Shown one piece after another: positions 1-64,000 of a DNA stretch of 64,000 nucleotides. The notes beneath the pieces are model-generated. The model was not told the DNA's origin, searched no databases, and saw only the letters and a program-made list of their open reading frames with translations. This stretch comes from Nocardia sp. BSTN01. Its GTDB lineage: Bacteria; Actinomycetota; Actinomycetes; Mycobacteriales; Mycobacteriaceae. Position 1 is the stretch's first letter. Every line of letters starts with the position of its first letter. The stretch lies in assembly GCF_015354405.1 (NCBI RefSeq), contig NZ_JADKYP010000040.1, positions 1 to 64,000 of the forward strand, in the 5' to 3' direction. A program made the position numbers and the translations under genes.

Positions 1-1268
1 CCGCCGAACAGGATCGCCGAGATCGGCACGCCCTGCGGGTCGTCCCATTCCGGGGCGAGCGTCGGGCACTGCGACATCGGCGTGCAGTAGCGCGAGTTCG
101 GATGCGCGGCAAGAGTTTCGGTCTCGCGCAGGTACCAGTCGTTACCCTTCCAGTCGATCAGGTGGTCGGGCTCGCCCTCGAGTCCCTCCCACCAGACGTC
201 GCGGTCGTCGGTCAGGGCGACGTTGGTGTAGACGGTGTTACCGGCCTCGAGCGTGGACATCGCATTCGGATTCGACTTGCGGTTGGTGCCGGGGGCGACG
301 CCGAAGAAGCCGAACTCCGGGTTCACCGCGTACAGGCGGCCGTCCTCACCGAAGCGCATCCACGCGATGTCGTCACCCAGCGTCTCCGCGCGCCAGCCCG
401 GAACGGTCGGCTGCAGCATCGCCAGGTTCGTCTTACCGCAGGCGCTCGGGAACGCGGCGGCGACGTAGTAGTTCTTGTTCTCCGGGGAGATGAGTTTGAG
501 GATCAGCATGTGCTCGGCCAGCCAGCCCTCGTCGTGCGCCATCGCCGAGGCGATGCGCAGCGAGTAGCACTTCTTGCCCAGCAGCGCGTTACCGCCGTAG
601 CCCGAACCGTAGGACCAGATCTCGCGATCCTCGGGGAAGTGGGTGATGTACTTGGTGTCGTTGCACGGCCAGGGGACATCGGCCTGACCCTCGGCCAGCG
701 GCGCGCCCACCGAATGCAGCGCCTTCACGAACGGGCGATCGGTGCCCAGCTTCTCCAGCGCGGCCTTGCCCATGCGGGTCATCACGCGCATCGACACCAC
801 GACGTATTCGGAATCGGTGAGCTCGACGCCGAGCTTCGGATCCGCGGCGCCCAGCGGGCCCATGCAGAACGGCACCACGTACATGGTGCGGCCCTTCATG
901 CTGCCGCGGTACAGCTCGGTCATGGTGGCACGCATCTCGTTCGGGTCGACCCAGTTGTTGGTCGGGCCGGCGTCGGCCTCGGTGCGCGAACAGATGAAGG
1001 TGCGCGACTCGACGCGGGCGACGTCGGAGGGGTCCGACAGCGCGAGGAAGGAATTCGGCTTCTTGAGCTCGTTGAGCTTCTGGAAGGTGCCGGCCTCGAC
1101 CAGTTGGTCGGTCAGCCGGTTCCATTCCTCATCGGAACCGTCGGCCCACACGACCCGCTCCGGCTGGGTGAGCTCTGCGACCTCCTGCACCCAGGCGAGC
1201 AGTCCGGCATGCGTGGTCGGCGCGGTGCCATCGGATCCGTGAAGACCAGGAATGGTCGCTGAGGTCAT
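1..1268 (-). CDS. pckG: Phosphoenolpyruvate carboxykinase (GTP), C-terminus cut by window edge
   Basis: Cytosolic gluconeogenic enzyme converting oxaloacetate and GTP to phosphoenolpyruvate, CO2 and GDP. About 422 of roughly 600 residues are present, beginning [17 protein letters not shown]. Visible family signatures are the substrate-binding stretch GGYGSGYGG read backwards in the minus frame as [14 protein letters not shown], and the P-loop [11 protein letters not shown] with its hyper-reactive cysteine. The ATG at 1268 follows AGGAGAG at good spacing. The gene lies downstream of, and on the same strand as, the GTPase pair, but a 284-bp gap suggests its own promoter. The adjacency matches pckA (Rv0211) in M. 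tuberculosis as I recall it. Confidence 0.97.
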
Positions 1269-1552
1269 GAAAACTCTCCTGAGATGTGCGGCGGGCCGGA
1301 AAACTGCCGAAACAGCTTTCAACACCAGGAAGGCCGCCGTTGGCTGTGGACATCCGCCCGGCTCGCCGAACAGCGCGCCCCGGCTGGGCGGCGTACGAGA
1401 ACGAGACGGACACCCGGATTCCTTAAGTAAAGAGGTTAACGCGATGTGACGGTCGGTACGGAATGGGGTTGCTCACTCGGGACCCGGCCGAAACCTTCCC
1501 ACCTCGGCGGCACGCCGGCTGTGAGGGGTGAGCAAACCGCGATCGGGCGGAA
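1269..1552 (-). promoter_or_regulatory. pckG upstream region
   Basis: No convincing gene lies here. An AT-rich patch at about 1420-1440 (containing CCTTAAGTAAAGAGG on the plus strand) stands out from very GC-rich surroundings and lies 150-170 bases before the pckG start. I take it as a candidate promoter, but no clear -35/-10 pair can be fixed by eye. Confidence 0.3.
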
Positions 1553-3163
1553 TCACCCGGCGACCGCGGCCTCCAGAATCGCCAGATCGCGTTCGCAGGC
1601 GGCCACTCGAGCGGGCTGTTCGGCGGCGGTGCGGCGCAGTTGCGCCTCCAGCTCCGCGACCCGGCGATCGGCCTCCACCATGCGCGCGGTGCTCGTGCGC
1701 ACCACCTGTTCGGTCAGCTCGGACTCCGCCTCCACCAGCGCTGTCGCCACCCGCTGCTCGAGCTGGGCCTTCACGTTGACCAGCACATCGGTCACCCATT
1801 GCCGCAGATGTGCCCGATCGGCCAGATGTCCCCGCGCCTGCACCACCCACCACGCGACGCCCGCGCCGAGCGCCAGGGTGACCGGCACGGTCGCATAGTC
1901 CAACGCCGGCACCAGCGACAACGGCGCAACGATCAACCGGCCGAGGCCGAAACCCGCCGATGCGCCCAGCGCGATCATCAGCCGATCCTCGACACCGCGA
2001 TGGCGGCGCTCCGGATCGGGGCCGACCCGGGGTGCGGGATCGGTCGGCGGAGCCGCCGGCGAGGCGAGCGCGGGCTGCGGTTCCGAGCCGGCCACGGCCT
2101 CGATCTGGCGGGCCAATTCGATCAGACGGTGGCGGACCACGGCGTCGAGTTCGGCGGTGGCCTGATTCACCGCCGCCTGCAGCAGCTCGGGATAGCCGCG
2201 CACCGAGCGGCGGTCGAGGCGATCCAGATCGGCACGGGCGGTGGCATTGACGGTGCGGACGCGGGCGCCCACCTCGTGCGTCAGATCGACCCGGGCCAGC
2301 TGCAGCCGATTACGCAGGGCGGCCAGCGCCTGGGCGCGGCCACCGTCGCGACCGGCCAGCGCGGCGGTGCGTTCGGCGCGCAGGGCGGCGACCGTGCTGC
2401 CCGAGCGCAGCGCTTCCATCTGGCCCAGCACCCGGGCGCGGGTGTCGGCGAGCACCCGGGCGGTGACGCCGGCCAGTTGGCCGGGCCCGCCCGAGACCCC
2501 GACCGCGGCGCTGAGCTGCGCGTGCAGCGCGGCCAGGCCGGAGCGGTCCAGCAGCGCGGCGTCGCCGTTGGCCCGGCCCGCGACGGCCAGCCGCGCCGAG
2601 ACCGGAAGGATCTCGGGCTCGGCGCCGAGTGCCCGGGCCAGCATGGCGGTATCGCGATCCAGGACCGAACGCCAGTCGGGATGAGCGTGAACTCCGTTCA
2701 TGGCGAACAGGATTCGAGTTCCCACCGCCTGCAGGCGCGTCACCGGGTCGAGCAGTGCGGCGCCGACGGCGGCGCCCGGATCCACCAGCACCAGCGCCAC
2801 CGCCGGACCGCTGCCGGGACCGAAATCGGTGGCGGCGAGCAGGGTTGCCGGGTCGGTGACCGGATCGGTGAGTGCCACGCGCGGTTCGAAGCGGGACAGC
2901 TCCGTGCGCAACAGCGTGGTGTTGGCATCGTCCGGCCCGATGATGGTCACCGGAACCGGCTGTGCCACAACATGTTCGGCCGTAGATCCGTGCGGTGCGG
3001 CGGAATTCGGGCCCGGTTCGGCCGCAACCGTGCGCAGCAGCGCGCTGCCCTGCGGATTCCACCGCTCGACGACGGCCAGCACCTCGGGGTCCACGCCGGC
3101 GGTACCGCCCGCCCGCCGCCCGTTCAGCTCGGCCGACGCACCGGGTACCTCACAGTCCGGCAC
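1553..3163 (-). CDS. Membrane-anchored GTPase-like protein with degenerate P-loop (Rv0210-like)
   Basis: A 536-aa protein translationally coupled to the upstream GTPase: its GTG start overlaps that gene by 14 bp and follows GGAGCGG. The N-terminal 60-200 region looks like a GTPase fold that has lost its nucleotide motifs. VTIIGPDDANTTLLR (about 72-86) stands where a GxxxxGK[ST] P-loop would be, NGVH (156-159) where NKxD would be, and PVSAR (188-191) resembles the G5 loop. A long helical middle follows, then two membrane helices at about 390-445 (LMIALGASAGFGLG... VPVTLALGAGVAWWVV) and a C-terminal coiled coil rich in Glu, Ala and Arg. Function is unknown; dynamin-like membrane work is inference. 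Position matches Rv0210 as I recall it. Confidence 0.75.
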   Translation of the reverse strand: MPDCEVPGASAELNGRRAGGTAGVDPEVLAVVERWNPQGSALLRTVAAEPGPNSAAPHGSTAEHVVAQPVPVTIIGPDDANTTLLRTELSRFEPRVALTDPVTDPATLLAATDFGPGSGPAVALVLVDPGAAVGAALLDPVTRLQAVGTRILFAMNGVHAHPDWRSVLDRDTAMLARALGAEPEILPVSARLAVAGRANGDAALLDRSGLAALHAQLSAAVGVSGGPGQLAGVTARVLADTRARVLGQMEALRSGSTVAALRAERTAALAGRDGGRAQALAALRNRLQLARVDLTHEVGARVRTVNATARADLDRLDRRSVRGYPELLQAAVNQATAELDAVVRHRLIELARQIEAVAGSEPQPALASPAAPPTDPAPRVGPDPERRHRGVEDRLMIALGASAGFGLGRLIVAPLSLVPALDYATVPVTLALGAGVAWWVVQARGHLADRAHLRQWVTDVLVNVKAQLEQRVATALVEAESELTEQVVRTSTARMVEADRRVAELEAQLRRTAAEQPARVAACERDLAILEAAVAG

Positions 3164-4292
3164 TGCTCATCCGCTCCCAGATCCGCATATATCCGTTGTG
3201 CAACCGGATCGCGGCGCGGCGGGCGGCGGCCGGCATATCGCTGGCGGCCACCGCGCGCCAGCGCTGGGCACGAATCAGCGCGTCGTCGGCGTCCGCCGGC
3301 GTCGCGGACGGATATCCGGCCGCGAGATGGCGGACCTCCGGGCGGGCCAGACCGGCCTGCAGCGCGGTCCACAGCGCCTCGTCACCGGCCAGATAATCCT
3401 CGATCAGGTCGCGGGCGCGCCCGCCGTCACCCTGCGGAATCGCGCGGGCGGCGATGCGAGCCAGATCGTCGAGCAGATCGCCGCCGCGCAGAGCCGCGAT
3501 CTGCTCGTAGCGCTGATGCAGGCGCGCGTGCACCGGATCGATCCCGCTCACGGCATGCAACAACTGCAGCAACTGCTGCGGTCCCAACTCCGGTTCGTAG
3601 CGCAGTGCCACCAGCGCGCAGCTGACCCCGTGCAGGCCCCAGCGCTCCAGCAGCGCCCGGCGATCGGCCACATCGGGCCCGGCCGATCGGTCGACGAACA
3701 GGTCCGGGGACAGCGTGAGCTCGGCGCCACCACCGGCCGCGTGGCGGCGCAGCGTGCGCAGATCGTCGTCGCTCGGTGTGCCCGCACGCGTTCGGACCGC
3801 GAGTTCGGCCACCATCGGGGCGACCGGCACACCCAGCCCGTGCGCCGCCTGATCGGCGGCCACCACCGCATCGCCCCAGCGCGAGCCCACGGCATCGGCC
3901 TTGTTGAGCACGACCATCGTGGTGTCGGGCCGCAAGGATTCGAGAACGCGGCGATCGGCGGGCTGCAGCGAGCCCGCGAGCACATAGACGACGAGATCGG
4001 CGTCGAGCACCGGATCGGGCACGCCCGGCTGATCCACCGGCGCGGTCTCCTCGGCCGACATCAGGGCCAGCGCCCGCAACAGCGTCGATTTCCCGGCGCC
4101 GGCCCGGCCGGTGACCTGAATCCGCAGCGGCCGCCGGAAGGCCACGGCCGCACTCGCCAGCTGATCGGCGATTCCCGGTGCGGACCCGGCGCCGATCCGC
4201 ACCGTGGCGATGAGTTGCTCGAGTTCCGGTGTGGGCCCGCCGTGGTCGTTCACGAAGCCCGGCGAAGCGCTGGTTGCAGTGGCTCTCGACAC
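3150..4292 (-). CDS. P-loop GTPase, dynamin-like partner (Rv0209-like)
   Basis: A 380-aa protein. The P-loop GRAGAGKSTLLRAL lies at about 61-74, the beta-strand DADLVVYVLAG at about 98-108, and a clear G4 motif VVLNKADAV at about 130, so guanine specificity is likely. The remaining 200 residues are helical with no membrane segment, suggesting a soluble GTPase that works with the membrane pseudo-GTPase encoded directly downstream (14-bp overlap). The GTG start follows AAGGGGGG. The region after it (pckG on one side; trmB and mmpL3 on the other) matches the mycobacterial Rv0208c-Rv0211 order, which argues for a conserved cell-envelope or housekeeping role. The exact role is unknown. Confidence 0.8.
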   Translation of the reverse strand: MSRATATSASPGFVNDHGGPTPELEQLIATVRIGAGSAPGIADQLASAAVAFRRPLRIQVTGRAGAGKSTLLRALALMSAEETAPVDQPGVPDPVLDADLVVYVLAGSLQPADRRVLESLRPDTTMVVLNKADAVGSRWGDAVVAADQAAHGLGVPVAPMVAELAVRTRAGTPSDDDLRTLRRHAAGGGAELTLSPDLFVDRSAGPDVADRRALLERWGLHGVSCALVALRYEPELGPQQLLQLLHAVSGIDPVHARLHQRYEQIAALRGGDLLDDLARIAARAIPQGDGGRARDLIEDYLAGDEALWTALQAGLARPEVRHLAAGYPSATPADADDALIRAQRWRAVAASDMPAAARRAAIRLHNGYMRIWERMSSAGL

Positions 4293-4692
4293 GGGTGATA
4301 CCCCCCTTCCAGCGGCAAATTCTGTCAGAAGACGCGCCGGTTGTCGGCATCGACTGCGGATTCACCGGCACGTCCGATCGTCGTCGCGCCGCACGAGGAT
4401 GTGTTATCGATCACACGAAACGGCTTGCCCGAGCCCGTGACCGGCGACGATGGCGTACGACTCGACCGACGCCACCGGTGAGCGGTACTGGCGGCGGAAT
4501 TGGGAATGTTTCCGGCAAAACGGTGGTTGTGCTTGTGTCACAGCATAATTCGACAGTGGCGGACTAACGGGTCACGGATCGGATCACCTACGCTGAAGCC
4601 GCCGGCACACCGCCGGTGCGCGGCCTCGGCGGTGTGGACCCCGGTCGGCCGCGCGCCTGTGCGCCGGTCCCGTGGATCCGAAGGAGGTTGCG
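4293..4692. other. 400-bp intergenic region between divergent GTPase and lipase genes
   Basis: No gene is supported. TACGCT at 4589-4594 is a possible -10 element for the lipase, although no good -35 is evident. A hairpin (4606-4636) and the lipase ribosome binding site AAGGAGG (4681-4687) lie downstream of it. Confidence 0.4.
4606..4636 (+). promoter_or_regulatory. Hairpin in the lipase 5' leader
   Basis: Perfect 9-bp inverted repeat CACACCGCC / GGCGGTGTG with a 13-base loop, 57 bases before the lipase ATG. It could be an attenuator-like or stabilising leader structure; no T-run follows. Confidence 0.4.
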
Positions 4693-6048
4693 ATGAGCGT
4701 CAGTGTAGACGTCATCGGTGACGACGGCACCGCCGTCGCGACGAAGAACGACCGGCCGCTGCCGCCGTCGCAGGACCCCTTCTATCGCGCACCCGCCGAC
4801 ACGGCAACGCACGCACCCGGAACCGTCCTGCGCAGCCGGCCCGTGCAGATCGCACTGCTGGGCCTGATTCCGCAGCGCGTGACGGCATGGCAACTGCTGT
4901 ATCGCAGCAACGACCTGCACGGTCGTGCGGAGGTCGCGGTGACCACCGTGTTGTTGCCCGCCGATGCCGAACCGGGCGAACGCCGTCCCCTGCTGGCCTT
5001 CGAATCGGCGATCGACGCCGTCAGCGAGCGATGTGCCCCCTCCTATGCCCTGCGCCGCGGCGCCCTCGTCCCGGGCTCGATCACCCAGCTCGAACTGCTG
5101 CTCGTCGCCAACGCGCTGCGGCGCGGCTGGGCGGTGAGCATCGCCGATCACGAGGGACCGGACGGCCGTTTCGGCGCGCCCCGCGAACCCGGCTACCGCT
5201 CCCTCGACGGCATTCGCGCCGCGATGCACTTCCGCCCGCTGGGGCTGGGTACCGACACACCGGTTGTGGTGTGGGGCTACTCCGGGGGCGGGATGGCCGG
5301 ATCGTGGCTGGTCGAGATGGCTCCCACGTACGCACCCGAACTGACCGTCGCGGGAGCGGTGCTCGGCGCGCCGGTCGGTGACCCGGGTGAGGTGTTCATC
5401 CGGCTGAACGGCGGCCGCTACGCCGGCTTCCCCGCGATCGTGATCTCGGCGCTGCGCCAGGTGTATCCGGCGCTGGGCGAGGTTCTCGACGGCCGCATCA
5501 GCACCGCCGGGGAACGGCTGCTCGAGCGCGCCGCCCAGCTGCCGCCGATCGTGGCGCTGGCCCGGCTGGCCGGCCAAGACGTGAGCAAATACCTCGATCG
5601 GCCGCTGGAGGAGGTGCTGAGCACCCCCGCGATGTGCGACATGTTCGACGATATGCGCCTCGGACAGCACACCCCGCACTGTCCGATCCTGGTGATCCAG
5701 CCGCTGCACGATCGCATCATCGACGTGTCGTGCATCGATGCGCAGGTCGAGCGCTATCGCGCGGGCGGCGCCGCCGTCGGCTACCTGCGCGACCGGTTGA
5801 GCGACCACTTCACGCTATTACCGCTGGCCACGCCGCTGACTCTGGACTGGCTGGCCGACCGCATCGCCGGCCTCCCGATCACCGACGCCGACACAGACAC
5901 ACGGACCGTCTGGTCGGTCGTGGGGTCCCCGTCGCGCTGGCGCGGACTGTTGGAGCTCGCCGGTACCGCGGGCCGGATGATCCTCGGCCTGCCGCTGGGC
6001 AAGCAGAGCGAACCGCGACTACCCGACGAGCAGCCGCTCGCCGCCTGA
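4693..6048 (+). CDS. Secretory-lipase (LIP) family alpha/beta hydrolase
   Basis: A 451-aa alpha/beta hydrolase of the LIP family (triacylglycerol or ester hydrolysis). The nucleophile elbow is VVWGYSGGGMAGSW at about 193-206, and a C-terminal PLHDRIID region supplies a plausible acid residue, followed by SDHF with the likely catalytic histidine. I start at ATG 4693 rather than the in-frame ATG 4672 because AAGGAGG sits 6 bases upstream of it. No signal peptide is evident, although the family is often secreted, so location is uncertain. It lies between the GTPase pair and trmB, where I do not recall a gene in M. tuberculosis, so it may be an insertion. Confidence 0.85.
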   Translation: MSVSVDVIGDDGTAVATKNDRPLPPSQDPFYRAPADTATHAPGTVLRSRPVQIALLGLIPQRVTAWQLLYRSNDLHGRAEVAVTTVLLPADAEPGERRPLLAFESAIDAVSERCAPSYALRRGALVPGSITQLELLLVANALRRGWAVSIADHEGPDGRFGAPREPGYRSLDGIRAAMHFRPLGLGTDTPVVVWGYSGGGMAGSWLVEMAPTYAPELTVAGAVLGAPVGDPGEVFIRLNGGRYAGFPAIVISALRQVYPALGEVLDGRISTAGERLLERAAQLPPIVALARLAGQDVSKYLDRPLEEVLSTPAMCDMFDDMRLGQHTPHCPILVIQPLHDRIIDVSCIDAQVERYRAGGAAVGYLRDRLSDHFTLLPLATPLTLDWLADRIAGLPITDADTDTRTVWSVVGSPSRWRGLLELAGTAGRMILGLPLGKQSEPRLPDEQPLAA

Positions 6049-6142
6049 CGCCGGGCTCCTCGCCCCTCGCCCGACACGGCCTGACCCGGGATTTCCCTCC
6101 TCGACGCGGTCGATTGCGGCCCTGATCATCGAATACTGGACA

Positions 6143-6946
6143 ATGGACGCCGTGAACGACGCCGCAAACGACACCGCTGGTAGCGACGGGGCCGGAGGCG
6201 GCAGCTTGCGTAACCACGAAGGCCCTTCCCCCGAGCGTGAGCCTTCCCGCCTCTACCCGCGGGTAACGAGCTTCCGCTCGCGTCGTGGCGCGCTGACCGC
6301 GACCCAGCAGCAATCCTGGGAGCGGATGTGGCCGCGCATCGGCCGCGAGGTGAGCGACGAACCGCTCGACGCCGCCGCCTGGTTCGGCCGGACCGCCCCG
6401 CTGATCATCGAGATCGGCTGCGGCACGGGGACCGCGACCGCGGCGATGGCCCAGGCCGAGCCGCAGTTCGATCTGATCGGCATCGAGGTGTACAAACCCG
6501 GCCTCGCCCAGCTCGTGCAGCGGATCGAACGGGAGGGCATCGAGAACATCCGGCTGCTGCGCGGCGATGCCGTCGACGTCCTCGAACATATGATTGCCAA
6601 GGATTCGCTAGCAGGTGTGCGGGTTTTCTTCCCGGACCCCTGGCCGAAGGCGCGCCACCACAAGCGCCGACTGCTGCAGCCCGCGACCATGACCCTGATC
6701 GCCAGCCGCCTGCAGCGCGGCGGAATTCTGCACGTAGCCACCGACCACGCCGGCTACGCCGAACACATCGCCGAGGTGGGCGCGGGAGAACCGCAGCTCG
6801 TAGGCCTGAACGAGGCCACCGGCGGCGATGCGGAACACCCCGGGACCGATACGGTGATCGGCCTCGAACGCCCGGTGACGAAGTTCGAGAGCAAGGCGCA
6901 TCGAGCGGGAAGCGCCATCACCGAGTTCATTTGGGGGAAGATCTAG
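6143..6946 (+). CDS. trmB: tRNA (guanine-N7-)-methyltransferase
   Basis: SAM-dependent methylase that makes m7G46 in the variable loop of tRNA. The 267-aa protein has an actinobacterial N-terminal extension, then SFRSRRGALTATQQQSWER, the SAM motif IIEIGCGTGTATAAMA, FDLIGIEVYKPG and the diagnostic VRVFFPDPWPKARHHKRRL. The ATG at 6143 is the longest start; GTG 6152 is possible and has GACAAT seven bases upstream, like the leaderless starts elsewhere in the window. It is followed after 2 bp by the NYN gene and then mmpL3, the same trio as Rv0208c-Rv0206c. Confidence 0.93.
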   Translation: MDAVNDAANDTAGSDGAGGGSLRNHEGPSPEREPSRLYPRVTSFRSRRGALTATQQQSWERMWPRIGREVSDEPLDAAAWFGRTAPLIIEIGCGTGTATAAMAQAEPQFDLIGIEVYKPGLAQLVQRIEREGIENIRLLRGDAVDVLEHMIAKDSLAGVRVFFPDPWPKARHHKRRLLQPATMTLIASRLQRGGILHVATDHAGYAEHIAEVGAGEPQLVGLNEATGGDAEHPGTDTVIGLERPVTKFESKAHRAGSAITEFIWGKI

Positions 6947-6948
6947 AT

Positions 6949-7704
6949 ATGAGTCTCAGGGAGATGGCCCAGGCGGCCGACGAGGTTGCCGGAACAGTGC
7001 GCGGCGACGAATCGGACGTCGTCGCCGGTGCCGCGACCCCCGCGACGCCGGTCGCCGAACCCGCCGGGGTGCGACGGGTGCTGCTGGTGTGGGACGCGCC
7101 GAATCTGGATATGGGCCTGGGCGCCATCCTCGGCGGCCGTCCCACCGCGGCGTACCGGCCGCGCTTCGACGCACTCGGCCGCTGGCTGCTGGCCCGCACC
7201 GCCGAGCTGTCGGCCGGCAGCACCCAGCGCATCGAACCCGAGGCCACGGTCTTCACCAATATCGCCCCCGGGACCGCCGATGTGGTGCGTCCGTGGGTCG
7301 AGGCGCTGCGCAACGTCGGCTACGCGGTCTTCGCGAAACCGAAGATCGACGAGGATTCCGACGTCGACAGCGACATGCTGGCACATATCCAGTTACGCCG
7401 TGGCGGAGCCGGTCTCGCGGGGATCATGGTGGCTTCCGCGGACGGACAGGCCTTCCGCGAACCGCTCGAGGAGGTCGCGGCGACCGGGGTTCCGGTCCAG
7501 GTGCTCGGATTCCGCGAGCACGCGAGTTGGGCTGTCACGTCCGATATCCTCGATTTCGTCGACCTCGAGGACATCCCGGGCGTGTTCCGTGAACCGCTGC
7601 CCCGGGTCAGCCTCGACTCGCTGCCCGACGAGGGAGCCTGGCTGCAGCCCTTCCGGCCGCTGTCCGCACTGCTCACCTCCCGCCCCGCTCAAGGAGTCGC
7701 TTAG
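6949..7704 (+). CDS. NYN-domain protein (Rv0207c-like)
   Basis: A 251-aa protein with an NYN (PIN-like nuclease) fold: LLVWDAPNLDMGLGAILGG at about 43-61 carries the first conserved aspartates, and further acidic residues occur in KIDEDSDVDSDMLAHI. GIMVASADGQAFREPLEEVA corresponds to the SxDxDF-type segment. Such folds usually cut or bind RNA, but the substrate here is unknown. Its stop TAG shares one base with the mmpL3 GTG start, so the two are translationally coupled, and it lies 2 bp after trmB. This is the position of Rv0207c beside mmpL3 in mycobacteria. Confidence 0.85.
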   Translation: MSLREMAQAADEVAGTVRGDESDVVAGAATPATPVAEPAGVRRVLLVWDAPNLDMGLGAILGGRPTAAYRPRFDALGRWLLARTAELSAGSTQRIEPEATVFTNIAPGTADVVRPWVEALRNVGYAVFAKPKIDEDSDVDSDMLAHIQLRRGGAGLAGIMVASADGQAFREPLEEVAATGVPVQVLGFREHASWAVTSDILDFVDLEDIPGVFREPLPRVSLDSLPDEGAWLQPFRPLSALLTSRPAQGVA

Positions 7705-10700
7705 TGTTCACCCGCTGGGGCGAGCTGGTCCACAAGTTCCGCTACACCGTGCTGGGTGTAGCGGTGGCCGCACTTCTCGCCCTGGGGGCGTACGGATTCG
7801 GTCTGGAAAACCACCTGAGCTCCAGCGGCTGGTTCGACCCCGGAGCGGAGTCCTCCCAGGCCGCGGTGCTCAAGGACGAGGTCTACGGCCGCGATCACAT
7901 GTCCGATGTGATCGTCCTCTACACCGCGCCCGACGGTAAGACCATCGACGATCCGGAGTTCGGGCGCAAGATCACCGACAATCTCAACAGCCTGCCGCGC
8001 GAACATCCGGACCAGATCAACAAGGTCAACGTCGCGTACTGGAAGACCGAGACCGGCGATTGGAGCGCCTCGGCCACCGGTAGCAAGGACAAGAAGTACG
8101 CGTTCGCGTCGGTCGCCATCAAGGGCGACGACGACACGACCACGATGAACAACTATCGCGCGGTCAAGGACGCCTTCTATATTCCGGGCGTCGACGTCCA
8201 GCTCGCGGGCATGCAACCGGTCGCCGGCACGCTGAACGACACCATCGCCTCGGACCAGAAGCGCATGGAGATGCTGGCCATCCCGGCCGTCGCGGTCCTG
8301 CTGTTCTTCATCTTCGGCGGTATCGTCGCCGCGGCCCTGCCGCTGATCATCGGCGGGCTCACCGTCCTCGGCGCCAACGGCATCGTCATGGCGATCACCC
8401 ATGTCACCGAGGTGAACTCGTTCGTCGGGGCCGTGGTGTCGATGATCGGCCTGGGTCTGGCGATCGACTACGGACTCTTCATAGTCAGCCGGTTCCGCGA
8501 GGAACTGGCCGAGGGCTACACCACCCGCCAGGCCGTGCGCCGATCGGTGATGACCGCCGGACGCACGGTCACCTTCTCGGCGACCATGATCATCGCCGCC
8601 AGCGCCGGCATGCTGCTGTTCCCGCAGGGCTTCCTGAAATCGGTGGCCTACGGCACCATCGCGACCGTGCTGCTGGCCGCGCTGGCCTCGCTCACCATCC
8701 TGCCGGCGCTGCTGTCGATCCTCGGGCCGCGTGTGGACGCACTGGGGTTCAAGCGGTTCCGCAAGACCAAGACCGCCGAAGAGGTCGAGAACGGTTTCTG
8801 GGGCCGCACCACGCAGTGGGTGATGAAGCATCCGCTGAAGGTGGCGGTGCCGCTGTGCATCATCCTGCTGCTGCTGATCATTCCGGTGAAGAACCTGAAG
8901 TTCGGCGGCATCAGCGAAACCTATCTGCCGCCGGACAATCCGACCCGCATGGCCCAGGAGAAGTTCGACGAGATCTTCCCGCTGCGCCAGACCGACCCGA
9001 TCCAGCTGGTCATCACCACCCAGAACACCAGTGAGATCAAGGCCATTCTCGACGAGGCCAGCGGCGCCCCCGGGCTCACCGATCCGTTCGGCACCCCGGG
9101 CATCCCGCCGAACGGCTCCGACGTCTGGGTGTCCGAGGCGACCATGGCGCCGGACGCCGATGTCGAGGACACGATCGCCTACCTGCGCTCGATCCATGTC
9201 CCCGACGATGTCGATCTGATGGTCGGCGGGCAGCCGGTTCTGATGCAGGACAGCATCGACTCGCTGCTGGATCGCATGCCGCTGATGATCGTGCTGGTCG
9301 TCTTCGTGACGACGCTGCTGATGTTTTTGACCTTCGGATCGCTGGTGCTGCCGATCAAGGCGGCGTTGATGAGCGCCTTGGGCCTCGGGTCCACACTCGG
9401 CATCCTGACCTGGATCTTCGTCGACGGCCACGGCGCCGGACTGCTCAATTTCACGCCGCAGCCGATCATGTCGCCGGTGCTGGTGCTGATCATGGCGGTG
9501 ATCTACGGCCTGTCTACCGACTACGAGGTCTTCCTGCTCTCCCGCATGGTGGAAACGCGCGCCCAGGGCGCGAGCACCACCGAGTCGGTGCGCAGCGGAA
9601 CCGCGCAGACCGGTCGCATCATCACCGCGGCGGCACTGATCCTGCTCGTGGTCGTCGGTGCGTTCGCCTTCTCCGATCTGGTGATGATGCAGTACATCGC
9701 CTACGGCATGATGGCCGCGCTGTTCATCGACGCCACCGTGCTGCGCATGCTGCTCGTTCCCGCGACCATGAAACTGCTGGGCGACGACTGCTGGTGGGCC
9801 CCGGCCTGGATGAAGCGCATTCAGCAGCGCATCGGCCTGGGCGAACCCATTCTCGACGACGAGCGTCCCGGCACCGGCGAGGTCGTCGACCTGGTCAAGA
9901 CCACACCGGTGACCGATCCCGTGACCATGCAGCTGCCGCAGCTGCCCGACGGGACGCCGAAGGGGCCGCGCAAGCCGCGGCGGTTGAAGTTCCTGCGGGT
10001 CGATCCGGAGGCGCCGACCGAGCAGTTGGATCGCATCGATCCGGCCGCGGCCGGCACCTCTGTGCGCGCGACCCGTGCCAAGAGCCCGACGCCGCCGCGC
10101 GCCGAGAGCCCCGCGCGGTCACGAGCCACGGGGACCGACCGGGCTCGCGCCGACAGTTCGGAACCGTCGCGGGCCGAAGGCTCCGAGCCGTCGGCGTCGC
10201 GGAGTGGGGCGCCCACGATGCGGACCGGCGAGCCGGCGCAACCGCGAGCAACGGAATCCGTTGCTTCCTCGGACGCCGGGGCCCAGAAGTCCGACTCGTC
10301 CGCATCGGAGCAGCCGGGCAAGACCGAGCAGCCAGGCAAGACCGAGCAGCCGGGGAAGGCCGAAAAGTCGGGCAAGGCCGAGAAGTCCCCGAAGCGCAAG
10401 CGTTTCGGCTTCCGCCGCTCGGACTCCGGCGCAGATGCGCCGTCGGCCGATTCGGGCAATGCCTCGCCCGCCGACCACGCTGACGACGCCGCGAATCAGG
10501 CACCGCCTGCCGCCTCGAGCTCCGCCGACGCCACCGCGGCACACACGCCGGCGGGTCCGGAGGGCGGTCGCTCGTCAACCCCGCCGCAAACGCCGGGCAT
10601 CCGCTCCTCCCGCGTGCTGCCCCCGACCGCCCGCCCGCAGCCGCCACGCGCATCCGGTGGTTCCGGTGTCATCGGTGGTTCCGGAGTGATCGGCGAATCC

Positions 10701-11897
10701 GGCGTCATCGGCGCCGGTCCCTCCGCCGCGGACGAGGCGGGCCGTGCCGCGGGAACGTCCGAACCGGCCCGCTCGGCCGATGTCGGCGGCACGTCCGGCG
10801 TGCTCGGAGCGGCCCCGTTACCGGGTCGCGCCGCGCCGAACTCCGGACAGCCGCCGGCGCGCACCCCGGAACCCCCTGCGCCGCAAGCGCCTTCGGTGCC
10901 GCCGTCGGTATCGCTGCCCGGTTCGGATACCGCACCGAACCGTGGCGTGGTGCGGCCGCCGCAGGTCGTCCGCCCCGGTATGCCGCCCCGGACGGTGCCC
11001 GCCCCGGATACCGCCCCCGATGCCACCGATTCGGTGCCGCCGACCGCCCCGGTCGGCACCACGCCGCGGGTCCTGCCACCGAAACCGTCGAAGGTGCCAC
11101 CGCATCCGTCGGTCCGCGCTCAGCTCTATCGTCCGGACGCCCCGCCGTACCACCCGGGACAGCCGCCCGCCCAGGGACCCGGGCAGACACCGGATGCCGG
11201 ACGGCCCGGCCACAGCGGACCGCCCGACGGCCCCGGACACCCCGCGAACCCGCCGCAGGGCACCCCTGGTGCGTCCGCGCCGACCGGGCACGGCGCCGGA
11301 TGGTCCGAACCGGCCGGACGCCCCCAGCAGGGTCCCGACCGGTCGCAGCGCGTCGCTCCCGAAGGACGCCCTCCCGCCGTGCAGCCGCCGCGGCGGATCC
11401 CGCCCGACGGCATGCGCCGTTCACCCACGCGGACAACGGAATCCGGGCCCGGCAATGTGCCTCCCGACATGCCTCGGGAGCCGAGGGACGCGGAGGCGAC
11501 CCAGGAGCTGCACCAACCCGCGAATCCGGGTAACCGGCCACCGGCCGGCGGCCACAACGCTCCGGCTCCGGGACCCCGGGGAGACCTCGGCTCGGCGATG
11601 CCGCCCGGTCCGCAGCAGACCACGTCCGACGCCGGGGAAACCGGAGCGTCGACGGCGCCGGAGCGTGAGAATCCCACCCCCGCAGCCGAATCCGAGGCCA
11701 CCGGAAACCCGGCCGACCAACCCGCAGGGCCCGGCGGGGACAACCGCAACAACATCGAACAGTGGATGGCGGACCTCCGCTCGTCCCGCCGTCGCCCCGA
11801 GCCGGAACCGGCCGATCCCGACGACGAGGGTAAGCACCGCACCAGCGGCCGCACGGTGAGCGTCAACGAACTGCTGCGCCGCCAGAACCGCGACTGA
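7704..11897 (+). CDS. mmpL3: MmpL3-type trehalose monomycolate transporter with very long C-terminal tail
   Basis: RND-family inner-membrane flippase exporting trehalose monomycolate for mycolate envelope assembly, driven by protons. The core (about 1-740) has two halves of six helices around periplasmic loops. The proton-relay Asp-Tyr pairs are at D255/Y256 (GLAIDYGLF) and D606/Y607 (LSTDYEVFLLSR). The GTG start overlaps the NYN stop and follows AAGGAG. The protein has 1397 residues against about 944 for M. tuberculosis MmpL3. The extra length is a tail of about 650 residues rich in Pro, Ser, Gly, Arg and Glu, with short tandem repeats, presumed cytoplasmic and disordered. The tail ends in a less repetitive segment with IEQWMADLRSSRRRPE and SVNELLRRQNRD, which may be a docking motif. 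Confidence 0.95.
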   Translation: MFTRWGELVHKFRYTVLGVAVAALLALGAYGFGLENHLSSSGWFDPGAESSQAAVLKDEVYGRDHMSDVIVLYTAPDGKTIDDPEFGRKITDNLNSLPREHPDQINKVNVAYWKTETGDWSASATGSKDKKYAFASVAIKGDDDTTTMNNYRAVKDAFYIPGVDVQLAGMQPVAGTLNDTIASDQKRMEMLAIPAVAVLLFFIFGGIVAAALPLIIGGLTVLGANGIVMAITHVTEVNSFVGAVVSMIGLGLAIDYGLFIVSRFREELAEGYTTRQAVRRSVMTAGRTVTFSATMIIAASAGMLLFPQGFLKSVAYGTIATVLLAALASLTILPALLSILGPRVDALGFKRFRKTKTAEEVENGFWGRTTQWVMKHPLKVAVPLCIILLLLIIPVKNLKFGGISETYLPPDNPTRMAQEKFDEIFPLRQTDPIQLVITTQNTSEIKAILDEASGAPGLTDPFGTPGIPPNGSDVWVSEATMAPDADVEDTIAYLRSIHVPDDVDLMVGGQPVLMQDSIDSLLDRMPLMIVLVVFVTTLLMFLTFGSLVLPIKAALMSALGLGSTLGILTWIFVDGHGAGLLNFTPQPIMSPVLVLIMAVIYGLSTDYEVFLLSRMVETRAQGASTTESVRSGTAQTGRIITAAALILLVVVGAFAFSDLVMMQYIAYGMMAALFIDATVLRMLLVPATMKLLGDDCWWAPAWMKRIQQRIGLGEPILDDERPGTGEVVDLVKTTPVTDPVTMQLPQLPDGTPKGPRKPRRLKFLRVDPEAPTEQLDRIDPAAAGTSVRATRAKSPTPPRAESPARSRATGTDRARADSSEPSRAEGSEPSASRSGAPTMRTGEPAQPRATESVASSDAGAQKSDSSASEQPGKTEQPGKTEQPGKAEKSGKAEKSPKRKRFGFRRSDSGADAPSADSGNASPADHADDAANQAPPAASSSADATAAHTPAGPEGGRSSTPPQTPGIRSSRVLPPTARPQPPRASGGSGVIGGSGVIGESGVIGAGPSAADEAGRAAGTSEPARSADVGGTSGVLGAAPLPGRAAPNSGQPPARTPEPPAPQAPSVPPSVSLPGSDTAPNRGVVRPPQVVRPGMPPRTVPAPDTAPDATDSVPPTAPVGTTPRVLPPKPSKVPPHPSVRAQLYRPDAPPYHPGQPPAQGPGQTPDAGRPGHSGPPDGPGHPANPPQGTPGASAPTGHGAGWSEPAGRPQQGPDRSQRVAPEGRPPAVQPPRRIPPDGMRRSPTRTTESGPGNVPPDMPREPRDAEATQELHQPANPGNRPPAGGHNAPAPGPRGDLGSAMPPGPQQTTSDAGETGASTAPERENPTPAAESEATGNPADQPAGPGGDNRNNIEQWMADLRSSRRRPEPEPADPDDEGKHRTSGRTVSVNELLRRQNRD
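10308..10379 (+). repeat. 18-bp tandem repeat x4 inside the mmpL3 tail
   Basis: Four consecutive 18-base units encode EQPGKT, EQPGKT, EQPGKA and EKSGKA (residues about 869-892), followed by a partial fifth (EKS) and a basic KRKR patch. This is in-frame repeat expansion in a low-complexity linker. Confidence 0.85.
10659..10712 (+). repeat. 18-bp tandem repeat x3 inside the mmpL3 tail
   Basis: Three 18-base units encode GSGVIG, GSGVIG and ESGVIG (residues about 986-1003). The third positions differ between units, so the peptide repeat is kept while the DNA has drifted. Confidence 0.8.
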
Positions 11898-11907
11898 TCG
11901 CCTCGCA

Positions 11908-11934
11908 CGGGCCGGAGGTCCTCGTACCGGCCCG
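11908..11934 (+). terminator. Hairpin after mmpL3
   Basis: CGGGCCGG pairs with CCGGCCCG across an 11-base loop, 10 bases after the mmpL3 stop. No T-tract follows, as is common in actinomycete terminators. Confidence 0.5.
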
Positions 11935-11953
11935 CGTCCGAGGCTCGCGGCCC

Positions 11954-11959
11954 TACCAT
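11954..11959 (+). promoter_or_regulatory. Leaderless -10 element for the VOC gene
   Basis: TACCAT ends six bases before ATG 11966 and there is no Shine-Dalgarno sequence, so the transcript probably begins at or next to the start codon. Confidence 0.5.
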
Positions 11960-11965
11960 GCCCTC

Positions 11966-12355
11966 ATGCTGAATTCCGCGCGGATCGAGGCACGTGTCCC
12001 CACACAGGATCTGGAACGAGCACGGCGTTGGTACGCCGAGAAACTCGGGCTGAACCCCGTGGAGGAACGGCCGGGCGGGCTGCGCTACGAGGGGGCGTCA
12101 GGGGTCTTCTGCCTGTTCGCGTCGGCCGGAGCCGCCGACGGTTCCTTCACCCAACTGGCGTTCTACGTAGACGATATCGAGGCCACCGTGGCCGCCCTGC
12201 GGGAGCGCGGCGTGGTGTTCGAGGAGTATCCGGGCACGGTCGGCGGGATCATGGAGATCGACGGGAACTACCCCAGCAAGGGACGCGCGGAACGGGGTGC
12301 GTGGTTTCGCGACAGCGAGGGCAACATGATCGGACTCGGCGAGGTCGTCGAGTAG
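11966..12355 (+). CDS. VOC-family (glyoxalase/dioxygenase fold) protein
   Basis: A 129-aa single VOC domain: IEARVPTQDLERARRWYAEKLGLNP at the N-terminus, FCLFASAGAADGSFTQLAFYVDDIEATVAALRERGVVFEE in the middle and WFRDSEGNMIGLGEV at the end. The metal-ligand pattern is incomplete by eye, so this could be an enzyme, a drug-binding or a stress protein; the substrate cannot be inferred. It probably has its own leaderless promoter after the mmpL3 hairpin. Confidence 0.8.
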   Translation: MLNSARIEARVPTQDLERARRWYAEKLGLNPVEERPGGLRYEGASGVFCLFASAGAADGSFTQLAFYVDDIEATVAALRERGVVFEEYPGTVGGIMEIDGNYPSKGRAERGAWFRDSEGNMIGLGEVVE

Positions 12356-12371
12356 GGAGTTCGAGTAGGGA

Positions 12372-13067
12372 TCAGAATCCCGACATCAGCTTCTTCCACT
12401 GCACGCCGAACGGATGTTTCGCGGTGATCGAGCTGAACCGGCTGCGTCCGTGCACGATGATGTGCAGCGGTCCGATCGGCGGGCCGGTCCGCACCTTGTT
12501 GTTGGCGCTGGAGCCGATCAGCTCCACGCCGTTGAGGTCGACGGTCGCCTCACCGGGCAGGATCATGGTGAGCGAGCTGCAGAAATCGTCGACCCGGATC
12601 TCGACCACCTGGGTCGACATCACGGCCTGGGTGAAATCCAGGGTGACGCCGGAGAGATAGCTGTTGACGTACAGCGACGGTGGCACCTGCCACGGTCCCT
12701 TGCGGGTGACGCCGGACAGCCGCGGCCGAATCGCGGTTTCGGCCTCCGTGCCTCCGCCGGGGGCACCCCACCGCCATGTCGGAGCGGGTCCGGCCGAGGC
12801 GGTCGGCTGGGCGGGATTCGGTTGTCCCGCAAGGCGAATGCCGGGTAGGTCGATCAGGACGGCGTTGAGTTCGCCGCGCGTCTTGGCCGCCAGCGCGGTA
12901 TCCATGCGCTCGCTGAACTCGCCCAGCGACAGCATGCCCAGGCCGACCGCGCGCTGCAGCAGGGTTCCGACATGTTCGCGTTCGGTATCCGATACCCGCA
13001 GGTCACGGTCGCCCACGGCTCCCCCGGTTCCCGCGGACCCCGGGGCGGAAACGGTCTCACCACCCAT
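12372..13067 (-). CDS. DUF1707 and LiaF-like domain protein
   Basis: A 231-aa protein. The N-terminal DUF1707 module is DLRVSDTEREHVGTLLQRAVGLGMLSLGEFSERMDTALAAKTRGELNAVLIDLP (split here by position: about 24-77), a short helical SHOCT-like fold. A Pro/Ala-rich linker follows, then a beta-strand-rich domain of the cell-wall-active-antibiotic-response (LiaF C-terminal) type from about 130. No transmembrane helix is visible. It lies 59 bp downstream of a response regulator and sensor kinase on the same strand, so a part in envelope-stress sensing is a reasonable inference. The start at 13067 is chosen over an in-frame ATG at about 13100. Confidence 0.75.
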   Translation of the reverse strand: MGGETVSAPGSAGTGGAVGDRDLRVSDTEREHVGTLLQRAVGLGMLSLGEFSERMDTALAAKTRGELNAVLIDLPGIRLAGQPNPAQPTASAGPAPTWRWGAPGGGTEAETAIRPRLSGVTRKGPWQVPPSLYVNSYLSGVTLDFTQAVMSTQVVEIRVDDFCSSLTMILPGEATVDLNGVELIGSSANNKVRTGPPIGPLHIIVHGRSRFSSITAKHPFGVQWKKLMSGF

Positions 13068-13126
13068 GTCCACGAGGCTACCGACGCCGCGGCCGGAGCA
13101 CATCAGGGCAATCCCTGATCCGGCCC

Positions 13127-13798
13127 CTATTCGAGGCCCTGTTCGATGGCGTATCGGGTGAGTTCGACCCGATTGCCGAGCTGCAGTTTGCGCAGCGTCG
13201 CCTGCACGTGGTTCTCGACCGTGCGGTGACTGACGCTCAGCCTGGTGGCGATCTGTTTCGCCGACAGGCCCTTGGCCACCAGCCGCAACACCTCGGTCTC
13301 CCGTTCGGTGAGCACCGGGCGCTCGGCGCTCGCGCCGGCTCCCGCCCCGGCGATGCGACGGAATTCGCCGAGCACCACACCGGCCAGGCCGGGCGTGAAC
13401 ACGGCCTGGCCCGCGGCCGTCGCACGCACCGCCTCGATCAGCTCGGCCGCCGACGCGCTCTTGACCAGATAGCCGGTGGCCCCGGCCTTGATGGCCTCCA
13501 GCACGTCCCCGCGTTCGTCCGAGGCCGAGAGCACCAGCACCCGGCTGCGCGGCGAGACGCGCAGCACCTCGGCGGTGGCCTGGGCGCCGCTGCCGTCGGG
13601 TAGTTGCATATCCATCAGCACGACGTCCGGACCGACCGCGGCGGCCCGCCGCCCCGCCGCGCCGACACCGTCCGCCGTCGCCGCCACCCGGAAACCGGCC
13701 TCGGTGAGATCGCGGGACACACCGTCGCGCCACATCGGGTGGTCGTCGACCACCATCACCGAAACATCCTGTGCTGCCGCGTCTTCCGCTGCGCTCAT
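13127..13798 (-). CDS. LuxR/NarL-family response regulator
   Basis: A 223-aa two-domain regulator. The receiver has the acidic pocket VMVVDDHPMW and the phospho-acceptor site VLMDMQLPDG. The C-terminal helix-turn-helix is LTERETEVLRLVAKGLSAKQIATRLSVSHRTVENHV. The ATG at 13798 overlaps the kinase stop (ATGA), so the pair is translationally coupled. Its targets are unknown, but the downstream DUF1707/LiaF-like gene on the same strand is a natural candidate. Confidence 0.93.
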   Translation of the reverse strand: MSAAEDAAAQDVSVMVVDDHPMWRDGVSRDLTEAGFRVAATADGVGAAGRRAAAVGPDVVLMDMQLPDGSGAQATAEVLRVSPRSRVLVLSASDERGDVLEAIKAGATGYLVKSASAAELIEAVRATAAGQAVFTPGLAGVVLGEFRRIAGAGAGASAERPVLTERETEVLRLVAKGLSAKQIATRLSVSHRTVENHVQATLRKLQLGNRVELTRYAIEQGLE

Positions 13799-14991
13799 CG
13801 CTGCTCCCCGTCGCGTGGAATCCGGAATTCCCATTCGGTGCCGTCGGTGGTGTCGAGTAGTTCCGCGGTGCCGCCCAATGCTTCGATCCGCCCGACGATG
13901 GAATGCGAGACGCCCATCCGTCCTTCGGCGACCGCGGCCGGCAGCCGGCCGTCCGCGATCCCCGGCCCGTCGTCGCGCACGCTGACCACCACCGCGTCAC
14001 CCATATCCTCCAGCAGCACATAGGCTTTCGCTTCGGCACCGGCGTGCAGCGCGGTATTGGACAGTGCGGCGCCGACGGCGGCGGCGATCTCGCGAGCGGT
14101 CCATCCGCCGATCGTCACCGGCTCTCCGGGCGCGGAGACGGAGATCGACGGCGCGGCGAACCCGGACAACAGGGAGCGCAGATCTTCGCGGGCGCCGAGA
14201 GTCGAACCGTTTCGGCCCTGTTCGGAGAGCAGCACGCGGAGCGCGACTTCCTGCTCGCGCGCCCGGTCGGCCAATTCGGCTGTGCTGCCGCCTATTTCGC
14301 CACCTCGGCGACTGATATAGGCGAGGACCTGCAGGACCCCGTCGTGTACTTCGCGGGCGAGCCGTTCGCGTTCGGCGGTGGCGGCGGTCAACCGCATCGC
14401 GTGTTCGAGTTGGCCCTGCGCGCGCCGCGCCGTCGCCGCCGCCAGCCCGATGGCCAGACCGACCGAAACCAGCACCGGCGCGGTCGCATCCGACCACAGG
14501 TCCAGTTCCCACTGTTCGCGCACCACGATGCTCACCACCGAGATCGCCAGCCCGGCGAGCACACCACCGAGCGCACCCCATTCGATCGCCGCCGACATCA
14601 CCGCATTGGCCATCCACAGCGTGGTCGGCACGGTCTGATGCCCGTGGTACCAGGGGTAATCGGCGACCAGCCGGGTCGCCGCCATCAACCCGACGGCGAC
14701 CGCCAGATCGCCGATCACCACCGCGCGGCGCTCCCATCCGGTGACCGACCAGCGCGAGAGCCACAGCGCCGAGACGACCGACCAGAGCACCAGAATGCCG
14801 ATAAGCACCCAGCTCAGCGGCTGCCGCTGGTACGACGACACCGAGGCGAACTGCTGGCCCACCGCATAGAGCATCGTGACCAGGCGAAACACCTGCGCCG
14901 CCCGCCACAGCGGCGCGGTCGCGGCCGTCGGTCCGGGCGCGGTCGAGTCGGCGGGCGGCGCGGCGCCCGCGGACTCAGCCTTCGTCCGCAT
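13795..14991 (-). CDS. MacS-like sensor histidine kinase (HisKA_3 type)
   Basis: Membrane sensor kinase of 398 aa from ATG 14991; an alternative ATG at 15006 adds five residues. Five or six helices fill the first 200 residues, then comes the H-box LAREVHDGVLQVLAYISRRG with the phospho-accepting histidine, and an HATPase domain with the N-box ALSNTALHAGA and G-box VRDDGPGIADGRLP. The arrangement resembles the DUF5931/MacS kinases of actinomycetes. The start lies inside the 3' end of the AI-2E-type gene (17-bp overlap), so transporter, kinase, regulator and DUF1707 protein probably form one transcript. Confidence 0.9.
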   Translation of the reverse strand: MRTKAESAGAAPPADSTAPGPTAATAPLWRAAQVFRLVTMLYAVGQQFASVSSYQRQPLSWVLIGILVLWSVVSALWLSRWSVTGWERRAVVIGDLAVAVGLMAATRLVADYPWYHGHQTVPTTLWMANAVMSAAIEWGALGGVLAGLAISVVSIVVREQWELDLWSDATAPVLVSVGLAIGLAAATARRAQGQLEHAMRLTAATAERERLAREVHDGVLQVLAYISRRGGEIGGSTAELADRAREQEVALRVLLSEQGRNGSTLGAREDLRSLLSGFAAPSISVSAPGEPVTIGGWTAREIAAAVGAALSNTALHAGAEAKAYVLLEDMGDAVVVSVRDDGPGIADGRLPAAVAEGRMGVSHSIVGRIEALGGTAELLDTTDGTEWEFRIPRDGEQR

Positions 14992-16264
14992 CACCGCCGC
15001 CCGCATCGGACCGCGATTCGGTCCGGCGGTACCGATCCGGCTCGGGCCGGTCGGGATCGGCGTGGAACATCGGCTCCCCCGGTTCGCCGGTATTGAGTTC
15101 CTGATACAGCTCTTCCGGGCTGCCGACCAGCAGCGAGCGGATCGCGGTATTCATCACCGCGACGAACGGCACCGCCAGCAGACCGCCCGCGATACCGGCC
15201 AGCACCACGCCGGCGGTGATCGCCAGCACCACCGCCAGCGGATGGATGCGCACCGCGCGACCCAGCAACAAGGGTTGCAGCACATGGCCTTCCAGCTGCA
15301 TCACCGCCACCGTGATGCCGAGCACGATCAGCGCGGTGACGAAACCTTTCGTCATCAAGGCCAGGAAGACCGCGATGAAACCCGCGAGCAGGGAGCCGAC
15401 GATCGGAATGAACGCGCCGATGAACACCAGCGATGCCAGCGGAAGAGCCAGCGGCACACTCAGAATCGCCAACCCGGCGCCGATGCCGATGGCGTCGACG
15501 GCCGCCACCACGACGGTGGCGCGCACGAATCCGATCAACGTGCCGAAGCCGAGTCGCCCGGCGGTGCGCACCCGCTCGCGTTGCGGGGTCGGCACGATCC
15601 GGGTCACGAAATTCCAGATCTGGTCGCCGCCGTAGAGGAAGAAGATCAGGATGAACAGCGTCAGGAAGGCGCCGGTGAGGAATTCGCCGACCGCGGCGGC
15701 GGTGGTCAGGGCGCCGCTGGTCAGCGAATCCTGATTGGCCTCCAGCGTTTTGATGATCGTATTGCCGCCGTTGCGGATCTGATCGTTGCTCAGATGCAGC
15801 GGCCCGTTGATCAGCCAGTCCTGCACGGTGTGAATGCTGGTCTTGAATTCGTCGGTCAGCTGCGGCACACCGGTGATGAACTGCTCGATGACGAAGGTGA
15901 AGATCCCCGCCAGCAGGCCCAGCGATCCGACCAGGGCCACGAATACACCGATGCCGCGCGGGATTCCGAGGCGTTGCAGCAGATCCACCAGCGGCGAGAG
16001 CAGCGCCGCCGCGAGCAGGGCGATCGCGACCGGAATGACGACCGTGGTCAGCTTGTGCGCCAGATAGGCGACCGCCAGCACCGCCACCAGGATGATCAAC
16101 AGTCGCCAGCACCATTCGGCGCCCTGGCGCACCAGTGGATGCACCGAGTCGGCGGCGGTGCGTTCGCGCCCGCGACCGGATGCGCTACGGCCCGAGGCCG
16201 CCGTTGCGACGCCCGCCGGGGCAGGCTCGGCCGGATTCCCGGAGGTCTTGCTGTCCCCACTCAC
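14975..16264 (-). CDS. AI-2E family transporter (Rv0205-like)
   Basis: A 429-aa polytopic membrane protein of the PerM/YdiK/TqsA family. After a 50-residue soluble N-terminus come membrane pairs (LLIILVAVLAVAYLAHKL, VIPVAIALLAAALLSPLV), a soluble segment, and the conserved IGAFIPIVGSLLAGFIAVFLAL followed by PLLLGRAVRIHPLAVVLAI. It is presumed to export small molecules; the substrate is unknown. It is the Rv0205 counterpart near mmpL3, here separated from mmpL3 by regulatory genes. Confidence 0.88.
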   Translation of the reverse strand: MSGDSKTSGNPAEPAPAGVATAASGRSASGRGRERTAADSVHPLVRQGAEWCWRLLIILVAVLAVAYLAHKLTTVVIPVAIALLAAALLSPLVDLLQRLGIPRGIGVFVALVGSLGLLAGIFTFVIEQFITGVPQLTDEFKTSIHTVQDWLINGPLHLSNDQIRNGGNTIIKTLEANQDSLTSGALTTAAAVGEFLTGAFLTLFILIFFLYGGDQIWNFVTRIVPTPQRERVRTAGRLGFGTLIGFVRATVVVAAVDAIGIGAGLAILSVPLALPLASLVFIGAFIPIVGSLLAGFIAVFLALMTKGFVTALIVLGITVAVMQLEGHVLQPLLLGRAVRIHPLAVVLAITAGVVLAGIAGGLLAVPFVAVMNTAIRSLLVGSPEELYQELNTGEPGEPMFHADPDRPEPDRYRRTESRSDAGGGDADEG

Positions 16265-16342
16265 GCCGCGAGCCTATCGGCCGGGAACGCAACCGGCACG
16301 TGTCCGCTCCGCCCGAATCCGGTGACCTACGCCGCGCCCCGC

Positions 16343-16348
16343 TAGATT
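16343..16348 (+). promoter_or_regulatory. Leaderless -10 element for the cyclase gene
   Basis: TAGATT ends seven bases before GTG 16356, and no ribosome binding site is present. Confidence 0.5.
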
Positions 16349-16355
16349 GGTCAAC

Positions 16356-17864
16356 GTGTCAGCGCCTCTGGAAGCGGTCAAACAGACCATGCGAACGCGC
16401 TGGCCGCTGTACCTCGCATCCATGCTGGCGGCCAATGCCTTCGGTGCGGTCCTGGTCTACGCGTTCATCCAGTACGGGCTGCCCGCGCCCGAGGGCACGC
16501 CGAACGGATTGCGGCGCGCCGGTCTGCTGCTTCCGGCGCTGGTCTTCGCGATCGGCGGATTCCTGAGCGTCACCGCCTCGGCGCTGATGCTGCGTCCGGT
16601 GATGCGCTGGCAGATGCGCGGCGGGCCGCCCAGCCGCCAGGAACAGATGGCGGCCCTGCACGCGCCGCTGCGGCAGTCCATCCTGCATCTGCTGTTGTGG
16701 CTGGTGGGCGGTGCGGTGCTGGCCGCGCGGATCATCGTGGAAACGCCCGAGCTCGCGGGTGCGGTGATCGTCACCGAATGTATGGCCGCCACCATCGTGT
16801 TCGGTTTCACCTACATGCTGGGTGAGCGGATTCTGCGGCCGGTCGCCGCGCACGCGCTGACCACCGGCACCTTCGATCACACCCTCACCCCCGGTGTCGG
16901 CACGCGCATGGCGATGACGTGGGGTATGGGTACGTTCGCGCCGACCATCGCGATCGTGCTGCTGTGCGTCACCCAGATCACCTCGCAGGTGCATTTCTCG
17001 GCGCAGTCGCTGGCCATCTCGATCCTGCTGCTGTGCGGCGTGGTGATCATGCAGGCGCTGGCGCTGTCGATGCTCACCGGGTCGAGCATCTCCGACCCGG
17101 TGCGTCAGCTCTCCCGGGCGATCAACCGGGTCCAGGCCGGTGCACGCGATGTGCAGGTCGAGGTCTTCGACGGCAGTGAGATCGGCCTGCTGCAGGTCGG
17201 TTTCAACCGCATGATGGAAGAGGCCGCGCAGCGCCGCGAACTGCAGGAACTGTTCGGCCAGCACGTCGGCGAGGAAGTGGCCCGCCGAGCGCTGGAGTAC
17301 GGCACGGAACTGGGTGGTGAAACCCGGTTCGTGGCCGTGCTGTTCGTCGATATGGTCGGCTCCACCGCCACCGCCGCCGAGCATCCGCCCACCGAGGTGG
17401 TCAGCCTGCTCAACGAATTCTTCCGGGTGGTGGTCGACGTGGTCGACCGGCACAACGGCCTGATCAACAAGTTCGTCGGCGACGCGGCGCTGGCGATCTT
17501 CGGTGCGCCCCTGGACCGTCCGGACGCGCCGACCGCCGCGCTGGCCGCGGCCCGTGATCTGCGCGAGGCGCTGCGTGAGGTGCAGGGCCTCGATATCGGC
17601 ATCGGGGTCTCGGCCGGCCTCGCCGTCGCCGGCAATATCGGCGCCGCGAATCGCTTCGAGTACACGGTGATCGGCGATCCGGTGAACGAGGCCTCGCGGC
17701 TCACCGAATTGGCGAAGGAACATCCGGGTCGCGTCCTGGCCTCGGGCAGCGCCCTGTACTTCGCCGACGACGACGAACAGAAGCAGTGGATCTCCGGCGA
17801 CGAGGTGCAGTTGCGCGGTCGCCGCCGCAAGACCAGGCTCGCGTGGCCGAAGGCCCTGGGCTGA
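16356..17864 (+). CDS. Membrane class III adenylate cyclase with HAMP domain
   Basis: Makes cAMP from ATP at the cytoplasmic face of the membrane. The 502-aa protein has about six N-terminal helices (to about 245), a HAMP linker (SISDPVRQLSRAINRVQAGA) and a C-terminal cyclase domain. Metal-binding aspartates are D332 in LFVDMVGST and D376 in KFVGDAALAIFGAP. The lysine before VGD and the YTVIGDPVNEASRL segment fit ATP rather than GTP. The architecture matches the mycobacterial Rv1318c/Rv3645 group. GTG 16356 is preferred because of the leaderless promoter; TTG 16347 would add three residues. The stop codon exactly meets the broken end of an oxidoreductase gene on the other strand. Confidence 0.93.
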   Translation: MSAPLEAVKQTMRTRWPLYLASMLAANAFGAVLVYAFIQYGLPAPEGTPNGLRRAGLLLPALVFAIGGFLSVTASALMLRPVMRWQMRGGPPSRQEQMAALHAPLRQSILHLLLWLVGGAVLAARIIVETPELAGAVIVTECMAATIVFGFTYMLGERILRPVAAHALTTGTFDHTLTPGVGTRMAMTWGMGTFAPTIAIVLLCVTQITSQVHFSAQSLAISILLLCGVVIMQALALSMLTGSSISDPVRQLSRAINRVQAGARDVQVEVFDGSEIGLLQVGFNRMMEEAAQRRELQELFGQHVGEEVARRALEYGTELGGETRFVAVLFVDMVGSTATAAEHPPTEVVSLLNEFFRVVVDVVDRHNGLINKFVGDAALAIFGAPLDRPDAPTAALAAARDLREALREVQGLDIGIGVSAGLAVAGNIGAANRFEYTVIGDPVNEASRLTELAKEHPGRVLASGSALYFADDDEQKQWISGDEVQLRGRRRKTRLAWPKALG

Positions 17865-18339
17865 TATCGAGCGCCACCCCGGCATCGCGGCTGGCGCGCA
17901 CGATCGCGTCGAAGGCGGGCTTGTGGAAACGCGCCCGCTGTGCCTCGTCGGTGTAGTCGCCGCTGTCGATCACCGCGGCGTAGGCCGGGACCAACGCCGC
18001 CATCGCGGTGACGTAGGCCACGGCGCGCGGCGCGAACTCGGTGGCGGTGACCCCCGCCGAGCGAACCATCGCCGTGCCGTGGAAGAAGCCGGTGAACATG
18101 GCGTACATCCCGGCCAGCAGCGCGAAATCGAACAGTGCGGCGGTACCGGCATCGGCCCCGAAATACTCTGCGGTGGCGAGCTTTTCGAGGTCGGACCGGG
18201 ATCGCTCGAAGACGGCGGCGGAACCGCTGTAGAGGATCGACGCACCGGATCCGCCGATCATCGGCGGCACCGCCATGCCGCTCTCGGTCAGGACGGTGGC
18301 GACGGCCCGGCCCATCGGCCCGAGGCCCAGCACAGCCAC
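17865..18339 (-). pseudogene. Decayed NAD(P)-dependent oxidoreductase (imine-reductase-like)
   Basis: The reading frame begins with the Rossmann start MAVLGLGPMGRAVATVLTESG, then jumps straight to ILYSGSAAVFERSR. About 90 residues of the nucleotide-binding domain are missing compared with the intact paralogue at 23110-23967. The C-terminal helical domain (YFGADAGTAALFDFALL... TATEFAPRAVAYVTAM) is recognisable up to ASRDAGVALDI. Homology ends exactly at the base before the cyclase stop codon; beyond it the frame only mirrors cyclase coding sequence, so the last 35-40 residues are lost. The frame stays open from GTG 18339, so a short product might still be made, but it cannot bind NADPH normally. 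Confidence 0.8.
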
Positions 18340-18484
18340 GGCGGTCTGTTCGGCGCGTGGGGCCGTGCGCGGATCGACCGCATCGGCGCCGCGCGCGTGC
18401 AGCCGCCGGACACCCCGACCCGCGCCGTCACGGCCGGTTGACCCGGGACCACGCGTCCGCTGCCGCCTTGGGCCCCGACCCCAC

Positions 18485-18490
18485 TAGGCT
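18485..18490 (+). promoter_or_regulatory. Leaderless -10 element for the YbhN-like gene
   Basis: TAGGCT ends seven bases before GTG 18498, without a ribosome binding site. Confidence 0.5.
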
Positions 18491-18497
18491 GGGCGTT

Positions 18498-19634
18498 GTG
18501 ACGGCCCACGCTGAACCCGGCGGCGAACCGGCGCGGCCCGCGCGGCGCAGGTTCCGCTGGTTGAAATGGGTCCTCGGCGTTGCCCTGTCGGCGTTGCTGA
18601 TCGCCGAGGGCGTATACCTGTGGCCGCGCCTGCACGACTCCTGGCGCAACCTCACCGAGATCCACTGGGGCTGGGTCGCGCTGTGCATCTGGATGCAGGC
18701 CTTGTCGATGAGCGGATTCGGCCGCATTCAGAAACGCCTGCTGCGCGCGGGCGGAGTCGACGTGTCGCAACGGGCCTCGGTCTCGGTCGTCTACGGGGCC
18801 ACCGCGATGTCGGTGTCGCTGCCCGCCGGACAGGTGTTCTCCACCGCCTTCACCTATCGCCAGACCCGCCGCTGGGGTGCGAGTCCGATCGTCGCGTCCT
18901 GGCAGTTGCTGATGTCGGGTGTGGTCGCCACGAGCGGAATGCTGCTGCTCGGCGTCGGCGGCGCGCTGCTGGTCGGCAATCGCGTCGGCCCGGGGAAGCT
19001 GGCCCTCATGCTGGGCGCGGTGGCGCTGCTGGTGTGGGCGGGCAAATACGTTTCCGGTAATCCCGGTGCGCTGCAGGCGCTGGTGCGGCGCGGGGTGCGG
19101 CTGGTCAACCGGATCCGGCGCCATCCGGCCGATTCCGGTCTGGCGCACGTCGACGAGGTGCTGCGGCAGCTGGAATCGGTGGACCTGAACCGGCGCGACG
19201 TCGCGTGGGTCGCGTTCTGGGCGGTCGTGCATCGGCTCGGCGATGTGGCCTGCCTCGGCGCGGCCTGCTACGCGGTCGGCGCCGATCCCCGCTGGGCGGG
19301 CCTGCTGATCGCGTTCAGCGTGGGGAAAGCGGTCGGCACGATTCCGTTCGCCCCTGGTGGCATCGTCTACGTCGACGCCACCCTGATCTACAGCCTCACC
19401 GCCGCCGCGGGACTGCCGGCCGCGCAGGCGGTGGCCGCCGCCTTCGTCTACCGCATGGTGAGTTTCATCCTCGTCGCGATCGTCGGCTGGATCGTCTTCG
19501 CCTTCCGCTTCCGCAATCCGCAGCTCGGTGATGCGCAGTTCGAGGAGGAATTCGAACAGCGCTCGGCCCTGCTCGCCGAACCCCGCCGTCCCGACGGCGG
19601 CGACCAACGACCCGACGACGAGCCGCAGGCCTGA
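18498..19634 (+). CDS. Lysylphosphatidylglycerol-synthase-TM/YbhN-like membrane protein (UPF0104)
   Basis: A 378-aa membrane protein of the flippase-like UPF0104 family, with about eight helices. Typical segments are the N-terminal VLGVALSALLIAEGVYLWPRL, VYGATAMSVSLPAGQVFSTAF and, near the end, AVGTIPFAPGGIVYVDATLIYS. The family includes lipid flippases and the membrane half of MprF; there is no catalytic domain, so lipid movement is an inference. The hydrophilic C-terminus is acidic. The GTG at 18498 fits a leaderless promoter and removes a spurious upstream extension of about 120 codons. Confidence 0.85.
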   Translation: MTAHAEPGGEPARPARRRFRWLKWVLGVALSALLIAEGVYLWPRLHDSWRNLTEIHWGWVALCIWMQALSMSGFGRIQKRLLRAGGVDVSQRASVSVVYGATAMSVSLPAGQVFSTAFTYRQTRRWGASPIVASWQLLMSGVVATSGMLLLGVGGALLVGNRVGPGKLALMLGAVALLVWAGKYVSGNPGALQALVRRGVRLVNRIRRHPADSGLAHVDEVLRQLESVDLNRRDVAWVAFWAVVHRLGDVACLGAACYAVGADPRWAGLLIAFSVGKAVGTIPFAPGGIVYVDATLIYSLTAAAGLPAAQAVAAAFVYRMVSFILVAIVGWIVFAFRFRNPQLGDAQFEEEFEQRSALLAEPRRPDGGDQRPDDEPQA

Positions 19635-19669
19635 GCGGTCCCGGACTCCGGCTGCCACACCGCTGTCAC

Positions 19670-19675
19670 TACCCT
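19670..19675 (+). promoter_or_regulatory. Leaderless -10 element for the DUF3054 gene
   Basis: TACCCT ends seven bases before GTG 19683. Confidence 0.5.
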
Positions 19676-19682
19676 GGCGACC

Positions 19683-20093
19683 GTGAGGAAATGGCTGCCG
19701 CTGCTGATCGATGTCGTGCTGGTGATCGTGTTCTGCGCGATCGGCCGGCGCAGCCACGACGAGGCGGTGGCGGCGGGTCTGCTGCGCACGGTCTGGCCGT
19801 TCGGCGCCGGTCTGCTGATCGGCTGGCTGATTGCCCTGACGATTGCCGGCCGCGGGCGACTGTCCGCCGCGCTCGCGCAGTTCGACGGATCGGCGGTCTG
19901 GCCGACCGGTGTGGCGGTGTGGTTGTCGACGCTGATCGGCGGCATGGTGCTGCGCGTGATCAGCGGTCAGGGCACCGCGGTCAGCTTCGTCATCGTCGCG
20001 GCGACGGTCCTCGCGGTCTTCCTGCTGGGTTGGCGCGCGGTATGGGCCGTCGCCGCCCGGCGCATTCGGGTCACCGGCGCATCCGTGAACTGA
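19683..20093 (+). CDS. DUF3054 membrane protein
   Basis: A 136-aa protein with four predicted helices: LIDVVLVIVFCAIGRRSHDE, PFGAGLLIGWLIALTIAG, GVAVWLSTLIGGMVLRVISG and VIVAATVLAVFLLGWRAVW. The FxAxGRRSHDE start and the tryptophan-rich middle are the family signature. Function is unknown. It is probably independently transcribed from a leaderless promoter and converges on the penicillin-binding-protein gene. Confidence 0.85.
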   Translation: MRKWLPLLIDVVLVIVFCAIGRRSHDEAVAAGLLRTVWPFGAGLLIGWLIALTIAGRGRLSAALAQFDGSAVWPTGVAVWLSTLIGGMVLRVISGQGTAVSFVIVAATVLAVFLLGWRAVWAVAARRIRVTGASVN

Positions 20094-20117
20094 CCCGCGC
20101 CGACCGCTTCGCGACGA

Positions 20118-21800
20118 CTACTTCTTGTCGTCCGGCGTGGCCAGCGACTGCAGCATGCGCGCGGCCATCCGGGAGGTGGCGTCACCGCTGTCGACATCAT
20201 CGATGTGGATGGCGAAGGCCAGGTCACCGGCATTGGCGAGCAACCACCCGTCCGAACCGGCGTTCGCCGTGAAGGCCGTGACCCCGGCGTAGCGGGCGAC
20301 CGTCACCTCCTGCGGACTCCCGGTCGCGTCGCGCAGCATGCCGCGCAGTTTGTCGACCACATCGCCGGGCAGCGGTTCCAGCTTGGCCTCGGTGGTGCCG
20401 GGCCGGCCGATCTCGATCATCGGCGGCGCGACCGATCCGCGCGCGATCGTGGCGGCGGCGATGGCCATTCCGAACGGGCTCGCCAGAATCGGATCGTTGG
20501 CGCCCTGTTTGACCTGCTCGACGCCGCGACCGCCGATCGGCAGCCGGCCCGTGGTCTCGTCCAGTCCGGGAACCTTGAATCCGATACCGACGCCCAGCAT
20601 GGCCGCCGCCTCGGCCGCATCCTGCACCGAAACGTCCTGCGGCGCCTTCTTCTTCTGGATCGAGGCGACCGCCTTGAACAGGTCCATCGCACCGCCCACC
20701 GGATAGGTCGCGGTGAAGGCGGGCGCGCCCTGAGCGCTGGCGTAGTTGTTCTGGGCGGCCGCGACCACCGCTCCGGTGGAGGGCTGAATCGCCACGATCG
20801 ATGCGGCGGTACCCACACTCACCACGGCGTCCTCAGCCGCGCGCTGCAGTTTCTGGTCCATCGTGGAGGCGATGTCCGGTCCGGGCGGCCCCTGATATCC
20901 GGCGAGCTGGGTGACCATCTTGCCGTCGGGCTCGAACAGCTGCACACCCCAGCCGGCGTGCTGATCCCGGTTCTCCTGCCACACCTTCTGCAGCGCCTCG
21001 GTCATCGGCGACCACACCCGCCGGTCGGCGACGATCAGCTTCGGCTGCTTCTCCATCACCACGCCGGGAATCGAGGCCATCCGCGGCTCGAGAATCGCGA
21101 AATCGTCCTCGCGCAGGCTCACCGCGGTGATCGGCTTACCCTGCGAGCCCGCCAGCTGCTGCATCAGCGAGGCGCCGGTGATCAGCGGCGCGACCGGCGA
21201 GATGGCATCGGCGAGGGCGTTGGTGGTGCCGACCGGATCGCCGGTCTTGGTGGGGTCCACCTTGATGACGTTGATGGTCTGCTGGGTCAGCAGCGGCTGG
21301 CCGTCGTTGTCGTTGACCTTGGGCGGCGGCGTCGCCTCGGTGCGAACCAGTTTCACCGAGCGCTTGTAGTCCAGTTGCGGCATGACGACGGTGGGGTCCC
21401 AGGAAATCCGCCAGCCGATAGCCAGCTTGCGGATATTGCCCTGCAGGTCGTAACTCCAGTCCTTACCCGGGCCGAAATTCCAGGCCGCTTTGAGGTTGAA
21501 CATCGCCGAATCGCCGTCGAGGCTGATGAACTGAACCAGCTTGTAATCGGGCTTACCGGGCTGAAGTCCGTCGAACATGGACTTCAGGGTGCTCTCGGCA
21601 CCGGAGGGGTACGAGGTCAGCGCGGCGGCGCCCGCGGCATCGCGATCATCCATTAGCTGGGTGAAATGCTCGACGACCCCTTCGGGTCCGCTCGGCGTGC
21701 TGTGAAAATCGCACGACCCCATCACGATCGCTACGGCAGCAATTGCGGCCAGTGCCACTGCGCCCCGAACGCGAAAGCGGCGGGATCCCCACACATCCAT
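20118..21800 (-). CDS. Penicillin-binding lipoprotein-like protein lacking the active-site motifs
   Basis: A 560-aa exported protein of class B PBP/MecA layout. It has a signal sequence ending IVMGSC (an imperfect lipobox), an NTF2-like MecA_N domain (GPEGVVEHFTQLMDDRD...), a dimerisation region and a transpeptidase-like C-terminus. The SxxK motif that should follow YPxG reads G-A-M-D (about 370-373), and the KTG position reads G-V-T (about 506-508), so acyl-enzyme chemistry should be impossible. The fold is otherwise well kept (ILASPFGMAIAAATIARG). It may be a regulatory or scaffolding pseudoenzyme in peptidoglycan synthesis. The start may be ATG 21800 or GTG 21809. Confidence 0.85.
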   Translation of the reverse strand: MDVWGSRRFRVRGAVALAAIAAVAIVMGSCDFHSTPSGPEGVVEHFTQLMDDRDAAGAAALTSYPSGAESTLKSMFDGLQPGKPDYKLVQFISLDGDSAMFNLKAAWNFGPGKDWSYDLQGNIRKLAIGWRISWDPTVVMPQLDYKRSVKLVRTEATPPPKVNDNDGQPLLTQQTINVIKVDPTKTGDPVGTTNALADAISPVAPLITGASLMQQLAGSQGKPITAVSLREDDFAILEPRMASIPGVVMEKQPKLIVADRRVWSPMTEALQKVWQENRDQHAGWGVQLFEPDGKMVTQLAGYQGPPGPDIASTMDQKLQRAAEDAVVSVGTAASIVAIQPSTGAVVAAAQNNYASAQGAPAFTATYPVGGAMDLFKAVASIQKKKAPQDVSVQDAAEAAAMLGVGIGFKVPGLDETTGRLPIGGRGVEQVKQGANDPILASPFGMAIAAATIARGSVAPPMIEIGRPGTTEAKLEPLPGDVVDKLRGMLRDATGSPQEVTVARYAGVTAFTANAGSDGWLLANAGDLAFAIHIDDVDSGDATSRMAARMLQSLATPDDKK

Positions 21801-22024
21801 GTCGCCCACTCTTCACTCTTGTCACTCCAGCAACAAGACCAACGGTACCCGAAGGAGTTGCCCGCGGTCCCACCTAGGCACCGACCGCATCTTCCATGCT
21901 CAGCGACCACAATAGTGCCCGATCCCCGAACTCCGTTGCAGCCGGTCGGCGAAATCCGCGGACGTGTTCGGACCATTCCCGTTTCCTCCGACAGCGAAAC
22001 CCGAGAGCGCTCTTGCGGCGTAAT

Positions 22025-22044
22025 CTTGTAATCACAGTTACAAG
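22025..22044 (+). promoter_or_regulatory. Perfect dyad operator candidate
   Basis: CTTGTAA and TTACAAG flank a six-base spacer, ending 24 bases before ATG 22069. This AT-rich symmetric site is unlike the local GC-rich sequence and probably binds a dimeric regulator. Confidence 0.55.
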
Positions 22045-22068
22045 AAACTCCCGCAGTGAGGAAACATC

Positions 22069-22653
22069 ATGAGACACGGACACGGACGGGGATTCGGCCG
22101 GCCGGGCGGCTGGCAACAGGCGGATCTTCCCGACGCCGCCGACGCTCCGGACTGGTTCGCCGGAAGGTTGCCGAGCGAGTGGTTCAGCGGTCCGGCGACC
22201 ATCGAGATCGACCGCGACGAGATCGTGGTGATCGGCGAACTGGCGCTGCCGGCCCCCGAATCCGGCGACGACGAAGCAGCCGGCTCCGAACCGTCACCCG
22301 CGACGGTGGACGGACTGATCGCACGCTTCCGCGAATCGACGCGACCGGCCCGCATGCAGATCGCCCAGGAGGCCCAGGCGCGCTACGGCCGCAATGTGGC
22401 GTGGGGCGTATCGGTCAACGGGGAACGCACCCTGTTCACGCATCTCTCGGTTCCGGTGATGACGCGACTGCGCCAGCCCGAACGCAAGGTGCTCGACACG
22501 CTCGTCGACGCCGGGGTCGCCCGCTCCCGCGCCGACGCACTCGCGTGGACGGTGAAATTGGCCGGTAAGCACGCCGAGGAGTGGTTGGCGGAACTGCGGA
22601 CGGCGATGCGCAAGGTGGACGACCTGCGAGCCGAGGGGCCGCGCGGCCTGTGA
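22069..22653 (+). CDS. Conserved hypothetical protein with possible ribbon-helix-helix C-terminus
   Basis: A 194-aa soluble protein I recognise only as a conserved actinobacterial hypothetical. A His/Gly/Arg-rich start ([14 protein letters not shown]) is followed by [31 protein letters not shown], an acidic linker, and a helical C-terminus [26 protein letters not shown]. The last stretch resembles the helix-turn-helix half of ribbon-helix-helix proteins, so DNA binding and autoregulation through the dyad at 22025-22044 are plausible but unproven. GAGGAA precedes the ATG. Confidence 0.65.
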
Positions 22654-22659
22654 CCGGGC

Positions 22660-22665
22660 TAGGGT
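22660..22665 (+). promoter_or_regulatory. Leaderless -10 element for aroQ
   Basis: TAGGGT ends seven bases before ATG 22673. Confidence 0.5.
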
Positions 22666-22672
22666 ACCGGTC

Positions 22673-23101
22673 ATGGCACCGATTCTCGTGCTCAACGGCC
22701 CGAATCTGAATATGCTCGGCACCCGCCAGCCCGACGTCTACGGCTCGGACACCCTCGACGACGTGGTCGAGCTGTGCCGGGAGACCGCTGCCCGCTTCGA
22801 TCGCGAGATCACCACCTATCAGTCCAATTCCGAAGGCGCGCTGATCGATCGGATCCATGCGGCCCGCGGGGTGGAAGCCGGGATCGTGATCAATCCCGGC
22901 GGGCTGACCCACACCTCGGTCGCCCTGCGCGACGCCCTGGTGATTCCCGAGGTGCCGATCGTGGAGGTGCACATCTCGAATGTGCACGCGCGCGAGGAAT
23001 TCCGGCACCACTCCTACATCTCGCCGATCGCCACCGCGGTGATCGCCGGAATGGGGATCCGGGGATACGCGGCGGCGATCGAATTCCTCTGTACCCGTTG
23101 A
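22673..23101 (+). CDS. aroQ: Type II 3-dehydroquinate dehydratase
   Basis: Shikimate-pathway enzyme converting 3-dehydroquinate to 3-dehydroshikimate. The 142-aa protein is of the usual length. It has the start [21 protein letters not shown] (N-terminal signature with the catalytic tyrosine), the loop [33 protein letters not shown] and the substrate-binding [21 protein letters not shown]. It stands alone, away from other aro genes, with a probable leaderless promoter just after the preceding gene. Confidence 0.97.
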
Positions 23102-23109
23102 GCTTTCGC

Positions 23110-23967
23110 TCAGACTCCGTCGCGCAGTAGCCGGTACATCGGCACTCCGGCCCCGGCAGCGGCCACCTTCTCCCACAGCTCGCGCACGGTGTGCGAGAGC
23201 GTGGCGTCCACCCCCACCTCCTCGCTGGTCTCGACGACGTGGGCCGCGCCCGCCACCATCATGCGGGCGGCGGCCTCGTCACCCCAGCCGCCGGACTTGG
23301 CGGCGGCGGCGTATTCGGCCATGAAGAAGGGGAACGCCTCGGCGGAACGCTGCGCGAACGGCAGGAAGCGGTCGACGTCGTGGCCGGCGCGCTCGATCAC
23401 GGCCAGGGCCTGGTTGTAGCCGATCAGCCAGGGATGGAACAGCGTGAGCAGGGCCTGGTAGAACAGCTGCGCCAGCCCGTCGTCGGCGCCGAGGTACTCC
23501 GGTGCGCTGAGCGGGCGCAGCAGGTCGACATGGGCGTCGAAGACCTCGCGCGGACCGCTGTAGAAGATGTAGGACGCCGGATGGGTGATGTCGTCGCCGG
23601 CCGACATGAACCCGCCGGACAGGAACCGCGCCCCGTGCGAGCGCACCCATTCGGCGCCCGCGCGGGTGCGCTCCGGGGAATCGGAGGACAGGTTCACGAT
23701 CACCTTCTCCCGCAACCGTTCCGGAGCCCGCCCCAGGACGTCGTACATGGCGGCGTAGTGGGTCAGACTCAGCACGATCACCTGGTTGCGGTCCAGTGCG
23801 TCGGCCACCGACTCGGCGCGACGGGCGCCCAGTTCCGCCATCGCCTCGGCCTTGTCGGCGCTGCGATTCCAGACCGTCACCTCGGTGCCCGCGGCCAGCA
23901 GTGCGCGCACGATCGCCCGGCCCATCGGGCCCAGCCCGATCACCGTGACGGAGGAACGTTCGGACAT
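23110..23967 (-). CDS. NAD(P)-dependent oxidoreductase, imine-reductase/hydroxyisobutyrate-dehydrogenase-like
   Basis: A 285-aa enzyme with an N-terminal Rossmann domain (TVIGLGPMGRAIVRALL; TVWNRSADKAEAM, where Arg and Ser after the second strand suggest NADPH) and a C-terminal helical dimerisation domain ending VPMYRLLRDGV. The family reduces imines or 3-hydroxyacids; the substrate is unknown. It diverges from an HxlR regulator across a 137-bp region with two perfect palindromes, so HxlR control is likely. It is the intact relative of the decayed copy at 17865-18339. Confidence 0.85.
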   Translation of the reverse strand: MSERSSVTVIGLGPMGRAIVRALLAAGTEVTVWNRSADKAEAMAELGARRAESVADALDRNQVIVLSLTHYAAMYDVLGRAPERLREKVIVNLSSDSPERTRAGAEWVRSHGARFLSGGFMSAGDDITHPASYIFYSGPREVFDAHVDLLRPLSAPEYLGADDGLAQLFYQALLTLFHPWLIGYNQALAVIERAGHDVDRFLPFAQRSAEAFPFFMAEYAAAAKSGGWGDEAAARMMVAGAAHVVETSEEVGVDATLSHTVRELWEKVAAAGAGVPMYRLLRDGV

Positions 23968-24047
23968 GGTGTACTCCTTGCTGTTTCGAAGTTCTTCCGA
24001 TCGGCGCCGGATTCGATCGTCACCGGGATTCGCGTCCCGGGCAATAA

Positions 24048-24080
24048 CGCACGTCGACGTGCGGTTGCTTACCTCGAGGT
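24048..24080. promoter_or_regulatory. Two palindromes in a divergent promoter region
   Basis: A perfect 16-bp palindrome CGCACGTCGACGTGCG (24048-24063) and a perfect 10-bp palindrome ACCTCGAGGT (24071-24080) lie between the divergent oxidoreductase and HxlR genes. They are probable operators. Confidence 0.55.
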
Positions 24081-24104
24081 TCGGAAAAAGCTCAGGAGGG
24101 CGAG

Positions 24105-24452
24105 ATGGCGGACGACTGTGACACAGAACACTCGGTATGCGGGATGTCGGTGGCCATCGACGTGGTCGGCGGCAAGTGGAAACTCCACCTGATGTGGGTG
24201 CTGGGCGAGGGCCCTCAGCGCTTCGGCCGCATCCGTGCCCTGCTGCCCGGGGTGAGCGAGAAGGTGCTCACCGAGAATCTCCGCCACCTGGAATCCCACG
24301 GCGTGGTCCGCCGCGAGGTGTTCCCCGAAATCCCGCCGCGAGTGGAATATTCGCTCACTCCCGCGGGCGTCGAATTGGCCGCGGCCCTGCGCCCGCTCGA
24401 ACAGTGGGGTGAACGGCGCCGCGACGGACTGTTCGCCACCGCGTCGGCGTGA
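24105..24452 (+). CDS. HxlR-family transcriptional regulator
   Basis: A 115-aa winged-helix regulator: CGMSVAIDVVGGKWKLHLMWVLGEGPQRFGRI and LPGVSEKVLTENLRHLESHGVVRREV form the recognition core, and PRVEYSLTPAGVEL is the family wing. Cys11 and Cys19-type cysteines (DDCDTEHSVCGM) near the N-terminus resemble redox- or electrophile-sensing members. AGGAGG precedes the ATG. It probably controls the divergent oxidoreductase and itself. Confidence 0.9.
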   Translation: MADDCDTEHSVCGMSVAIDVVGGKWKLHLMWVLGEGPQRFGRIRALLPGVSEKVLTENLRHLESHGVVRREVFPEIPPRVEYSLTPAGVELAAALRPLEQWGERRRDGLFATASA

Positions 24453-24499
24453 GAGCGGGTCAGCTCGTGGGGACCGTGCCGTGATTTCGGCGCAGGTTC

Positions 24500-25264
24500 T
24501 CAAGCATGTGCGGGTCGTGTACCGAGTTCTCGGACTCGGCGCGCGAGGACGCGGGCGTGGTTGACGAACCCGTCGTGGTTCATGGGCTGGATGGTGTAGC
24601 CGGCTGGGTCCTGGTGGACGTAGTAGCGGCCGTCACCCGGGAAGTCCATCCATACGAAGCCCTGGACGCCGTCGGTGCGATTGTCGAGGAATCTTCCTGG
24701 ATAGCAGAGGACTTCGCCCCAGCCGCTGCGCGGGCGGGCCAGGAATGTGTTCGTGCGTTCCCGGAGCGTGGGCCGGGGTTGCCAGCCGAGGGACTCGGGC
24801 TCGAGGTCGAGTTCGGACTTCAGGCCACCCAGTTCGTGGCGGCCCGGCGGAAGTTCGGGAAGCATGCGCGCGAGCAGGCCCAGGGCTTGGACATGGGTGC
24901 ACAGGGTGACCGAAACATCGCCGCTCGCAACAGGTTCCGGATCGGGATCCTGGATGGCGACCGCAGCGCTGGACGGTCCGAAACCGGCGTAGCCGCGCAG
25001 TTGCGTATCGGGGTTGTCGGGGTCGGCGCCGAGGCGGCCGTGGACATGCAACCGGACCTGCGGTTCGGTGAGGGTGCCGATGAGGCGGGCGAAATCGTCG
25101 TCCACGCGTGGGCGCAGGCTGTCGATGGCTTCGCGGCGCCGGCGAATCAGATCCGCTTCATCGATGGCACGCAGGGCATTCCAGGTCGGGTACGGCAGGC
25201 GGTCGCGCTCCATCGCGAACAAAGCCGCCTCGTACTGCGCACTGGTCAACTGCCAGTGGATCAC
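24500..25264 (-). CDS. ESX secretion-associated EspG-family protein
   Basis: A 254-aa cytosolic protein of the EspG type, which binds PPE-like substrates and keeps them competent for type VII secretion. Family features are the start HWQLTSAQYEAALFAMERDRLPYP, the central LIGTLTEPQVRLHVHGR strand pattern, and the C-terminal GRYYVHQDPAGYTIQPMNHDGFVNHARVLARRVREL. The GTG start overlaps the stop of the PPE-like gene (GTGA), so chaperone and client are co-translated. No ESX core genes (EccB, EccC, EccD, mycosin) are in the window. Confidence 0.85.
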   Translation of the reverse strand: MIHWQLTSAQYEAALFAMERDRLPYPTWNALRAIDEADLIRRRREAIDSLRPRVDDDFARLIGTLTEPQVRLHVHGRLGADPDNPDTQLRGYAGFGPSSAAVAIQDPDPEPVASGDVSVTLCTHVQALGLLARMLPELPPGRHELGGLKSELDLEPESLGWQPRPTLRERTNTFLARPRSGWGEVLCYPGRFLDNRTDGVQGFVWMDFPGDGRYYVHQDPAGYTIQPMNHDGFVNHARVLARRVRELGTRPAHA

Positions 25265-26757
25265 CGATATTCTCCCGGCGCTCGGCCGCGATCGGGTGGA
25301 TTCGCCGATCGGGCTGCGGGTGGTTGCTGCTGCGACAAGTCATCCCCGATGGCACCGTAGGCGGGCAATACCCTCCGCCCGTCCTCGATCCATTCCTCGA
25401 GGTGCTGTCCGCGCAGATACTCCGGGGATTGTCGGTCCTTGTCCTCCTCGGACTTGCCCTTGCCGCCCGCGCCGGGTGACATGCCCGGCGTACCGGCGGC
25501 GCCCGCCTGCCCCGGCGCACGCATTCCCCCCAAGGAGGCGGCCGCCGGTGGTGCGACGGGGCCACCGGGTATCGAGGATCCGAGCCCTGGACGCGCAGTA
25601 CCACCGCCCGAGCCGGACAGGCCGCCCAGTCCGGAACCGTGGGAGCCACCACCCGATCCGGAACCGTGAAGACCGCCGCCCAGTCCGGAGCCGGAAGTTC
25701 CCCCGCCCAGCCCACCGCTCGGATCGAATCCGGCGGCAGTGGTGGAGGCGGCGTTCGGCACGCTCGAACCTGTTGCGCTGGAGGGGTTCTGCCCGCTACT
25801 GGGAGTTGTGGAACTCGGCTGTGTTCCCAGGGATTGGCTCCCATCGGTCCCGGTGTTCGGATCGGAGCTCGGATTCACCTCGCCGGGCCTCGGACTCTGA
25901 TCGCCGCCACCGGAATTCGATGGACCCGGCCCCGGCGAAACCGGCCCCGGGCCTGTCGGACCGACCGGGCCGCCCGGAGCGGCCGCCGGATTGACCGTGG
26001 GCAGCACCGGCACCGCCTGATCCCCACCACGAATGCCGGGTGAGTACACATTCCGCAGCACCTGCAGAGCCGCTTGCCGTGCTTCCTCTTTCTGGGAGTC
26101 CTTATCTTGCTGCTCCGCGAGGATCGGAAGTTGCGGTCCCGTCGGCGCGGCCGCCGGCCCCAACGTCGGTGACCCGGGAGGCAGAATCGGCCCGGTACCG
26201 CTGGGCGCCATCGCCTGCAACAACGGGGTCAGCATCCGGAAAGTCTCGTCGCTACCACGCTGGGCGAAGGCGATTTTCATCGCGACCATGGACGCCGACT
26301 TGCCGATGTCGGCGACAGAGTCGAGAACACGCCCGAACGTCTGGGCGGCCTTCTGACCGGCGGCCCCCTCCCAGCCGTTGGCAATCGCATCCTCGACGAC
26401 CTTCTTGCGAGCCGTGTCCGCACCGTCGGCCATACCCGATCCGATACTGCTCCACGCCTCCGAAACCGCGTGCACGACATCGGGTTTGATTTGATAGGTC
26501 AAGTCGCGAATCTGCTCCAGCGTCAAATGCTCGAAGTCGTCCCCACCGGTAATGGACTGCGCATCGACATCGACACCGAGCTGATCGGCCAGAACATTGA
26601 TCTGCTGCTGCAACGCAAGCTGATCGGCATCCCACGCTTGCGTATTCGAACCCGACACCATGCCCGCATAGAAGCTGTTGCTCATGGCATCGAGCCGGCG
26701 CAGGAACTCGCCACTACCCTGATCCAGATAGCTCGACGGTTCCGGTAGGGGAGTCAC
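25261..26757 (-). CDS. PPE/WXG100-like type VII secretion substrate with low-complexity tail
   Basis: A 498-aa protein. The N-terminal 190 residues are helical with a WEG turn (IANGWEGAAGQKAAQTFGRVLDS), resembling the PPE-like helical-hairpin proteins of Nocardia. Residues about 200-440 are Pro/Gly/Ser repeats (GLGGG, GSGLGG, GPTGPGP), and the end, SPEYLRGQHLEEWIEDGR, is typical of these substrates. I found no clean YxxxD/E export motif at the hairpin, so export is inferred from the coupled EspG gene. This is probably a cell-surface or secreted protein. Confidence 0.75.
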   Translation of the reverse strand: MTPLPEPSSYLDQGSGEFLRRLDAMSNSFYAGMVSGSNTQAWDADQLALQQQINVLADQLGVDVDAQSITGGDDFEHLTLEQIRDLTYQIKPDVVHAVSEAWSSIGSGMADGADTARKKVVEDAIANGWEGAAGQKAAQTFGRVLDSVADIGKSASMVAMKIAFAQRGSDETFRMLTPLLQAMAPSGTGPILPPGSPTLGPAAAPTGPQLPILAEQQDKDSQKEEARQAALQVLRNVYSPGIRGGDQAVPVLPTVNPAAAPGGPVGPTGPGPVSPGPGPSNSGGGDQSPRPGEVNPSSDPNTGTDGSQSLGTQPSSTTPSSGQNPSSATGSSVPNAASTTAAGFDPSGGLGGGTSGSGLGGGLHGSGSGGGSHGSGLGGLSGSGGGTARPGLGSSIPGGPVAPPAAASLGGMRAPGQAGAAGTPGMSPGAGGKGKSEEDKDRQSPEYLRGQHLEEWIEDGRRVLPAYGAIGDDLSQQQPPAARSANPPDRGRAPGEYR

Positions 26758-26957
26758 GGTTGCGTCCTTTGGATGCCTTCCACTGCGGCATCGACGGAGT
26801 GGTGAACCGACCTCGGGTTCCTGCGCGAAACCTGGTGCGAAAGGCCATGCGATACCGCCGGCCGCGCACCGCTACGCCACCCGATTTTCGAGCGCATCAC
26901 TGGCCCCCTTTTGCTCTCCGCTGCACGGGGCGCTTGAATCCCCCTGCGTCGGAGACT

Positions 26958-27287
26958 TTATCGCAGGTATTCGCGCCGCGCCCAGCCGATCCGGGCGTAG
27001 GTGTACTCCGGTTCGACCGTGATCACGTCTGCGATTCGAAGCAGCTTGGTCGGCACGACGCCGTCGTCGAAGTGCGCTACGCCCGGGACGACAACCGCAT
27101 CGGCGCGATATGCCTCGGCAAGGTTACGAAGGCGCAACCCGAGATCATCTGCCCCGCTGGCGAACGTGACGATCGTCCGAAGGTGGTACCCGAGTCGCTC
27201 TGCGAGAGAACGGATCCGAATTTCATCACACAGCAGGTGCGCGCCGGAAACATCGTGCCGCAGGTACCCGATCGCATAGATACTCAC
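26958..27287 (-). CDS. Degenerate resolvase-fold hypothetical protein A
   Basis: A 109-aa protein starting SIYAIGYLRHDVSGAHLLCDEIRIRSLAERLGY, recalling the Y-R-S-Q opening of serine-recombinase catalytic domains. AVVVPGVAHFDDGVVPTKLLRIADVITVEPEYTYAR follows. There is no DNA-binding domain, so it is not a working resolvase; its function is unknown. The GTG start overlaps the upstream 78-aa gene by 4 bp. A paralogue of the same layout lies at 27523-28059. Confidence 0.6.
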   Translation of the reverse strand: MSIYAIGYLRHDVSGAHLLCDEIRIRSLAERLGYHLRTIVTFASGADDLGLRLRNLAEAYRADAVVVPGVAHFDDGVVPTKLLRIADVITVEPEYTYARIGWARREYLR

Positions 27288-27520
27288 AGCGCGTGTGTCC
27301 CGACAATTGCATGTAGTCTGGTCAGCACCCGCTCACGGTCCACCTCCGCCTCGGTCCGGGCCGACCACTGGGAACCGCGTTCTCGGCAGTAACTTTCGAC
27401 CGCCAAACGTCGTTGGAGTCCGGCGACGGTCAACCCGTCCGCGCGTGGCGGCAACCAGCAGCCGAAGCCGATGAGGGTGCCGCAGACGCTGATCATCAGC
27501 GCTGTCGTCATCACGAACAT
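27284..27520 (-). CDS. Small membrane-anchored hypothetical protein
   Basis: A 78-aa product with one N-terminal helix (MFVMTTALMISVCGTLIGFGCWLP) and a charged cytoplasmic-looking tail (LQRRLAVESYCRERGSQWSARTEAEVDRERVLTRL). It is unrecognised. It sits 2 bp after the 178-aa gene and overlaps the next by 4 bp, so it belongs to the same transcript. Confidence 0.55.
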   Translation of the reverse strand: MFVMTTALMISVCGTLIGFGCWLPPRADGLTVAGLQRRLAVESYCRERGSQWSARTEAEVDRERVLTRLHAIVGTHAL

Positions 27521-27522
27521 GG

Positions 27523-28059
27523 TCAGTCCACCTCATCCCGCGCGGACAGGGCTGCTCCGGCGGCGAGGCGCGCCCGGCAGTCCGGAAGGCAGTCGCGGTG
27601 GGTATTCCACAGACGACGAGCGCAGTCGCGTTCCAGCTGAGTGGGTTCCCAAGTGCATTCGTTCAGCGAAACCGCTTGCAGGGCCACCGGTTCCAGTGCA
27701 CCAGCTCGCCACAGCCGAGGCGGCGTCATGGTCAATAGATCGAAACCAGCGGTGCCGATATCGGTTCGATGGTCGACATGAGTCATGTCGACCACGATGA
27801 TCGCGGCGGCCTCCATGCCGGCGGCAATGCCGAGGGTGTAGCCGACTGGATCACGGGCGCCCTGCGGCGGGCGAATGGAAAAAGTCCATTCATAGCCGAG
27901 ATGGTCTGCGTAGCACTGGATATCGAGTGCGTGGGCTGCGGTGTCGATGCCGGACAGTTCCGTCCGCACCAACCCGACGGCCTTCGGCCGGAAGGCCGGC
28001 CGTACCGCACCGGACTGGCTCACCGGCAAATCAGCCGACGATCCGATCATGTCAATCAT
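27523..28059 (-). CDS. Degenerate resolvase-fold hypothetical protein B
   Basis: A 178-aa protein from ATG 28059, which follows GGAGG. Its core (AVGLVRTELSGIDTAAHALD, QCYADHLGYEWTFSIR, GMEAAAIIVVDMTHVDH) parallels protein A at 26958-27287, and it has an extra Cys-containing C-terminal region (ECTWEPTQLERDCARRLWNTHRDCLPDCRARL). This suggests two diverged copies of one resolvase-like fold. There is no HTH and no clear catalytic serine; function is unknown. Confidence 0.6.
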   Translation of the reverse strand: MIDMIGSSADLPVSQSGAVRPAFRPKAVGLVRTELSGIDTAAHALDIQCYADHLGYEWTFSIRPPQGARDPVGYTLGIAAGMEAAAIIVVDMTHVDHRTDIGTAGFDLLTMTPPRLWRAGALEPVALQAVSLNECTWEPTQLERDCARRLWNTHRDCLPDCRARLAAGAALSARDEVD

Positions 28060-28188
28060 CCCGCCTCCATCGCTCTTGCCGCGACGCGGATCGCGACGAT
28101 GTCTCACTGCCGTAATGGTGTTCTGCCACAATGTCGTTGCCGCTCCGACGCGGGTAGCGACCGCAAGGCGGACCAACAGCAGGGGCGA

Positions 28189-28434
28189 TCACGGAATCAC
28201 CCACAAGCGCTCACAGGGCAGGCGTGCGCAGTTCTCGTCCGGCGCCGTGAATTCGACTGCCGCACAACCGCCGTACCGTTCCCAGTGGTCCGCGAACCGC
28301 CGCGCTGCCGATTCGCATGCGACGAAAGTCAGCGGATGCCGACTCGACGAAGTCAGATAGACCGACACCGTCACATCAGGTTCGGCCGGAAGGGGCGAGA
28401 CCGGCCGATTCGCGGCACTCTCCGGCGAGCTCAT
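28189..28434 (-). CDS. Small hypothetical protein
   Basis: An 81-aa product (VTVSVYLTSSSRHPLTFVACESAARRFADHWERYGGC...) with three cysteines and no recognised domain. It is supported by ATGA overlap with the upstream small gene and by lying in a run of same-strand small genes. It has no known role. Confidence 0.45.
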   Translation of the reverse strand: MSSPESAANRPVSPLPAEPDVTVSVYLTSSSRHPLTFVACESAARRFADHWERYGGCAAVEFTAPDENCARLPCERLWVIP

Positions 28435-28676
28435 CGTGAACCGCCGTCGTGGCTCCCGGCGAAGCCTGGACGGTCATCGACCACGCGCGTGCCGGACCAC
28501 GGGCACCGTTCACCCACTCGGACGTGGTGCACGGCGATCCTTCCGTCCACCAGCGGAACAAGGCCGGAGCACAACCACGACGGGCAGGCCACGCCGACCA
28601 AACGCTGTGCGTCGTGGTAGAAGCTCCCGATTCCGCACTGGGACAGGAGAATCCAAGGAGTGTCGGTGCTGGACAC
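28431..28676 (-). CDS. Small Cys/His protein, possible zinc-ribbon relative
   Basis: An 81-aa product from GTG 28676, which has GGAGG ten bases upstream. VACPSWLCSGLVPLVDGRIAVHHV and CPWSGT recall a small actinobacterial/phage zinc-binding pattern (CPxCxxxV...G.i..H....CpGSG), with altered spacing. It is first in a minus-strand run of five small genes. Function is unknown. Confidence 0.5.
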   Translation of the reverse strand: MSSTDTPWILLSQCGIGSFYHDAQRLVGVACPSWLCSGLVPLVDGRIAVHHVRVGERCPWSGTRVVDDRPGFAGSHDGGSR

Positions 28677-28999
28677 TTTGCTGTCACCTCCTTCGAGTAG
28701 CCGCCGACTGCGCGGCAACGGCAACTGCCCCGCGGCAATCGGCCGTGGGGGTACAACTGACATGACGGAACCCACCGATCGTTGCGTGCAGACGCGAAAC
28801 ATGTTGGCACCGAGGCACTTCGGCACAACCCGCCTTGGCCGGCTGCGCGCAAAGTCATCACATCAGCAAGTGCGTTGCCGCACAATGTTCTTCATGAATC
28901 TTCAGGGGAAGTCTGCTGTTTTCGCAGAGGCGAGCTCTGCGAGAGTTTTGTTCTCCTTCATGGTGAAGCCCGACGTCATTCACAGTGAAGGATCCGCCG
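28677..28999. other. 323-bp divergent intergenic region
   Basis: No gene is supported. It separates the minus-strand small-gene run from the XRE regulator and is less GC-rich than its surroundings from about 28860 on. It holds a perfect inverted repeat (28922-28942) and a 5-bp repeat CTTCA/TGAAG (28956-28968). Confidence 0.5.
28922..28942 (+). promoter_or_regulatory. Operator candidate upstream of the XRE regulator
   Basis: TCGCAGAG and CTCTGCGA are perfect 8-bp arms around GCGAG, 58 bases before ATG 29000. This is a likely binding site for the XRE protein or another dimeric regulator. Confidence 0.5.
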
Positions 29000-29887
29000 A
29001 TGAGTGAGACCGGCTCCACTCTCACCCGCCGCCAACTGGGTCGATATCTGCGTGAATGCCGGCAGAGCAGCAATATGACGATCGTGCAGGCTGCCGACCT
29101 GATGCAGTGGAGCGAGTCCACACTGCAACGCCTGGAGACCGGCAATGCCGAGAAGATCCGCTGGCGCGATGTGAAGGAACTGTGCGAGTTGTACGCGGTG
29201 CCGAGCGATATGAGCGAAGCCCTGATCGGTCTCGCGCAGCAAGCGCACGTGAAGTCGTGGTTCCACGAGTATGGGGATCTCATCCCGGAGAACTTCAACC
29301 TCTACGTCGGCTTGGAGTCATCCGCTCGGAAACTGACGACCGTCCAACCGGTCATGGTCCCAGGATTGCTACAAACCCCGGATTACGCGCGCACCCTGAT
29401 CCGAGGTGTATTCCCGGATGGTACAGACGAGGAGCTGGACGGGCGTATCAACCTGCGAGCACGTCGCCAGGCGATCCTTACCAGGAAGTCCCGGCCGGTT
29501 GCTCTTGAGGCGGTGATCCACGAAACCGCGATCCGTCGAATCATCGGCAGCGCGCAGATCATGGCGAAACAGCTTCGGCACATGGCCGATCTCAGCACCA
29601 ATCCGAATGTGACGGTCCGCATTCTGCCGTTTTCGGCTGGCCTACCCCTCGGCGACCCAGTGGGTCCGTTCGTAATTCTCGAGTTCGGGAAGGACAAGCA
29701 AGACCGGCCGCTGGAACCCAGCGTGGTGTACGTCGAGAACTTCCTCGGCGATCTCTACCTCGAGAAGAAGGCAGCGGTCGACCGCTACCATCAGGCGTAC
29801 AACGGTATCCAGCAGGCGGCGCTGGACGATGTGACCAGCAGGAATCTGTTGCGTCAGGTGGCAAGGGAGTTTGAACGTGGACACTGA
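29000..29887 (+). CDS. XRE-family regulator with DUF5753
   Basis: A 295-aa protein. The N-terminal helix-turn-helix is LGRYLRECRQSSNMTIVQAADLMQWSESTLQRLETG, and the C-terminal DUF5753 starts near VQPVMVPGLLQTPDYARTLIRG and runs to the end. This is the WhiJ-like architecture of actinomycetes, normally paired with small DUF397 proteins, as here. ATG 29000 after AAGGA is preferred over GTG 28985. Its last codons overlap the first DUF397 gene. The regulon is unknown; related systems affect development and secondary metabolism. Confidence 0.92.
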   Translation: MSETGSTLTRRQLGRYLRECRQSSNMTIVQAADLMQWSESTLQRLETGNAEKIRWRDVKELCELYAVPSDMSEALIGLAQQAHVKSWFHEYGDLIPENFNLYVGLESSARKLTTVQPVMVPGLLQTPDYARTLIRGVFPDGTDEELDGRINLRARRQAILTRKSRPVALEAVIHETAIRRIIGSAQIMAKQLRHMADLSTNPNVTVRILPFSAGLPLGDPVGPFVILEFGKDKQDRPLEPSVVYVENFLGDLYLEKKAAVDRYHQAYNGIQQAALDDVTSRNLLRQVAREFERGH

Positions 29888-30074
29888 TCTGGCAGAGGCC
29901 AACTGGTTCAAGAGCACACGGAGCACTGGCGGCAAGGAATGCGTGGAGGTCGCGTGGCTCGCCAACGGCGCTGTCGGCCTCCGTGATTCGAAGAATCCGA
30001 CCGGCCCCGCTCTGGTCTTCGCCTCGCACGAGTGGGATGCGTTCAACGAGGGTTTGAAGGCAGGACGCTTCTAA
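29877..30074 (+). CDS. DUF397 protein, copy 1
   Basis: A 65-aa acidic partner protein with the family core WFKSTRSTGGKECVEVAWLANGAVGLRDSK and DEW-type end (ASHEWDAFNEGLKAGRF). GTG 29877 is chosen because GGGAG lies seven bases upstream. It overlaps the XRE gene by 11 bp. Such proteins act together with their XRE/DUF5753 neighbour, probably by modulating DNA binding. Confidence 0.9.
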   Translation: MDTDLAEANWFKSTRSTGGKECVEVAWLANGAVGLRDSKNPTGPALVFASHEWDAFNEGLKAGRF

Positions 30075-30104
30075 CATTCGGAACTCCCCTCGGACGGCGC
30101 TGAC

Positions 30105-30139
30105 GGTCCTCCCCTTAAACGGAGTTGGTGGGGAGGACC
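30105..30139 (+). terminator. Hairpin after DUF397 copy 1
   Basis: GGTCCTCCCC pairs perfectly with GGGGAGGACC (10 bp) across a 15-base loop, between the two DUF397 genes. Confidence 0.7.
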
Positions 30140-30236
30140 GATCACACCCAGCCCCCGCCGGTCATCTGACGGCGACCAACACTGTTGAAGAACCCACGCG
30201 GCTAGATACACCTAACTGAGACGGAGCCGAAGGAGC

Positions 30237-30443
30237 ATGAGCGTGCCCCGCTGCGACCTGCCCGAAGACCTATGGTTCAAAAGCAGCTACAGCGGCAGTC
30301 AAGGCGACTGCGTAGAGGTCGCTTGGCTCACCAACGACACTGTCGGAGTTCGCGATTCGAAGAGCCCCACAGGACCGGCGCTCGTCTTCGCACCTGACGA
30401 ATGGGACGCGTTCAACGCAAGTTTGCAGGCAGAACGCTTCTAA
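30237..30443 (+). CDS. DUF397 protein, copy 2
   Basis: A 68-aa paralogue (LWFKSSYSGSQGDCVEVAWLTNDTVGVRDSKSPTGPALVFAPDEWDAFNASLQAERF) of copy 1. It has its own GAAGGAG ribosome binding site and an AT-richer leader (TAGATACACC at about 30202). Similarity between the copies continues beyond the stop codons into the 3' flank, which shows a segmental tandem duplication. It has no second XRE gene beside it. Confidence 0.88.
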   Translation: MSVPRCDLPEDLWFKSSYSGSQGDCVEVAWLTNDTVGVRDSKSPTGPALVFAPDEWDAFNASLQAERF

Positions 30444-30697
30444 CACCCGTAACTCACCCTCGGACGGGGCTCACCACCGGTGCTGGTTGATGAGTACCGA
30501 GAATAGATCCGGGAATCCGCCCAGGCCAGCGGCTTGGGGCGCTTGGCGAGCCGCAACGCCTACGCTTGGCGCGGCGGAGAATGAAACACCCAGACCGATG
30601 TTCGACGGGGAAGAGCTTGCCGCCGCTCCGCGATGCACTATCGTTTAGCATCCCAAGGGCGGGGGGTCGCAGGGGCCGCCCCAGGACGGGAGATCCG

Positions 30698-31252
30698 ATG
30701 CGGCGAGCGATGACCCTCGGGGCGGCAGTTCTCACAACAGGAGTGCTAGCGGCCTGCTCTTCCGGAAACTCTGGTACGGCAACCCCGGCCGCGTCTGCAA
30801 CCCCGGCGCCGACAACAACTACCACGGCGCAAGCAACGGCCTGGCACCCCTGTTCCATACCGGATTCCGATATCGCTGGTGTCGGGTTGAACCCGTCGAC
30901 GAAACAGGAAGACGGACCCGGCAAAGTCAAGTTCCCAGGATGGGATATCTGTTCCTGGTTAGCCGAGAAGCCCAACTGGTATGTACTCAACGTCTATTCC
31001 ACCAGGGATCACAGCTACGACGAGGTTGTACACAACACAACGTTGTACAAGAACCCCGAACCAGTGACCGTGGAAGGTCGGCCCGGTACCCGGTTGTTCA
31101 GTGCCACTGAGGATCATGATTGCACGATCGCGCTCGACTCCAAGCCGCCCGTGCAGTTCCAGATCTCGGCCAAGCCCAGTGCTCGTGAGCCCGGCGATGC
31201 CTGTGCCGAGGTCACCCGGATCACCACAGCACTCGTCAAGAACATTCCTTAG
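30698..31252 (+). CDS. DUF3558 lipoprotein
   Basis: A 184-aa exported lipoprotein with signal MRRAMTLGAAVLTTGVLAACSS (lipobox LAAC), a Thr/Ala/Pro linker, and the DUF3558 domain with HPCSIPDSDIAGVGLNP, WDICSWLAE and a C-terminal CTIALDS/CAEVTRIT cysteine pattern suggesting disulfides. The ATG follows GGGAGA. It is followed after 14 bp by the WXG100-like gene, a pairing that suggests a surface complex. Its ligand is unknown. Confidence 0.85.
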   Translation: MRRAMTLGAAVLTTGVLAACSSGNSGTATPAASATPAPTTTTTAQATAWHPCSIPDSDIAGVGLNPSTKQEDGPGKVKFPGWDICSWLAEKPNWYVLNVYSTRDHSYDEVVHNTTLYKNPEPVTVEGRPGTRLFSATEDHDCTIALDSKPPVQFQISAKPSAREPGDACAEVTRITTALVKNIP

Positions 31253-31266
31253 CCAGGCAGGCCAAC

Positions 31267-31635
31267 ATGTCCGAACTAAGCACGATCCAGCAGCTCGATG
31301 CGGAAGTAGATGGCGGAAACCTGAGGTTGAAGGTTCACCGAGATAAGCTCGATGAGGCCATAAAAGGACTTCAGGACCTCATCGACAGTATCGACATGCT
31401 GTGGCCGAACGTGCAAGCGGTCGAGCACGTCACCGGGTTCGGCGGGTTCCAAATGGGGCTGGACCTCGCTGCCAAGTTCACCACCAAGGGCAGCGGCGAG
31501 AACGGGATCAGACAGCGGGTCAACGAGGTTCAGAAAGAGCTGCAAGCAGCTCAAGAGCTCATCCTCAAAGCTGCTCGAGCCTACGCCGAGACCGATGCCC
31601 AATACGCCGATGTGCTGAGCCGAACCGAGGTTTAG
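31267..31635 (+). CDS. WXG100-like small helical protein, possible type VII substrate
   Basis: A 122-aa all-helical protein (RLKVHRDKLDEAIKGLQDLIDSIDML, then NEVQKELQAAQELILKAARAYAETDAQYADVL). The C-terminal YAETD fits the YxxxD/E export motif of type VII secretion, and length and hairpin shape fit the WXG100/Esx-like superfamily, although the central WxG is replaced by FGGF. It is downstream of the DUF3558 lipoprotein gene. Its stop overlaps the convergent glycerate kinase gene by 4 bp. Confidence 0.6.
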   Translation: MSELSTIQQLDAEVDGGNLRLKVHRDKLDEAIKGLQDLIDSIDMLWPNVQAVEHVTGFGGFQMGLDLAAKFTTKGSGENGIRQRVNEVQKELQAAQELILKAARAYAETDAQYADVLSRTEV

Positions 31636-32792
31636 CTGTAGTCGCGCGCTAGGCGGGCGCCGAGTTCTTCGAGCAGGCGCCCGGCCTCGGCGATGGATCG
31701 CTCCGGATCGGGTTCGAGGTCGCTCAGGGGGTAGCAGCGGGTGAAGCCGGCGGCGCGCAGTCGCTCCGGGGTCAGGGTGCAGCGGCCGGCGACGGCGACG
31801 ACCGGTACGTCCGCGGCGGCGGCCGCGACTCCGGCGGGCGCCTTGCCGCGCAATGTCTGCTCGTCCATCGCCCCCTCGCCGGTCACCACCAAGTCCGCGT
31901 CCCGGACCCGGCCGGCGAAATCGATCAATTCGAGAATCACCTCGATGCCGGACCGCTGCCACGCCCCCAGCACCGCCATGGCCCCGAATCCGGTGCCGCC
32001 CGCGGCGCCCGCGCCGGGATGCCCGGCCAGGTCGGCGCCGCGCTCATGCGCGTCCCCCGTCCCGAACGGGTGACCGCTCGCGCCGACCAGGTTCGCCCAC
32101 TGCGCCAGGATCGCTTCGAGTTCGGCGCACTGCCGGGGTGACGCACCCTTCTGCGGCGCGAAAACCGCTGCGGCACCGTCCGGTCCGAGCAGTGGGTTGT
32201 CGACGTCTCCGGCGAGTACGAACGTCGCGTCCCGAACGGCCGGATGCAGAGCGGAGTAGTCGAGGCGTCGTGCGCGAGCGAGAGCCGCTGCGCCCGAACC
32301 GATTTCGGCGCCGCCCTCGTCCAGGATGCGCAGCCCCAGCGCTTGCAGCATGCCGGCGCCGCCGTCGGTGGACGCACTACCGCCCAATCCGAGGACGACC
32401 TCGCGGATGCCGTTGTCCAGTGCGTGGCGGATCAGCACCCCCAGCCCGTATGTGCCCGCACCCATCGGATCCGTTCGGCCGCCGGGTAATTCGACCAGCC
32501 CGACCGCTGCGGCCAACTCGACGACAGCCGTATCGCCCCGCACCGCGTAGCTTGCCGAATGCGGCGCACCGGTCGGACCGACGGTGTCGACCCGCACCCG
32601 CTCCCACCCCGCGGCCACGAATGCGTCGACGGTGCCGTCGCCACCGTCGGCAACCGGTACCTGCCGGACCTCCGCATCCGGCGCCTCGCGCGCGATTCCG
32701 GCCGCGAGCGCCGCCGCCACCTCCGGCGCCGCCAGCGATCCCTTGAACTTGTCCGGTGCTATCACCACTCGCCACGGCTTTCCACGCACCAT
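31632..32792 (-). CDS. Glycerate kinase (GarK/GlxK type)
   Basis: A 386-aa kinase that phosphorylates glycerate (usually to 2-phosphoglycerate) in glyoxylate/glycerate use. Family signatures are VVIAPDKFKGSLAAPEVAAAL at the N-terminus, PVADGGDGTVDAFVA, VLGLGGSASTDGGAGMLQALG and DLVVTGEGAMDEQTLRGKAPAGVA. ATG 32792 is preferred over GTG 32798. It may use glycerate released by the glucosylglycerate hydrolase encoded 20 kb away; that link is an inference only. Confidence 0.93.
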   Translation of the reverse strand: MVRGKPWRVVIAPDKFKGSLAAPEVAAALAAGIAREAPDAEVRQVPVADGGDGTVDAFVAAGWERVRVDTVGPTGAPHSASYAVRGDTAVVELAAAVGLVELPGGRTDPMGAGTYGLGVLIRHALDNGIREVVLGLGGSASTDGGAGMLQALGLRILDEGGAEIGSGAAALARARRLDYSALHPAVRDATFVLAGDVDNPLLGPDGAAAVFAPQKGASPRQCAELEAILAQWANLVGASGHPFGTGDAHERGADLAGHPGAGAAGGTGFGAMAVLGAWQRSGIEVILELIDFAGRVRDADLVVTGEGAMDEQTLRGKAPAGVAAAAADVPVVAVAGRCTLTPERLRAAGFTRCYPLSDLEPDPERSIAEAGRLLEELGARLARDYS

Positions 32793-32920
32793 CGCCACCC
32801 CAATCCGTCGGCAAGCAGTCGAACACGCTCACGGTACTGCGCGTGCCCCGAGCATGCCGGGAACCCGATCCGCCTGAGCCGCCTGCCGCTCCAGCCGCGA
32901 CAGTCGTGGGGCGGCCGGAC

Positions 32921-34480
32921 TCACGGCATCGGTGCCTGATCCACATGATCGATGCCCACCTCACCGGTACGCAGGTATCGCAGCACGGCATCGTCGAGCG
33001 GAGCGTTACCGCGGCCGAAGGTCCCGTGGTCGCCGCCGTCGACGGTGATCAGATGTCCGCGCAGGGCCGCGGCCATCGCGGGACCTCCCGGATAGGCGGT
33101 CACCGCGTCGTTGCGGCTCTGCAATACCAGCGGGGCGGTGGGCAGGCCGTGGTCGGCGATCGGCACCGGTGTGGTCACCGGATCCCAATCGGCGCAGGCC
33201 AATCCGCTGCGCACCAGATCGGCGCGGGCGTCGAGGGCGTTGCCGCCGGAGGCGACGGTGGCGGCCGCCGAACCGATGGCGTCCAATCGGGCCGGCACCG
33301 CGTTCTCGTTGCAGGTGATCGCGGCGAATACCGCCTGGCCGGTCGGATCGGTGGTCGCCGCGCCCGCGATCGCGCGCATCCGCCGCAGATCGCCGGGCTG
33401 CGTATTCGCCTCGGCCATCGCCTGCGCCAGACTCGGCCAGAAACCGCGGGTATAGGCGGCCACCGTCGTCGCCGATACCAACGGCACCTGGGCCGACATA
33501 CCGCCGGAGGCCAACGCGCGCACCAGATTCCGCGCCTTGCCCATCTCCTCGGCACCGGCGTTCACCCCGTCACGCGCCACCGCCGGCAGTGGTGCGGGCA
33601 GCTCGCGTGGCAGGTCGGCCGCCGACACCGGTGGCGGCGTCAGGTTGGCGTACCAGCCGCCGCCCTGTGCCGACACCAGCCGCACCCAGGTCTCGTACAC
33701 CCGCAGCGCGGAGTCGCCGAGGCGGTAGACGTTGTCGTGCTGGGCGATCCAGCCGAACAGATCGTCGAGCCGCTGTTTCCCCGCGAGCTGCTGTTGCGCG
33801 AACTGTTCGGTCCACACCCACTGCGGGTCGACGTTGGAGTCCAGCACCATCCGGTCGACACGCTGGGGGAACAGCGAGGCGTAGACCGCGCCCAGATAGG
33901 TCCCGTAGGAGATGCCGAGGAAATCGATGCGGTCCACTCCCAGCGCCGCGCGCACCGCGTCCATATCGCGGGCCGTGGTCTCGGTGGTGATGGTCCGCAG
34001 ATAGCCGGGCTGGGCGGTGTCACACGCCTTCCGGAGCGGTTCGCGCTCGTGGTCGGCGTCCTGCGCGATCTCGGTCCCGCAGGTCAGCGGCGTCGACCAG
34101 CGCAGTCCGCGCGGCTGCAGGGCCACCAGGTCGTAGTGCTCGGCCAGGTCCTTCGGCAGCTGGGACAGCCGGGCGCCCCAGTAGTCGAGGGCGTCCGCAC
34201 CGGGCCCGCCCGGATTGGCGAAGAGGGTCCCGTATCGCTGCCCGCTCGCGCGAATACGGCTGACCGTCACATCGATTCGCGCGCTGTCCGGCGCGGCATA
34301 GTCCATCGGCACCGAGATCGACGCACAGCGGGCCGGGGTCTTCTCGCCGACGGAACCGGCCGGGCACGTCCCGAAATCCGGTTCGGCATGCGCGGTCGCC
34401 GGCGCCAGCGCGGCGAGCACCGCCGTCAGCACCGCAACGGTCGCCGATCGCGCCGCCACCGGTAGTCCCCGTCGTCCCAT
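32921..34480 (-). CDS. Secreted TAP-like alpha/beta hydrolase (tripeptidyl aminopeptidase family)
   Basis: A 519-aa exported hydrolase with signal peptide MGRRGLPVAARSATVAVLTAVLAALAPATAHA (cleavage near AHA). FANPGGPGADALDYW forms the oxyanion region, DFLGISYGTYLGAVYASLFP carries the nucleophile serine, and a C-terminal TAP-like domain holds the catalytic Asp (LQSRNDAVTAYPGG) and His (VDGGDHGTFGRG). It is likely to release short peptides in the envelope or medium. The long reading frame upstream of 34480 is a GC artefact. Confidence 0.9.
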   Translation of the reverse strand: MGRRGLPVAARSATVAVLTAVLAALAPATAHAEPDFGTCPAGSVGEKTPARCASISVPMDYAAPDSARIDVTVSRIRASGQRYGTLFANPGGPGADALDYWGARLSQLPKDLAEHYDLVALQPRGLRWSTPLTCGTEIAQDADHEREPLRKACDTAQPGYLRTITTETTARDMDAVRAALGVDRIDFLGISYGTYLGAVYASLFPQRVDRMVLDSNVDPQWVWTEQFAQQQLAGKQRLDDLFGWIAQHDNVYRLGDSALRVYETWVRLVSAQGGGWYANLTPPPVSAADLPRELPAPLPAVARDGVNAGAEEMGKARNLVRALASGGMSAQVPLVSATTVAAYTRGFWPSLAQAMAEANTQPGDLRRMRAIAGAATTDPTGQAVFAAITCNENAVPARLDAIGSAAATVASGGNALDARADLVRSGLACADWDPVTTPVPIADHGLPTAPLVLQSRNDAVTAYPGGPAMAAALRGHLITVDGGDHGTFGRGNAPLDDAVLRYLRTGEVGIDHVDQAPMP

Positions 34481-34647
34481 CCGCGCCGTCTCCCCGTCCG
34501 GCCGGTCGACGGCCGTCGTCGCATCGAGCATCCGACCACTCGAGCCCCTGCATTCTCGCCACCCGCGCCGGGTGCGACAACTCGAACCACGCCCGACACG
34601 GGGAAGGACGTCGGCGGAGTCGCACGCCCGCGGTGATCGGCACGTTC

Positions 34648-34653
34648 TAGGCT
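34648..34653 (+). promoter_or_regulatory. Leaderless -10 element for the acetyltransferase gene
   Basis: TAGGCT ends six bases before ATG 34660. Confidence 0.5.
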
Positions 34654-34659
34654 CAGCGG

Positions 34660-34989
34660 ATGACGCAGGGTGCGCAGCAGAACACCGAGATTCGAGACAA
34701 CCCACAGTTCGACCGATTCGAACTGTGGGTCGACGGACAGCATGCCGGGGTGGCCGCCTATCAGGACACCGCCTCCGAGCGCGCCTTCGTGCACACCGAG
34801 ATCTACCCGCAGTACGAGGGCCAGGGCTACGGCCGCCTGTTGGTGCAGGGTGCGCTCGACCGGACCGTGGAACAGGGCTTCGGCATTCTGCCGCTGTGCC
34901 CGATGGTGCATCACTTCGTCGAATCCCGGCCGCGATATCTGGCGATGGTGCCGCAATGGGCGCGCGAACGATTCGGCCTGCCGCAGTAG
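34660..34989 (+). CDS. Small GNAT-like N-acetyltransferase (Gcn5-related, YjdJ type)
   Basis: A 109-aa minimal GNAT fold: FELWVDGQHAGVAAYQDTASERAFVHTEIYPQYEGQGYGRLLVQGALDRTVEQG contains the acetyl-CoA-binding Q-G-x-G-x-x-L loop, and GFGILPLCPMVHHFV the following strand. Short proteins of this class acetylate small molecules or are of unknown target. It is probably leaderless. Confidence 0.88.
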   Translation: MTQGAQQNTEIRDNPQFDRFELWVDGQHAGVAAYQDTASERAFVHTEIYPQYEGQGYGRLLVQGALDRTVEQGFGILPLCPMVHHFVESRPRYLAMVPQWARERFGLPQ

Positions 34990-35074
34990 CCGGCGGCCTC
35001 GTCGAGGCGGCCGCTCCGCAATCGAACCGCGAATCACGCGCCACTAAACACAGCGCGCGCCCGGCGACGGTGCG

Positions 35075-35701
35075 ATGATGACTACCGTGGCACGCGCAGA
35101 GGAACACGGCGACCGCCCGAGACGCGAATCCCGGTACGAGGAACAGGCGGTGCGGCCCGGCACCTTGCTGGTCTCGGCAACGGAGCTGGTCGAGCCCACT
35201 TTCCGGCGCACCGTGATCTACATCGTCGAACACAACGATGCGGGCAGTCTCGGTGTCGTCCTGAACCGGCCGAGCGAAACCGCGGTGCAGGATGTGCTGC
35301 CACGCTGGGCCGATCTGGCGGCCGGACCCCGCACCCTGTATGTGGGCGGGCCGGTGAAGCGCGATTCGGCACTGTGTCTGACCACGGTCCGCGTCGGTGC
35401 CTCGATCGAGGGCATCCGCGGGCTGCGCCGCGTGGACGGTCGCGTGGCCCTGCTCGATCTGGACTCCGATCCCGATTCGATCGCACCGTTGGTCGAGGGC
35501 ATTCGCATCTTCGCCGGCTACGCCGGGTGGACCTTCGGTCAGCTGGAAGGCGAACTGGAACGCGGGGACTGGATCGTGTTGTCGGCGTTGCCGTCGGATC
35601 CGCTGGCGCGACGCACCGATCTGTGGGCGCACGTGTTGCGCCGGCAGCCGCTGCCGCTGTCGCTACTGGCGACACACCCCATCGAACTAGAACGCAATTG
35701 A
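35075..35701 (+). CDS. YqgE/AlgH (UPF0301, DUF179) family protein, Rv0038-like
   Basis: A 208-aa protein of unknown biochemical function, widely conserved. Characteristic segments are GTLLVSATELVEPTFRRTVIYIVEHNDAGSLGVVLNRP, LYVGGPVKRDSALCL and FAGYAGWTFGQLEGELERGDWIVL, ending SLLATHPIELERN, which closely follows Rv0038 as I remember it. Translation may start at GTG 35087, which has TGCGATGAT (an extended -10) seven bases upstream; ATG 35075 is the longest choice. After it, synteny with M. tuberculosis is interrupted until 47.6 kb. Confidence 0.92.
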   Translation: MMTTVARAEEHGDRPRRESRYEEQAVRPGTLLVSATELVEPTFRRTVIYIVEHNDAGSLGVVLNRPSETAVQDVLPRWADLAAGPRTLYVGGPVKRDSALCLTTVRVGASIEGIRGLRRVDGRVALLDLDSDPDSIAPLVEGIRIFAGYAGWTFGQLEGELERGDWIVLSALPSDPLARRTDLWAHVLRRQPLPLSLLATHPIELERN

Positions 35702-35773
35702 TTACGTATCCACGGAGTGTGGTCCCCCAACGCTCGCCTCGACCGAGGCGGCGGATACGCCCGGTCGGCGCCC

Positions 35774-36310
35774 ATGTCTGACTCCGCGATCCCCCCCGTC
35801 GACGCGGCGCCCTCCCGGGCGCAGTTGTTGCGGGTGCTCTACGACGAGCACGCACCGACGCTGTGGCGCTTCACCTACAGCCTGGTCGGCGATGCCGGGC
35901 GCGCCGAGGACATCGTGCAGGAGACACTGTTGCGGGCATGGCAGCGGCCGCAGGTCCTCGACCAGTCGACGGCGTCGGCGCGGGCGTGGCTGTTCACCGT
36001 GGCCCGGCATCTCGCGGTCGACGAATTTCGCAGTGCGCGGCATCGACGCGAGTACGGCACCGACACACCGCCCGAACAGACGGCTCCGGATGAGGCGGAA
36101 CGCGCAGTGGACAGTTGGGTGATCACCGACGCGCTGGCTCGGCTGAGCTCCGATCACCGGGAGGTGATCGTGCGGGCCTACTATCGCGGATTGTCGACAC
36201 AGCAGATAGCGAACGAATTGGCGATACCCGAGGGCACCGTCAAATCCCGGATGCACTACGGGATGCGAGCGTTGCGTTCGGCCCTACAGGAGATGGGGGT
36301 GACGAAATGA
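35774..36310 (+). CDS. ECF sigma factor, SigL-like
   Basis: A 178-aa group IV sigma factor. Region 2 is LYDEHAPTLWRFTYSLVGDAGRAEDIVQETLLRAWQ and ends ARAWLFTVARHLAVDEFRSARHRRE; region 4 is LARLSSDHREVIVRAYYRGLSTQQIANELAIPEGTVKSRMHYGMRALRSAL. The downstream anti-sigma gene overlaps by ATGA, as in sigL-rslA of mycobacteria. SigL-type factors control envelope and protein-modification genes under redox or surface stress. ATG 35774 is preferred; an ATG at 35717 would add 19 residues with no homology. Confidence 0.92.
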   Translation: MSDSAIPPVDAAPSRAQLLRVLYDEHAPTLWRFTYSLVGDAGRAEDIVQETLLRAWQRPQVLDQSTASARAWLFTVARHLAVDEFRSARHRREYGTDTPPEQTAPDEAERAVDSWVITDALARLSSDHREVIVRAYYRGLSTQQIANELAIPEGTVKSRMHYGMRALRSALQEMGVTK

Positions 36311-37224
36311 CGGCCGACACCGCGTCACACGACGACTACGCGACCTGGGACGCACCGTATCTGCTCGGCGCCCTCGACCGCGACCAGCGGCTCGAATACG
36401 AGGCGCATCTGTCCGGCTGCGACGAATGCCGGCTCGCCGTCGCGGACCTGTCGGGGCTGCCGGGACTGCTCAGCCACGTACCCGAGGACGTCGCCCTCGC
36501 GCTGCTCGACGACGAGTCCGCCGCCGACCATGCCGGCAGTGTCGGCGACGCCGGCTTCGAGGCCCTGCTGAACCGGGTGCGCGCGAGCGAGGCGACCACC
36601 GACGGCGCCGGGATGCTGCCCTTCGAATCGCATCCCGATACCGGCCGGGCCGCCGAATCCGGAGGAGCCGAGCCGGACAAGACCGCGGGCACGCCGACGG
36701 TCCGCGAAACGCCCTCGGAAACCGGCCGCACGGAGCCGGGGGAAGCCCCCGCCTCCCTGGCCGACGCGCGCGAGCGCAAGGGCAGCCGTAGCGGTCCGTG
36801 GCTCGCCCTGGCCGGTGCGGTCGCCGCCGCCGCGGCCGCGGTCGCCATCACCATCCCGATCACCGTCGCCCACACCGAGCACAACAACAATCCGCCCACC
36901 GCCGAGCAGGTGGTGACGGAGCGGCAGATGGATCAGGTGATCCCCTCTCCGATCACCGCGAATTTCACTCTGACGCAACTGCGTTCCGGCACGCGCGTGA
37001 ACATGTCGTGCAACTACGCGCCCTCGGATACGGATTACACCTGGGACGGCGCCCTGTGGGTGGTGCACACCGACGGCACGCAGTCGATGGTGGCGCAGTG
37101 GACGGCACATCCCGGGCAGACGATCACCGCGGACGGCATCACATCTGCCCCGTCGGATCAGATCAGGTCGGTCGAAATCCGTTCGACCACAACGAATCAG
37201 GTGTTCCTGCGCGGAACGGTGTGA
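36307..37224 (+). CDS. Zinc-finger anti-sigma factor, RslA-like
   Basis: A 305-aa single-pass membrane protein. The N-terminal anti-sigma domain carries the H-x3-C-x2-C zinc motif (EAHLSGCDECRLAVADLSGLPGLL), a Pro/Glu-rich linker follows, then one helix (WLALAGAVAAAAAAVAITIPITVA) and an extracytoplasmic beta-rich domain (MSCNYAPSDTDYTWDGALWVV). It is expected to hold the SigL-like factor inactive until a surface or redox signal. The overlap ATGA couples it to the sigma gene. The external domain is well conserved in this family. Confidence 0.92.
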   Translation: MTADTASHDDYATWDAPYLLGALDRDQRLEYEAHLSGCDECRLAVADLSGLPGLLSHVPEDVALALLDDESAADHAGSVGDAGFEALLNRVRASEATTDGAGMLPFESHPDTGRAAESGGAEPDKTAGTPTVRETPSETGRTEPGEAPASLADARERKGSRSGPWLALAGAVAAAAAAVAITIPITVAHTEHNNNPPTAEQVVTERQMDQVIPSPITANFTLTQLRSGTRVNMSCNYAPSDTDYTWDGALWVVHTDGTQSMVAQWTAHPGQTITADGITSAPSDQIRSVEIRSTTTNQVFLRGTV

Positions 37225-37234
37225 GCACCCGCCC

Positions 37235-37534
37235 TCAGCCGGTCCGCCGGGAATCGAGGTCGCCCTCCACCGCGGTTTCGCCGGCGATATCGGATTTCCA
37301 TCGCCGTGCGGCCCGCCGCAATGCCCGCGCGTCCGAATATCCGAGCCGATACGCCAGTGCGGATTGGGTCGTCGTCTCGGCGACGCTGCCGGCGACGGAC
37401 CGCCGCGCCAGATCGAGTTCCCGCCGCCAGGTCGTACCGGATTCCGCGAGCCGGCGCTGCAGTGTTCGCGGGCTCACGGCGAGCCTGGTCAGCGACGAAG
37501 CGGGCTGGGTCTCGGGGCAGACCGTGCGGGCCAA
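37235..37534 (-). pseudogene. AraC-family regulator remnant (DNA-binding end only)
   Basis: A 99-codon frame with the AraC C-terminal pattern: LTRLAVSPRTLQRRLAESGTTWRRELDLARRSVAGSV, then a weakened second helix-turn-helix (SALAYRLGYSDARALRRAARRWKSD). The usual 200-residue N-terminal ligand domain is absent; upstream the frame reaches the in-frame TGA that ends the DUF1772 gene. It is read as the surviving 3' end of an AraC gene truncated when the DUF1772 gene arrived. A short DNA-binding product remains possible. Confidence 0.65.
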
Positions 37535-37564
37535 CGGCGCGATGTTCTGATCCGCTGCTCGGCC

Positions 37565-38041
37565 TCACAGCAGGGCGAGGGTGGTGCACAGGGCGGCGAG
37601 GGCGAGGGCCTGCAGGCCGACCCGGTAGCCCAGGATGCTCTCCCACTTGTCCTGCAGCGCACGGGCGTCGGCGGGGATGACGCCGGTCATCGCCGCCTGG
37701 GTCTGCGCGGTGTTGATCGGCTTGGCGATTCGTGCGTACAGGCCGAGCCAGGAGAGCAGTGCCAGCAACGCGATCCCGGCGGCCACCGCGGCGCCCGTGG
37801 CTCCCGCGACGGCCGCGACGACGACGGCGAGCACGGTGCTGATCACACCGCCCGCACCGGCGAACGGCATCCGCCGGTCGCCGTAGTAGTGCCCCCATCC
37901 GGCCGAGACGGTCATCGTCGCGTCGTCGAGTTTGGCGTAGACGGGCCGGAAGATGAGGGTGGCGGCGACGTCGGTGCCGTAGACGATGGCGTTGGTGAGA
38001 ACGGCCAGCACGGCGAGAACCTGGGCGGATGTGGTCAGCAT
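37565..38041 (-). CDS. DUF1772 membrane protein (anthrone-oxygenase-like)
   Basis: A 158-aa four-helix membrane protein (LAVLAVLTNAIVYGTDVAATLIFRPVY..., GVISTVLAVVVAAVAGATGAAVAAGIALLALLSWLGLY). Members occur in quinone and polyketide oxidation and as stress-induced membrane proteins; the role here is unknown. ATG 38041 follows AGGAG. Its promoter (TAGACA, 17-base spacer, TACTGT) is bracketed by two identical palindromes, so it is tightly regulated, yet no regulator gene is adjacent. Confidence 0.8.
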   Translation of the reverse strand: MLTTSAQVLAVLAVLTNAIVYGTDVAATLIFRPVYAKLDDATMTVSAGWGHYYGDRRMPFAGAGGVISTVLAVVVAAVAGATGAAVAAGIALLALLSWLGLYARIAKPINTAQTQAAMTGVIPADARALQDKWESILGYRVGLQALALAALCTTLALL

Positions 38042-38062
38042 GAGAAGACTCCTAGTCATCAT

Positions 38063-38125
38063 CTAGCGTTGCTAGCTTCTATGGCAACAGTAGATGGAGA
38101 TGACTAGCTTGTCTAGCGTTGCTAG
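38063..38125 (-). promoter_or_regulatory. DUF1772 promoter with paired operators
   Basis: CTAGCGTTGCTAG occurs exactly at 38063-38075 and at 38113-38125, 50 bp (about five helical turns) apart. On the minus strand the upstream copy overlaps a -35 (TAGACA), a -10 TACTGT follows after 17 bases, and the second copy lies in the leader. Half-sites CTAG also occur at about 38052 and 38104. Confidence 0.65.
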
Positions 38126-38130
38126 AAAAT

Positions 38131-39183
38131 TTACCGTCCCGCCCCTACCGGGTAAGCGGCGCACCGATCCCCGGCGGCCTGCCCGGACGGTGGGCGTAGG
38201 CGCGGCACCGGCTCGGCATGGCCGTCGAAGGCGTGCAGCACCGCGGCATCGGCACGCGGATCGCCGACCGCGATCCGCGCACTGCCGTCGGGATACCCCT
38301 TGGCCGCGATCCCCGCACCCGCCAGCGTCGCGTGCGCCGCGGGCCCCGGCAGATAGAGAAAGTTGCCACGGCTGCACGGCACCGCGAAACCCCTGTGCCG
38401 CAGTGCCGTTCGCAGCGCCTCCCGCTCGGCGGTGATATCGGCGACTCGCTCGGCGAGCTCGGCCGACGCGGCATAGCAGGCCCGCACGGCCGCGACGGCA
38501 TACTCGGGCATCCCGAACGGAAGTTGCAGCCGCCGTACCCGTGCCACCAATTCCGGCGCGCCGAAGGCGTACCCGATGCGTAGCCCGGCGAGTCCGTAGG
38601 CCTTCGAAAAGGTCCGCAATACCAGGAGATTGGGATAGCGGGCGATGAGTTCATTGGGGTCGACGGTCTCGGCGTCGGCCAGAAATTCCACATAGGCCTC
38701 GTCCAGGATCACCGGAACATGTCGCGGCACGCCGAACAGGAAGGCCTTCAACTCCGCGGCGGGCGCCACGGTTCCGGTCGGATTGTGCGGGCGGCAGATC
38801 GCGACCAGAGCCGTCCGGTCGTCGACGGCGCGGGCCATCGCCGCCAGCCGCTGCCGTCCGCTCGAATCCAGCGGCACCGCGACGACTTCCAGTCCCGCCA
38901 TGGCGGCCATGATCGGGTAGCCGTCGAAGGTCGGCGTCGCGAACACCATGCGCCGGCCCGGTCCCGTGACCGCCTGCATGATCTGCAGCGCCACCCCCGT
39001 CGCCCCGGCACCGACCACCACCTGATCGGCATCGACGCCGAGATGCGCGGCGATCACCGCGGGCAGCCGCCGGGGCAGGAATTCCGGATACCGGTTGGCG
39101 TCGCGAATCGCCTCGTTCACCACCGCCAGCACGGAAGGCAGTGGCGGAAACGGGTTTTCGCTCAGCGCCAGATCGAATTCCAT
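38131..39183 (-). CDS. HisC-like class I/II aminotransferase, last gene of the unknown operon
   Basis: A 350-aa PLP-dependent aminotransferase resembling histidinol-phosphate aminotransferase. CRPHNPTGTVAP, VILDEAYVEFL and the PLP-lysine site RTFSKAYGLAGLRIGYAFG are clear. Since it lies in a biosynthetic-looking operon away from other his genes, amination of a pathway ketone or aldehyde is more likely than histidine synthesis. Its ATG overlaps the KAS III-like stop (TGATG), so the two are coupled. The C-terminal 30 residues (RLRPPSGQAAGDRCAAYPVGAGR) look unlike the family and may be a later extension. Confidence 0.88.
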   Translation of the reverse strand: MEFDLALSENPFPPLPSVLAVVNEAIRDANRYPEFLPRRLPAVIAAHLGVDADQVVVGAGATGVALQIMQAVTGPGRRMVFATPTFDGYPIMAAMAGLEVVAVPLDSSGRQRLAAMARAVDDRTALVAICRPHNPTGTVAPAAELKAFLFGVPRHVPVILDEAYVEFLADAETVDPNELIARYPNLLVLRTFSKAYGLAGLRIGYAFGAPELVARVRRLQLPFGMPEYAVAAVRACYAASAELAERVADITAEREALRTALRHRGFAVPCSRGNFLYLPGPAAHATLAGAGIAAKGYPDGSARIAVGDPRADAAVLHAFDGHAEPVPRLRPPSGQAAGDRCAAYPVGAGR

Positions 39184-40220
39184 CACGCCGCACCCCAGCG
39201 CACCGCGGCCGCGGCCGCGAAATCCCCGGCATGGGCGAACGCCGCCAGCAGCACCACCGAACCGTTGCGCAACCGACCGGCCCGATTCTCGATATCGAGG
39301 GTCACGGGAATACCCGCGGCGAACAGATTTCCGCACCGATCGAAGGAATCCGGATGGCGTTCGGCGGGCAGTTCCAGCGCATCGTGCCAGTTCCGCAGAA
39401 ACAGCCGATTCGGCTGGTTGGTGACGAAGGTGTCGATATCGCGGCCCTTGACTCCGATGCGGTCGCATACCGCAAGAGCGAGTTCGGGGACCAGCCGGTT
39501 GCCGCGCGCGAAGACCTTCGTCACCTTCGATTCGGTGAAGCTCACGCAGCCCTGGCCCTCGCCGGGCTCCCAGTATTTGCGTTCGGAGCCGGTGGAGAAA
39601 TCCATATCCCCGGCGAATTCCGGAAAGGTACGGCATTGCACGTCGAGGATCGGCGCACGATTGTCCTTGACTAGCAGTCCCACTCCGCACCCGTCACCCG
39701 GCACCGGCGCCTGCGCGAGTGTGCGAATCTCGGTCTGCGTGAAGACCGGTCCGGCGGTGTTCTGCGTCGTCGCGATCAACGCGGTGCGGGCGTCGGTCGT
39801 CTGCAGAATCATCCGGGCCAGCATCATCATGTGGATGAACGCCGCACAGCCGCCGTTGTGCACATCGAACACCCACTTCGGGTTCATCCCCAGCCGCCGC
39901 GCCACCTCCGGCCCGGCGCCCATGACGGGATTGTCGGGCAGTTGGGTATGGGTGAGCAGCACGTCGATATCGGCGAGCGTGCCGGCGCCGTGCCGTTCGA
40001 TCAACGGCGCGACCGCGCGTTCGACCATATCCACGGCGGTTTCGTCGCGGCCCTTGTGATGGCGGCCGTGCGGTGCGCGGAACATGACGTTCTTCGCCAT
40101 CCGCTCCGAACGCGAGAATTGTGTGAAGTATTCGGTACCTACCGGCTCACCCGGCAGATAGCAGGCCACATCGGCCAGACTGACCGGTGCCAGCCGCAGG
40201 GCGGGGTCGGTGAAATCCAT
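39183..40220 (-). CDS. KAS III-like 3-oxoacyl-ACP synthase homologue with altered catalytic residue
   Basis: A 345-aa thiolase-fold protein. DVLLTHTQLPDNP and VHNGGCAAFIHMM (Cys125 as nucleophile) mark the FabH family, and SFDRCGNLFAAGIPVTLD holds the third catalytic residue Asn298. The histidine of the usual HQAN motif is replaced: the site reads TNQPN with Asn268. This points to acyl transfer, or a condensation with different proton handling, rather than standard fatty-acid initiation. It sits third in a four-gene operon, 12 bp after the SRPBCC-like gene. The acyl substrate is unknown. Confidence 0.85.
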   Translation of the reverse strand: MDFTDPALRLAPVSLADVACYLPGEPVGTEYFTQFSRSERMAKNVMFRAPHGRHHKGRDETAVDMVERAVAPLIERHGAGTLADIDVLLTHTQLPDNPVMGAGPEVARRLGMNPKWVFDVHNGGCAAFIHMMMLARMILQTTDARTALIATTQNTAGPVFTQTEIRTLAQAPVPGDGCGVGLLVKDNRAPILDVQCRTFPEFAGDMDFSTGSERKYWEPGEGQGCVSFTESKVTKVFARGNRLVPELALAVCDRIGVKGRDIDTFVTNQPNRLFLRNWHDALELPAERHPDSFDRCGNLFAAGIPVTLDIENRAGRLRNGSVVLLAAFAHAGDFAAAAAVRWGAA

Positions 40221-40232
40221 CTCGGCGCATCC

Positions 40233-40901
40233 TCACTTCATCCACTCGGGGGTGATCGACAGCCCGTGCGCGGCACGGTATTCGGCGATCGCTTTCAGGT
40301 TGTCCAGTTCCAGCCGGTGTCCGGCGGAGAACATCTCCCAGAAATCACCGACCCAGACCGTGCGGCCCTCCGGGGCCCGGTCGGGATAGGGATTCGCGTC
40401 GTAGAACGGGTGGCGGCAATTGGTCCACAGCACCACCGAACCGGGCTTGTTCAACACCACCTGGGCGTCGACGACGCGCATCAGGTAGATCATCCACAGG
40501 TGTTCACCCTGGTCCCACGCACAGTGGTAATCCACGGTCATCGCATCCGGATTGGCCTCGGTGCGAGTGAAGATCCGGGTGTCCTTGCCCAGCCGGTCGT
40601 AGGATTCCCACAGCCCCGGGGTGGCGGTTTCGGTGAATCCGCGCAGACTGTAGGTCCATTCCTCCAAACTCTGTGTGTGCGAGAGGTATTCGTACAATTC
40701 GCGCGGCGGTGCGGCGATGTAGTCCTGCACCGGGCAGAACTGCCCGAAGACCTGGTCGTGGGGATAGACCGAGCGCAGCATATCCATGATGATCGGAGTG
40801 GTCGTCTCGCGATCGGAATTCTCGATACGCAACAATCCGGGTATGACCCGATGCGGATGGTCGGCGATATCGCTGAGCGCGGGTGCGGTGCTGATAGTCA
40901 C
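40233..40901 (-). CDS. SRPBCC-like operon protein
   Basis: A 222-aa soluble protein. QDYIAAPPRELYEYLSHTQSLEEWTYSLRGFTET and the beta-rich middle (DAMTVDYHCAWDQGEHLWMIYLMRVV) resemble START/SRPBCC lipid- or intermediate-binding folds, such as polyketide cyclases. GTG 40901 is preceded by GAGGAGG and overlaps the upstream ThDP-enzyme stop (GTGA). It could bind, cyclise or protect a hydrophobic intermediate; this is inference. No close characterised relative is recognised. Confidence 0.7.
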   Translation of the reverse strand: MTISTAPALSDIADHPHRVIPGLLRIENSDRETTTPIIMDMLRSVYPHDQVFGQFCPVQDYIAAPPRELYEYLSHTQSLEEWTYSLRGFTETATPGLWESYDRLGKDTRIFTRTEANPDAMTVDYHCAWDQGEHLWMIYLMRVVDAQVVLNKPGSVVLWTNCRHPFYDANPYPDRAPEGRTVWVGDFWEMFSAGHRLELDNLKAIAEYRAAHGLSITPEWMK

Positions 40902-42583
40902 GGATTCCTCCTCGATGCGGACAGGAAGGGGATGAACGGCGGTATCTCGTCCGGATCGCAGTCGATCGAAACGAACGAGGGCCCAGGCGTTTCCAGGCAG
41001 TACGACAGCACGGTCGCGAGCTCGGCCGGCGTCGCCGGCGAGAAGGCGGGCAGATCCGGGAACATCGCCGCCATACCGGCTCCCAGATGCGCCTTGTGGA
41101 ATCTGTTGAAGCTGTAGCGGTCTCCGTAGAACAGTTGCTCGCGGGTCACGCACATGCCGTGCGCGGAATTGTCGAGGACGACGAAGGTCACCGGCAGCGC
41201 GAATTGGATCGCGGTGTGAATTTCCATGCCGTGCATGTAGAAAGCGCCGTCCCCGGCCACGACCACGGTGCGGCGCTCGGTACCGTCGGCGCGGTGGCGG
41301 CGGGCGAAACAGGACCCGATGGCGGCGCCGAAGGCGTAACCCATGCCGCCCATGCCGAGGGCGACGACGAAGCGGCCGTCGCGCGGCGGGCGCAGGTGAT
41401 GGACCACCGAGGCGCCGGTGTTGCCCGCATCGGCGAAGACATCGGTATCGGAATGCACCGCGCCGTTGAGTGTTTCGACGATGTCGCGGTATCGCAGCCC
41501 CGGCCCGTCCGCCGGTGGCACCGGTAGTGGATCCGGCGCCCGGCGCGGCCGCCGCGGTTCCACCCGGTGCACCGGGCCCGCGCCGGTCGTCAGCTCCGAG
41601 GTCAGTTCGCGGAGCGTGGCGGCCAGATCGGTGCTGGTCGCGTGGACCGTGGGCAGGTAGGGCGGCTCGCCGCCGACCGACGCCGTCGACGCGCCGAGTA
41701 CCGACTCCAGACCGGCTCGCGCGGTGACCGGCATCCGGGTGCCGACCAGCAAGCACAGCGCGCAGCCGCGCAGGGCATCGGCCAGTTCCGCATGGCCCAT
41801 ACTTCCGGCGACACCGAGGAAACCGTGTTCGGTGCAGTCGTACACATCCTTGGCGTCCGGTGCGACGCCGACACCGGCGTCGAGAACCGTCGCCAGATCG
41901 CGCAGTTCGCCGCGAGCGTCGTCGCGGGCGACCTGCGCGCCCGCGATGATCACGACCTTGCCCACCGCCCGGGCCGCCCGCAGCCCCTCCAGGAGCCGTT
42001 CGATACCGGCATCGTCGCGCCCGTGCATCGGCCGCGGCGCGACGAACGGCCCGGCGTCGAATTCGGCCTGCTGCACATCCTTCGGCAGGAGCAGAACCGC
42101 CGGACCGCCCGCCCGTGCGGCCGCGACGGCGCGGGACAGATGCGCCGGTAAGGAGGTGGGTGTCTCCACCCGCGCGCAATACAGGGAAATCGTGTCGAAA
42201 AGTTCGGCGGCGTCGAAGGTTCCGGCTCGTCCACTGGAATCCTGAAACGCGCCTCTACCTTCCAGATCGGTCGGCGCCTGGCCCACCAGCGCCAGCACCG
42301 GAATCCGCGAAGCGTGCGATTCCGCCAGTCCGGCAACGAGATTCATCGCGCCGCCCCCGGAGGTCGCGCAGACCACGCCGAGACCCGCGGTGGAGCGGGC
42401 ATATCCGTCGGCCATGGTGGCCGCGGCGAATTCGTGTTTGGCCACCACCGCGGTGACCCGGTCCGCGGCGTCGTAGGCCGCGTCGTAGAGATCTTCGATA
42501 TTGGCGCCGTCGACCCCGAAGATATGTCGTACGCCCATGTCCGATACGGCCTGCACCAGATAGTCGACCACTCGTGTCGGCAT
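40898..42583 (-). CDS. Thiamine-diphosphate-dependent enzyme, acetolactate-synthase-like; first gene of the operon
   Basis: A 561-aa three-domain ThDP enzyme. The N-terminal domain has the activating glutamate E51 (AVVAKHEFAAATMADGYAR) and CATSGGGAMNLVAGLAESHA, a central domain follows, and the C-terminal ThDP motif runs from VVVAGDGAFYMHG to VVLDNSAHGM. This class decarboxylates a 2-oxoacid and joins the resulting carbanion to an acceptor (carboligation) or releases an aldehyde. ATG 42583 follows GGAAGGAG. The context (KAS III-like enzyme, aminotransferase) suggests building an amino-ketone-type scaffold rather than branched-chain amino acids. Confidence 0.88.
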   Translation of the reverse strand: MPTRVVDYLVQAVSDMGVRHIFGVDGANIEDLYDAAYDAADRVTAVVAKHEFAAATMADGYARSTAGLGVVCATSGGGAMNLVAGLAESHASRIPVLALVGQAPTDLEGRGAFQDSSGRAGTFDAAELFDTISLYCARVETPTSLPAHLSRAVAAARAGGPAVLLLPKDVQQAEFDAGPFVAPRPMHGRDDAGIERLLEGLRAARAVGKVVIIAGAQVARDDARGELRDLATVLDAGVGVAPDAKDVYDCTEHGFLGVAGSMGHAELADALRGCALCLLVGTRMPVTARAGLESVLGASTASVGGEPPYLPTVHATSTDLAATLRELTSELTTGAGPVHRVEPRRPRRAPDPLPVPPADGPGLRYRDIVETLNGAVHSDTDVFADAGNTGASVVHHLRPPRDGRFVVALGMGGMGYAFGAAIGSCFARRHRADGTERRTVVVAGDGAFYMHGMEIHTAIQFALPVTFVVLDNSAHGMCVTREQLFYGDRYSFNRFHKAHLGAGMAAMFPDLPAFSPATPAELATVLSYCLETPGPSFVSIDCDPDEIPPFIPFLSASRRNP

Positions 42584-42713
42584 CGCCGCTCCTTCCCGTG
42601 GGGCGGTCCGAAGCCGGCCGCGCTGCCGGACCGAACGCACTCAGCGGGGATACGAAGCACGACCCCGGCCGGTTCACCGCCGCCGCATGCCATCCCGGAA
42701 ACACCCTCTTGCG

Positions 42714-42735
42714 TGTACGTATACATCTACGTACA
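42714..42735 (+). promoter_or_regulatory. Perfect dyad upstream of the EXLDI gene
   Basis: TGTACGTA and TACGTACA are perfect 8-bp arms around TACATC, ending 9 bases before ATG 42745, in the divergent region facing the ThDP-enzyme operon. This is a strong operator candidate for both sides. Confidence 0.65.
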
Positions 42736-42744
42736 GTTGGGGCC

Positions 42745-43260
42745 ATGCCGAACAAGACCGTGTACGTCTCCGATGACGATCTCCCTCTGTTCCAGCGCGC
42801 ACAGGAGCTGGTCGGCGGCAATCTGTCGGGTGCGATCGTGACGGCACTGCGCCGGTACATCGAACTGGAGGAGGGGCGGCTACAGGGATTCGACGAGATC
42901 GTCCTGCGCGTCGGCCACAACGGCGCCCGGCAGGTGCGATTCTCGGGAGTGCTGCTCACCGAGTCGAGCGATATGGGCGACGAGCGTTTCGAGCGCATTC
43001 GCGTATTCCGCACGCGCAAGGGCAAATTCGTGTTGCACCGGCAGCGTTCGGAATGGACCGACTACCCGACCGACACGAACTGGCTGAAGGATCTGACCAA
43101 TTGGCGGCGGATGCTCGGCGTCACCGATCCGGACTGGGGCGAATTCACCATGGACATCTACGAGTCGCCGGCCGACCTGAAAGGCAGGGTTCCCGACAAG
43201 CTGTACAACCGCATCAGCGATCTGACCGAGCATCCGCAGATCGAGGATCTCGACATCTGA
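42745..43260 (+). CDS. EXLDI-family protein, probable ribbon-helix-helix regulator
   Basis: A 171-aa protein ending IEDLDI, the hallmark that names the EXLDI family. The N-terminus KTVYVSDDDLPLFQRAQELVGGNLSGAIVTALRRYIELEE resembles a ribbon-helix-helix DNA-binding domain. The middle (ERIRVFRTRKGKFVLHRQRSEWTDY) is beta-rich. Members sit beside daunorubicin-type ABC exporters, as here. It probably binds the dyad 10 bases upstream and controls itself, the ABC genes and perhaps the divergent operon. Confidence 0.8.
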   Translation: MPNKTVYVSDDDLPLFQRAQELVGGNLSGAIVTALRRYIELEEGRLQGFDEIVLRVGHNGARQVRFSGVLLTESSDMGDERFERIRVFRTRKGKFVLHRQRSEWTDYPTDTNWLKDLTNWRRMLGVTDPDWGEFTMDIYESPADLKGRVPDKLYNRISDLTEHPQIEDLDI

Positions 43261-43272
43261 TCGACCGCTTCG

Positions 43273-43291
43273 GGCCGACATGATGTCGGCC
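43273..43291 (+). terminator. Hairpin between EXLDI and ABC genes
   Basis: GGCCGACA pairs with TGTCGGCC around TGA, 12 bases after the EXLDI stop. It may attenuate read-through into the ABC genes. Confidence 0.5.
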
Positions 43292-43393
43292 GCAACATAA
43301 TTCGATATCGACCCACCTTGTCCGCCGGAAAACCCGCGGACACGGCTCGGTCGACGCATGCATTCATCGCTATCTTTATATGAAAGGACGACC

Positions 43394-44332
43394 ATGAGTT
43401 CACCGGCCATCTCGGTCACCGGCCTGCGCAAATCGTTCGCCGACCACGTGGTGCTCGACGGTATCGACCTCGCTGTGCCCGAGGGCAGGATCTTCGCGCT
43501 GCTCGGGCCCAACGGCGCGGGCAAGACCACCACCGTCCACATCCTCGCCACCCTGACCCGGCCCGACGACGGCAGTCTGCGCGTCGGCGGCCACGATCCG
43601 GTCGCCCAACCCGATGCCGTCCGCACCGCCATCGGCGTGACCGGCCAGTTCTCGGCGGTCGACGAACTGCTCACGGGACGCGAGAACCTGCTGCTGATGG
43701 CGGATCTGCACCATCTGCCCCGCGGCGAGGGCCGGCGCATCGCCGACGACCTGCTGGCCCGCTTCGACCTGCGCGACGCCGCCGACAAGGTCGCCGGAAG
43801 CTACTCCGGCGGGATGACGCGCCGGCTCGACCTGGCGATGACACTGGTCGGCGAGCCGCGCATCATCTTCCTCGACGAACCCACGGTGGGCCTGGACCCA
43901 CGCAGCCGGCGCGGAATGTGGGACATCATTCGCGAGCTGGTCGCCGACGGCGTCACTATCTTCCTCACCACCCAATACCTGGAGGAGGCCGACCAGCTCG
44001 CGCACCGGATCGCGGTGCTCGACCACGGCCGGATCGTCGCCGAGGGCACACCCGACGAGCTGAAACGCCTTGTGCCGGGCGGACATATCCGCCTGACCTT
44101 CGGCGACGACGAACAGTTGCGCAGCGCCGCCGGACTACTCGGCGGAACGACCACGGACTCGACGCTGGCGGTGCCGAGCGACGGCGGCGTCGCATCCCTG
44201 CGCGACGTCCTGGACCGGCTCGGCCGCGCACAGATCGAGCCCGAGAGCCTCTCGGTACACACCCCCGATCTCGACGACGTCTTCCTCGCCCTCACCGGCC
44301 ACACCGCACCCGAGAAGGAAACCGCACGATGA
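43394..44332 (+). CDS. DrrA-like ABC exporter ATPase
   Basis: A 312-aa daunorubicin-resistance-type ATPase. Walker A is GPNGAGKTTTVH, the signature is YSGGMTRRLDLAM, Walker B is RIIFLDEPTVGLDP, and the switch region is TTQYLEEADQLAHRIAVLDHG. The C-terminal DrrA extension (HIRLTFGDDEQLRSAA...) is present. It drives export by the permease gene that overlaps it by ATGA. The ATG follows GAAAGGA. The substrate could be a product of the divergent operon, which is inference from position only. Confidence 0.93.
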   Translation: MSSPAISVTGLRKSFADHVVLDGIDLAVPEGRIFALLGPNGAGKTTTVHILATLTRPDDGSLRVGGHDPVAQPDAVRTAIGVTGQFSAVDELLTGRENLLLMADLHHLPRGEGRRIADDLLARFDLRDAADKVAGSYSGGMTRRLDLAMTLVGEPRIIFLDEPTVGLDPRSRRGMWDIIRELVADGVTIFLTTQYLEEADQLAHRIAVLDHGRIVAEGTPDELKRLVPGGHIRLTFGDDEQLRSAAGLLGGTTTDSTLAVPSDGGVASLRDVLDRLGRAQIEPESLSVHTPDLDDVFLALTGHTAPEKETAR

Positions 44333-45093
44333 CCACACACACCCTCGCCGACTCCCGCACCATGTTGCGCCGGAACCTGGTGCACGCCAAGCGATATCCC
44401 GGCATGACGATCAGCATGTTCATCATGCCGCTGGTGATGCTGCTGATGTTCAACTATATCTTCGGCGGCGCGCTGGAGAAGGCCACCGGTGGTAGCTACA
44501 TCGACTATCTGGTTCCCGGCATGATGCTCATCATCCCGGCCTATCTGGTGGTCGGCGTCGCGGTGGCCATCGCGTCGGATATGACCAAGGGCATCGTGAA
44601 CCGGTTCCGGACCATGCCCATGGCACACTCCTCGATCCTCACCGGACAGGTCGCCGGGACCGTGATCCAGGGCGTACTCGGCGTCGGGCTGATGGTCGCG
44701 GTCGCCGTGCTGATCGGCTTCCGGCCCGATGCCACGATCGTGGAGTGGCTGGCCGCCTTCGGCCTGATCATCCTGGTGATCTTCGGATTGGCCTGGCTCG
44801 GAGTGGGTTTCGGGCTGGCCGCCAGAACGCCGGAGGGCGCGAGCAACACCCCCACTCCGCTGATCTTCCTTCCCTTCCTCGGCAGCGGCCTGGCACCCAC
44901 CGACACGATGCCCGCCGGTGTCCGCCAGTTCGCGGAGTACCAGCCCTTCACACCCCTGACCGAAACCCTGCGCGGACTGCTCATGGGCACGGCCATCGGA
45001 GGTAACGGCGTCGTGGCGGTGGCCTGGTGCCTCGGTTTCGCGGTGGTCGGCTACCTGTGGTCGCGCTCGCTGTTCCGCCGCAAGACCAACTGA
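44329..45093 (+). CDS. DrrB-like ABC exporter permease
   Basis: A 254-aa ABC-2 type permease with six helices. DSRTMLRRNLVHAKRYPGMTISMFIMPLVMLLMFNYIFGG is the N-terminal family start; MTKGIVNRFRTMPMAHSSILTGQ and YQPFTPLTETLRGLLMG are conserved. It forms an exporter with the preceding ATPase. A strong hairpin follows the stop. Confidence 0.92.
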   Translation: MTTHTLADSRTMLRRNLVHAKRYPGMTISMFIMPLVMLLMFNYIFGGALEKATGGSYIDYLVPGMMLIIPAYLVVGVAVAIASDMTKGIVNRFRTMPMAHSSILTGQVAGTVIQGVLGVGLMVAVAVLIGFRPDATIVEWLAAFGLIILVIFGLAWLGVGFGLAARTPEGASNTPTPLIFLPFLGSGLAPTDTMPAGVRQFAEYQPFTPLTETLRGLLMGTAIGGNGVVAVAWCLGFAVVGYLWSRSLFRRKTN

Positions 45094-45108
45094 GAGGCAA
45101 GGATGTGA

Positions 45109-45135
45109 CCAACGCCCTGCTCGCCGGGGCGTTGG
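45109..45135 (+). terminator. Terminator after the ABC exporter genes
   Basis: CCAACGCCC pairs perfectly with GGGCGTTGG across nine bases, 15 bases after the permease stop. It lies between convergent transcripts. Confidence 0.7.
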
Positions 45136-45177
45136 CTCATCGCAAAGGGCACTTTCGTGTTCTCGGAGCGGCAGGGT

Positions 45178-45573
45178 TCAATGACTTCCGAGGTCGATCG
45201 TCAGGATCTTGACGACCGGATGAGGATCTCCGCGCTCGCCTTCGCAACTGGCGTTGCAGAACTGATAGTCGATCCGACCTGCCCCACTGATCTCGTAATG
45301 GATCGTTCGGGAGTACCCCTCCCATTTCGGCCCGTGGTGTTTACCGCGCAGAACGGTCGTCGATCCCACCGCCGGCGGTACACCGGGGGTCGATGACACG
45401 TGCTCCCAGAACTGGCGGGCTGCGGTCAGGCCGACCCGGTCCGCAAGACCGTTCCATACGGCAACGAACTGACGATGAACCAGCACACGATAAACCGGCT
45501 TGGTGGCCGGGCGTCCTCCTGGCGATCGAGCCGCGACATAGGGGCGGTACGCGCCTGGCTGCGGATCAGACAT
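45178..45573 (-). CDS. RelE/ParE-like toxin candidate
   Basis: A 131-aa basic-start protein: KPVYRVLVHRQFVAVWNGLADRVGLTAARQFWEHVSS, then YSRTIHYEISGAGRIDYQFCNASCEG and VVKILTIDLGSH. The helix-pair plus beta-sheet order, with a TIHYEISGAGRIDY strand, fits a RelE/ParE-type fold, but catalytic residues cannot be assigned. Its ATG lies 8 bases inside the end of the upstream gene. Order is antitoxin then toxin. Either growth inhibition or a mere small-protein pair is possible. Confidence 0.6.
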   Translation of the reverse strand: MSDPQPGAYRPYVAARSPGGRPATKPVYRVLVHRQFVAVWNGLADRVGLTAARQFWEHVSSTPGVPPAVGSTTVLRGKHHGPKWEGYSRTIHYEISGAGRIDYQFCNASCEGERGDPHPVVKILTIDLGSH

Positions 45574-46036
45574 CGCCGCTAGTCTGCGGCTCGGTTACCT
45601 CCACATAATCCGACTCGTTCCCGCCTCCGGTGTGCACCGCGCGACGCAACGGATCGCGCATCACCGCGGCGGTGGTCACCCAAGCGTGCAGCGTCTCGCG
45701 CAGGGGCGTCGGATCCTCCGATGTCACGGTCAGTACGACCGCATTCCGTAACTCGTCCAACGCCTCGGCACGATCGTCCGGGTCGAATTCCGACAACCAT
45801 GCGAGACCACCCAACTGGACCGGCGTCGGTGTCTGGGTCCGAGCGAGTACACCCTCGACGGTGAACAACTGTGTAATCACGGCCGCCGCCTCGGTCAAGG
45901 CAGCCATGCGCTGCGCCGCAAGCATGACCAGCACGGAACCGTCGGTATCACGCAAGGACGCCAACGACTGTTTCGCCTCGTCCAGGAACTCGCGGCGCCG
46001 CGCTCCCGCCAGATCGCTCACCTGATACATCGTCAT
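45566..46036 (-). CDS. Probable antitoxin of a type II toxin-antitoxin-like pair
   Basis: A 156-aa acidic protein (MTMYQVSDLAGARRREFLDEAKQSLASLRDTDGSVLVML...). The opening MYQVSDLAG with ARRREFLDEA recalls Phd/YefM-like antitoxins, followed by a long helical region. It overlaps the toxin-like gene by 8 bp. ATG 46036 has TAAAAT six bases upstream, so the message is probably leaderless, and an imperfect palindrome covers that promoter, as expected for autoregulation. Confidence 0.6.
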   Translation of the reverse strand: MTMYQVSDLAGARRREFLDEAKQSLASLRDTDGSVLVMLAAQRMAALTEAAAVITQLFTVEGVLARTQTPTPVQLGGLAWLSEFDPDDRAEALDELRNAVVLTVTSEDPTPLRETLHAWVTTAAVMRDPLRRAVHTGGGNESDYVEVTEPQTSGDV

Positions 46037-46061
46037 GCCATAATTTTAGCAAGATAATGGC
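46037..46061 (-). promoter_or_regulatory. Promoter/operator of the toxin-antitoxin-like pair
   Basis: Arms GCCATAAT and ATAATGGC (7 of 8 positions symmetric) flank a nine-base spacer. On the minus strand it contains the -10 TAAAAT and directly abuts the antitoxin ATG. Confidence 0.6.
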
Positions 46062-46174
46062 ATCGTATGCGCAGCCGTCCGGGCTCAATTCAGGTGAACG
46101 ATCGATGTGGGGCAGGGCTGCAATCTGCGGCGACACTCGACTTCTCCGATCCGGATCGCGGACAGCAGATTTCG

Positions 46175-46180
46175 TACCCT
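46175..46180 (+). promoter_or_regulatory. Leaderless -10 element for ynfA-like gene
   Basis: TACCCT ends six bases before ATG 46187. Confidence 0.5.
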
Positions 46181-46186
46181 CTCCTC

Positions 46187-46519
46187 ATGCCGGTTCTGCG
46201 CTCGATCCTGCTGTTCGTCCTGGCCGCCCTCGCCGAGATCGGCGGCGCGTGGTTGGTGTGGCAGGGGGTGCGAGAACACCGTGGGTGGGCGTGGATGGGC
46301 GCGGGGGTGATCGCGCTGGGGCTGTACGGATTCGTCGCGACGCTGCAACCGGACGCTCATTTCGGGCGCATCCTGGCCGCGTACGGCGGCGTCTTCGTCG
46401 CGGGATCGCTGCTGTGGGGCGTCGTGTTCGACGGATTTCGTCCCGACCGATGGGATGTGGCGGGTGCGGCGGTGTGCCTGCTCGGCGTCGCGGTCATCAT
46501 GTACGCGCCGCGCGGCTGA
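46187..46519 (+). CDS. YnfA (UPF0060) family membrane protein
   Basis: A 110-aa protein with four helices ([87 protein letters not shown]). [11 protein letters not shown] and AYGGVFV..SLLWG are the family signature; related to small multidrug resistance proteins, with some YnfA members implicated in efflux. It is probably leaderless. Confidence 0.93.
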
Positions 46520-46546
46520 TCCGCACCGGTCCGGCATCATCGGGAT

Positions 46547-46936
46547 ATGCCCGTTTCCGGACGTTTCCAGCCCAATCCACCGCAGGCCGTGGGTACCCGC
46601 AGCCGGGTGCTGCTGCGGTTCCGGTGCGCGGGGCGGGATTTCCTGCTCCGGCAGACGATCGTCGAACCGGGCGGTGACAGTGGCTGGCACTATCACGACG
46701 GCACCCTGTTCGTCCTCGTCACCGGCAGCACCCTGGACCACCCCGGAACCGACTGCGTACCGGTCACCTATCGCCCGGGCCGGATATTCCGCGAGCCGGC
46801 CGGCGCCGCCCACGCCCACATGGCCCGCAACCGCACGCGAAAACCCTTGCGACTCACCGTGTTCTACGTCCTTCCGGCCGGCAGTCCGCTGTCCCGTTCG
46901 ATCGGCGCACCGGAGTGCGACACGGACCGGCGGTAG
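46547..46936 (+). CDS. Cupin-domain protein
   Basis: A 129-aa single-domain cupin. DFLLRQTIVEPGGDSGWHYHDGTLFVLVTGSTLD carries the GWHYH metal-ligand motif, and GRIFREPAGAAHAHMARN the second histidine motif. It could be an enzyme or sensor; the substrate is unknown. It starts 27 bases after ynfA and may be cotranscribed. Confidence 0.82.
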   Translation: MPVSGRFQPNPPQAVGTRSRVLLRFRCAGRDFLLRQTIVEPGGDSGWHYHDGTLFVLVTGSTLDHPGTDCVPVTYRPGRIFREPAGAAHAHMARNRTRKPLRLTVFYVLPAGSPLSRSIGAPECDTDRR

Positions 46937-46950
46937 GGGCCCGGCCGCGG

Positions 46951-47562
46951 TCAGCTCGCGAGTTCGGGCAGCAGGCCGGGGAATTCGGTGAGGTCGCGCA
47001 GGACGACATCGGCACCGGCGGCCCGCAGCTCGGCCGCGTCGCACGGACCGGTGGTCACCCCGACCGCATAGGCCGAGGCGGTGCGGGCACCGCGCATATC
47101 GCCGATATGGTCGCCCACGTACACGCTCGCCTCGTGGTCGCGCAGCGCCTGGGCCTTCTGCTCGGCCCACAGGTCGCCGATCACCGCGTCGGCCGGGATG
47201 TCCAGGTGGGTCAGGTGCAGTTTCGCGTTCGGTTCGTATTTGCCGGTGACCACGATCACGCGGCCGCCCAGCGCCCGGACCGCCGCGGCCGCCGCGCGGG
47301 CGCCGGGCAGTTCCACCGTGCCGGTGATCGCGTACTCCGGATACATCTCCCGATACAGATCGGCGACGGCCGGGACGCGGTCGGCGGGGAACCAGTTGGC
47401 CAGCTCGTGTTCCAACGGCGGGCCGAGGCGGGTGACGACCAGATCGCTGTCGATCGGCGTACCGGTGCGCCGGGACAATTCCCGATAGCAGGCGCGGATG
47501 CCGGGCCGGGAGTCGATCAACGTCATATCGAGGTCGAAGCCGACCGTGATCGGTGCCGTCAT
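46951..47562 (-). CDS. HAD-family phosphatase (phosphoglycolate-phosphatase-like)
   Basis: A 203-aa HAD hydrolase. Motif I is VGFDLDMTLIDSRPGI with nucleophile D10 and acid D12, motif II is VIVVTGKYEPN, and motif III/IV is SVYVGDHIGDMRGART. The substrate is unknown; the cap type resembles Gph/PpaX members. ATG 47562 is chosen. It lies 25 bp downstream of the SdpI-like gene on the same strand. Confidence 0.87.
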   Translation of the reverse strand: MTAPITVGFDLDMTLIDSRPGIRACYRELSRRTGTPIDSDLVVTRLGPPLEHELANWFPADRVPAVADLYREMYPEYAITGTVELPGARAAAAAVRALGGRVIVVTGKYEPNAKLHLTHLDIPADAVIGDLWAEQKAQALRDHEASVYVGDHIGDMRGARTASAYAVGVTTGPCDAAELRAAGADVVLRDLTEFPGLLPELAS

Positions 47563-47587
47563 ACCGGACGGCCGGACGCCGCGCGGA

Positions 47588-48064
47588 TCACTTGGCGGGC
47601 TGGCAGGCGTCGCGCAGTGAGCACGCGCCACAGGAACTGCCGCAGCCGCCGACCTCGGCCGGGGCGAGGCCCGCGATGGCCTCGTTCGCCGCGTTCACGC
47701 CGGCGCCCAGGGTGAACAGCGCCACGACCAGCGCCACCGCGGCGGCGGCCAAGCCCACCCATACGGTCGCGACCAGCGCGATCGCACCGGCCGCGGCGAG
47801 CAGCAGACCCGCACCGACCGAGGTCGGCCCGGCGACGCGGTTGGCCAGGCGATACGCCTCTTCGGTGCGGAGGGCTTCCTCGGTGTGGACACCGAAGAAC
47901 CGATTGGGTGGCAGGGTGCCGGTCAGCCCGAGCACGCCCGTGACAACGGCCACGGCCGCAAGCAGAAACAGGAGGAGCGCGACCACGAACACCCGGAATA
48001 CGGTACTCCGGTATCGAAACGTGGCGCCCGCGGGGCTCGCCGCCGCCACGAACGCCCCGCTCAC
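47588..48064 (-). CDS. SdpI-family membrane protein, Rv0039c-like
   Basis: A 158-aa protein with three or four helices (VFRVFVVALLLFLLAAVAVVTGVLGL, VGAGLLLAAAGAIALVATVW, GLAAAAVALVVALFTLGAG). The SdpI signature is TLPPNRFFGVHTEEALRTEEAYRLANRVAG. It ends in a cysteine-rich tail CGSSCGACSLRDAC that could bind metal or form disulfides. Divergent from leuS, as Rv0039c relates to Rv0041 in M. tuberculosis as I recall it. GTG 48064 is the most likely start. Confidence 0.8.
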   Translation of the reverse strand: MSGAFVAAASPAGATFRYRSTVFRVFVVALLLFLLAAVAVVTGVLGLTGTLPPNRFFGVHTEEALRTEEAYRLANRVAGPTSVGAGLLLAAAGAIALVATVWVGLAAAAVALVVALFTLGAGVNAANEAIAGLAPAEVGGCGSSCGACSLRDACQPAK

Positions 48065-48161
48065 CCCTTTTTGGGTGCTGACGTGCGCACGCTCTACCCT
48101 GAGTGACGACGTTGTCCACAGACGTTCACCAGGGGAACTCGGCGACAAGTAAGGCAGGACC

Positions 48162-51068
48162 GTGCAGGACACTCGTGCAACCGATACAGCCGGCGCATCG
48201 ACCGGCCGGGGCGACGGGCCCGAAAGCAGCCTGCCCACGCTTCCCGGAACCGATGTGCCCGCGCACCGCTACAACGCCGAACTGGCCGGCGACCTGGAGA
48301 GCAAGTGGCAGCGGGTGTGGGCCGAGCGCGGCACCTTCCACGCGCCGAATCCGGTCGGCCCGCTGGCCGGGGAGACCCCGGCCGACAAGCTGTTCATCCA
48401 GGACATGTTCCCGTATCCGTCGGGTGCGGGCCTGCACGTCGGCCATCCGCTGGGCTATATCGCCACCGACGTGTTCGCGCGCTACCACCGCATGCACGGT
48501 CGCAACGTGCTGCACGCGCTGGGTTACGACGCCTTCGGCCTGCCCGCCGAGCAGTACGCGGTGCAGACCGGTGCGCACCCGCGGGTGACCACCGAATCCA
48601 ATATCGCCACCATGCAGCGCCAGCTGGACCGGCTGGGCCTGGGTCACGACCGGCGCCGCTCGTTCGCCACCACCGACCCCGAGTTCTACAAGTGGACGCA
48701 GTGGATCTTCCTGCGCATCTACAACGCCTGGTACGACACCTCGGCGAACAAGGCCCGCCCGATCGCGGATCTGGTGGCCGCCTTCGCCGCCGGCGAGCGA
48801 CCCACCCCGGACGGTCGCGCGTGGGCCGAGTTGTCCCCCGCCGAACAGGGCGAGATCCTGGACTCGTATCGCCTGGTCTACCAATCGGATTCGATGGTCA
48901 ACTGGTGTCCGGGACTGGGTACGGTGCTGGCCAACGAAGAAGTCACCGCCGACGGTCGCAGTGAGCGCGGCAACTTCCCGGTGTTCCGGAAACGCCTGCG
49001 GCAGTGGATGATGCGCATCACCGCCTACTCCGACCGCCTGGTCGACGATCTGGACCTGCTGGACTGGCCGGACAACGTGAAGGCCATGCAGCGCAACTGG
49101 ATCGGGCGCTCGCGTGGTGCCGAGGTCTCCTTCGGCGCGAACGGCGAGAACATCGAGGTCTTCACCACCCGGCCCGACACCCTGTTCGGGGCGAGCTATG
49201 TGGTGCTGGCCCCGGAACACGAGCTGGTGGACCGGCTGGCCGTCGCGCAGTGGCCCGCCGACGTCGACCCCCGGTGGACGTTCGACGCCGCCTCTCCGGC
49301 CGAAGCCGTTGCGGCCTACCGCAAGTCGATCGCCGCCAAGTCCGATCTGGAGCGGCAGGAGAACAAGGAGAAGACCGGCGTCTTCCTGGGCGCGTACGCC
49401 ACCAACCCGGTCAACGGGGCGCAGCTGCCGATCTTCATCGCCGACTATGTGCTGTCGGGCTACGGCACCGGCGCGATCATGGCGGTGCCCGGCCACGACC
49501 ACCGCGACTGGGAGTTCGCGCGGGCCTTCGGTCTGCCGATCGTGGAAGTCATCGCCGGAGGCGACATCTCGGAGTCGGCGTATTCGGGCGACGGCCTGCT
49601 GGTGAACTCCGACTACCTGAACGGGCTGGACGTCGAGACCGCCAAGGCCACCGTCGTCGAGCGCCTGGAGCGCGACGGCCACGGCAAGGGCACCATCCAG
49701 TACAAGCTGCGCGACTGGCTGTTCGCCCGCCAGCGCTACTGGGGTGAGCCGTTCCCGATCGTCTACGACGAGCAGGGTGCGGCCCATCCGCTGCCGGAAT
49801 CGATGCTGCCGGTGGAACTTCCGGAGGTGCGCGATTTCGCGCCGGTCACCTTCGATCCCGACGACGCCGATTCCGAACCGTCGCCGCCGCTGGCCAAGGC
49901 CACCGATTGGGTGACCGTCGAACTGGATCTGGGCGACGGGCCGAAGACCTACCGCCGCGACACCAACGTGATGCCGCAGTGGGCCGGTAGCTCCTGGTAC
50001 CAGCTGCGCTACACCGACCCGACCAACTCCGAGGCGTTCTGCGCGCCGGAGAACGAGCGCTACTGGCTGGGCCCGCGCCCGGCCGAACACGGCGCGAACG
50101 ATCCCGGCGGCGTCGATCTGTACGTCGGCGGCGTGGAACACGCGGTGCTGCATCTGCTGTACGCGCGGTTCTGGCAGAAAGTGCTGTTCGACCTGGGCGA
50201 GGTGTCGGGTCCGGAACCGTACCGGCGGCTGTTCAACCAGGGCTACATCCAGGCCTTCGCCTACACCGACGAGCGCGGAACCTACATTCCGGCCGCCGAG
50301 GTGATCGAACGGGACGGCAAGTTCTTCTGGACGAACACCTCCGGTGTGGAGATCGAGGTCTTCCAGGAGTACGGCAAGATCGGCAAATCGCTGAAGAACG
50401 CCATCTCCCCCGACGAGATGTGCGATCTGTACGGCGCGGACACCTTCCGGCTGTACGAGATGTCGATGGGCCCGCTGGACACCTCACGTCCCTGGGCGAC
50501 CAAGGACGTCGTGGGCGCGCACCGCTTCCTGCAGCGGGTGTGGCGCCTGGTGGTCGACGAGGAGTCCGGGGCCGCACTCGTCACCGACGCCGAGCCGGCC
50601 GATGCCACACTGCGCCTGCTGCACAAGACGATCGACGGTGTCGACGCCGACTACGCCGCCCTGCGCGACAACACCGCCGGTGCGAAGCTGATCGAGCTGA
50701 CCAACCATCTGACCAAGCAGTATCCGCAGGGCGCGCCGCGCACGGTGGTGGAACCGCTGGTGCTGATGCTGGCGCCGATGGCCCCGCATATCGCCGAGGA
50801 ACTGTGGGAACGCCTGGGTCACGGCACGGCGCTGGCGCACGGTCCCTTCCCGATCGCGGATCCCGCACTGCTGGTGGAGGATTCGGTCGAATACCCGATC
50901 CAGGTCAACGGCAAGGTCCGCAGCCGGGTCAGCGTACCGGCGGATGCCGATGCGAAGACGGTGGAGACGGCGGCGCTCGCCGACGAGAAGCTACGGGAAT
51001 TCCTGGCCGGCAAGACCCCGCGCAAGGTCATCGTCGTGCCCGGCAAGCTGGTGAACGTCGTCGCGTAA
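48162..51068 (+). CDS. leuS: Leucyl-tRNA synthetase
   Basis: A class I synthetase that charges tRNA-Leu. The 968-aa protein has the HIGH-like motif [17 protein letters not shown], the CP1 editing domain ([46 protein letters not shown]), [16 protein letters not shown], and the actinobacterial KMSKS variant [17 protein letters not shown], then an anticodon-binding domain and C-terminal [21 protein letters not shown] 48162 is the start used. It is the Rv0041 counterpart. Confidence 0.98.
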
Positions 51069-51079
51069 CCCGTTCCCGT

Positions 51080-51114
51080 GCTGGATCAGCCCCGGTCCAC
51101 GGAGCCGATCCAGC
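51080..51114 (+). terminator. Hairpin after leuS
   Basis: GCTGGATC pairs with GATCCAGC across 19 bases, 12 bases after the leuS stop. GATCCAGCC then recurs at 51136, giving alternative pairings. Confidence 0.45.
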
Positions 51115-51154
51115 CCGGTCGACGGCACCGATCCAGCCGGCCTCCAGCGCCCAT

Positions 51155-51865
51155 TCAGCGGGCGATCGGACGCAGCACGATCTCGGTCGGGTGTGCGTCG
51201 CGGGGCGTCTCGACGGCGTTGCGGACGGCACGGGCGACGGTCGCCGCGGTCAAGAACTCGTCCGGGTTGTAATCCCGCTCCTCGGAGGCGACGATCGCGC
51301 GCTGCATCTCGGTGTCGATGCGCCCCGGGTGGACGGAGGTGACGCGCAGGCTCGGTTCCTCCAGCCGAAGCGCGTCACCGAAGGCGCGCAGACCGAATTT
51401 GCTCGCGGCGTATACGCCCCAGGCCGGGTTGGCGCGCAGGCCGGCGCCCGAATTGATCAGCACCACATGGCCGTTCGCCGCACGCAGCGCGGGCAGTAGC
51501 AACCGGGTCAGCTCGGCGACGGCAATCAGATTGGCTTCCAAGGTGTTTCGCCACTGCTCGACCGACGATTCGGCGATCGATCCCAGTTCGGCGACACCCG
51601 CGTTGTGTACCAGTACGTCCAGGCGGTCGATCGACGCGGTCACCGCGGGCAGTGCGGCGTAATCGGTCAGATCGACCGGCCACGGTTCGGCATCGGGAAG
51701 TTCCGTCCGGATGGCCGCCAGCGATTCCGCCGAGCGCGCGCCCAGCAGCAGCCGGTGCGTTCCCGCCAGCTCCCGCGCGATCGCGGCCCCCAGGCCCCGG
51801 CTGGCGCCGGTGATCAAGGCGGTCGGCACATCCTGTGCGGCAGTTGATTCCGAAGTCGCGGCCAT
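51155..51865 (-). CDS. Short-chain dehydrogenase/reductase
   Basis: A 236-aa classical SDR. ALITGASRGLGAAIAREL is the cofactor-binding motif, VLVHNAGVAELG the NAG motif, and INSGAGLRANPAWGVYAASKFGLRAFGDALR holds catalytic Ser, Tyr and Lys. Arg after the glycine motif fits NADP(H). The substrate is unknown. Convergent with leuS. Confidence 0.92.
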   Translation of the reverse strand: MAATSESTAAQDVPTALITGASRGLGAAIARELAGTHRLLLGARSAESLAAIRTELPDAEPWPVDLTDYAALPAVTASIDRLDVLVHNAGVAELGSIAESSVEQWRNTLEANLIAVAELTRLLLPALRAANGHVVLINSGAGLRANPAWGVYAASKFGLRAFGDALRLEEPSLRVTSVHPGRIDTEMQRAIVASEERDYNPDEFLTAATVARAVRNAVETPRDAHPTEIVLRPIAR

Positions 51866-52256
51866 GTGCTCACCGTAAACCCCGCCCGTCCCGGCTGTCG
51901 CGGCGCTACGCACAGCACCGTCTCGGCGCTACGGACAGCACCCTGTCGGCGCTACGGACAGCACCCCCTCGGCGCTACGCACCCGGGAGGGACGTCCCGG
52001 ACAATCACACCGCCGCGAGCGGACATCTGTCGCCCATCGGTGGCGAGCCCCGGCCGATGGGTGTAATCCGGATTCGAGCAACCGGCTCACAGCGGCGGGC
52101 GGGGGACGAACTCCGCGCATGACGAAGAACGAGGCGATGAGGGTGGACACTGCCGAACAGGTGACCGGGCCGGACCATGCCCCAGCAGCGGCCGGTGTGC
52201 GGCACGCGACTCCGGGGCGGCGCGCATATCTGAAGGTGACGTCGCAGAATAGGGAA
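51866..52256. other. Intergenic region between divergent SDR and glucosylglycerate hydrolase genes
   Basis: No gene is supported if hydrolase translation starts at 52257. It contains 3.5 copies of a 23-bp tandem repeat near the SDR start. A longer in-frame ATG at 52119 exists but its residues match no known hydrolase N-terminus. Confidence 0.5.
51901..51982 (+). repeat. 23-bp tandem repeat, 3.5 copies
   Basis: Units begin at 51901, 51924, 51947 and 51970 with CGGCGCTACG[GC]ACAGCACC followed by five variable bases. They lie 36-117 bp upstream of the SDR start. They could be spaced regulator sites or a minisatellite. Confidence 0.85.
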
Positions 52257-53591
52257 ATGAACGGTCCTGGCTTCACCCCCACCCAACTGGCTGCCCGGGC
52301 CTCCTATCTGCTCCGCGGCAACGATCTGGGGACCATGACCAGCGCGGCCCCGAAGCTCTATCCCCATATGTGGAGCTGGGACGCCGCCTTCGTCGCGGTC
52401 GGCCTGGCGCCGCTGAGTGTGGAGCGGGCCGTGGTCGAACTCGACACCCTGCTGTCGGCGCAGTGGCGCAATGGGATGATCCCGCACATCGTGTTCGCCA
52501 ACGGGGTGGACGGCTATTTCCCGGGACCGAGCCGGTGGGAATGCCGCCGGCTGGCCACGAACGCTCCCGCCGGTCCCGACACGTCGGGCATCACCCAGCC
52601 GCCGGTGCACGCGATCGCGGTCCAGCGCATCCTCGACCACTCCCGCCGCCACGGCCGCACCACCCGGGCGGTCGCCGCGGAATTCCTGGATCGGCGCTGG
52701 GTCGATCTGATGCGCTGGCATCGCTGGCTGGCTCATGCCCGCGACCCCAAACAGCACGGCCGGATCACCCTGTATCACGGCTGGGAATCCGGAATGGACA
52801 ATTCGCCGCGGTGGGATCGCGCCTACGCCAATGTGGTGGTCGGCGACCTGCCGCCGTATCGGCGGGCCGATATCGACGTGGTCGACCCGGCGCAGCGTCC
52901 CTCCGATCGCGAATACGACCGCTACCTGTGGCTTGTGGAACAAATGCGTCGTTGTGGATACGACGATTTCCAACTCGCCTCGACGATGGGCTTCGCTGTG
53001 GAGGATGTCTTCGTCACCGCCGTGTTCGCGCTGGCCTGTGAGGTCCTGGCCGGAATCGGGGAGGACCACCGCATGCCGCACGCCGACGTGCGCGAGCTCT
53101 ACGAATGGGCCGACTATTTCCGCGCCGGCGTGATCGCCACCGCCGACCCGCGCTCCGGGGCCGCACGCGACTTCGACCTGCGCGCCGACGAGTGGATCGG
53201 CACCGAGACACTGGCCATGTTCGCACCGCTGCTGTGCGGGGGACTGCCGCGCACCACCGAACGCAGCCTGCTGCGCCTGTTCGAGGGTCCGCGCTTCTGC
53301 GGGCACCCGGATCTGCGCTACGCGCTGCCGCCCTCGACCTCGCCGGTGTCGAAGGATTTCCGTCGGCGCGAATACTGGCGCGGACCGGTCTGGCCGGTGA
53401 TGAGCTGGCTGTTCTCCTGGGTCTTCGCCCGCCGTGGCTGGGCCGAACGGTCCTTCATGCTGCGTGCGGAAGGTTTGCGGCAGGCGGGCGACGGCAGCTT
53501 CGCGGAGTACTACGACCCGTTCACCGGCGACCCGCTGGGGAGCATGCAGCAGTCGTGGACGGCGGCCGCGGTTCTCGACTGGCTCGGATGA
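52257..53591 (+). CDS. Glucosylglycerate hydrolase (GH63-like)
   Basis: Hydrolyses 2-O-glucosylglycerate (and related mannosylglycerate) to sugar plus glycerate, an actinobacterial reserve/compatible solute mobilised on nitrogen recovery. From ATG 52257 the protein has 444 aa, close to the 446 of the M. hassiacum enzyme as I remember it. Asp42 in HMWSWDAAFVAVGLA matches its catalytic Asp43, and the SFAEYYDPFTG glutamate is the second catalytic residue. WRNGMIPHIVFANGVDGYFPGPSRW and TSGITQPPVHAIAVQRIL are family signatures. AGGGAA precedes the ATG. Confidence 0.9.
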   Translation: MNGPGFTPTQLAARASYLLRGNDLGTMTSAAPKLYPHMWSWDAAFVAVGLAPLSVERAVVELDTLLSAQWRNGMIPHIVFANGVDGYFPGPSRWECRRLATNAPAGPDTSGITQPPVHAIAVQRILDHSRRHGRTTRAVAAEFLDRRWVDLMRWHRWLAHARDPKQHGRITLYHGWESGMDNSPRWDRAYANVVVGDLPPYRRADIDVVDPAQRPSDREYDRYLWLVEQMRRCGYDDFQLASTMGFAVEDVFVTAVFALACEVLAGIGEDHRMPHADVRELYEWADYFRAGVIATADPRSGAARDFDLRADEWIGTETLAMFAPLLCGGLPRTTERSLLRLFEGPRFCGHPDLRYALPPSTSPVSKDFRRREYWRGPVWPVMSWLFSWVFARRGWAERSFMLRAEGLRQAGDGSFAEYYDPFTGDPLGSMQQSWTAAAVLDWLG

Positions 53592-53629
53592 GTCACGCGT
53601 AAACACTGGTCACAAGTGCCTCGGCTGCT

Positions 53630-53635
53630 TACTCT
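53630..53635 (+). promoter_or_regulatory. Leaderless -10 element for the lysozyme gene
   Basis: TACTCT ends seven bases before ATG 53643. Confidence 0.5.
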
Positions 53636-53642
53636 CGTAGCC

Positions 53643-54401
53643 ATGTATCGACGCACCGTGGCTCGTCCGAAAGTCCGTCGCTTCACCGCAGCCTTGCCGC
53701 TGCTCGCCGTTGCCGGCATATTCTCGGCAACCGGTATCGCCTCCGCCGGACCCACCGGGCCGGATGTGTCGTCGTGGCAACACATCGACGGCCGTCTGAT
53801 CGATTGGTTCGCGGTCCGCGCCTCCGGGCACAACTTCGCCATGGTGAAGGCCACCGAGGGGCTGAACTACGTCAATCCCTATTTCGTCCCCGACAGCCTG
53901 CTCATGCGCGCGGCCGGGGTGGCGCGCGGCACCTATCACTACGCCCATCCGGATCTGCCGCCGGAACCGCAGGCCGCCCTCTACGCCGCGGTCGTCCTCG
54001 GCCAGAACGGCCCGCTGGACCTGCCACCGGTGCTCGATATGGAGAATTCCGGCGGATTGCCCCCGGCGGAGCTGATCGACTGGACCCATCGCTATCTGAC
54101 CACGGTGCAGGCATTGACCGGCCGCGTGCCGATCATCTACACCTACCCGCGGTTCTGGCAGACGGCGATGGCCGATTCCGATCAGTTCCACCAATATCCG
54201 CTGTGGATCGCCGATTACCGCGGTAACGCCCAGCCCGAAGTGCCCGGCGGCTGGCCGGCGTGGACCTTCTGGCAGACCACCGATTCCGGCAGTGTGCCCG
54301 GTATCGCGGGCAATACCGACCTCAACGTCTACAGCGGGGCGCAGGGCAGTTTCGCGCAGTTCGCCAATATGCCGTTCAGCGGCAGCAGTTCGGGCAGTTA
54401 G
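53643..54401 (+). CDS. Secreted GH25 lysozyme-like muramidase
   Basis: A 252-aa exported protein: a signal sequence with VRRFTAALPLLAVAGIFSATGIASAG, then a GH25 fold with PDVSSWQHIDGRLIDWFAV (first catalytic Asp), FAMVKATEGLNYVNPYF and the DxE motif LDMENSGG. It should cleave the MurNAc-GlcNAc bond in cell wall, its own during remodelling or a competitor's. It ends 4 bp inside the convergent ABC gene. Confidence 0.93.
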   Translation: MYRRTVARPKVRRFTAALPLLAVAGIFSATGIASAGPTGPDVSSWQHIDGRLIDWFAVRASGHNFAMVKATEGLNYVNPYFVPDSLLMRAAGVARGTYHYAHPDLPPEPQAALYAAVVLGQNGPLDLPPVLDMENSGGLPPAELIDWTHRYLTTVQALTGRVPIIYTYPRFWQTAMADSDQFHQYPLWIADYRGNAQPEVPGGWPAWTFWQTTDSGSVPGIAGNTDLNVYSGAQGSFAQFANMPFSGSSSGS

Positions 54402-55177
54402 AGGATCTGGGACAGAAACTGTTGCAGCCGTGGGGTTTCCGGATCGTCGAAGAGACGGTCCGGAGCCCCCGACTCCACCACCCTGCCCTGGTCCATGAAC
54501 ACCACACTGTCGGAAACCGAACGGGCGAAACCCATTTCGTGGGTCACCACGATCATCGTCATACCGCCGGACGCCAGATCCGCCATCAGCGAGAGCACAC
54601 CCTTGACCAACTCCGGGTCCAGGGCCGAGGTCGCCTCGTCGAACAGCATCAATTCCGGCTTCATCGCCAGCGCGCGGGCGATGGCGACGCGCTGCTGCTG
54701 ACCACCGGACAGATTCGCGGGGCGGGTGTCGGCGCGCGCCGCCAATCCGACCGCCTCGAGTTGCTCCAGCGCCAGTGCCCGCGCCGCTTCCTTGCTCAGG
54801 CCGCGCAATTTCCGCGGTCCCAGGGCCACGTTCTCCGCCACCGTCTTGTGCGGGAACAAATTGAAATGCTGAAAGACCATCCCGATGCGCTGCCGCAGCC
54901 GATCCGGATTCTCACCCAGCACCGACACCCCGTCGATCAGCACATCGCCGGAATCGGGTTCGTGCAGGCGGTTCAACACCCGCAGCAGGGTGGACTTTCC
55001 CGAACCGGACGGGCCGATGACCGTGGTGGTGTGACCGGCCTCGACGTGGATGTCGACGCCGCGCAGCACCTGGTTGTTGCCGAGAGTCAGATGCAGATCC
55101 ACCCCGGTCAGCGAGGAACTGGCGCTCACGCCTTTCGCATTGCGGTCACTCACGCCTTTCGCATTCTGGTCGCTCAC
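54398..55177 (-). CDS. Polar amino-acid ABC importer ATPase (GlnQ-like)
   Basis: A 259-aa ATPase. Walker A is VIGPSGSGKSTLLRVLN, the Q-loop VFQHFNLFPHKTVAENV, the signature LSGGQQQRVAIARAL, Walker B LMLFDEATSALDP, and the switch VTHEMGFARSVSD. Coupled by GTGA overlap to the fused binding-protein/permease gene upstream. The N-terminus is encoded by a tandem repeat with three possible GTG starts (55177, 55153, 55129); the real one cannot be fixed by eye. Confidence 0.93.
   Translation of the reverse strand: MSDQNAKGVSDRNAKGVSASSSLTGVDLHLTLGNNQVLRGVDIHVEAGHTTTVIGPSGSGKSTLLRVLNRLHEPDSGDVLIDGVSVLGENPDRLRQRIGMVFQHFNLFPHKTVAENVALGPRKLRGLSKEAARALALEQLEAVGLAARADTRPANLSGGQQQRVAIARALAMKPELMLFDEATSALDPELVKGVLSLMADLASGGMTMIVVTHEMGFARSVSDSVVFMDQGRVVESGAPDRLFDDPETPRLQQFLSQIL
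55130..55177 (-). repeat. 24-bp tandem repeat at the ATPase start
   Basis: Two 24-base units encode VSDQNAKG and VSDRNAKG, followed by VS at a third GTG. Each unit offers an in-frame GTG start. Confidence 0.8.
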
Positions 55178-56970
55178 GCTCCGCGTCCTTCCGTGATGAC
55201 TGCCTGGTCGATTTCGTCGGCGGCGGCTTCGGCGCGGCCGGTGCGCAATCGGCGGTCGATGTAGTTCACCAGGTGGGTGAGCGGGATGGTGAGCAGCAGA
55301 TAGACCAGCCCCGCCGCGACCAGCGGCGACAGATTTCCGGTCTGGGAATTCAGATCGCGGCCGACGGCGAACAGTTCCCGCTGGGAGGCGAGCAGGCCGA
55401 GGAAGTAGATCAGCGAGGAATCCTTGATCAGCGCGATGAACTGGTTCATCAGCGCCGGCAGCACCCGCCGCACACCCTGTGGAATCACCACCAGCGTCAT
55501 GGACTGCCGATAGCCGAATCCGATCGCGCGCGCGGCCTCCAACTGTCCCGGCTCCACCGACTGGATACCCGAACGGAAGATCTCGCCGATATAGGCCGAG
55601 GCCAGCAACGCCAGCGCGACCGCGCCCAGCCAGTACGGATTGTTCCCGGTGATCCCCTTGACTATCGGTCCGATACCCAGGCCGATCAACAGGATGATCA
55701 CCACGGCCGGCAAACCGCGGAAGATGTCGGTGTAGACCCGCGCGGGCCACCGCAACCAGCGGGTACGCGAAATACCGGCCACCGCCAGTAGAATGCCGAT
55801 CAGCGTGCCCAGTACCCCCGAAACCAGCGCCAGAATCAGCGTATTCGGCAGACCCGTCTTGAACAGATCGGGGAATGCCTTGCGGTACAACGACCAATCG
55901 AAGAACGTTTCCTTCAATTGCGTCAGCGTCGATTTCGGTGCGTTCTGCTGAGCGCTGGGCTGATGTTCGGCCGCGATCTTCTCGAAGTCCGGAAGTTGCG
56001 GCATCGGCGCGGATTTGGAGCCCGGTTTCCAGCCCAGTGGCAGCGGGCGCGGCACCCAGTCGGAGTAGAGCTTGGCGTAGGTCCCGTCCGCGATCACCGC
56101 GTCGAGGCCGGAATTGAGGGCGTCGATCAGCGGCTGATTGTTCTTGCGGACCGCCCAGGCGGTGAAATTGTCCAGGCTGAAGGTGTTCTGCACGATCGAG
56201 GTGGGATCACCCGGTTTGATCGCACCGGTGGCCTGCTGGGAGGGCGCGACCCAGGCATCGATCTGCCCGGTCTTCAGATTCGCGTAGGCGGTGTTGTAGT
56301 CGGGGAATTTCACCGCGTCCAGATGCAGCGTGCCGCTGACGTATTCGTCCTGCACGGTGCCCTGCACCACGCCGATCCGCACGCCCGGTTTCAGATCCGA
56401 GAACCCTTGAATCGCACTGCCGTTGGGCACCACGAGGGAGAAGTAGCCGAAGTCGTAACCGTTGGTGAAACCGACCTGCTGCCGCCGGGCATCGGTGGTG
56501 GTGATGCTCGACGACCCCACGTCGAACCGGCCGGTGGCGACCAGGGAGAGCAGCGAGGCGAATTCGGTACCGGAGAACTGCACCCGCAATCCGAGTTTCG
56601 CACCGATCGCCTTCAGCAGTTCGTTGTCGAATCCGGTGAAGGTTCCCGACGGGTCGACGCAGATACTCGGCGGCGCGTCCGACAGCGTGCCCACGCTGAG
56701 CACACCGGGCTGGGACAAGCCGAGCTTGGTGATATCGATCGAATTCAGCGGCGCGGTGGTCGCGGTGGTGTAGCGATCGGTGCCGGCCGTCGCACCGCTC
56801 GCCAGTTTCGTCGGCGCCGGTGAGGCGGCCGCGGGCCCGGGCGGCGCGCACAGGTTCGAGGCCTGCGACGAACTGCCGCCGTCGGAACTGCAGGCTACGG
56901 CGAACAGCAGCATCATCGCCGCCATCAGCGCGATCAGCGCACGCGGGCGCGAGACGGGCAAACGGGCCAT
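55174..56970 (-). CDS. Fused substrate-binding lipoprotein and permease of an amino-acid ABC importer
   Basis: A 598-aa fusion. Residues 1-28 are a lipoprotein signal (LIALMAAMMLLFAVACSS), about 60-330 an SBP_bac_3 domain (GVLSVGTLSDAPPSICVDPSGTFTGFDNELLKAIG; VGFTNGYDFGYFSLVVPNG), and about 360-590 a GlnP-like permease (TLILALVSGVLGTLIGILLAVAG; the EAA loop EAARAIGFGYRQSMTLVVIPQGVRRVLPAL). Glutamine/glutamate-type substrates are likely. The lipid-anchored binding domain is thus tethered to its own channel. GTGA couples it to the ATPase. Confidence 0.92.
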   Translation of the reverse strand: MARLPVSRPRALIALMAAMMLLFAVACSSDGGSSSQASNLCAPPGPAAASPAPTKLASGATAGTDRYTTATTAPLNSIDITKLGLSQPGVLSVGTLSDAPPSICVDPSGTFTGFDNELLKAIGAKLGLRVQFSGTEFASLLSLVATGRFDVGSSSITTTDARRQQVGFTNGYDFGYFSLVVPNGSAIQGFSDLKPGVRIGVVQGTVQDEYVSGTLHLDAVKFPDYNTAYANLKTGQIDAWVAPSQQATGAIKPGDPTSIVQNTFSLDNFTAWAVRKNNQPLIDALNSGLDAVIADGTYAKLYSDWVPRPLPLGWKPGSKSAPMPQLPDFEKIAAEHQPSAQQNAPKSTLTQLKETFFDWSLYRKAFPDLFKTGLPNTLILALVSGVLGTLIGILLAVAGISRTRWLRWPARVYTDIFRGLPAVVIILLIGLGIGPIVKGITGNNPYWLGAVALALLASAYIGEIFRSGIQSVEPGQLEAARAIGFGYRQSMTLVVIPQGVRRVLPALMNQFIALIKDSSLIYFLGLLASQRELFAVGRDLNSQTGNLSPLVAAGLVYLLLTIPLTHLVNYIDRRLRTGRAEAAADEIDQAVITEGRGA

Positions 56971-57078
56971 AGCCGAGAACCCTAGCGGGGCCGGCGGCGC
57001 GCCGAGGGCGGCGACGCGGGTCCACGGGCCGCCGCCCCTGCCACATCGCCCGCCGGAAATCGAATCCCGGTGATTCGA

Positions 57079-57873
57079 TCAGGCGATACCGGCCACCGAC
57101 TCCGGATTGAAGTTGTCCCGCCATGCGACGGCCTGCTCGACCACGCTCAGGTCGTAGTCGGGTCCGCCGGCGCCCACGGTGAACAGCGTCGCCCCGGCGC
57201 CCACCAGCCGCTCGGCCTGTTCGGCACCGGGCCAGGACACCGACCGCTCGATCCGGTTCGCGTCGGTGCCGACCTCGGCGCAGTGTTCGGCCAGGATCTT
57301 CGATTTGCGTTCCAGCGCTTCGATATCGGCGAAGCTGTGCCAGATGTCGGCGTATTCGGCCACCAGTCGCAACGTCTTTCGTTCACCGCCACCGCCGATC
57401 AGAATCGGAATGTGGCGCGTCGGTTGCGGATTCAGTTTCGGCAGCCGGGCGTCGATGCGCGCGAGGTATTCCTTCAGCAATGCCAGACGTGTTCCGGGCG
57501 TGCCGAATTCGTAGCCGTATTGGTCGTAGTCCTTCTGGAACCAGCCGGCGCCGATGCCGAGGATCAGCCGGCCGCCGGAAATGTGGTCGACTGTGCGGGC
57601 CATATCGGCGAGCAGATCGGGGTTGCGATATCCGCCGCCGGTCACCAGTGCGCCGAGTTCGACTCGTTCGGTCTGCTCGGCGATCGCACCGAGCATGGTC
57701 CAGCATTCGAAATGCGCGCCGTCGGAATCGCCGGTGAGCGGATAGAAGTGATCCCAGTTGAACACGATGTCGACGCCCGCATCCTCGGCCCGGCGCACCG
57801 CATCCCGTATCAACCCGTAATCGGGAGCATGTTGCGGCTGTAGCTGAACTCCGATGCGAACCGGTCGAGTCAT
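57079..57873 (-). CDS. LLM-class F420-dependent oxidoreductase
   Basis: A 264-aa luciferase-like TIM-barrel enzyme using deazaflavin F420. VDIVFNWDHFYPLTGDSDGAHFECWTMLGAIAEQTERVELGALVTGGGYRNPDLLADMARTVDHISGGRLILGIGAGW is shown here only by its parts: WDHFYPL, GALVTGGGYRNP and LILGIGAGWF are the diagnostic motifs. The substrate is unknown. The ATG follows AGGAGCATCGG. Confidence 0.9.
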   Translation of the reverse strand: MTRPVRIGVQLQPQHAPDYGLIRDAVRRAEDAGVDIVFNWDHFYPLTGDSDGAHFECWTMLGAIAEQTERVELGALVTGGGYRNPDLLADMARTVDHISGGRLILGIGAGWFQKDYDQYGYEFGTPGTRLALLKEYLARIDARLPKLNPQPTRHIPILIGGGGERKTLRLVAEYADIWHSFADIEALERKSKILAEHCAEVGTDANRIERSVSWPGAEQAERLVGAGATLFTVGAGGPDYDLSVVEQAVAWRDNFNPESVAGIA

Positions 57874-57967
57874 CCGATGCTCCTTCGTCTCGTGAGCTGC
57901 TCTCGCGGCCGGTCAGCGGCCCTTGACGAGGCTACTCGCCCGCTGCACCCCGTGCGGGGCGCTGGGT

Positions 57968-57973
57968 TACTGT
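57968..57973 (+). promoter_or_regulatory. Possible -10 element of the ugpC-like gene
   Basis: TACTGT lies about 70 bases before ATG 58042, with a short hairpin CCGGCA/TGCCGG in the leader at about 58008-58024. No clear -35 is visible. Confidence 0.3.
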
Positions 57974-58041
57974 GGGGCGCGCACCGACCCCTCTACTCGG
58001 ATCGTCCGGCACGTTCCTGCCGGTGAAGGGATTGATTCACC

Positions 58042-59121
58042 ATGGCCACGGTCACCTTCGACCACGCCACCCGGCTCTACCCGGGTGGTACCAAACCCGC
58101 CGTCGACAAGTTGGATCTCGAGATCGCCGACGGCGAATTCCTGGTACTGGTCGGACCGTCCGGATGCGGCAAGTCCACCTCGCTGCGCATGCTGGCCGGA
58201 CTCGAGGAGGTCGACGAGGGCCGCATCCTGATCGGCGACCGGGACGTCACCGACGCCGAACCCAAACAGCGCGATATCGCGATGGTGTTCCAGAACTACG
58301 CGCTCTACCCGCATATGACGGTCGCGGAGAACATGGGTTTCGCACTGAAGATGGCCAAGGTCGGTAAGGCCGAGCGGAACCAGCGCGTGCTGGAGGCGGC
58401 GAAACTGCTCGACCTGCAGGACTTCCTGGACCGCAAACCCAAGGCGCTGTCCGGCGGTCAGCGCCAGCGTGTCGCGATGGGCCGTGCGATCGTGCGGCAG
58501 CCGCAGGTGTTCCTGATGGACGAACCGCTGTCGAATCTGGACGCGAAACTGCGCGTGCAGACCCGCACGCAGATCGCCCAGTTGCAGCGTCGGCTCGGCA
58601 CGACCACTGTCTACGTCACCCACGACCAGGTCGAGGCGATGACCATGGGCGACCGGGTGGCGGTGCTCAAGGACGGACTGCTGCAGCAGTGCGCCTCACC
58701 GCGGGACCTGTATCGGGATCCGGCGAACCTGTTCGTCGCGGGCTTCATGGGTTCACCGGCGATGAACCTGTTCACGCTGCCGGTGTCGGACGGTTCGGTC
58801 ACCCTCGGCGGACATTCGATCGCGCTGCCGCGCGCGGTGGCCGATGCCGCGGGCGCGTCCGTGGTGGTCGGTATCCGGCCGGAGCACTTCGATCTGGCCG
58901 GCGGTTCCGACGGTATCGCCATGGAGATCGACGTGGTCGAGGAGCTGGGCTCCGACGCCTACATCTACGGCCGCACCCTGGGCGAGGCCGGCGGAGATCA
59001 GACCATCGTCGCCCGCGCCGACTGGCGCAATCCGCCGCAGAAGGGCGACAAGCTGACACTCACCACCGATGCGGAGCACACCTACTTCTTCGACCCGGCC
59101 GACGGTCGGCGACTGACCTAG
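58042..59121 (+). CDS. ugpC: UgpC/MsmK-type ABC sugar-importer ATPase, unlinked to a transporter
   Basis: A 359-aa CUT1-family ATPase. Walker A is VGPSGCGKSTSLRMLAG, signature LSGGQRQRVAMGRAI, Walker B VFLMDEPLSNLDAKLR, and it has the C-terminal regulatory MalK-like domain (VVVGIRPEHFDLAGG; DVVEELGSDAYIYGR). No binding protein or permease is nearby, so it may serve several sugar importers, as MsiK does in Streptomyces. The gene symbol follows the family name only. A strong terminator follows. Confidence 0.9.
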   Translation: MATVTFDHATRLYPGGTKPAVDKLDLEIADGEFLVLVGPSGCGKSTSLRMLAGLEEVDEGRILIGDRDVTDAEPKQRDIAMVFQNYALYPHMTVAENMGFALKMAKVGKAERNQRVLEAAKLLDLQDFLDRKPKALSGGQRQRVAMGRAIVRQPQVFLMDEPLSNLDAKLRVQTRTQIAQLQRRLGTTTVYVTHDQVEAMTMGDRVAVLKDGLLQQCASPRDLYRDPANLFVAGFMGSPAMNLFTLPVSDGSVTLGGHSIALPRAVADAAGASVVVGIRPEHFDLAGGSDGIAMEIDVVEELGSDAYIYGRTLGEAGGDQTIVARADWRNPPQKGDKLTLTTDAEHTYFFDPADGRRLT

Positions 59122-59133
59122 TCATCGAAACCG

Positions 59134-59169
59134 GCTGCCCCCGAATGCTTTTCGGCATTCGGGGGCAGC
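59134..59169. terminator. Strong bidirectional terminator
   Basis: A perfect 15-bp stem, GCTGCCCCCGAATGC with GCATTCGGGGGCAGC, and a six-base loop lie between the convergent ugpC-like and HxlR genes. Confidence 0.88.
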
Positions 59170-59175
59170 TCGCGT

Positions 59176-59667
59176 TCAGCCGCGCGGCCGGCGCCAATCC
59201 TTGTTCACCCGGATCCGGATGTCCTCCAGTCCGAGTTCGTCACCTCCGGCGCCGCGCAATTCCACCCGCACCGGTTCGCCGGTGGTGTCCTCGATCCGCT
59301 CCAGTGGCGGCACCCCGCCCTGCAGATATTTGTCCCCCCACTGCCACAGCGCGAAGATCGCCGGCAGCAGATCCCGGCCCATATCGGTGAGCACGTACTC
59401 GTTGCGGGTGCGCTTACCCTCTTCGCGATACGGCTGTTTGCGCAGCAGCCCGGCATCGGTGAGTTTGCGCAGCGCGGCGGCCGCGGCGGCGTCGGTGATA
59501 CCCACCCGCGCCGCGAAACCGTCGAAGCGGGTCGTCCCGTAGATGGATTCGCGCAGAATCAGCATCGCCGAGCGCGCGCCGACGATGTCGAGGGCCTTCA
59601 CGATGGAACAGCCATCCGGCTTCCACGAATTCAGGTCACGCAGGGGTCCTTCCAGTTTCACGGGCAT
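59176..59667 (-). CDS. HxlR-family transcriptional regulator
   Basis: A 163-aa winged-helix protein: CSIVKALDIVGARSAMLILRESIYGTTRFDGFAARVGITDAAAAAALRKLTDAGLLRKQPY is present in parts CSIVKALDIVGARSAMLI and GITDAAAAAALRKLTDAGLL, with wing NEYVLTDMGRDLLPAI and a C-terminal extension of about 50 residues. ATG 59667 is preferred because TATGAT lies seven bases upstream (leaderless). A palindrome within that promoter suggests autorepression and control of the divergent thiolase. Confidence 0.88.
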   Translation of the reverse strand: MPVKLEGPLRDLNSWKPDGCSIVKALDIVGARSAMLILRESIYGTTRFDGFAARVGITDAAAAAALRKLTDAGLLRKQPYREEGKRTRNEYVLTDMGRDLLPAIFALWQWGDKYLQGGVPPLERIEDTTGEPVRVELRGAGGDELGLEDIRIRVNKDWRRPRG

Positions 59668-59674
59668 GACGACG

Positions 59675-59694
59675 ATCATACCAAGTCTGACTTG
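59675..59694 (-). promoter_or_regulatory. HxlR promoter with overlapping operator
   Basis: TATGAT at 59675-59680 is a near-consensus -10 seven bases before ATG 59667. The perfect palindrome CAAGTCTGACTTG (59682-59694) sits in the spacer just upstream. Confidence 0.65.
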
Positions 59695-59734
59695 TCATAA
59701 CTAATGTCAGCTCCTAACCTGGCTTTAGGGCGAC

Positions 59735-59746
59735 TAAGTCAGATTG
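59735..59746 (+). promoter_or_regulatory. Second HxlR-like operator, thiolase side
   Basis: TAAGTCAGATTG resembles the palindrome at 59682-59694 read in reverse (CAAGTCAGACTTG) with one base missing, 30 bases before the thiolase ATG. Confidence 0.45.
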
Positions 59747-59776
59747 TCGCAACGGCGCGATACCGGAGGAATCGCC

Positions 59777-60946
59777 ATGAGAGACGCAGTGATCGTCGAG
59801 GCCGTACGCACCCCGATCGGCAAGGGCAAAGCCACCGGAGCGCTGCACGACCAGCATCCGGTCGACCTGTTCGCGCACAGCCTGCGCGAGGTCGTGCGGC
59901 GCAGCGGGATCGATCCGGTGCTGATCGACGATGTCATCGGCGGTGTGGTCACCCAGATCGGCGAGCAGTCGGTCAACATCACCCGCCACGCCGCGCTCGC
60001 GGCCGGCTATCCGGAATCCGTTCCCGCCACCACGGTCGACCGGCAGTGCGGCAGCAGCCAGCAGGCCATCCACTTCGCCGCTCAGGGTGTGCTGGCCGGG
60101 GCCTACGACATCGTCGTCGCCGGCGGGCTGGAGTCGATGAGCCGGGTGCCGATGGGGTCGAGCGTGGCCGGTGCCACCGATATCAACGGGGTGGCATTCG
60201 CCGAGCGGTATCCGGACGAGCTGGTACCGCAGGGGATCAGCGCGGAACTGATCGCGGCGCGCTGGGGGATCTCACGCACCGCCATGGACGAGTTCTCCCT
60301 GGCCAGTCACGAGAAGGCCGCCGCCGCGACGAAGAACGGATCCTTCGAGTCACAGCTCGCGCCGCTGGCCGGGTTGAGCACCGACGAGGGCATCCGGGTC
60401 GGCAGCACCCTGGAAGCCCTGGCCGGGCTGCGGCCCGCCTACTACAGCGAGGCCTATGCCGCGCGGTTCCCCGAGATCGGCTGGAACGTGACCGCCGCCA
60501 ATGCGAGCCAGATCAACGACGGTAGCGCCGCGGTGCTGATCACGACCAGTGAGAAGGCCGCGCAACTGGGCCTGCGGCCACTGGCCCGGCTGCACAGTTT
60601 CGCGGTCGCGGGCGACGATCCGCTGCTGATGCTCACCGCGGTGATCCCGGCGACGCGAAAGGTGTTGCAGCGCTCCGGACTGTCGCTGGCCGATATCGAT
60701 CTGTTCGAGGTCAACGAGGCCTTCGCCTCGGTGGTCCTGGCCTGGGCCGCCGACACCGGTGCCGATCTGTCCCGGGTGAACGTCAACGGCGGCGCGATCG
60801 CGCTGGGGCATCCGCTCGGCGCCTCCGGTGCGCGGCTGGCGACCACGCTGGTCCACGCGCTGCACGAACGCGGCGCCCGCTTCGGACTGCACACCATGTG
60901 CGAGGCGGGCGGTTTGGCGAACGCGACCATCTACGAGCGGCTGTGA
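59777..60946 (+). CDS. Thiolase (acetyl-CoA acyltransferase)
   Basis: A 389-aa enzyme that cleaves or forms 3-oxoacyl-CoA. VDRQCGSSQQAIHFAAQ holds the nucleophile cysteine, VNGGAIALGHPLGASGARLATTLVH the histidine motif, and LHTMCEAGGLANATIYERL the second cysteine. VNEAFASVVLAWA is also conserved. ATG 59777 has GGAGGA upstream; an earlier ATG at 59744 lies in the operator region. Divergent from and probably controlled by the HxlR gene. The full pathway is not nearby. Confidence 0.93.
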   Translation: MRDAVIVEAVRTPIGKGKATGALHDQHPVDLFAHSLREVVRRSGIDPVLIDDVIGGVVTQIGEQSVNITRHAALAAGYPESVPATTVDRQCGSSQQAIHFAAQGVLAGAYDIVVAGGLESMSRVPMGSSVAGATDINGVAFAERYPDELVPQGISAELIAARWGISRTAMDEFSLASHEKAAAATKNGSFESQLAPLAGLSTDEGIRVGSTLEALAGLRPAYYSEAYAARFPEIGWNVTAANASQINDGSAAVLITTSEKAAQLGLRPLARLHSFAVAGDDPLLMLTAVIPATRKVLQRSGLSLADIDLFEVNEAFASVVLAWAADTGADLSRVNVNGGAIALGHPLGASGARLATTLVHALHERGARFGLHTMCEAGGLANATIYERL

Positions 60947-60949
60947 CCG

Positions 60950-61294
60950 TCAGACCGACACCACGACCAGCGCCACCGCGAAACCGAGGAGCCACGCCTC
61001 GGCGAGCAGCGGAAGGGTGAGCAACGCGTAACGCCAGGCCGGGCGGCGTTCCCGCAATGCCCGCAGGGTCCACCGCCCGGCCAGCAGCAGCGCACCCACC
61101 AGGGCCAGGAAAACCGCGGCGTAGGCCAGCGGCAGGTGACTGGGCCCCGGGCGAGTGCGCTGCTGCGCCATATCCCGGTACGGCAGGCCGTAACGCCAGA
61201 TCATCCACGCCACAGCACAACCGGCCAGATAGACCACGGCGCTGAGCACGACATCGCCGCGTCGCAGCGGCGGGCGTTCCGGCCAGAACTCCAT
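60950..61294 (-). CDS. Small hypothetical membrane protein
   Basis: A 114-aa protein with three or four helices (VVLSAVVYLAGCAVAWMIWRYGLPY, LAYAAVFLALVGALLLAGRW, YALLTLPLLAEAWLLGFAVALVVVSV). No family is recognised. ATG 61294 or GTG 61300 may start it. Convergent with the thiolase, 3 bp from its stop. Confidence 0.6.
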   Translation of the reverse strand: MEFWPERPPLRRGDVVLSAVVYLAGCAVAWMIWRYGLPYRDMAQQRTRPGPSHLPLAYAAVFLALVGALLLAGRWTLRALRERRPAWRYALLTLPLLAEAWLLGFAVALVVVSV

Positions 61295-61491
61295 AGCCAC
61301 TCATGGAAGCGTGCTGCGGTCGCCCTCGCAAGCACAACCGTCGCCATTTCACGGCGCTGACCTGGACGGGCGACGGCGCCGGAATGTGGCGGGGAGCGTT
61401 GCGGCAGCCGTGCTCGACGCGGCGTCGAGAGAAGCGGAGCGGGCGCCGACGGGTCGCAGCCGCAGTGCGCGGACACCCGAGCCGTGGTGGT

Positions 61492-61497
61492 TAGGCT
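61492..61497 (+). promoter_or_regulatory. Leaderless -10 element for menC
   Basis: TAGGCT ends seven bases before GTG 61505. The 200 bases upstream to 61295 hold no gene I can support. Confidence 0.5.
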
Positions 61498-61504
61498 GGC
61501 TCGG

Positions 61505-62476
61505 GTGAGCGATCTGGATCCGGCGTCGGCGCTGGTGTACGCGATTCCGCTGCGGACTCGCTTCCGCGGCATCACCGTCCGCGAAGGGATGCTGCTCGAA
61601 GGCCCGCGCGGGTGGGGTGAGTTCTGTCCGTTCGTCGAGTACGACGATCGGGAGGCCGCGAACTGGCTGGCCACCACCGTGGAGCAGATCGAGGACGGGT
61701 GGCCGGAACCGGTCCGGGATCGCATACCGGTGAATTGCACCGTCCCCGCTGTCGGACCCGAGCGCGCGTACGCCATCGTCGCCGAATCCGGTTGCCGCAC
61801 CGCGAAAGTCAAGATCGCCGATCATCCCGAATCGCTCGCCGAGGACATCGAGCGGGTGGCCGCCGTCCGCGATGCGCTGGGCCGCGACGGCGCCGTCCGG
61901 GTCGATGCCAACGCGGTCTGGGACGTCGATACGGCGGTTGCGAACCTGCGGCAGATCGACCGTGCCGCACAGGGTTTGGAATACGCCGAGCAGCCGTGCC
62001 GGACGATCGAGGAGCTGGCGGAGGTCCGGCGGCGGGTCGACATTCCCATCGCCGCGGACGAGTCCATCCGGCGCGCCGAAGATCCGCTGCGGGTCGCGGT
62101 GGCGGGAGCGGCCGATATCGCCGTGCTGAAATGCACGCCGCTCGGCGGGGTGCGGCGGGCGCTGCGGGTGGCGCAGGCGGCGGGGCTGCCGTGCGTGATC
62201 TCCTCGGCACTGGAGACGAGCGTCGGACTGTCTGCGCAGCTAGCGCTGGCCGGTGCGCTTCCGGAACTCGACCACGCCTGCGGCCTGGGCACCGTCAACC
62301 TGTTCGCCGGCGATGTGGTCACGGATTCGCTACGCCCGGCCGACGGATATCTGAGCGTTCCGCGCACCCCGCCGGCCCCGGATCCCGCTCTGCTGGAACG
62401 CTTCCGCCACCCCGATCCGGAGCGCGCGGCGTGGTGGCGGAGCCGGCTGGAGCGGGTGCTGCGGCTCCTGGATTGA
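61505..62476 (+). CDS. menC: o-Succinylbenzoate synthase
   Basis: Menaquinone-pathway enolase-superfamily dehydratase. In the 323-aa protein the acid-base lysine motif is TAKVKIADH, metal ligands are in VRVDANAVWD, LEYAEQPC and AADESI, and the second lysine is in DIAVLKCTPLGGVRRAL. GTG 61505 is chosen on the leaderless promoter. Other men genes are not visible in the window; the family also contains related racemases, but actinobacterial MenC fits best. Confidence 0.92.
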   Translation: MSDLDPASALVYAIPLRTRFRGITVREGMLLEGPRGWGEFCPFVEYDDREAANWLATTVEQIEDGWPEPVRDRIPVNCTVPAVGPERAYAIVAESGCRTAKVKIADHPESLAEDIERVAAVRDALGRDGAVRVDANAVWDVDTAVANLRQIDRAAQGLEYAEQPCRTIEELAEVRRRVDIPIAADESIRRAEDPLRVAVAGAADIAVLKCTPLGGVRRALRVAQAAGLPCVISSALETSVGLSAQLALAGALPELDHACGLGTVNLFAGDVVTDSLRPADGYLSVPRTPPAPDPALLERFRHPDPERAAWWRSRLERVLRLLD

Positions 62477-62598
62477 ACGCGGTATCTCTGGTCTCGGCAG
62501 GGCGGGGAAGAGGGTTTTCCCGCCCGCCGGTCTGTGATTAGCTGATCGTGTGCCATCGGCAGTTCTCACGTGCTCGAACACACGATAGGAGTTCCGTA

Positions 62599-63396
62599 AT
62601 GCCCACTCGTGATTCTGCGTGGCCGCAGGGTACGCCCTGCTGGGTCGACTGCTCGGTCGACGACCCGCAGGCCGCCCGCGACTTCTACTCCGGTTTGCTG
62701 GACTGGGAGATCATGGACAGCCCGCCCGAGGCCGGCGGATATCTGATGGCGATGCTGGGCGGTAAACCGGCTGCCGGAATCGGGCCCAAGATGGGCGAGG
62801 CGCCGATGCCCTCGGTGTGGACCACCTACCTCGCCGCCGACGACGTCGACGCGGTCGCCGAGGCCATCGGCGCGGCCGGGGGAACCGTCTTCGTCGCGCC
62901 CTTCGACGTCATGGACGTGGGCCGCATGTGCGTGGCCTCCGACCCCACCGGCGGGATCTTCGGCGTCTGGCAGGCCAAGGCCCACACCGGCGCGGGTATC
63001 TACAACGAACCGGGCTCCTACTGCTGGAACGAACTGCACACCGGCGACTACGCCACCGCCCAGGAGTTCTACCGCCGCGTCTTCGGCTGGACCTTCGACG
63101 AAATCGGCGACGGCGAGAACTTCGTCTATTCGACCTTCTCCCCGCCCGGCACGGACGTCGCCGGCGGTGTCATGGACGCGGGCAACGCACCCGGCGACAA
63201 CCCGCCCTACTGGCTCACCTGGTTCCAGGTCGCCGGGACGGACGACAAACTCTCGCGCGCAACCGAACTCGGCGCCACGGTACTGATGGGGCCGGACGAC
63301 ACCCCGTTCGGCCGCTCGGCGGTCGTCCAGGCTCCCCAGGGCGAGATATTCGGCCTCATCGACCCGACGGTGCGGACGGAGGGACCTGGGCAGTAG
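62599..63396 (+). CDS. Two-domain VOC-family protein
   Basis: A 265-aa tandem VOC protein. Domain 1 (about 8-125) begins PCWVDCSVDDPQAARDFYSGLLDWEI and domain 2 (about 135-260) begins YCWNELHTGDYATAQEFYRRVFGWTF; each ends with a FGVW/FGLI-type strand. The layout resembles the hydroxylase-like VOC proteins near antibiotic-resistance genes in actinomycetes. The substrate is unknown. ATG 62599 follows TAGGAG. Confidence 0.85.
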   Translation: MPTRDSAWPQGTPCWVDCSVDDPQAARDFYSGLLDWEIMDSPPEAGGYLMAMLGGKPAAGIGPKMGEAPMPSVWTTYLAADDVDAVAEAIGAAGGTVFVAPFDVMDVGRMCVASDPTGGIFGVWQAKAHTGAGIYNEPGSYCWNELHTGDYATAQEFYRRVFGWTFDEIGDGENFVYSTFSPPGTDVAGGVMDAGNAPGDNPPYWLTWFQVAGTDDKLSRATELGATVLMGPDDTPFGRSAVVQAPQGEIFGLIDPTVRTEGPGQ

Positions 63397-63405
63397 GGCT
63401 GAACA

Positions 63406-63436
63406 TGCCCCGGGTCGTCCGAAACGGCCCGGGGCA
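63406..63436. terminator. Terminator between convergent genes
   Basis: TGCCCCGGG pairs with CCCGGGGCA (9 bp) across 13 bases, just after the VOC stop and before the convergent metallohydrolase end. Confidence 0.7.
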
Positions 63437-63493
63437 CCGGCATGCGCGCCCGAGGCCGGACGCGTCGGCCTGCAGAAGGGCCGAATATGAGTT

Positions 63494-64000
63494 TCAGCCC
63501 ACGCGGGCGCCGCAATCGTGCAGGGTGGCGCGCAGGAGAAGGGCCGCTTCGGGGCCGATGACGCCGTCGACCAGCTCGAGGTAGCGGGTGCAGAACTCGG
63601 GGCCGTGCGGGGCGAGATCGGCGCCGGGCGGCTCCAGGTGGTGGGCGAGTTCGTGCAGGATGACCAATTCCCGCAGAGCCCACGCGGTTCCGCCGGTATG
63701 CAACGGGACGGCCAGCACGGCGCGGCCGGTCTCGTAATGCGCCGCGGCGGTGCCCGCGCGGGCCCGCACGGCGAGGGGCGTATCCGCTCGAACCCATTGC
63801 GCGCGTACCCAATTCAGGGCCAACGCCCGGTCCACATAGCTCTGGACCGACTCGACCGAGGCGAACTTCCGCTCGATCGGCAGCGTGAGCTGCGAACCGT
63901 GCAAGTCGACCGTGCGAGCCCCGAACTCCTCGGCTCGTTCGAACATCCGCCGCACCAGACCCTCGGCATCGTACACCCGACTGCGCTGCGAATCCCGCTG
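63494..64000 (-). CDS. Zinc metallohydrolase (TIGR04338-like), N-terminus beyond window
   Basis: The C-terminal 169 residues of a predicted metallopeptidase: LVILHELAHHLEPPGADLAPHGPEFCTRYLEL has the HExxH zinc motif and a downstream histidine. The frame is open to the window end (QRDSQRSRVYDAEGLV), and family members start a few residues further upstream, so the start is outside. GTG 63976 is a weaker internal start. Function of the family is unknown. Confidence 0.8.
   Translation of the reverse strand, partial: QRDSQRSRVYDAEGLVRRMFERAEEFGARTVDLHGSQLTLPIERKFASVESVQSYVDRALALNWVRAQWVRADTPLAVRARAGTAAAHYETGRAVLAVPLHTGGTAWALRELVILHELAHHLEPPGADLAPHGPEFCTRYLELVDGVIGPEAALLLRATLHDCGARVG

Follow-up and report, generated by a model that had tools for sequence, protein, structure and literature searches.

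In the carquinostatin A pathway of Streptomyces exfoliatus (cqsB), the assembly set comprises the aminotransferase CqsB7, the ThDP-dependent enzyme CqsB3, the KAS III-like enzyme CqsB1, and the carbazole synthase CqsB2, and the unstable KAS product converts spontaneously into esters (PMC7466098). The aminotransferase acts first in the known carbazole pathway, turning tryptophan into indole-3-pyruvate, and an SRPBCC protein serves as the ring-closing cyclase. NzsH of the neocarazostatin A pathway couples indole-3-pyruvate with pyruvate (PMC9822442), and the chlocarbazomycin cluster (chlCz) has an annotated histidinol-phosphate transaminase (HisC-type) and an SRPBCC carbazole synthase (PMC10100901). 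The known pathways build carbazole antibiotics in Streptomyces, and the enzymes considered here are their distant relatives. A more remote comparison is the prodigiosin pyrrole branch (PigD/PigE), where ThDP carboligation is followed by PLP transamination; to our knowledge, that branch has neither an SRPBCC cyclase nor a KAS III of the present type.

The window, a 64-kb stretch of DNA from Nocardia sp. BSTN01, carries four coupled minus-strand genes at 38131-42583 (Table 1) encoding a ThDP enzyme, an SRPBCC protein, a KAS III-like enzyme, and a HisC-like aminotransferase. All four are present as a preliminary description had reported, and so are its junctions, namely a GTGA overlap (ThDP/SRPBCC), a 12-base gap (SRPBCC/KAS), and a TGATG overlap (KAS/aminotransferase). 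That description knew of no named pathway with this combination, but the carquinostatin, neocarazostatin, and chlocarbazomycin pathways have it. Its view that 2-oxoacid carboligation, acyl condensation, and transamination belong to one conserved gene set stands; its view of the SRPBCC protein as a mere binder of intermediates does not, as the counterpart in the known pathway is the ring-closing cyclase. We consider it probable, if well short of certain, that the operon, under SigL control, leads to a fused catechol or quinone, probably of the carbazole type, and that its enzymes make up a sister lineage to the bacterial machinery for carbazole assembly. For the HisC-like gene, the mechanical frame opens at GTG 39186, and the ATG start gives 350 aa.

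Table 1. Features of the operon and its neighborhood in the window.
Feature	Position	Strand	Basis
ThDP-dependent carboligase, CqsB3/NzsH-type, 561 aa	40898..42583	-	Pfam TPP_enzyme N/M/C
Carbazole-synthase (CqsB2/NzsI) homologue, SRPBCC/Bet v1-type cyclase, 222 aa	40233..40901	-	PDB 6ipv CqsB2, E=1.8e-49
KAS III-like condensing enzyme, CqsB1/NzsJ counterpart, 345 aa, Cys-Asn-Asn instead of Cys-His-Asn	39183..40220	-	Pfam ACP_syn_III_C
HisC-like aminotransferase, CqsB7/NzsD counterpart, 350 aa from ATG	38131..39183	-	Pfam Aminotran_1_2
SigL-type ECF sigma factor	35774..36310	+	PDB SigL 6dv9, E=4.9e-60
RslA-like zinc-associated anti-sigma factor, HLSGCDEC = HxxxCxxC	36307..37224	+	PDB 3hug_B (RslA), E=4.2e-15; motif from sequence
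Predicted SigL-type promoter of operon, TGAACC-N16-CGTATC	42649..42676	-	Pattern match before first gene
Perfect dyad TGTACGTA-N6-TACGTACA, probable operator, before EXLDI gene	42714..42735	.	Pattern search
EXLDI-family protein, probable regulator	42745..43260	+	TIGR04342, E=6.7e-33
DrrA-type ABC exporter ATPase	43358..44332	+	TIGR01188 drrA above cut-off (scanned from 43370)
DrrB-type ABC exporter membrane protein	44329..45093	+	Pfam ABC2_membrane; NCBIfam DrrB models below cut-offs

The cyclase gave no Pfam or NCBIfam match at E 0.001 and was recognized instead by its match to CqsB2 in PDB; the families of the first, third, and fourth genes were confirmed by both Pfam and NCBIfam. The window protein qualifies as the CqsB2-type cyclase of a carbazole assembly set: of the five CqsB2 residues named in review, Y144, Y172, H206, and E209 are identical, and E105 is replaced by Asp, a conservative departure. 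Among 120 cyclases, one too short to align, the Y, Y, H, and E are retained in 119 of 119, with D at position 105 in 109 and E in 10, and the tree splits off the carbazole-type rows with a support of 100 (quick method).

What the sequences themselves show is homology, a division into two clades, gene order, a conserved promoter, and linkage to a sigma gene; every chemical step of the proposed route is modeled on the characterized pathway. The aminotransferase would supply the 2-oxoacid of an aromatic amino acid, tryptophan being the likeliest, and the KAS III-like enzyme would join an acyl group loaded on its Cys to the decarboxylated intermediate. Since no dedicated carrier protein was seen, this group is probably a 3-hydroxyacyl drawn from the general fatty-acid pool. 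The CqsB2-type cyclase would then form the new benzene ring, taking an oxygen from water, to yield a catechol, which may oxidize to an ortho-quinone.

The same annulation might, however, proceed with phenylpyruvate or 4-hydroxyphenylpyruvate in place of indole-3-pyruvate and so yield, instead of a carbazole, a catechol or quinone of the naphthalene type, a reading that we regard as unlikely though deserving of weight. The ThDP enzyme, which adjoins the cyclase, belongs to the CqsB3/NzsH lineage, and has the ThDP motifs together with GAFQDSSG, is only 35-37% identical (246-260 bits) to its counterparts in the carbazole-type loci L086, L090, and L094, which is in keeping with a different substrate; in a tree built by the quick method and containing no outside ThDP family, it lies across a 98-support split from the carbazole-type rows. 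Its nearest PDB relatives are BbmA/CsmA, and nothing bearing on the operon was found in the literature on these. The aminotransferase likewise has as its best PDB match 4r2n, a 'putative phenylalanine aminotransferase', and its group is not sister to the carbazole-cluster enzymes in the tree: a branch with a support of 86 places the carbazole rows, together with the three Streptomyces operon rows, on the side of HisC2, although long HisC1 and outgroup rows make the root of this tree unsure. Against this, the enzyme is closer to those of the carbazole loci L086 and L090 (45-47% identity, a likeness that makes it the HisC-type member of the set with a putative role in providing an aryl pyruvate) than to its closest paralogue within the same genome (41%), and the cyclase retains the catalytic residues of the indole enzyme. 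The HisC2 rows, moreover, make a separate branch (support 99), save for one long HisC1 row, and the operon and carbazole-cluster enzymes fall outside it. An ordinary HisC or HisC2 was ruled out by the position outside the HisC2 branch, subject to the same unsure rooting.

The condensing enzyme is where the operon departs from the carbazole-type set. The window KAS retains Cys and Asn but has Asn in place of the catalytic His, and it is this change, which removes the Cys-His-Asn triad, that places the operon as a sister lineage rather than a member of the carbazole assembly set. That His is present in both the carbazole KAS enzymes and FabH. Once L052 (neither motif), L058, and L095 (both too short) were set aside, Asn occupied the position in 106 of 117 readable sequences and His in 11, all carbazole-type. 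Identity to the KAS of L086, L090, and L094 is 24-25% (110-123 bits by blastp), no PDB chain exceeds 60 bits (by phmmer, scores only roughly comparable with those of blastp), and the carbazole-type rows again split off with a support of 100 (quick method). The preliminary description had named close homologues in a known pathway as the finding that would count against it; homologues do exist, but they are distant and one catalytic residue differs. Further, no counterpart of the dedicated acyl carrier protein and second KAS III (CqsB6, CqsB5) was seen in the cluster: tblastn of the KAS found no second KAS in the 64-kb window, and one simple carrier-protein pattern gave three matches there, of which none lay close to the operon or looked like a carrier protein on inspection.

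A KAS without its His might form no C-C bond at all and might instead pass the acyl group to the acyloin oxygen, giving an acylated acyloin or a differently closed ring. The prevalence of Cys-Asn-Asn, seen in no carbazole-type sequence, would suit such a transfer, as would the spontaneous esters of the carquinostatin pathway (PMC7466098). Nonetheless, at 68 of 68 named non-carbazole loci a cyclase that retains its catalytic residues is encoded on the same strand as the KAS and no more than 2.6 kb from it, which indicates ring closure and leaves acyl transfer improbable beside the carbazole-type route.

The four families co-occur far beyond this strain, and the same set and order recur across several genera. 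One scan returned 524 cyclase relatives, of which the best 80, ranked by likeness to CqsB2, were kept. By tblastn, used for gene order because plain gene calls had missed some genes, the order ThDP, cyclase, KAS, aminotransferase (T-C-K-A) is found in 44 of the 68 named non-carbazole loci, the other 24 lacking the full order, and the four genes are clustered at 22 of 22 Nocardia loci (L064-L085) hand-picked for spread among the 125 cyclase-bearing genomes. The locus sets L046-L085 and L086-L165 (named) overlap in six pairs with identical cyclases, and combined counts thus contain duplicates. A common order at about 50% identity in several genera exceeds chance expectation; unrelated chance neighbors were ruled out on this retention of order and identity. 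Most Nocardia carry the set, as do many mycobacteria. The mycobacterial copies (one representative per cluster was scanned) have flavoprotein genes beside them and, in some cases, a gene for an O-methyltransferase, which would fit an oxygenated aromatic product. A housekeeping or catabolic role without a diffusible product, suggested by near-core presence of the cyclase family in Nocardia (125 of 151 genomes) and by a four-gene operon without tailoring genes, is very improbable given the patchy occurrence in the genus inferred to be Mycobacterium (202 of 297), extra copies that carry other ligase, transport, and tailoring genes, and the exporter linked in Nocardia. Searches of the open-access literature for these genes in Nocardia or Mycobacterium yielded no description of the operon and no metabolite.

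Control of the operon probably rests with the stress sigma factor SigL, as judged by the promoter and its neighbors. The window sigma factor, with a zinc anti-sigma factor nearby, matches the mycobacterial gene next to the operon better than any other gene of its genome does (61%, 197 bits; next 64 bits). The promoter pattern preceding the operon is the sole match in the 64-kb window, with 0.03 expected, and one of three genome-wide, the other two lying within open frames. A SigL-type promoter precedes the operon in all 22 of the L064-L085 loci and in 11 of 14 named Nocardia loci with EXLDI; its strict form is absent at 7 of the 51 loci whose stretch includes SigL (L056, L059, L124, L129, L150, L157, and L163), three of which (L124, L157, and L163) have CGTAGT where others have CGTATC. 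TGAACC, which we take to be the SigL -35, also stands upstream of sigL itself in 5 of the 51 loci (L054, L057, L058, L130, and L138), which supports the assignment; the window's sigL has none. At the -10 position for which Lin et al. 2019 report the strongest preference (G), the promoter in the window has A, as do most of those in Nocardia. SigL, released from its zinc anti-sigma factor under oxidative stress, would start transcription of the operon. The break in synteny with M. tuberculosis noted earlier has its mycobacterial counterpart: the operon occupies the gap between sigL-rslA and a MarR gene at 12 of 18 named Mycobacterium loci, and in M. tuberculosis rv0737 directly follows sigL-rslA (PMC13002591), so that the gap is closed and the operon is missing there. 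In M. tuberculosis, SigL governs other genes, and the linkage of SigL to the operon may consequently lack function.

Upstream of the operon, a regulator and an exporter had been described as facing it across a shared dyad. The dyad is real, and the genes are those of an EXLDI protein and a DrrA/DrrB-type pair; a shared operator was rejected, since the dyad falls within the regulator's promoter region (its end is 9 bases from the ATG) and the operon possesses a candidate promoter of its own. Extended by one base, the dyad pattern recurs nowhere else in the 64 kb even when up to three mismatches are allowed, nor in any of 100 shuffles, and the core RTATACRTCTACRTA precedes EXLDI in 35 of 35 loci (three of these being duplicates of the same locus). 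Across L064-L085, EXLDI is found at 21 of 22 loci, a DrrA-type gene at 18, and a DrrB-type gene at 19. The predicted EXLDI fold (mean pLDDT 74.8) has a helical N-terminus that is perhaps ribbon-helix-helix-like; no relevant account of the family was found in the open-access literature. EXLDI might control the DrrAB operon through the dyad, and DrrAB might export the product.

The operon points to a metabolite that most Nocardia genomes and many of Mycobacterium would encode, and SigL, a redox-linked mycobacterial sigma factor, would gain a specific, possibly ancestral target. The rare cofactor-free carbazole-synthase family, with few carriers in a 2020 review, grows to 524 relatives in a single scan and comes with a condensing enzyme of differing catalytic residues. 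Tentatively, the SigL-RslA redox switch of Mycobacteriales may have had, as one founding role, the activation of a four-enzyme pathway to a redox-active quinone of the carbazole type, which could serve as a protective pigment, respiratory shuttle, or antibiotic, by way of a new His-less KAS III, the pathway being near-universal in Nocardia, common in mycobacteria, and gone from its usual place in M. tuberculosis, which would have kept and rewired the switch.

Among known systems, the prodigiosin branch has ThDP carboligation and PLP transamination in common with the operon by analogy only, and a prodigiosin-like logic was ruled out as cyclase and KAS indicate carbazole assembly. The SigL-RslA unit of M. 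tuberculosis resembles the window in its sigma/anti-sigma pair, which matches the SigL and RslA structures, in the TGAACC-N16-CGT promoter, and in the MarR gene beyond the operon in the 12 Mycobacterium loci; in the window, however, the pair adjoins the operon, with neither mapA nor MarR seen. The nzs and chlCz clusters have the same four functions but add tailoring genes and a carrier protein, and the window operon includes no carrier protein, prenyltransferase, or oxygenase. Carquinostatin differs in that the window proteins are 24-47% identical to those of carbazole-type loci, the order is T-C-K-A as against K-C-T with the aminotransferase about 5 kb off in L086-L090, the KAS has Asn for His, no carrier protein, second KAS III, or prenyltransferase was seen beside the operon, and a SigL-type promoter and EXLDI/DrrAB neighbors are present; yet CqsB7, CqsB3, CqsB1, and CqsB2 each have a counterpart in the window, and four of the five catalytic residues of CqsB2 are identical.

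The window sequence bears out, on the minus strand, the four-gene operon of the preliminary description, with its coordinates (table) and its couplings, nearly all by start/stop overlap. Following the aminotransferase gene lies a gene for a small protein (158 aa, window 37565-38130) without a Pfam match, likewise found in 10 fetched loci, and two copies of CTAGCGTTGCTAG (at 38063 and 38113, between these two genes) look like operators. Further along, at 37235-37534, a 99-aa frame resembles the C-terminal DNA-binding half of an AraC-type regulator and is possibly a remnant.

Features of the operon and of the locus facing it
Feature	Position	Strand	Remark
ThDP enzyme	42583-40898	-	window
SRPBCC protein	40901-40233	-	window
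KAS III-like	40220-39183	-	window
HisC-like aminotransferase	39183-38131	-	window
EXLDI-family gene	42745-43260	+	TIGR04342, E 6.7e-33; across intergenic stretch from operon
DrrA/DrrB-type ABC exporter		+	with EXLDI gene, opposite operon

The SRPBCC protein, which matches nothing in Pfam or NCBIfam at E 0.001, has a single PDB match at E values up to 1, namely CqsB2 (6ipv, E 1.8e-49), described in passages of PMC7466098 as the carbazole synthase of carquinostatin. In the route outlined there, indole-3-pyruvate from the aminotransferase CqsB7 is coupled with pyruvate by the ThDP enzyme CqsB3, the KAS III-like CqsB1 supplies a 3-hydroxybutyryl unit, and CqsB2 then closes the ring. Similarly, an excerpt of PMC10100901 gives the chlocarbazomycin aminotransferase as annotated histidinol-phosphate transaminase and the cyclase as annotated SRPBCC protein. 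Given the CqsB2 match, this route and these annotations, the combination does have a name, and the earlier statement that no named pathway contains it falls, since carquinostatin and chlocarbazomycin both do (PMC7466098, PMC10100901, as excerpted). Other carriers listed in the former review are S. cattleya, Sorangium and Scytonema; the words Nocardia and Mycobacterium do not occur in it. Relative to the carbazole-type reference loci L086, L090 and L094, the window's ThDP enzyme is 35-37% identical, its cyclase 42-45% and its KAS 24-25%, and its aminotransferase is 45-47% identical to those of L086 and L090, the two compared; the L086 cyclase is identical to CqsB2 across the 194 residues compared. 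Of the five residues given a catalytic role in the cyclase, Y144, Y172, H206 and E209 are conserved in 119/119 aligned cyclases (120 sequences, one too short left out), and at position 105 there are 109 with Asp, the window's among them, and 10 with Glu. That the operon is homologous to the carbazole set is near certain. A fused aromatic formed by ring closure is likely, and tryptophan is more probably than not the source; the odds are slightly reduced by the aminotransferase tree and by the loci lacking the strict promoter, both considered below.

The operon is nonetheless placed beside the true carbazole clusters, as their sister lineage, and not among them, because its KAS lacks the complete Cys-His-Asn triad: the catalytic Cys and Asn are present, but Asn replaces the His of the HQPN/HQAN motif, as is also seen in alignments to two PDB KAS III enzymes. 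Among 120 sequences (two too short, one fitting neither), this position is Asn in 106 and His in 11, all 11 from carbazole-type loci, with no carbazole-type locus among the 106. No second KAS was found in the window, and the one carrier-protein pattern searched gave three matches there, all away from the operon. In quick-method trees of chosen subsets (cyclase 38 rows, KAS 34, ThDP 33), the carbazole-type rows (Streptomyces, Nostoc, Scytonema, Syntrophus) split off with support of 100, 100 and 98, respectively, and in all three the window's clade groups with Gram-negative rows on the opposite side. In the aminotransferase tree (31 rows), HisC2 rows fall within one branch (support 99), with operon and carbazole-cluster rows outside it; a branch with support of 86, however, puts the carbazole rows, together with three operon rows from Streptomyces, on the HisC2 side, so that a shared origin of the operon aminotransferase and CqsB7 is not established.

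Of 151 genomes in the strain's own genus, 125 carry the cyclase family, as do 152 of 401 in its family (16 of 31 genera) and 202 of 297 in the genus of G188; a phylum-wide sample gave 15/396, one being a weak match with stops. The genus of G188 is read as Mycobacterium from its likeness to Mycobacterium sp. BK086, with 99% identity between the sigma factors and 94% between the mapA genes. The order ThDP-cyclase-KAS-aminotransferase extends well beyond this strain: in the best 80 of 524 relatives in the named scan (12 carbazole-type, 68 other), it is found, with all genes on the same strand and no farther than 2.6 kb from the cyclase, at 44 of the 68 non-carbazole loci, which take in Nocardia, Mycobacterium, Antrihabitans, Segniliparus, Streptomyces and Actinoplanes. 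Among the rest, with some stretches cut by contig ends, one has all four genes reordered; no aminotransferase was found there at 20, no ThDP gene at two and neither of them at one. In seven members, drawn from Planctomycetota, Pseudomonadota, Bdellovibrionota and an uncultured deltaproteobacterium, the order is cyclase-KAS-ThDP in five and ThDP-cyclase-KAS in two, both Bdellovibrionota.

The surroundings of these copies vary. At Mycobacterium loci including L108, L110, L118 and L164 (one representative per gene cluster scanned), the operon adjoins flavoprotein genes of FMO-like, FAD_binding_4 and FAD_binding_3 type, with an O-methyltransferase gene also beside part of the copies; these neighbours would likely tailor the same product. 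Second Nocardia copies (L046, L050, L103, which equals L048, and L139; scanned from representatives) lie near MarR-type regulator, AMP-dependent ligase and MFS transporter genes, which suggests that they may make a second, different product. A further Nocardia copy, L051, has cyclase then ThDP, with KAS and aminotransferase on the opposite strand 6-7 kb off. Two Streptantibioticus clusters (L137:11904-18305 and L151) combine ThDP, cyclase and KAS, the former, the only one scanned, with AurF-type oxygenase, tRNA-synthetase-like, short 86-aa and reductase-like proteins; they apparently represent a richer, different pathway on the same core. In the carbazole-type Nostoc locus L092, a Glu/Leu/Phe/Val-type dehydrogenase gene (5684-6733) directly precedes the ThDP gene and perhaps stands in for the aminotransferase; in scytonemin biosynthesis a dehydrogenase takes that role. 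The copy in G436 (L042/L060), with an in-frame stop in the cyclase, and those in G942, G974 and G952 (3.2-3.3 Mb genomes from the genus taken as Mycobacterium, each with two to four weak matches) are possibly decaying.

Among 22 Nocardia loci hand-picked for spread, 21 carry EXLDI, 18 DrrA and 19 DrrB; of 18 named Nocardia loci, 14 have EXLDI and 13 DrrA. The core RTATACRTCTACRTA precedes EXLDI in 35/35 loci (three fetched twice), and the window's copy of this element forms a perfect dyad. Structure prediction for EXLDI (mean pLDDT 74.8) gives two helices at the N-terminus and a beta domain set apart from them, as would suit a DNA binder of the ribbon-helix-helix type that also has a sensing domain.

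Control of the operon by SigL is strongly predicted. The sigma gene about 1.8 kb past the aminotransferase end matches PDB SigL (E 4.9e-60) and scores highest of all genes in this genome against the mycobacterial gene (197 bits vs 64 for the next); by sequence it is the SigL orthologue. The next gene matches RslA (3hug_B, E 4.2e-15) and carries an HxxxCxxC motif; in RslA itself, a zinc protein, oxidation lowers the affinity for SigL 8-fold (PMC2877774, in part). The candidate promoter TGAACC-N16-CGTATC starts 93 bases upstream of the ThDP start codon, the only match in the window (0.03 expected) and one of three in the 7.79 Mb genome. The other two fall within open frames, presumably of a peptide synthetase and a DNA ligase. 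A promoter of this type occurs at 22/22 hand-picked Nocardia loci, where its spacer is exactly 16 and variable in base, and at 11 of the 14 named ones with EXLDI, the other three having CGTAGT for CGTATC; none was found at the four named loci without EXLDI, which are second copies. The strict promoter is present at 44/51 loci with a SigL gene in the stretch vs 5/63 without, those five being Nocardia, and a looser pattern in 58/114 upstream regions vs 2% of random windows. Against a SigL promoter counts the -11 position, where G is the strongest preference (Lin et al. 2019, PMC6372665, in the part consulted) and where 21/23 Nocardia rows have A; several mycobacterial loci have G.

Of the 18 named Mycobacterium loci, 12 have a pair of ECF sigma and zf-HC2 anti-sigma genes upstream of the operon and a MarR gene directly beyond, 11 of these also having mapA and several having extra genes inserted. 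At L118, L140, L147 and L164 a MarR gene is found 8-10 kb upstream, and only an anti-sigma-like gene lies next to the operon; no MarR gene was found at L108 and L131. Passages of PMC13002591 place rv0737, a MarR gene, directly downstream of sigL-rslA in M. tuberculosis and state that the position of its orthologues varies among mycobacteria. At the 12 mycobacterial loci the operon occupies the gap between the two. Its absence from M. tuberculosis is presumed from the reported adjacency of rv0737 to sigL-rslA, and from the link with SigL seen in Nocardia we infer loss in M. tuberculosis rather than gain elsewhere.
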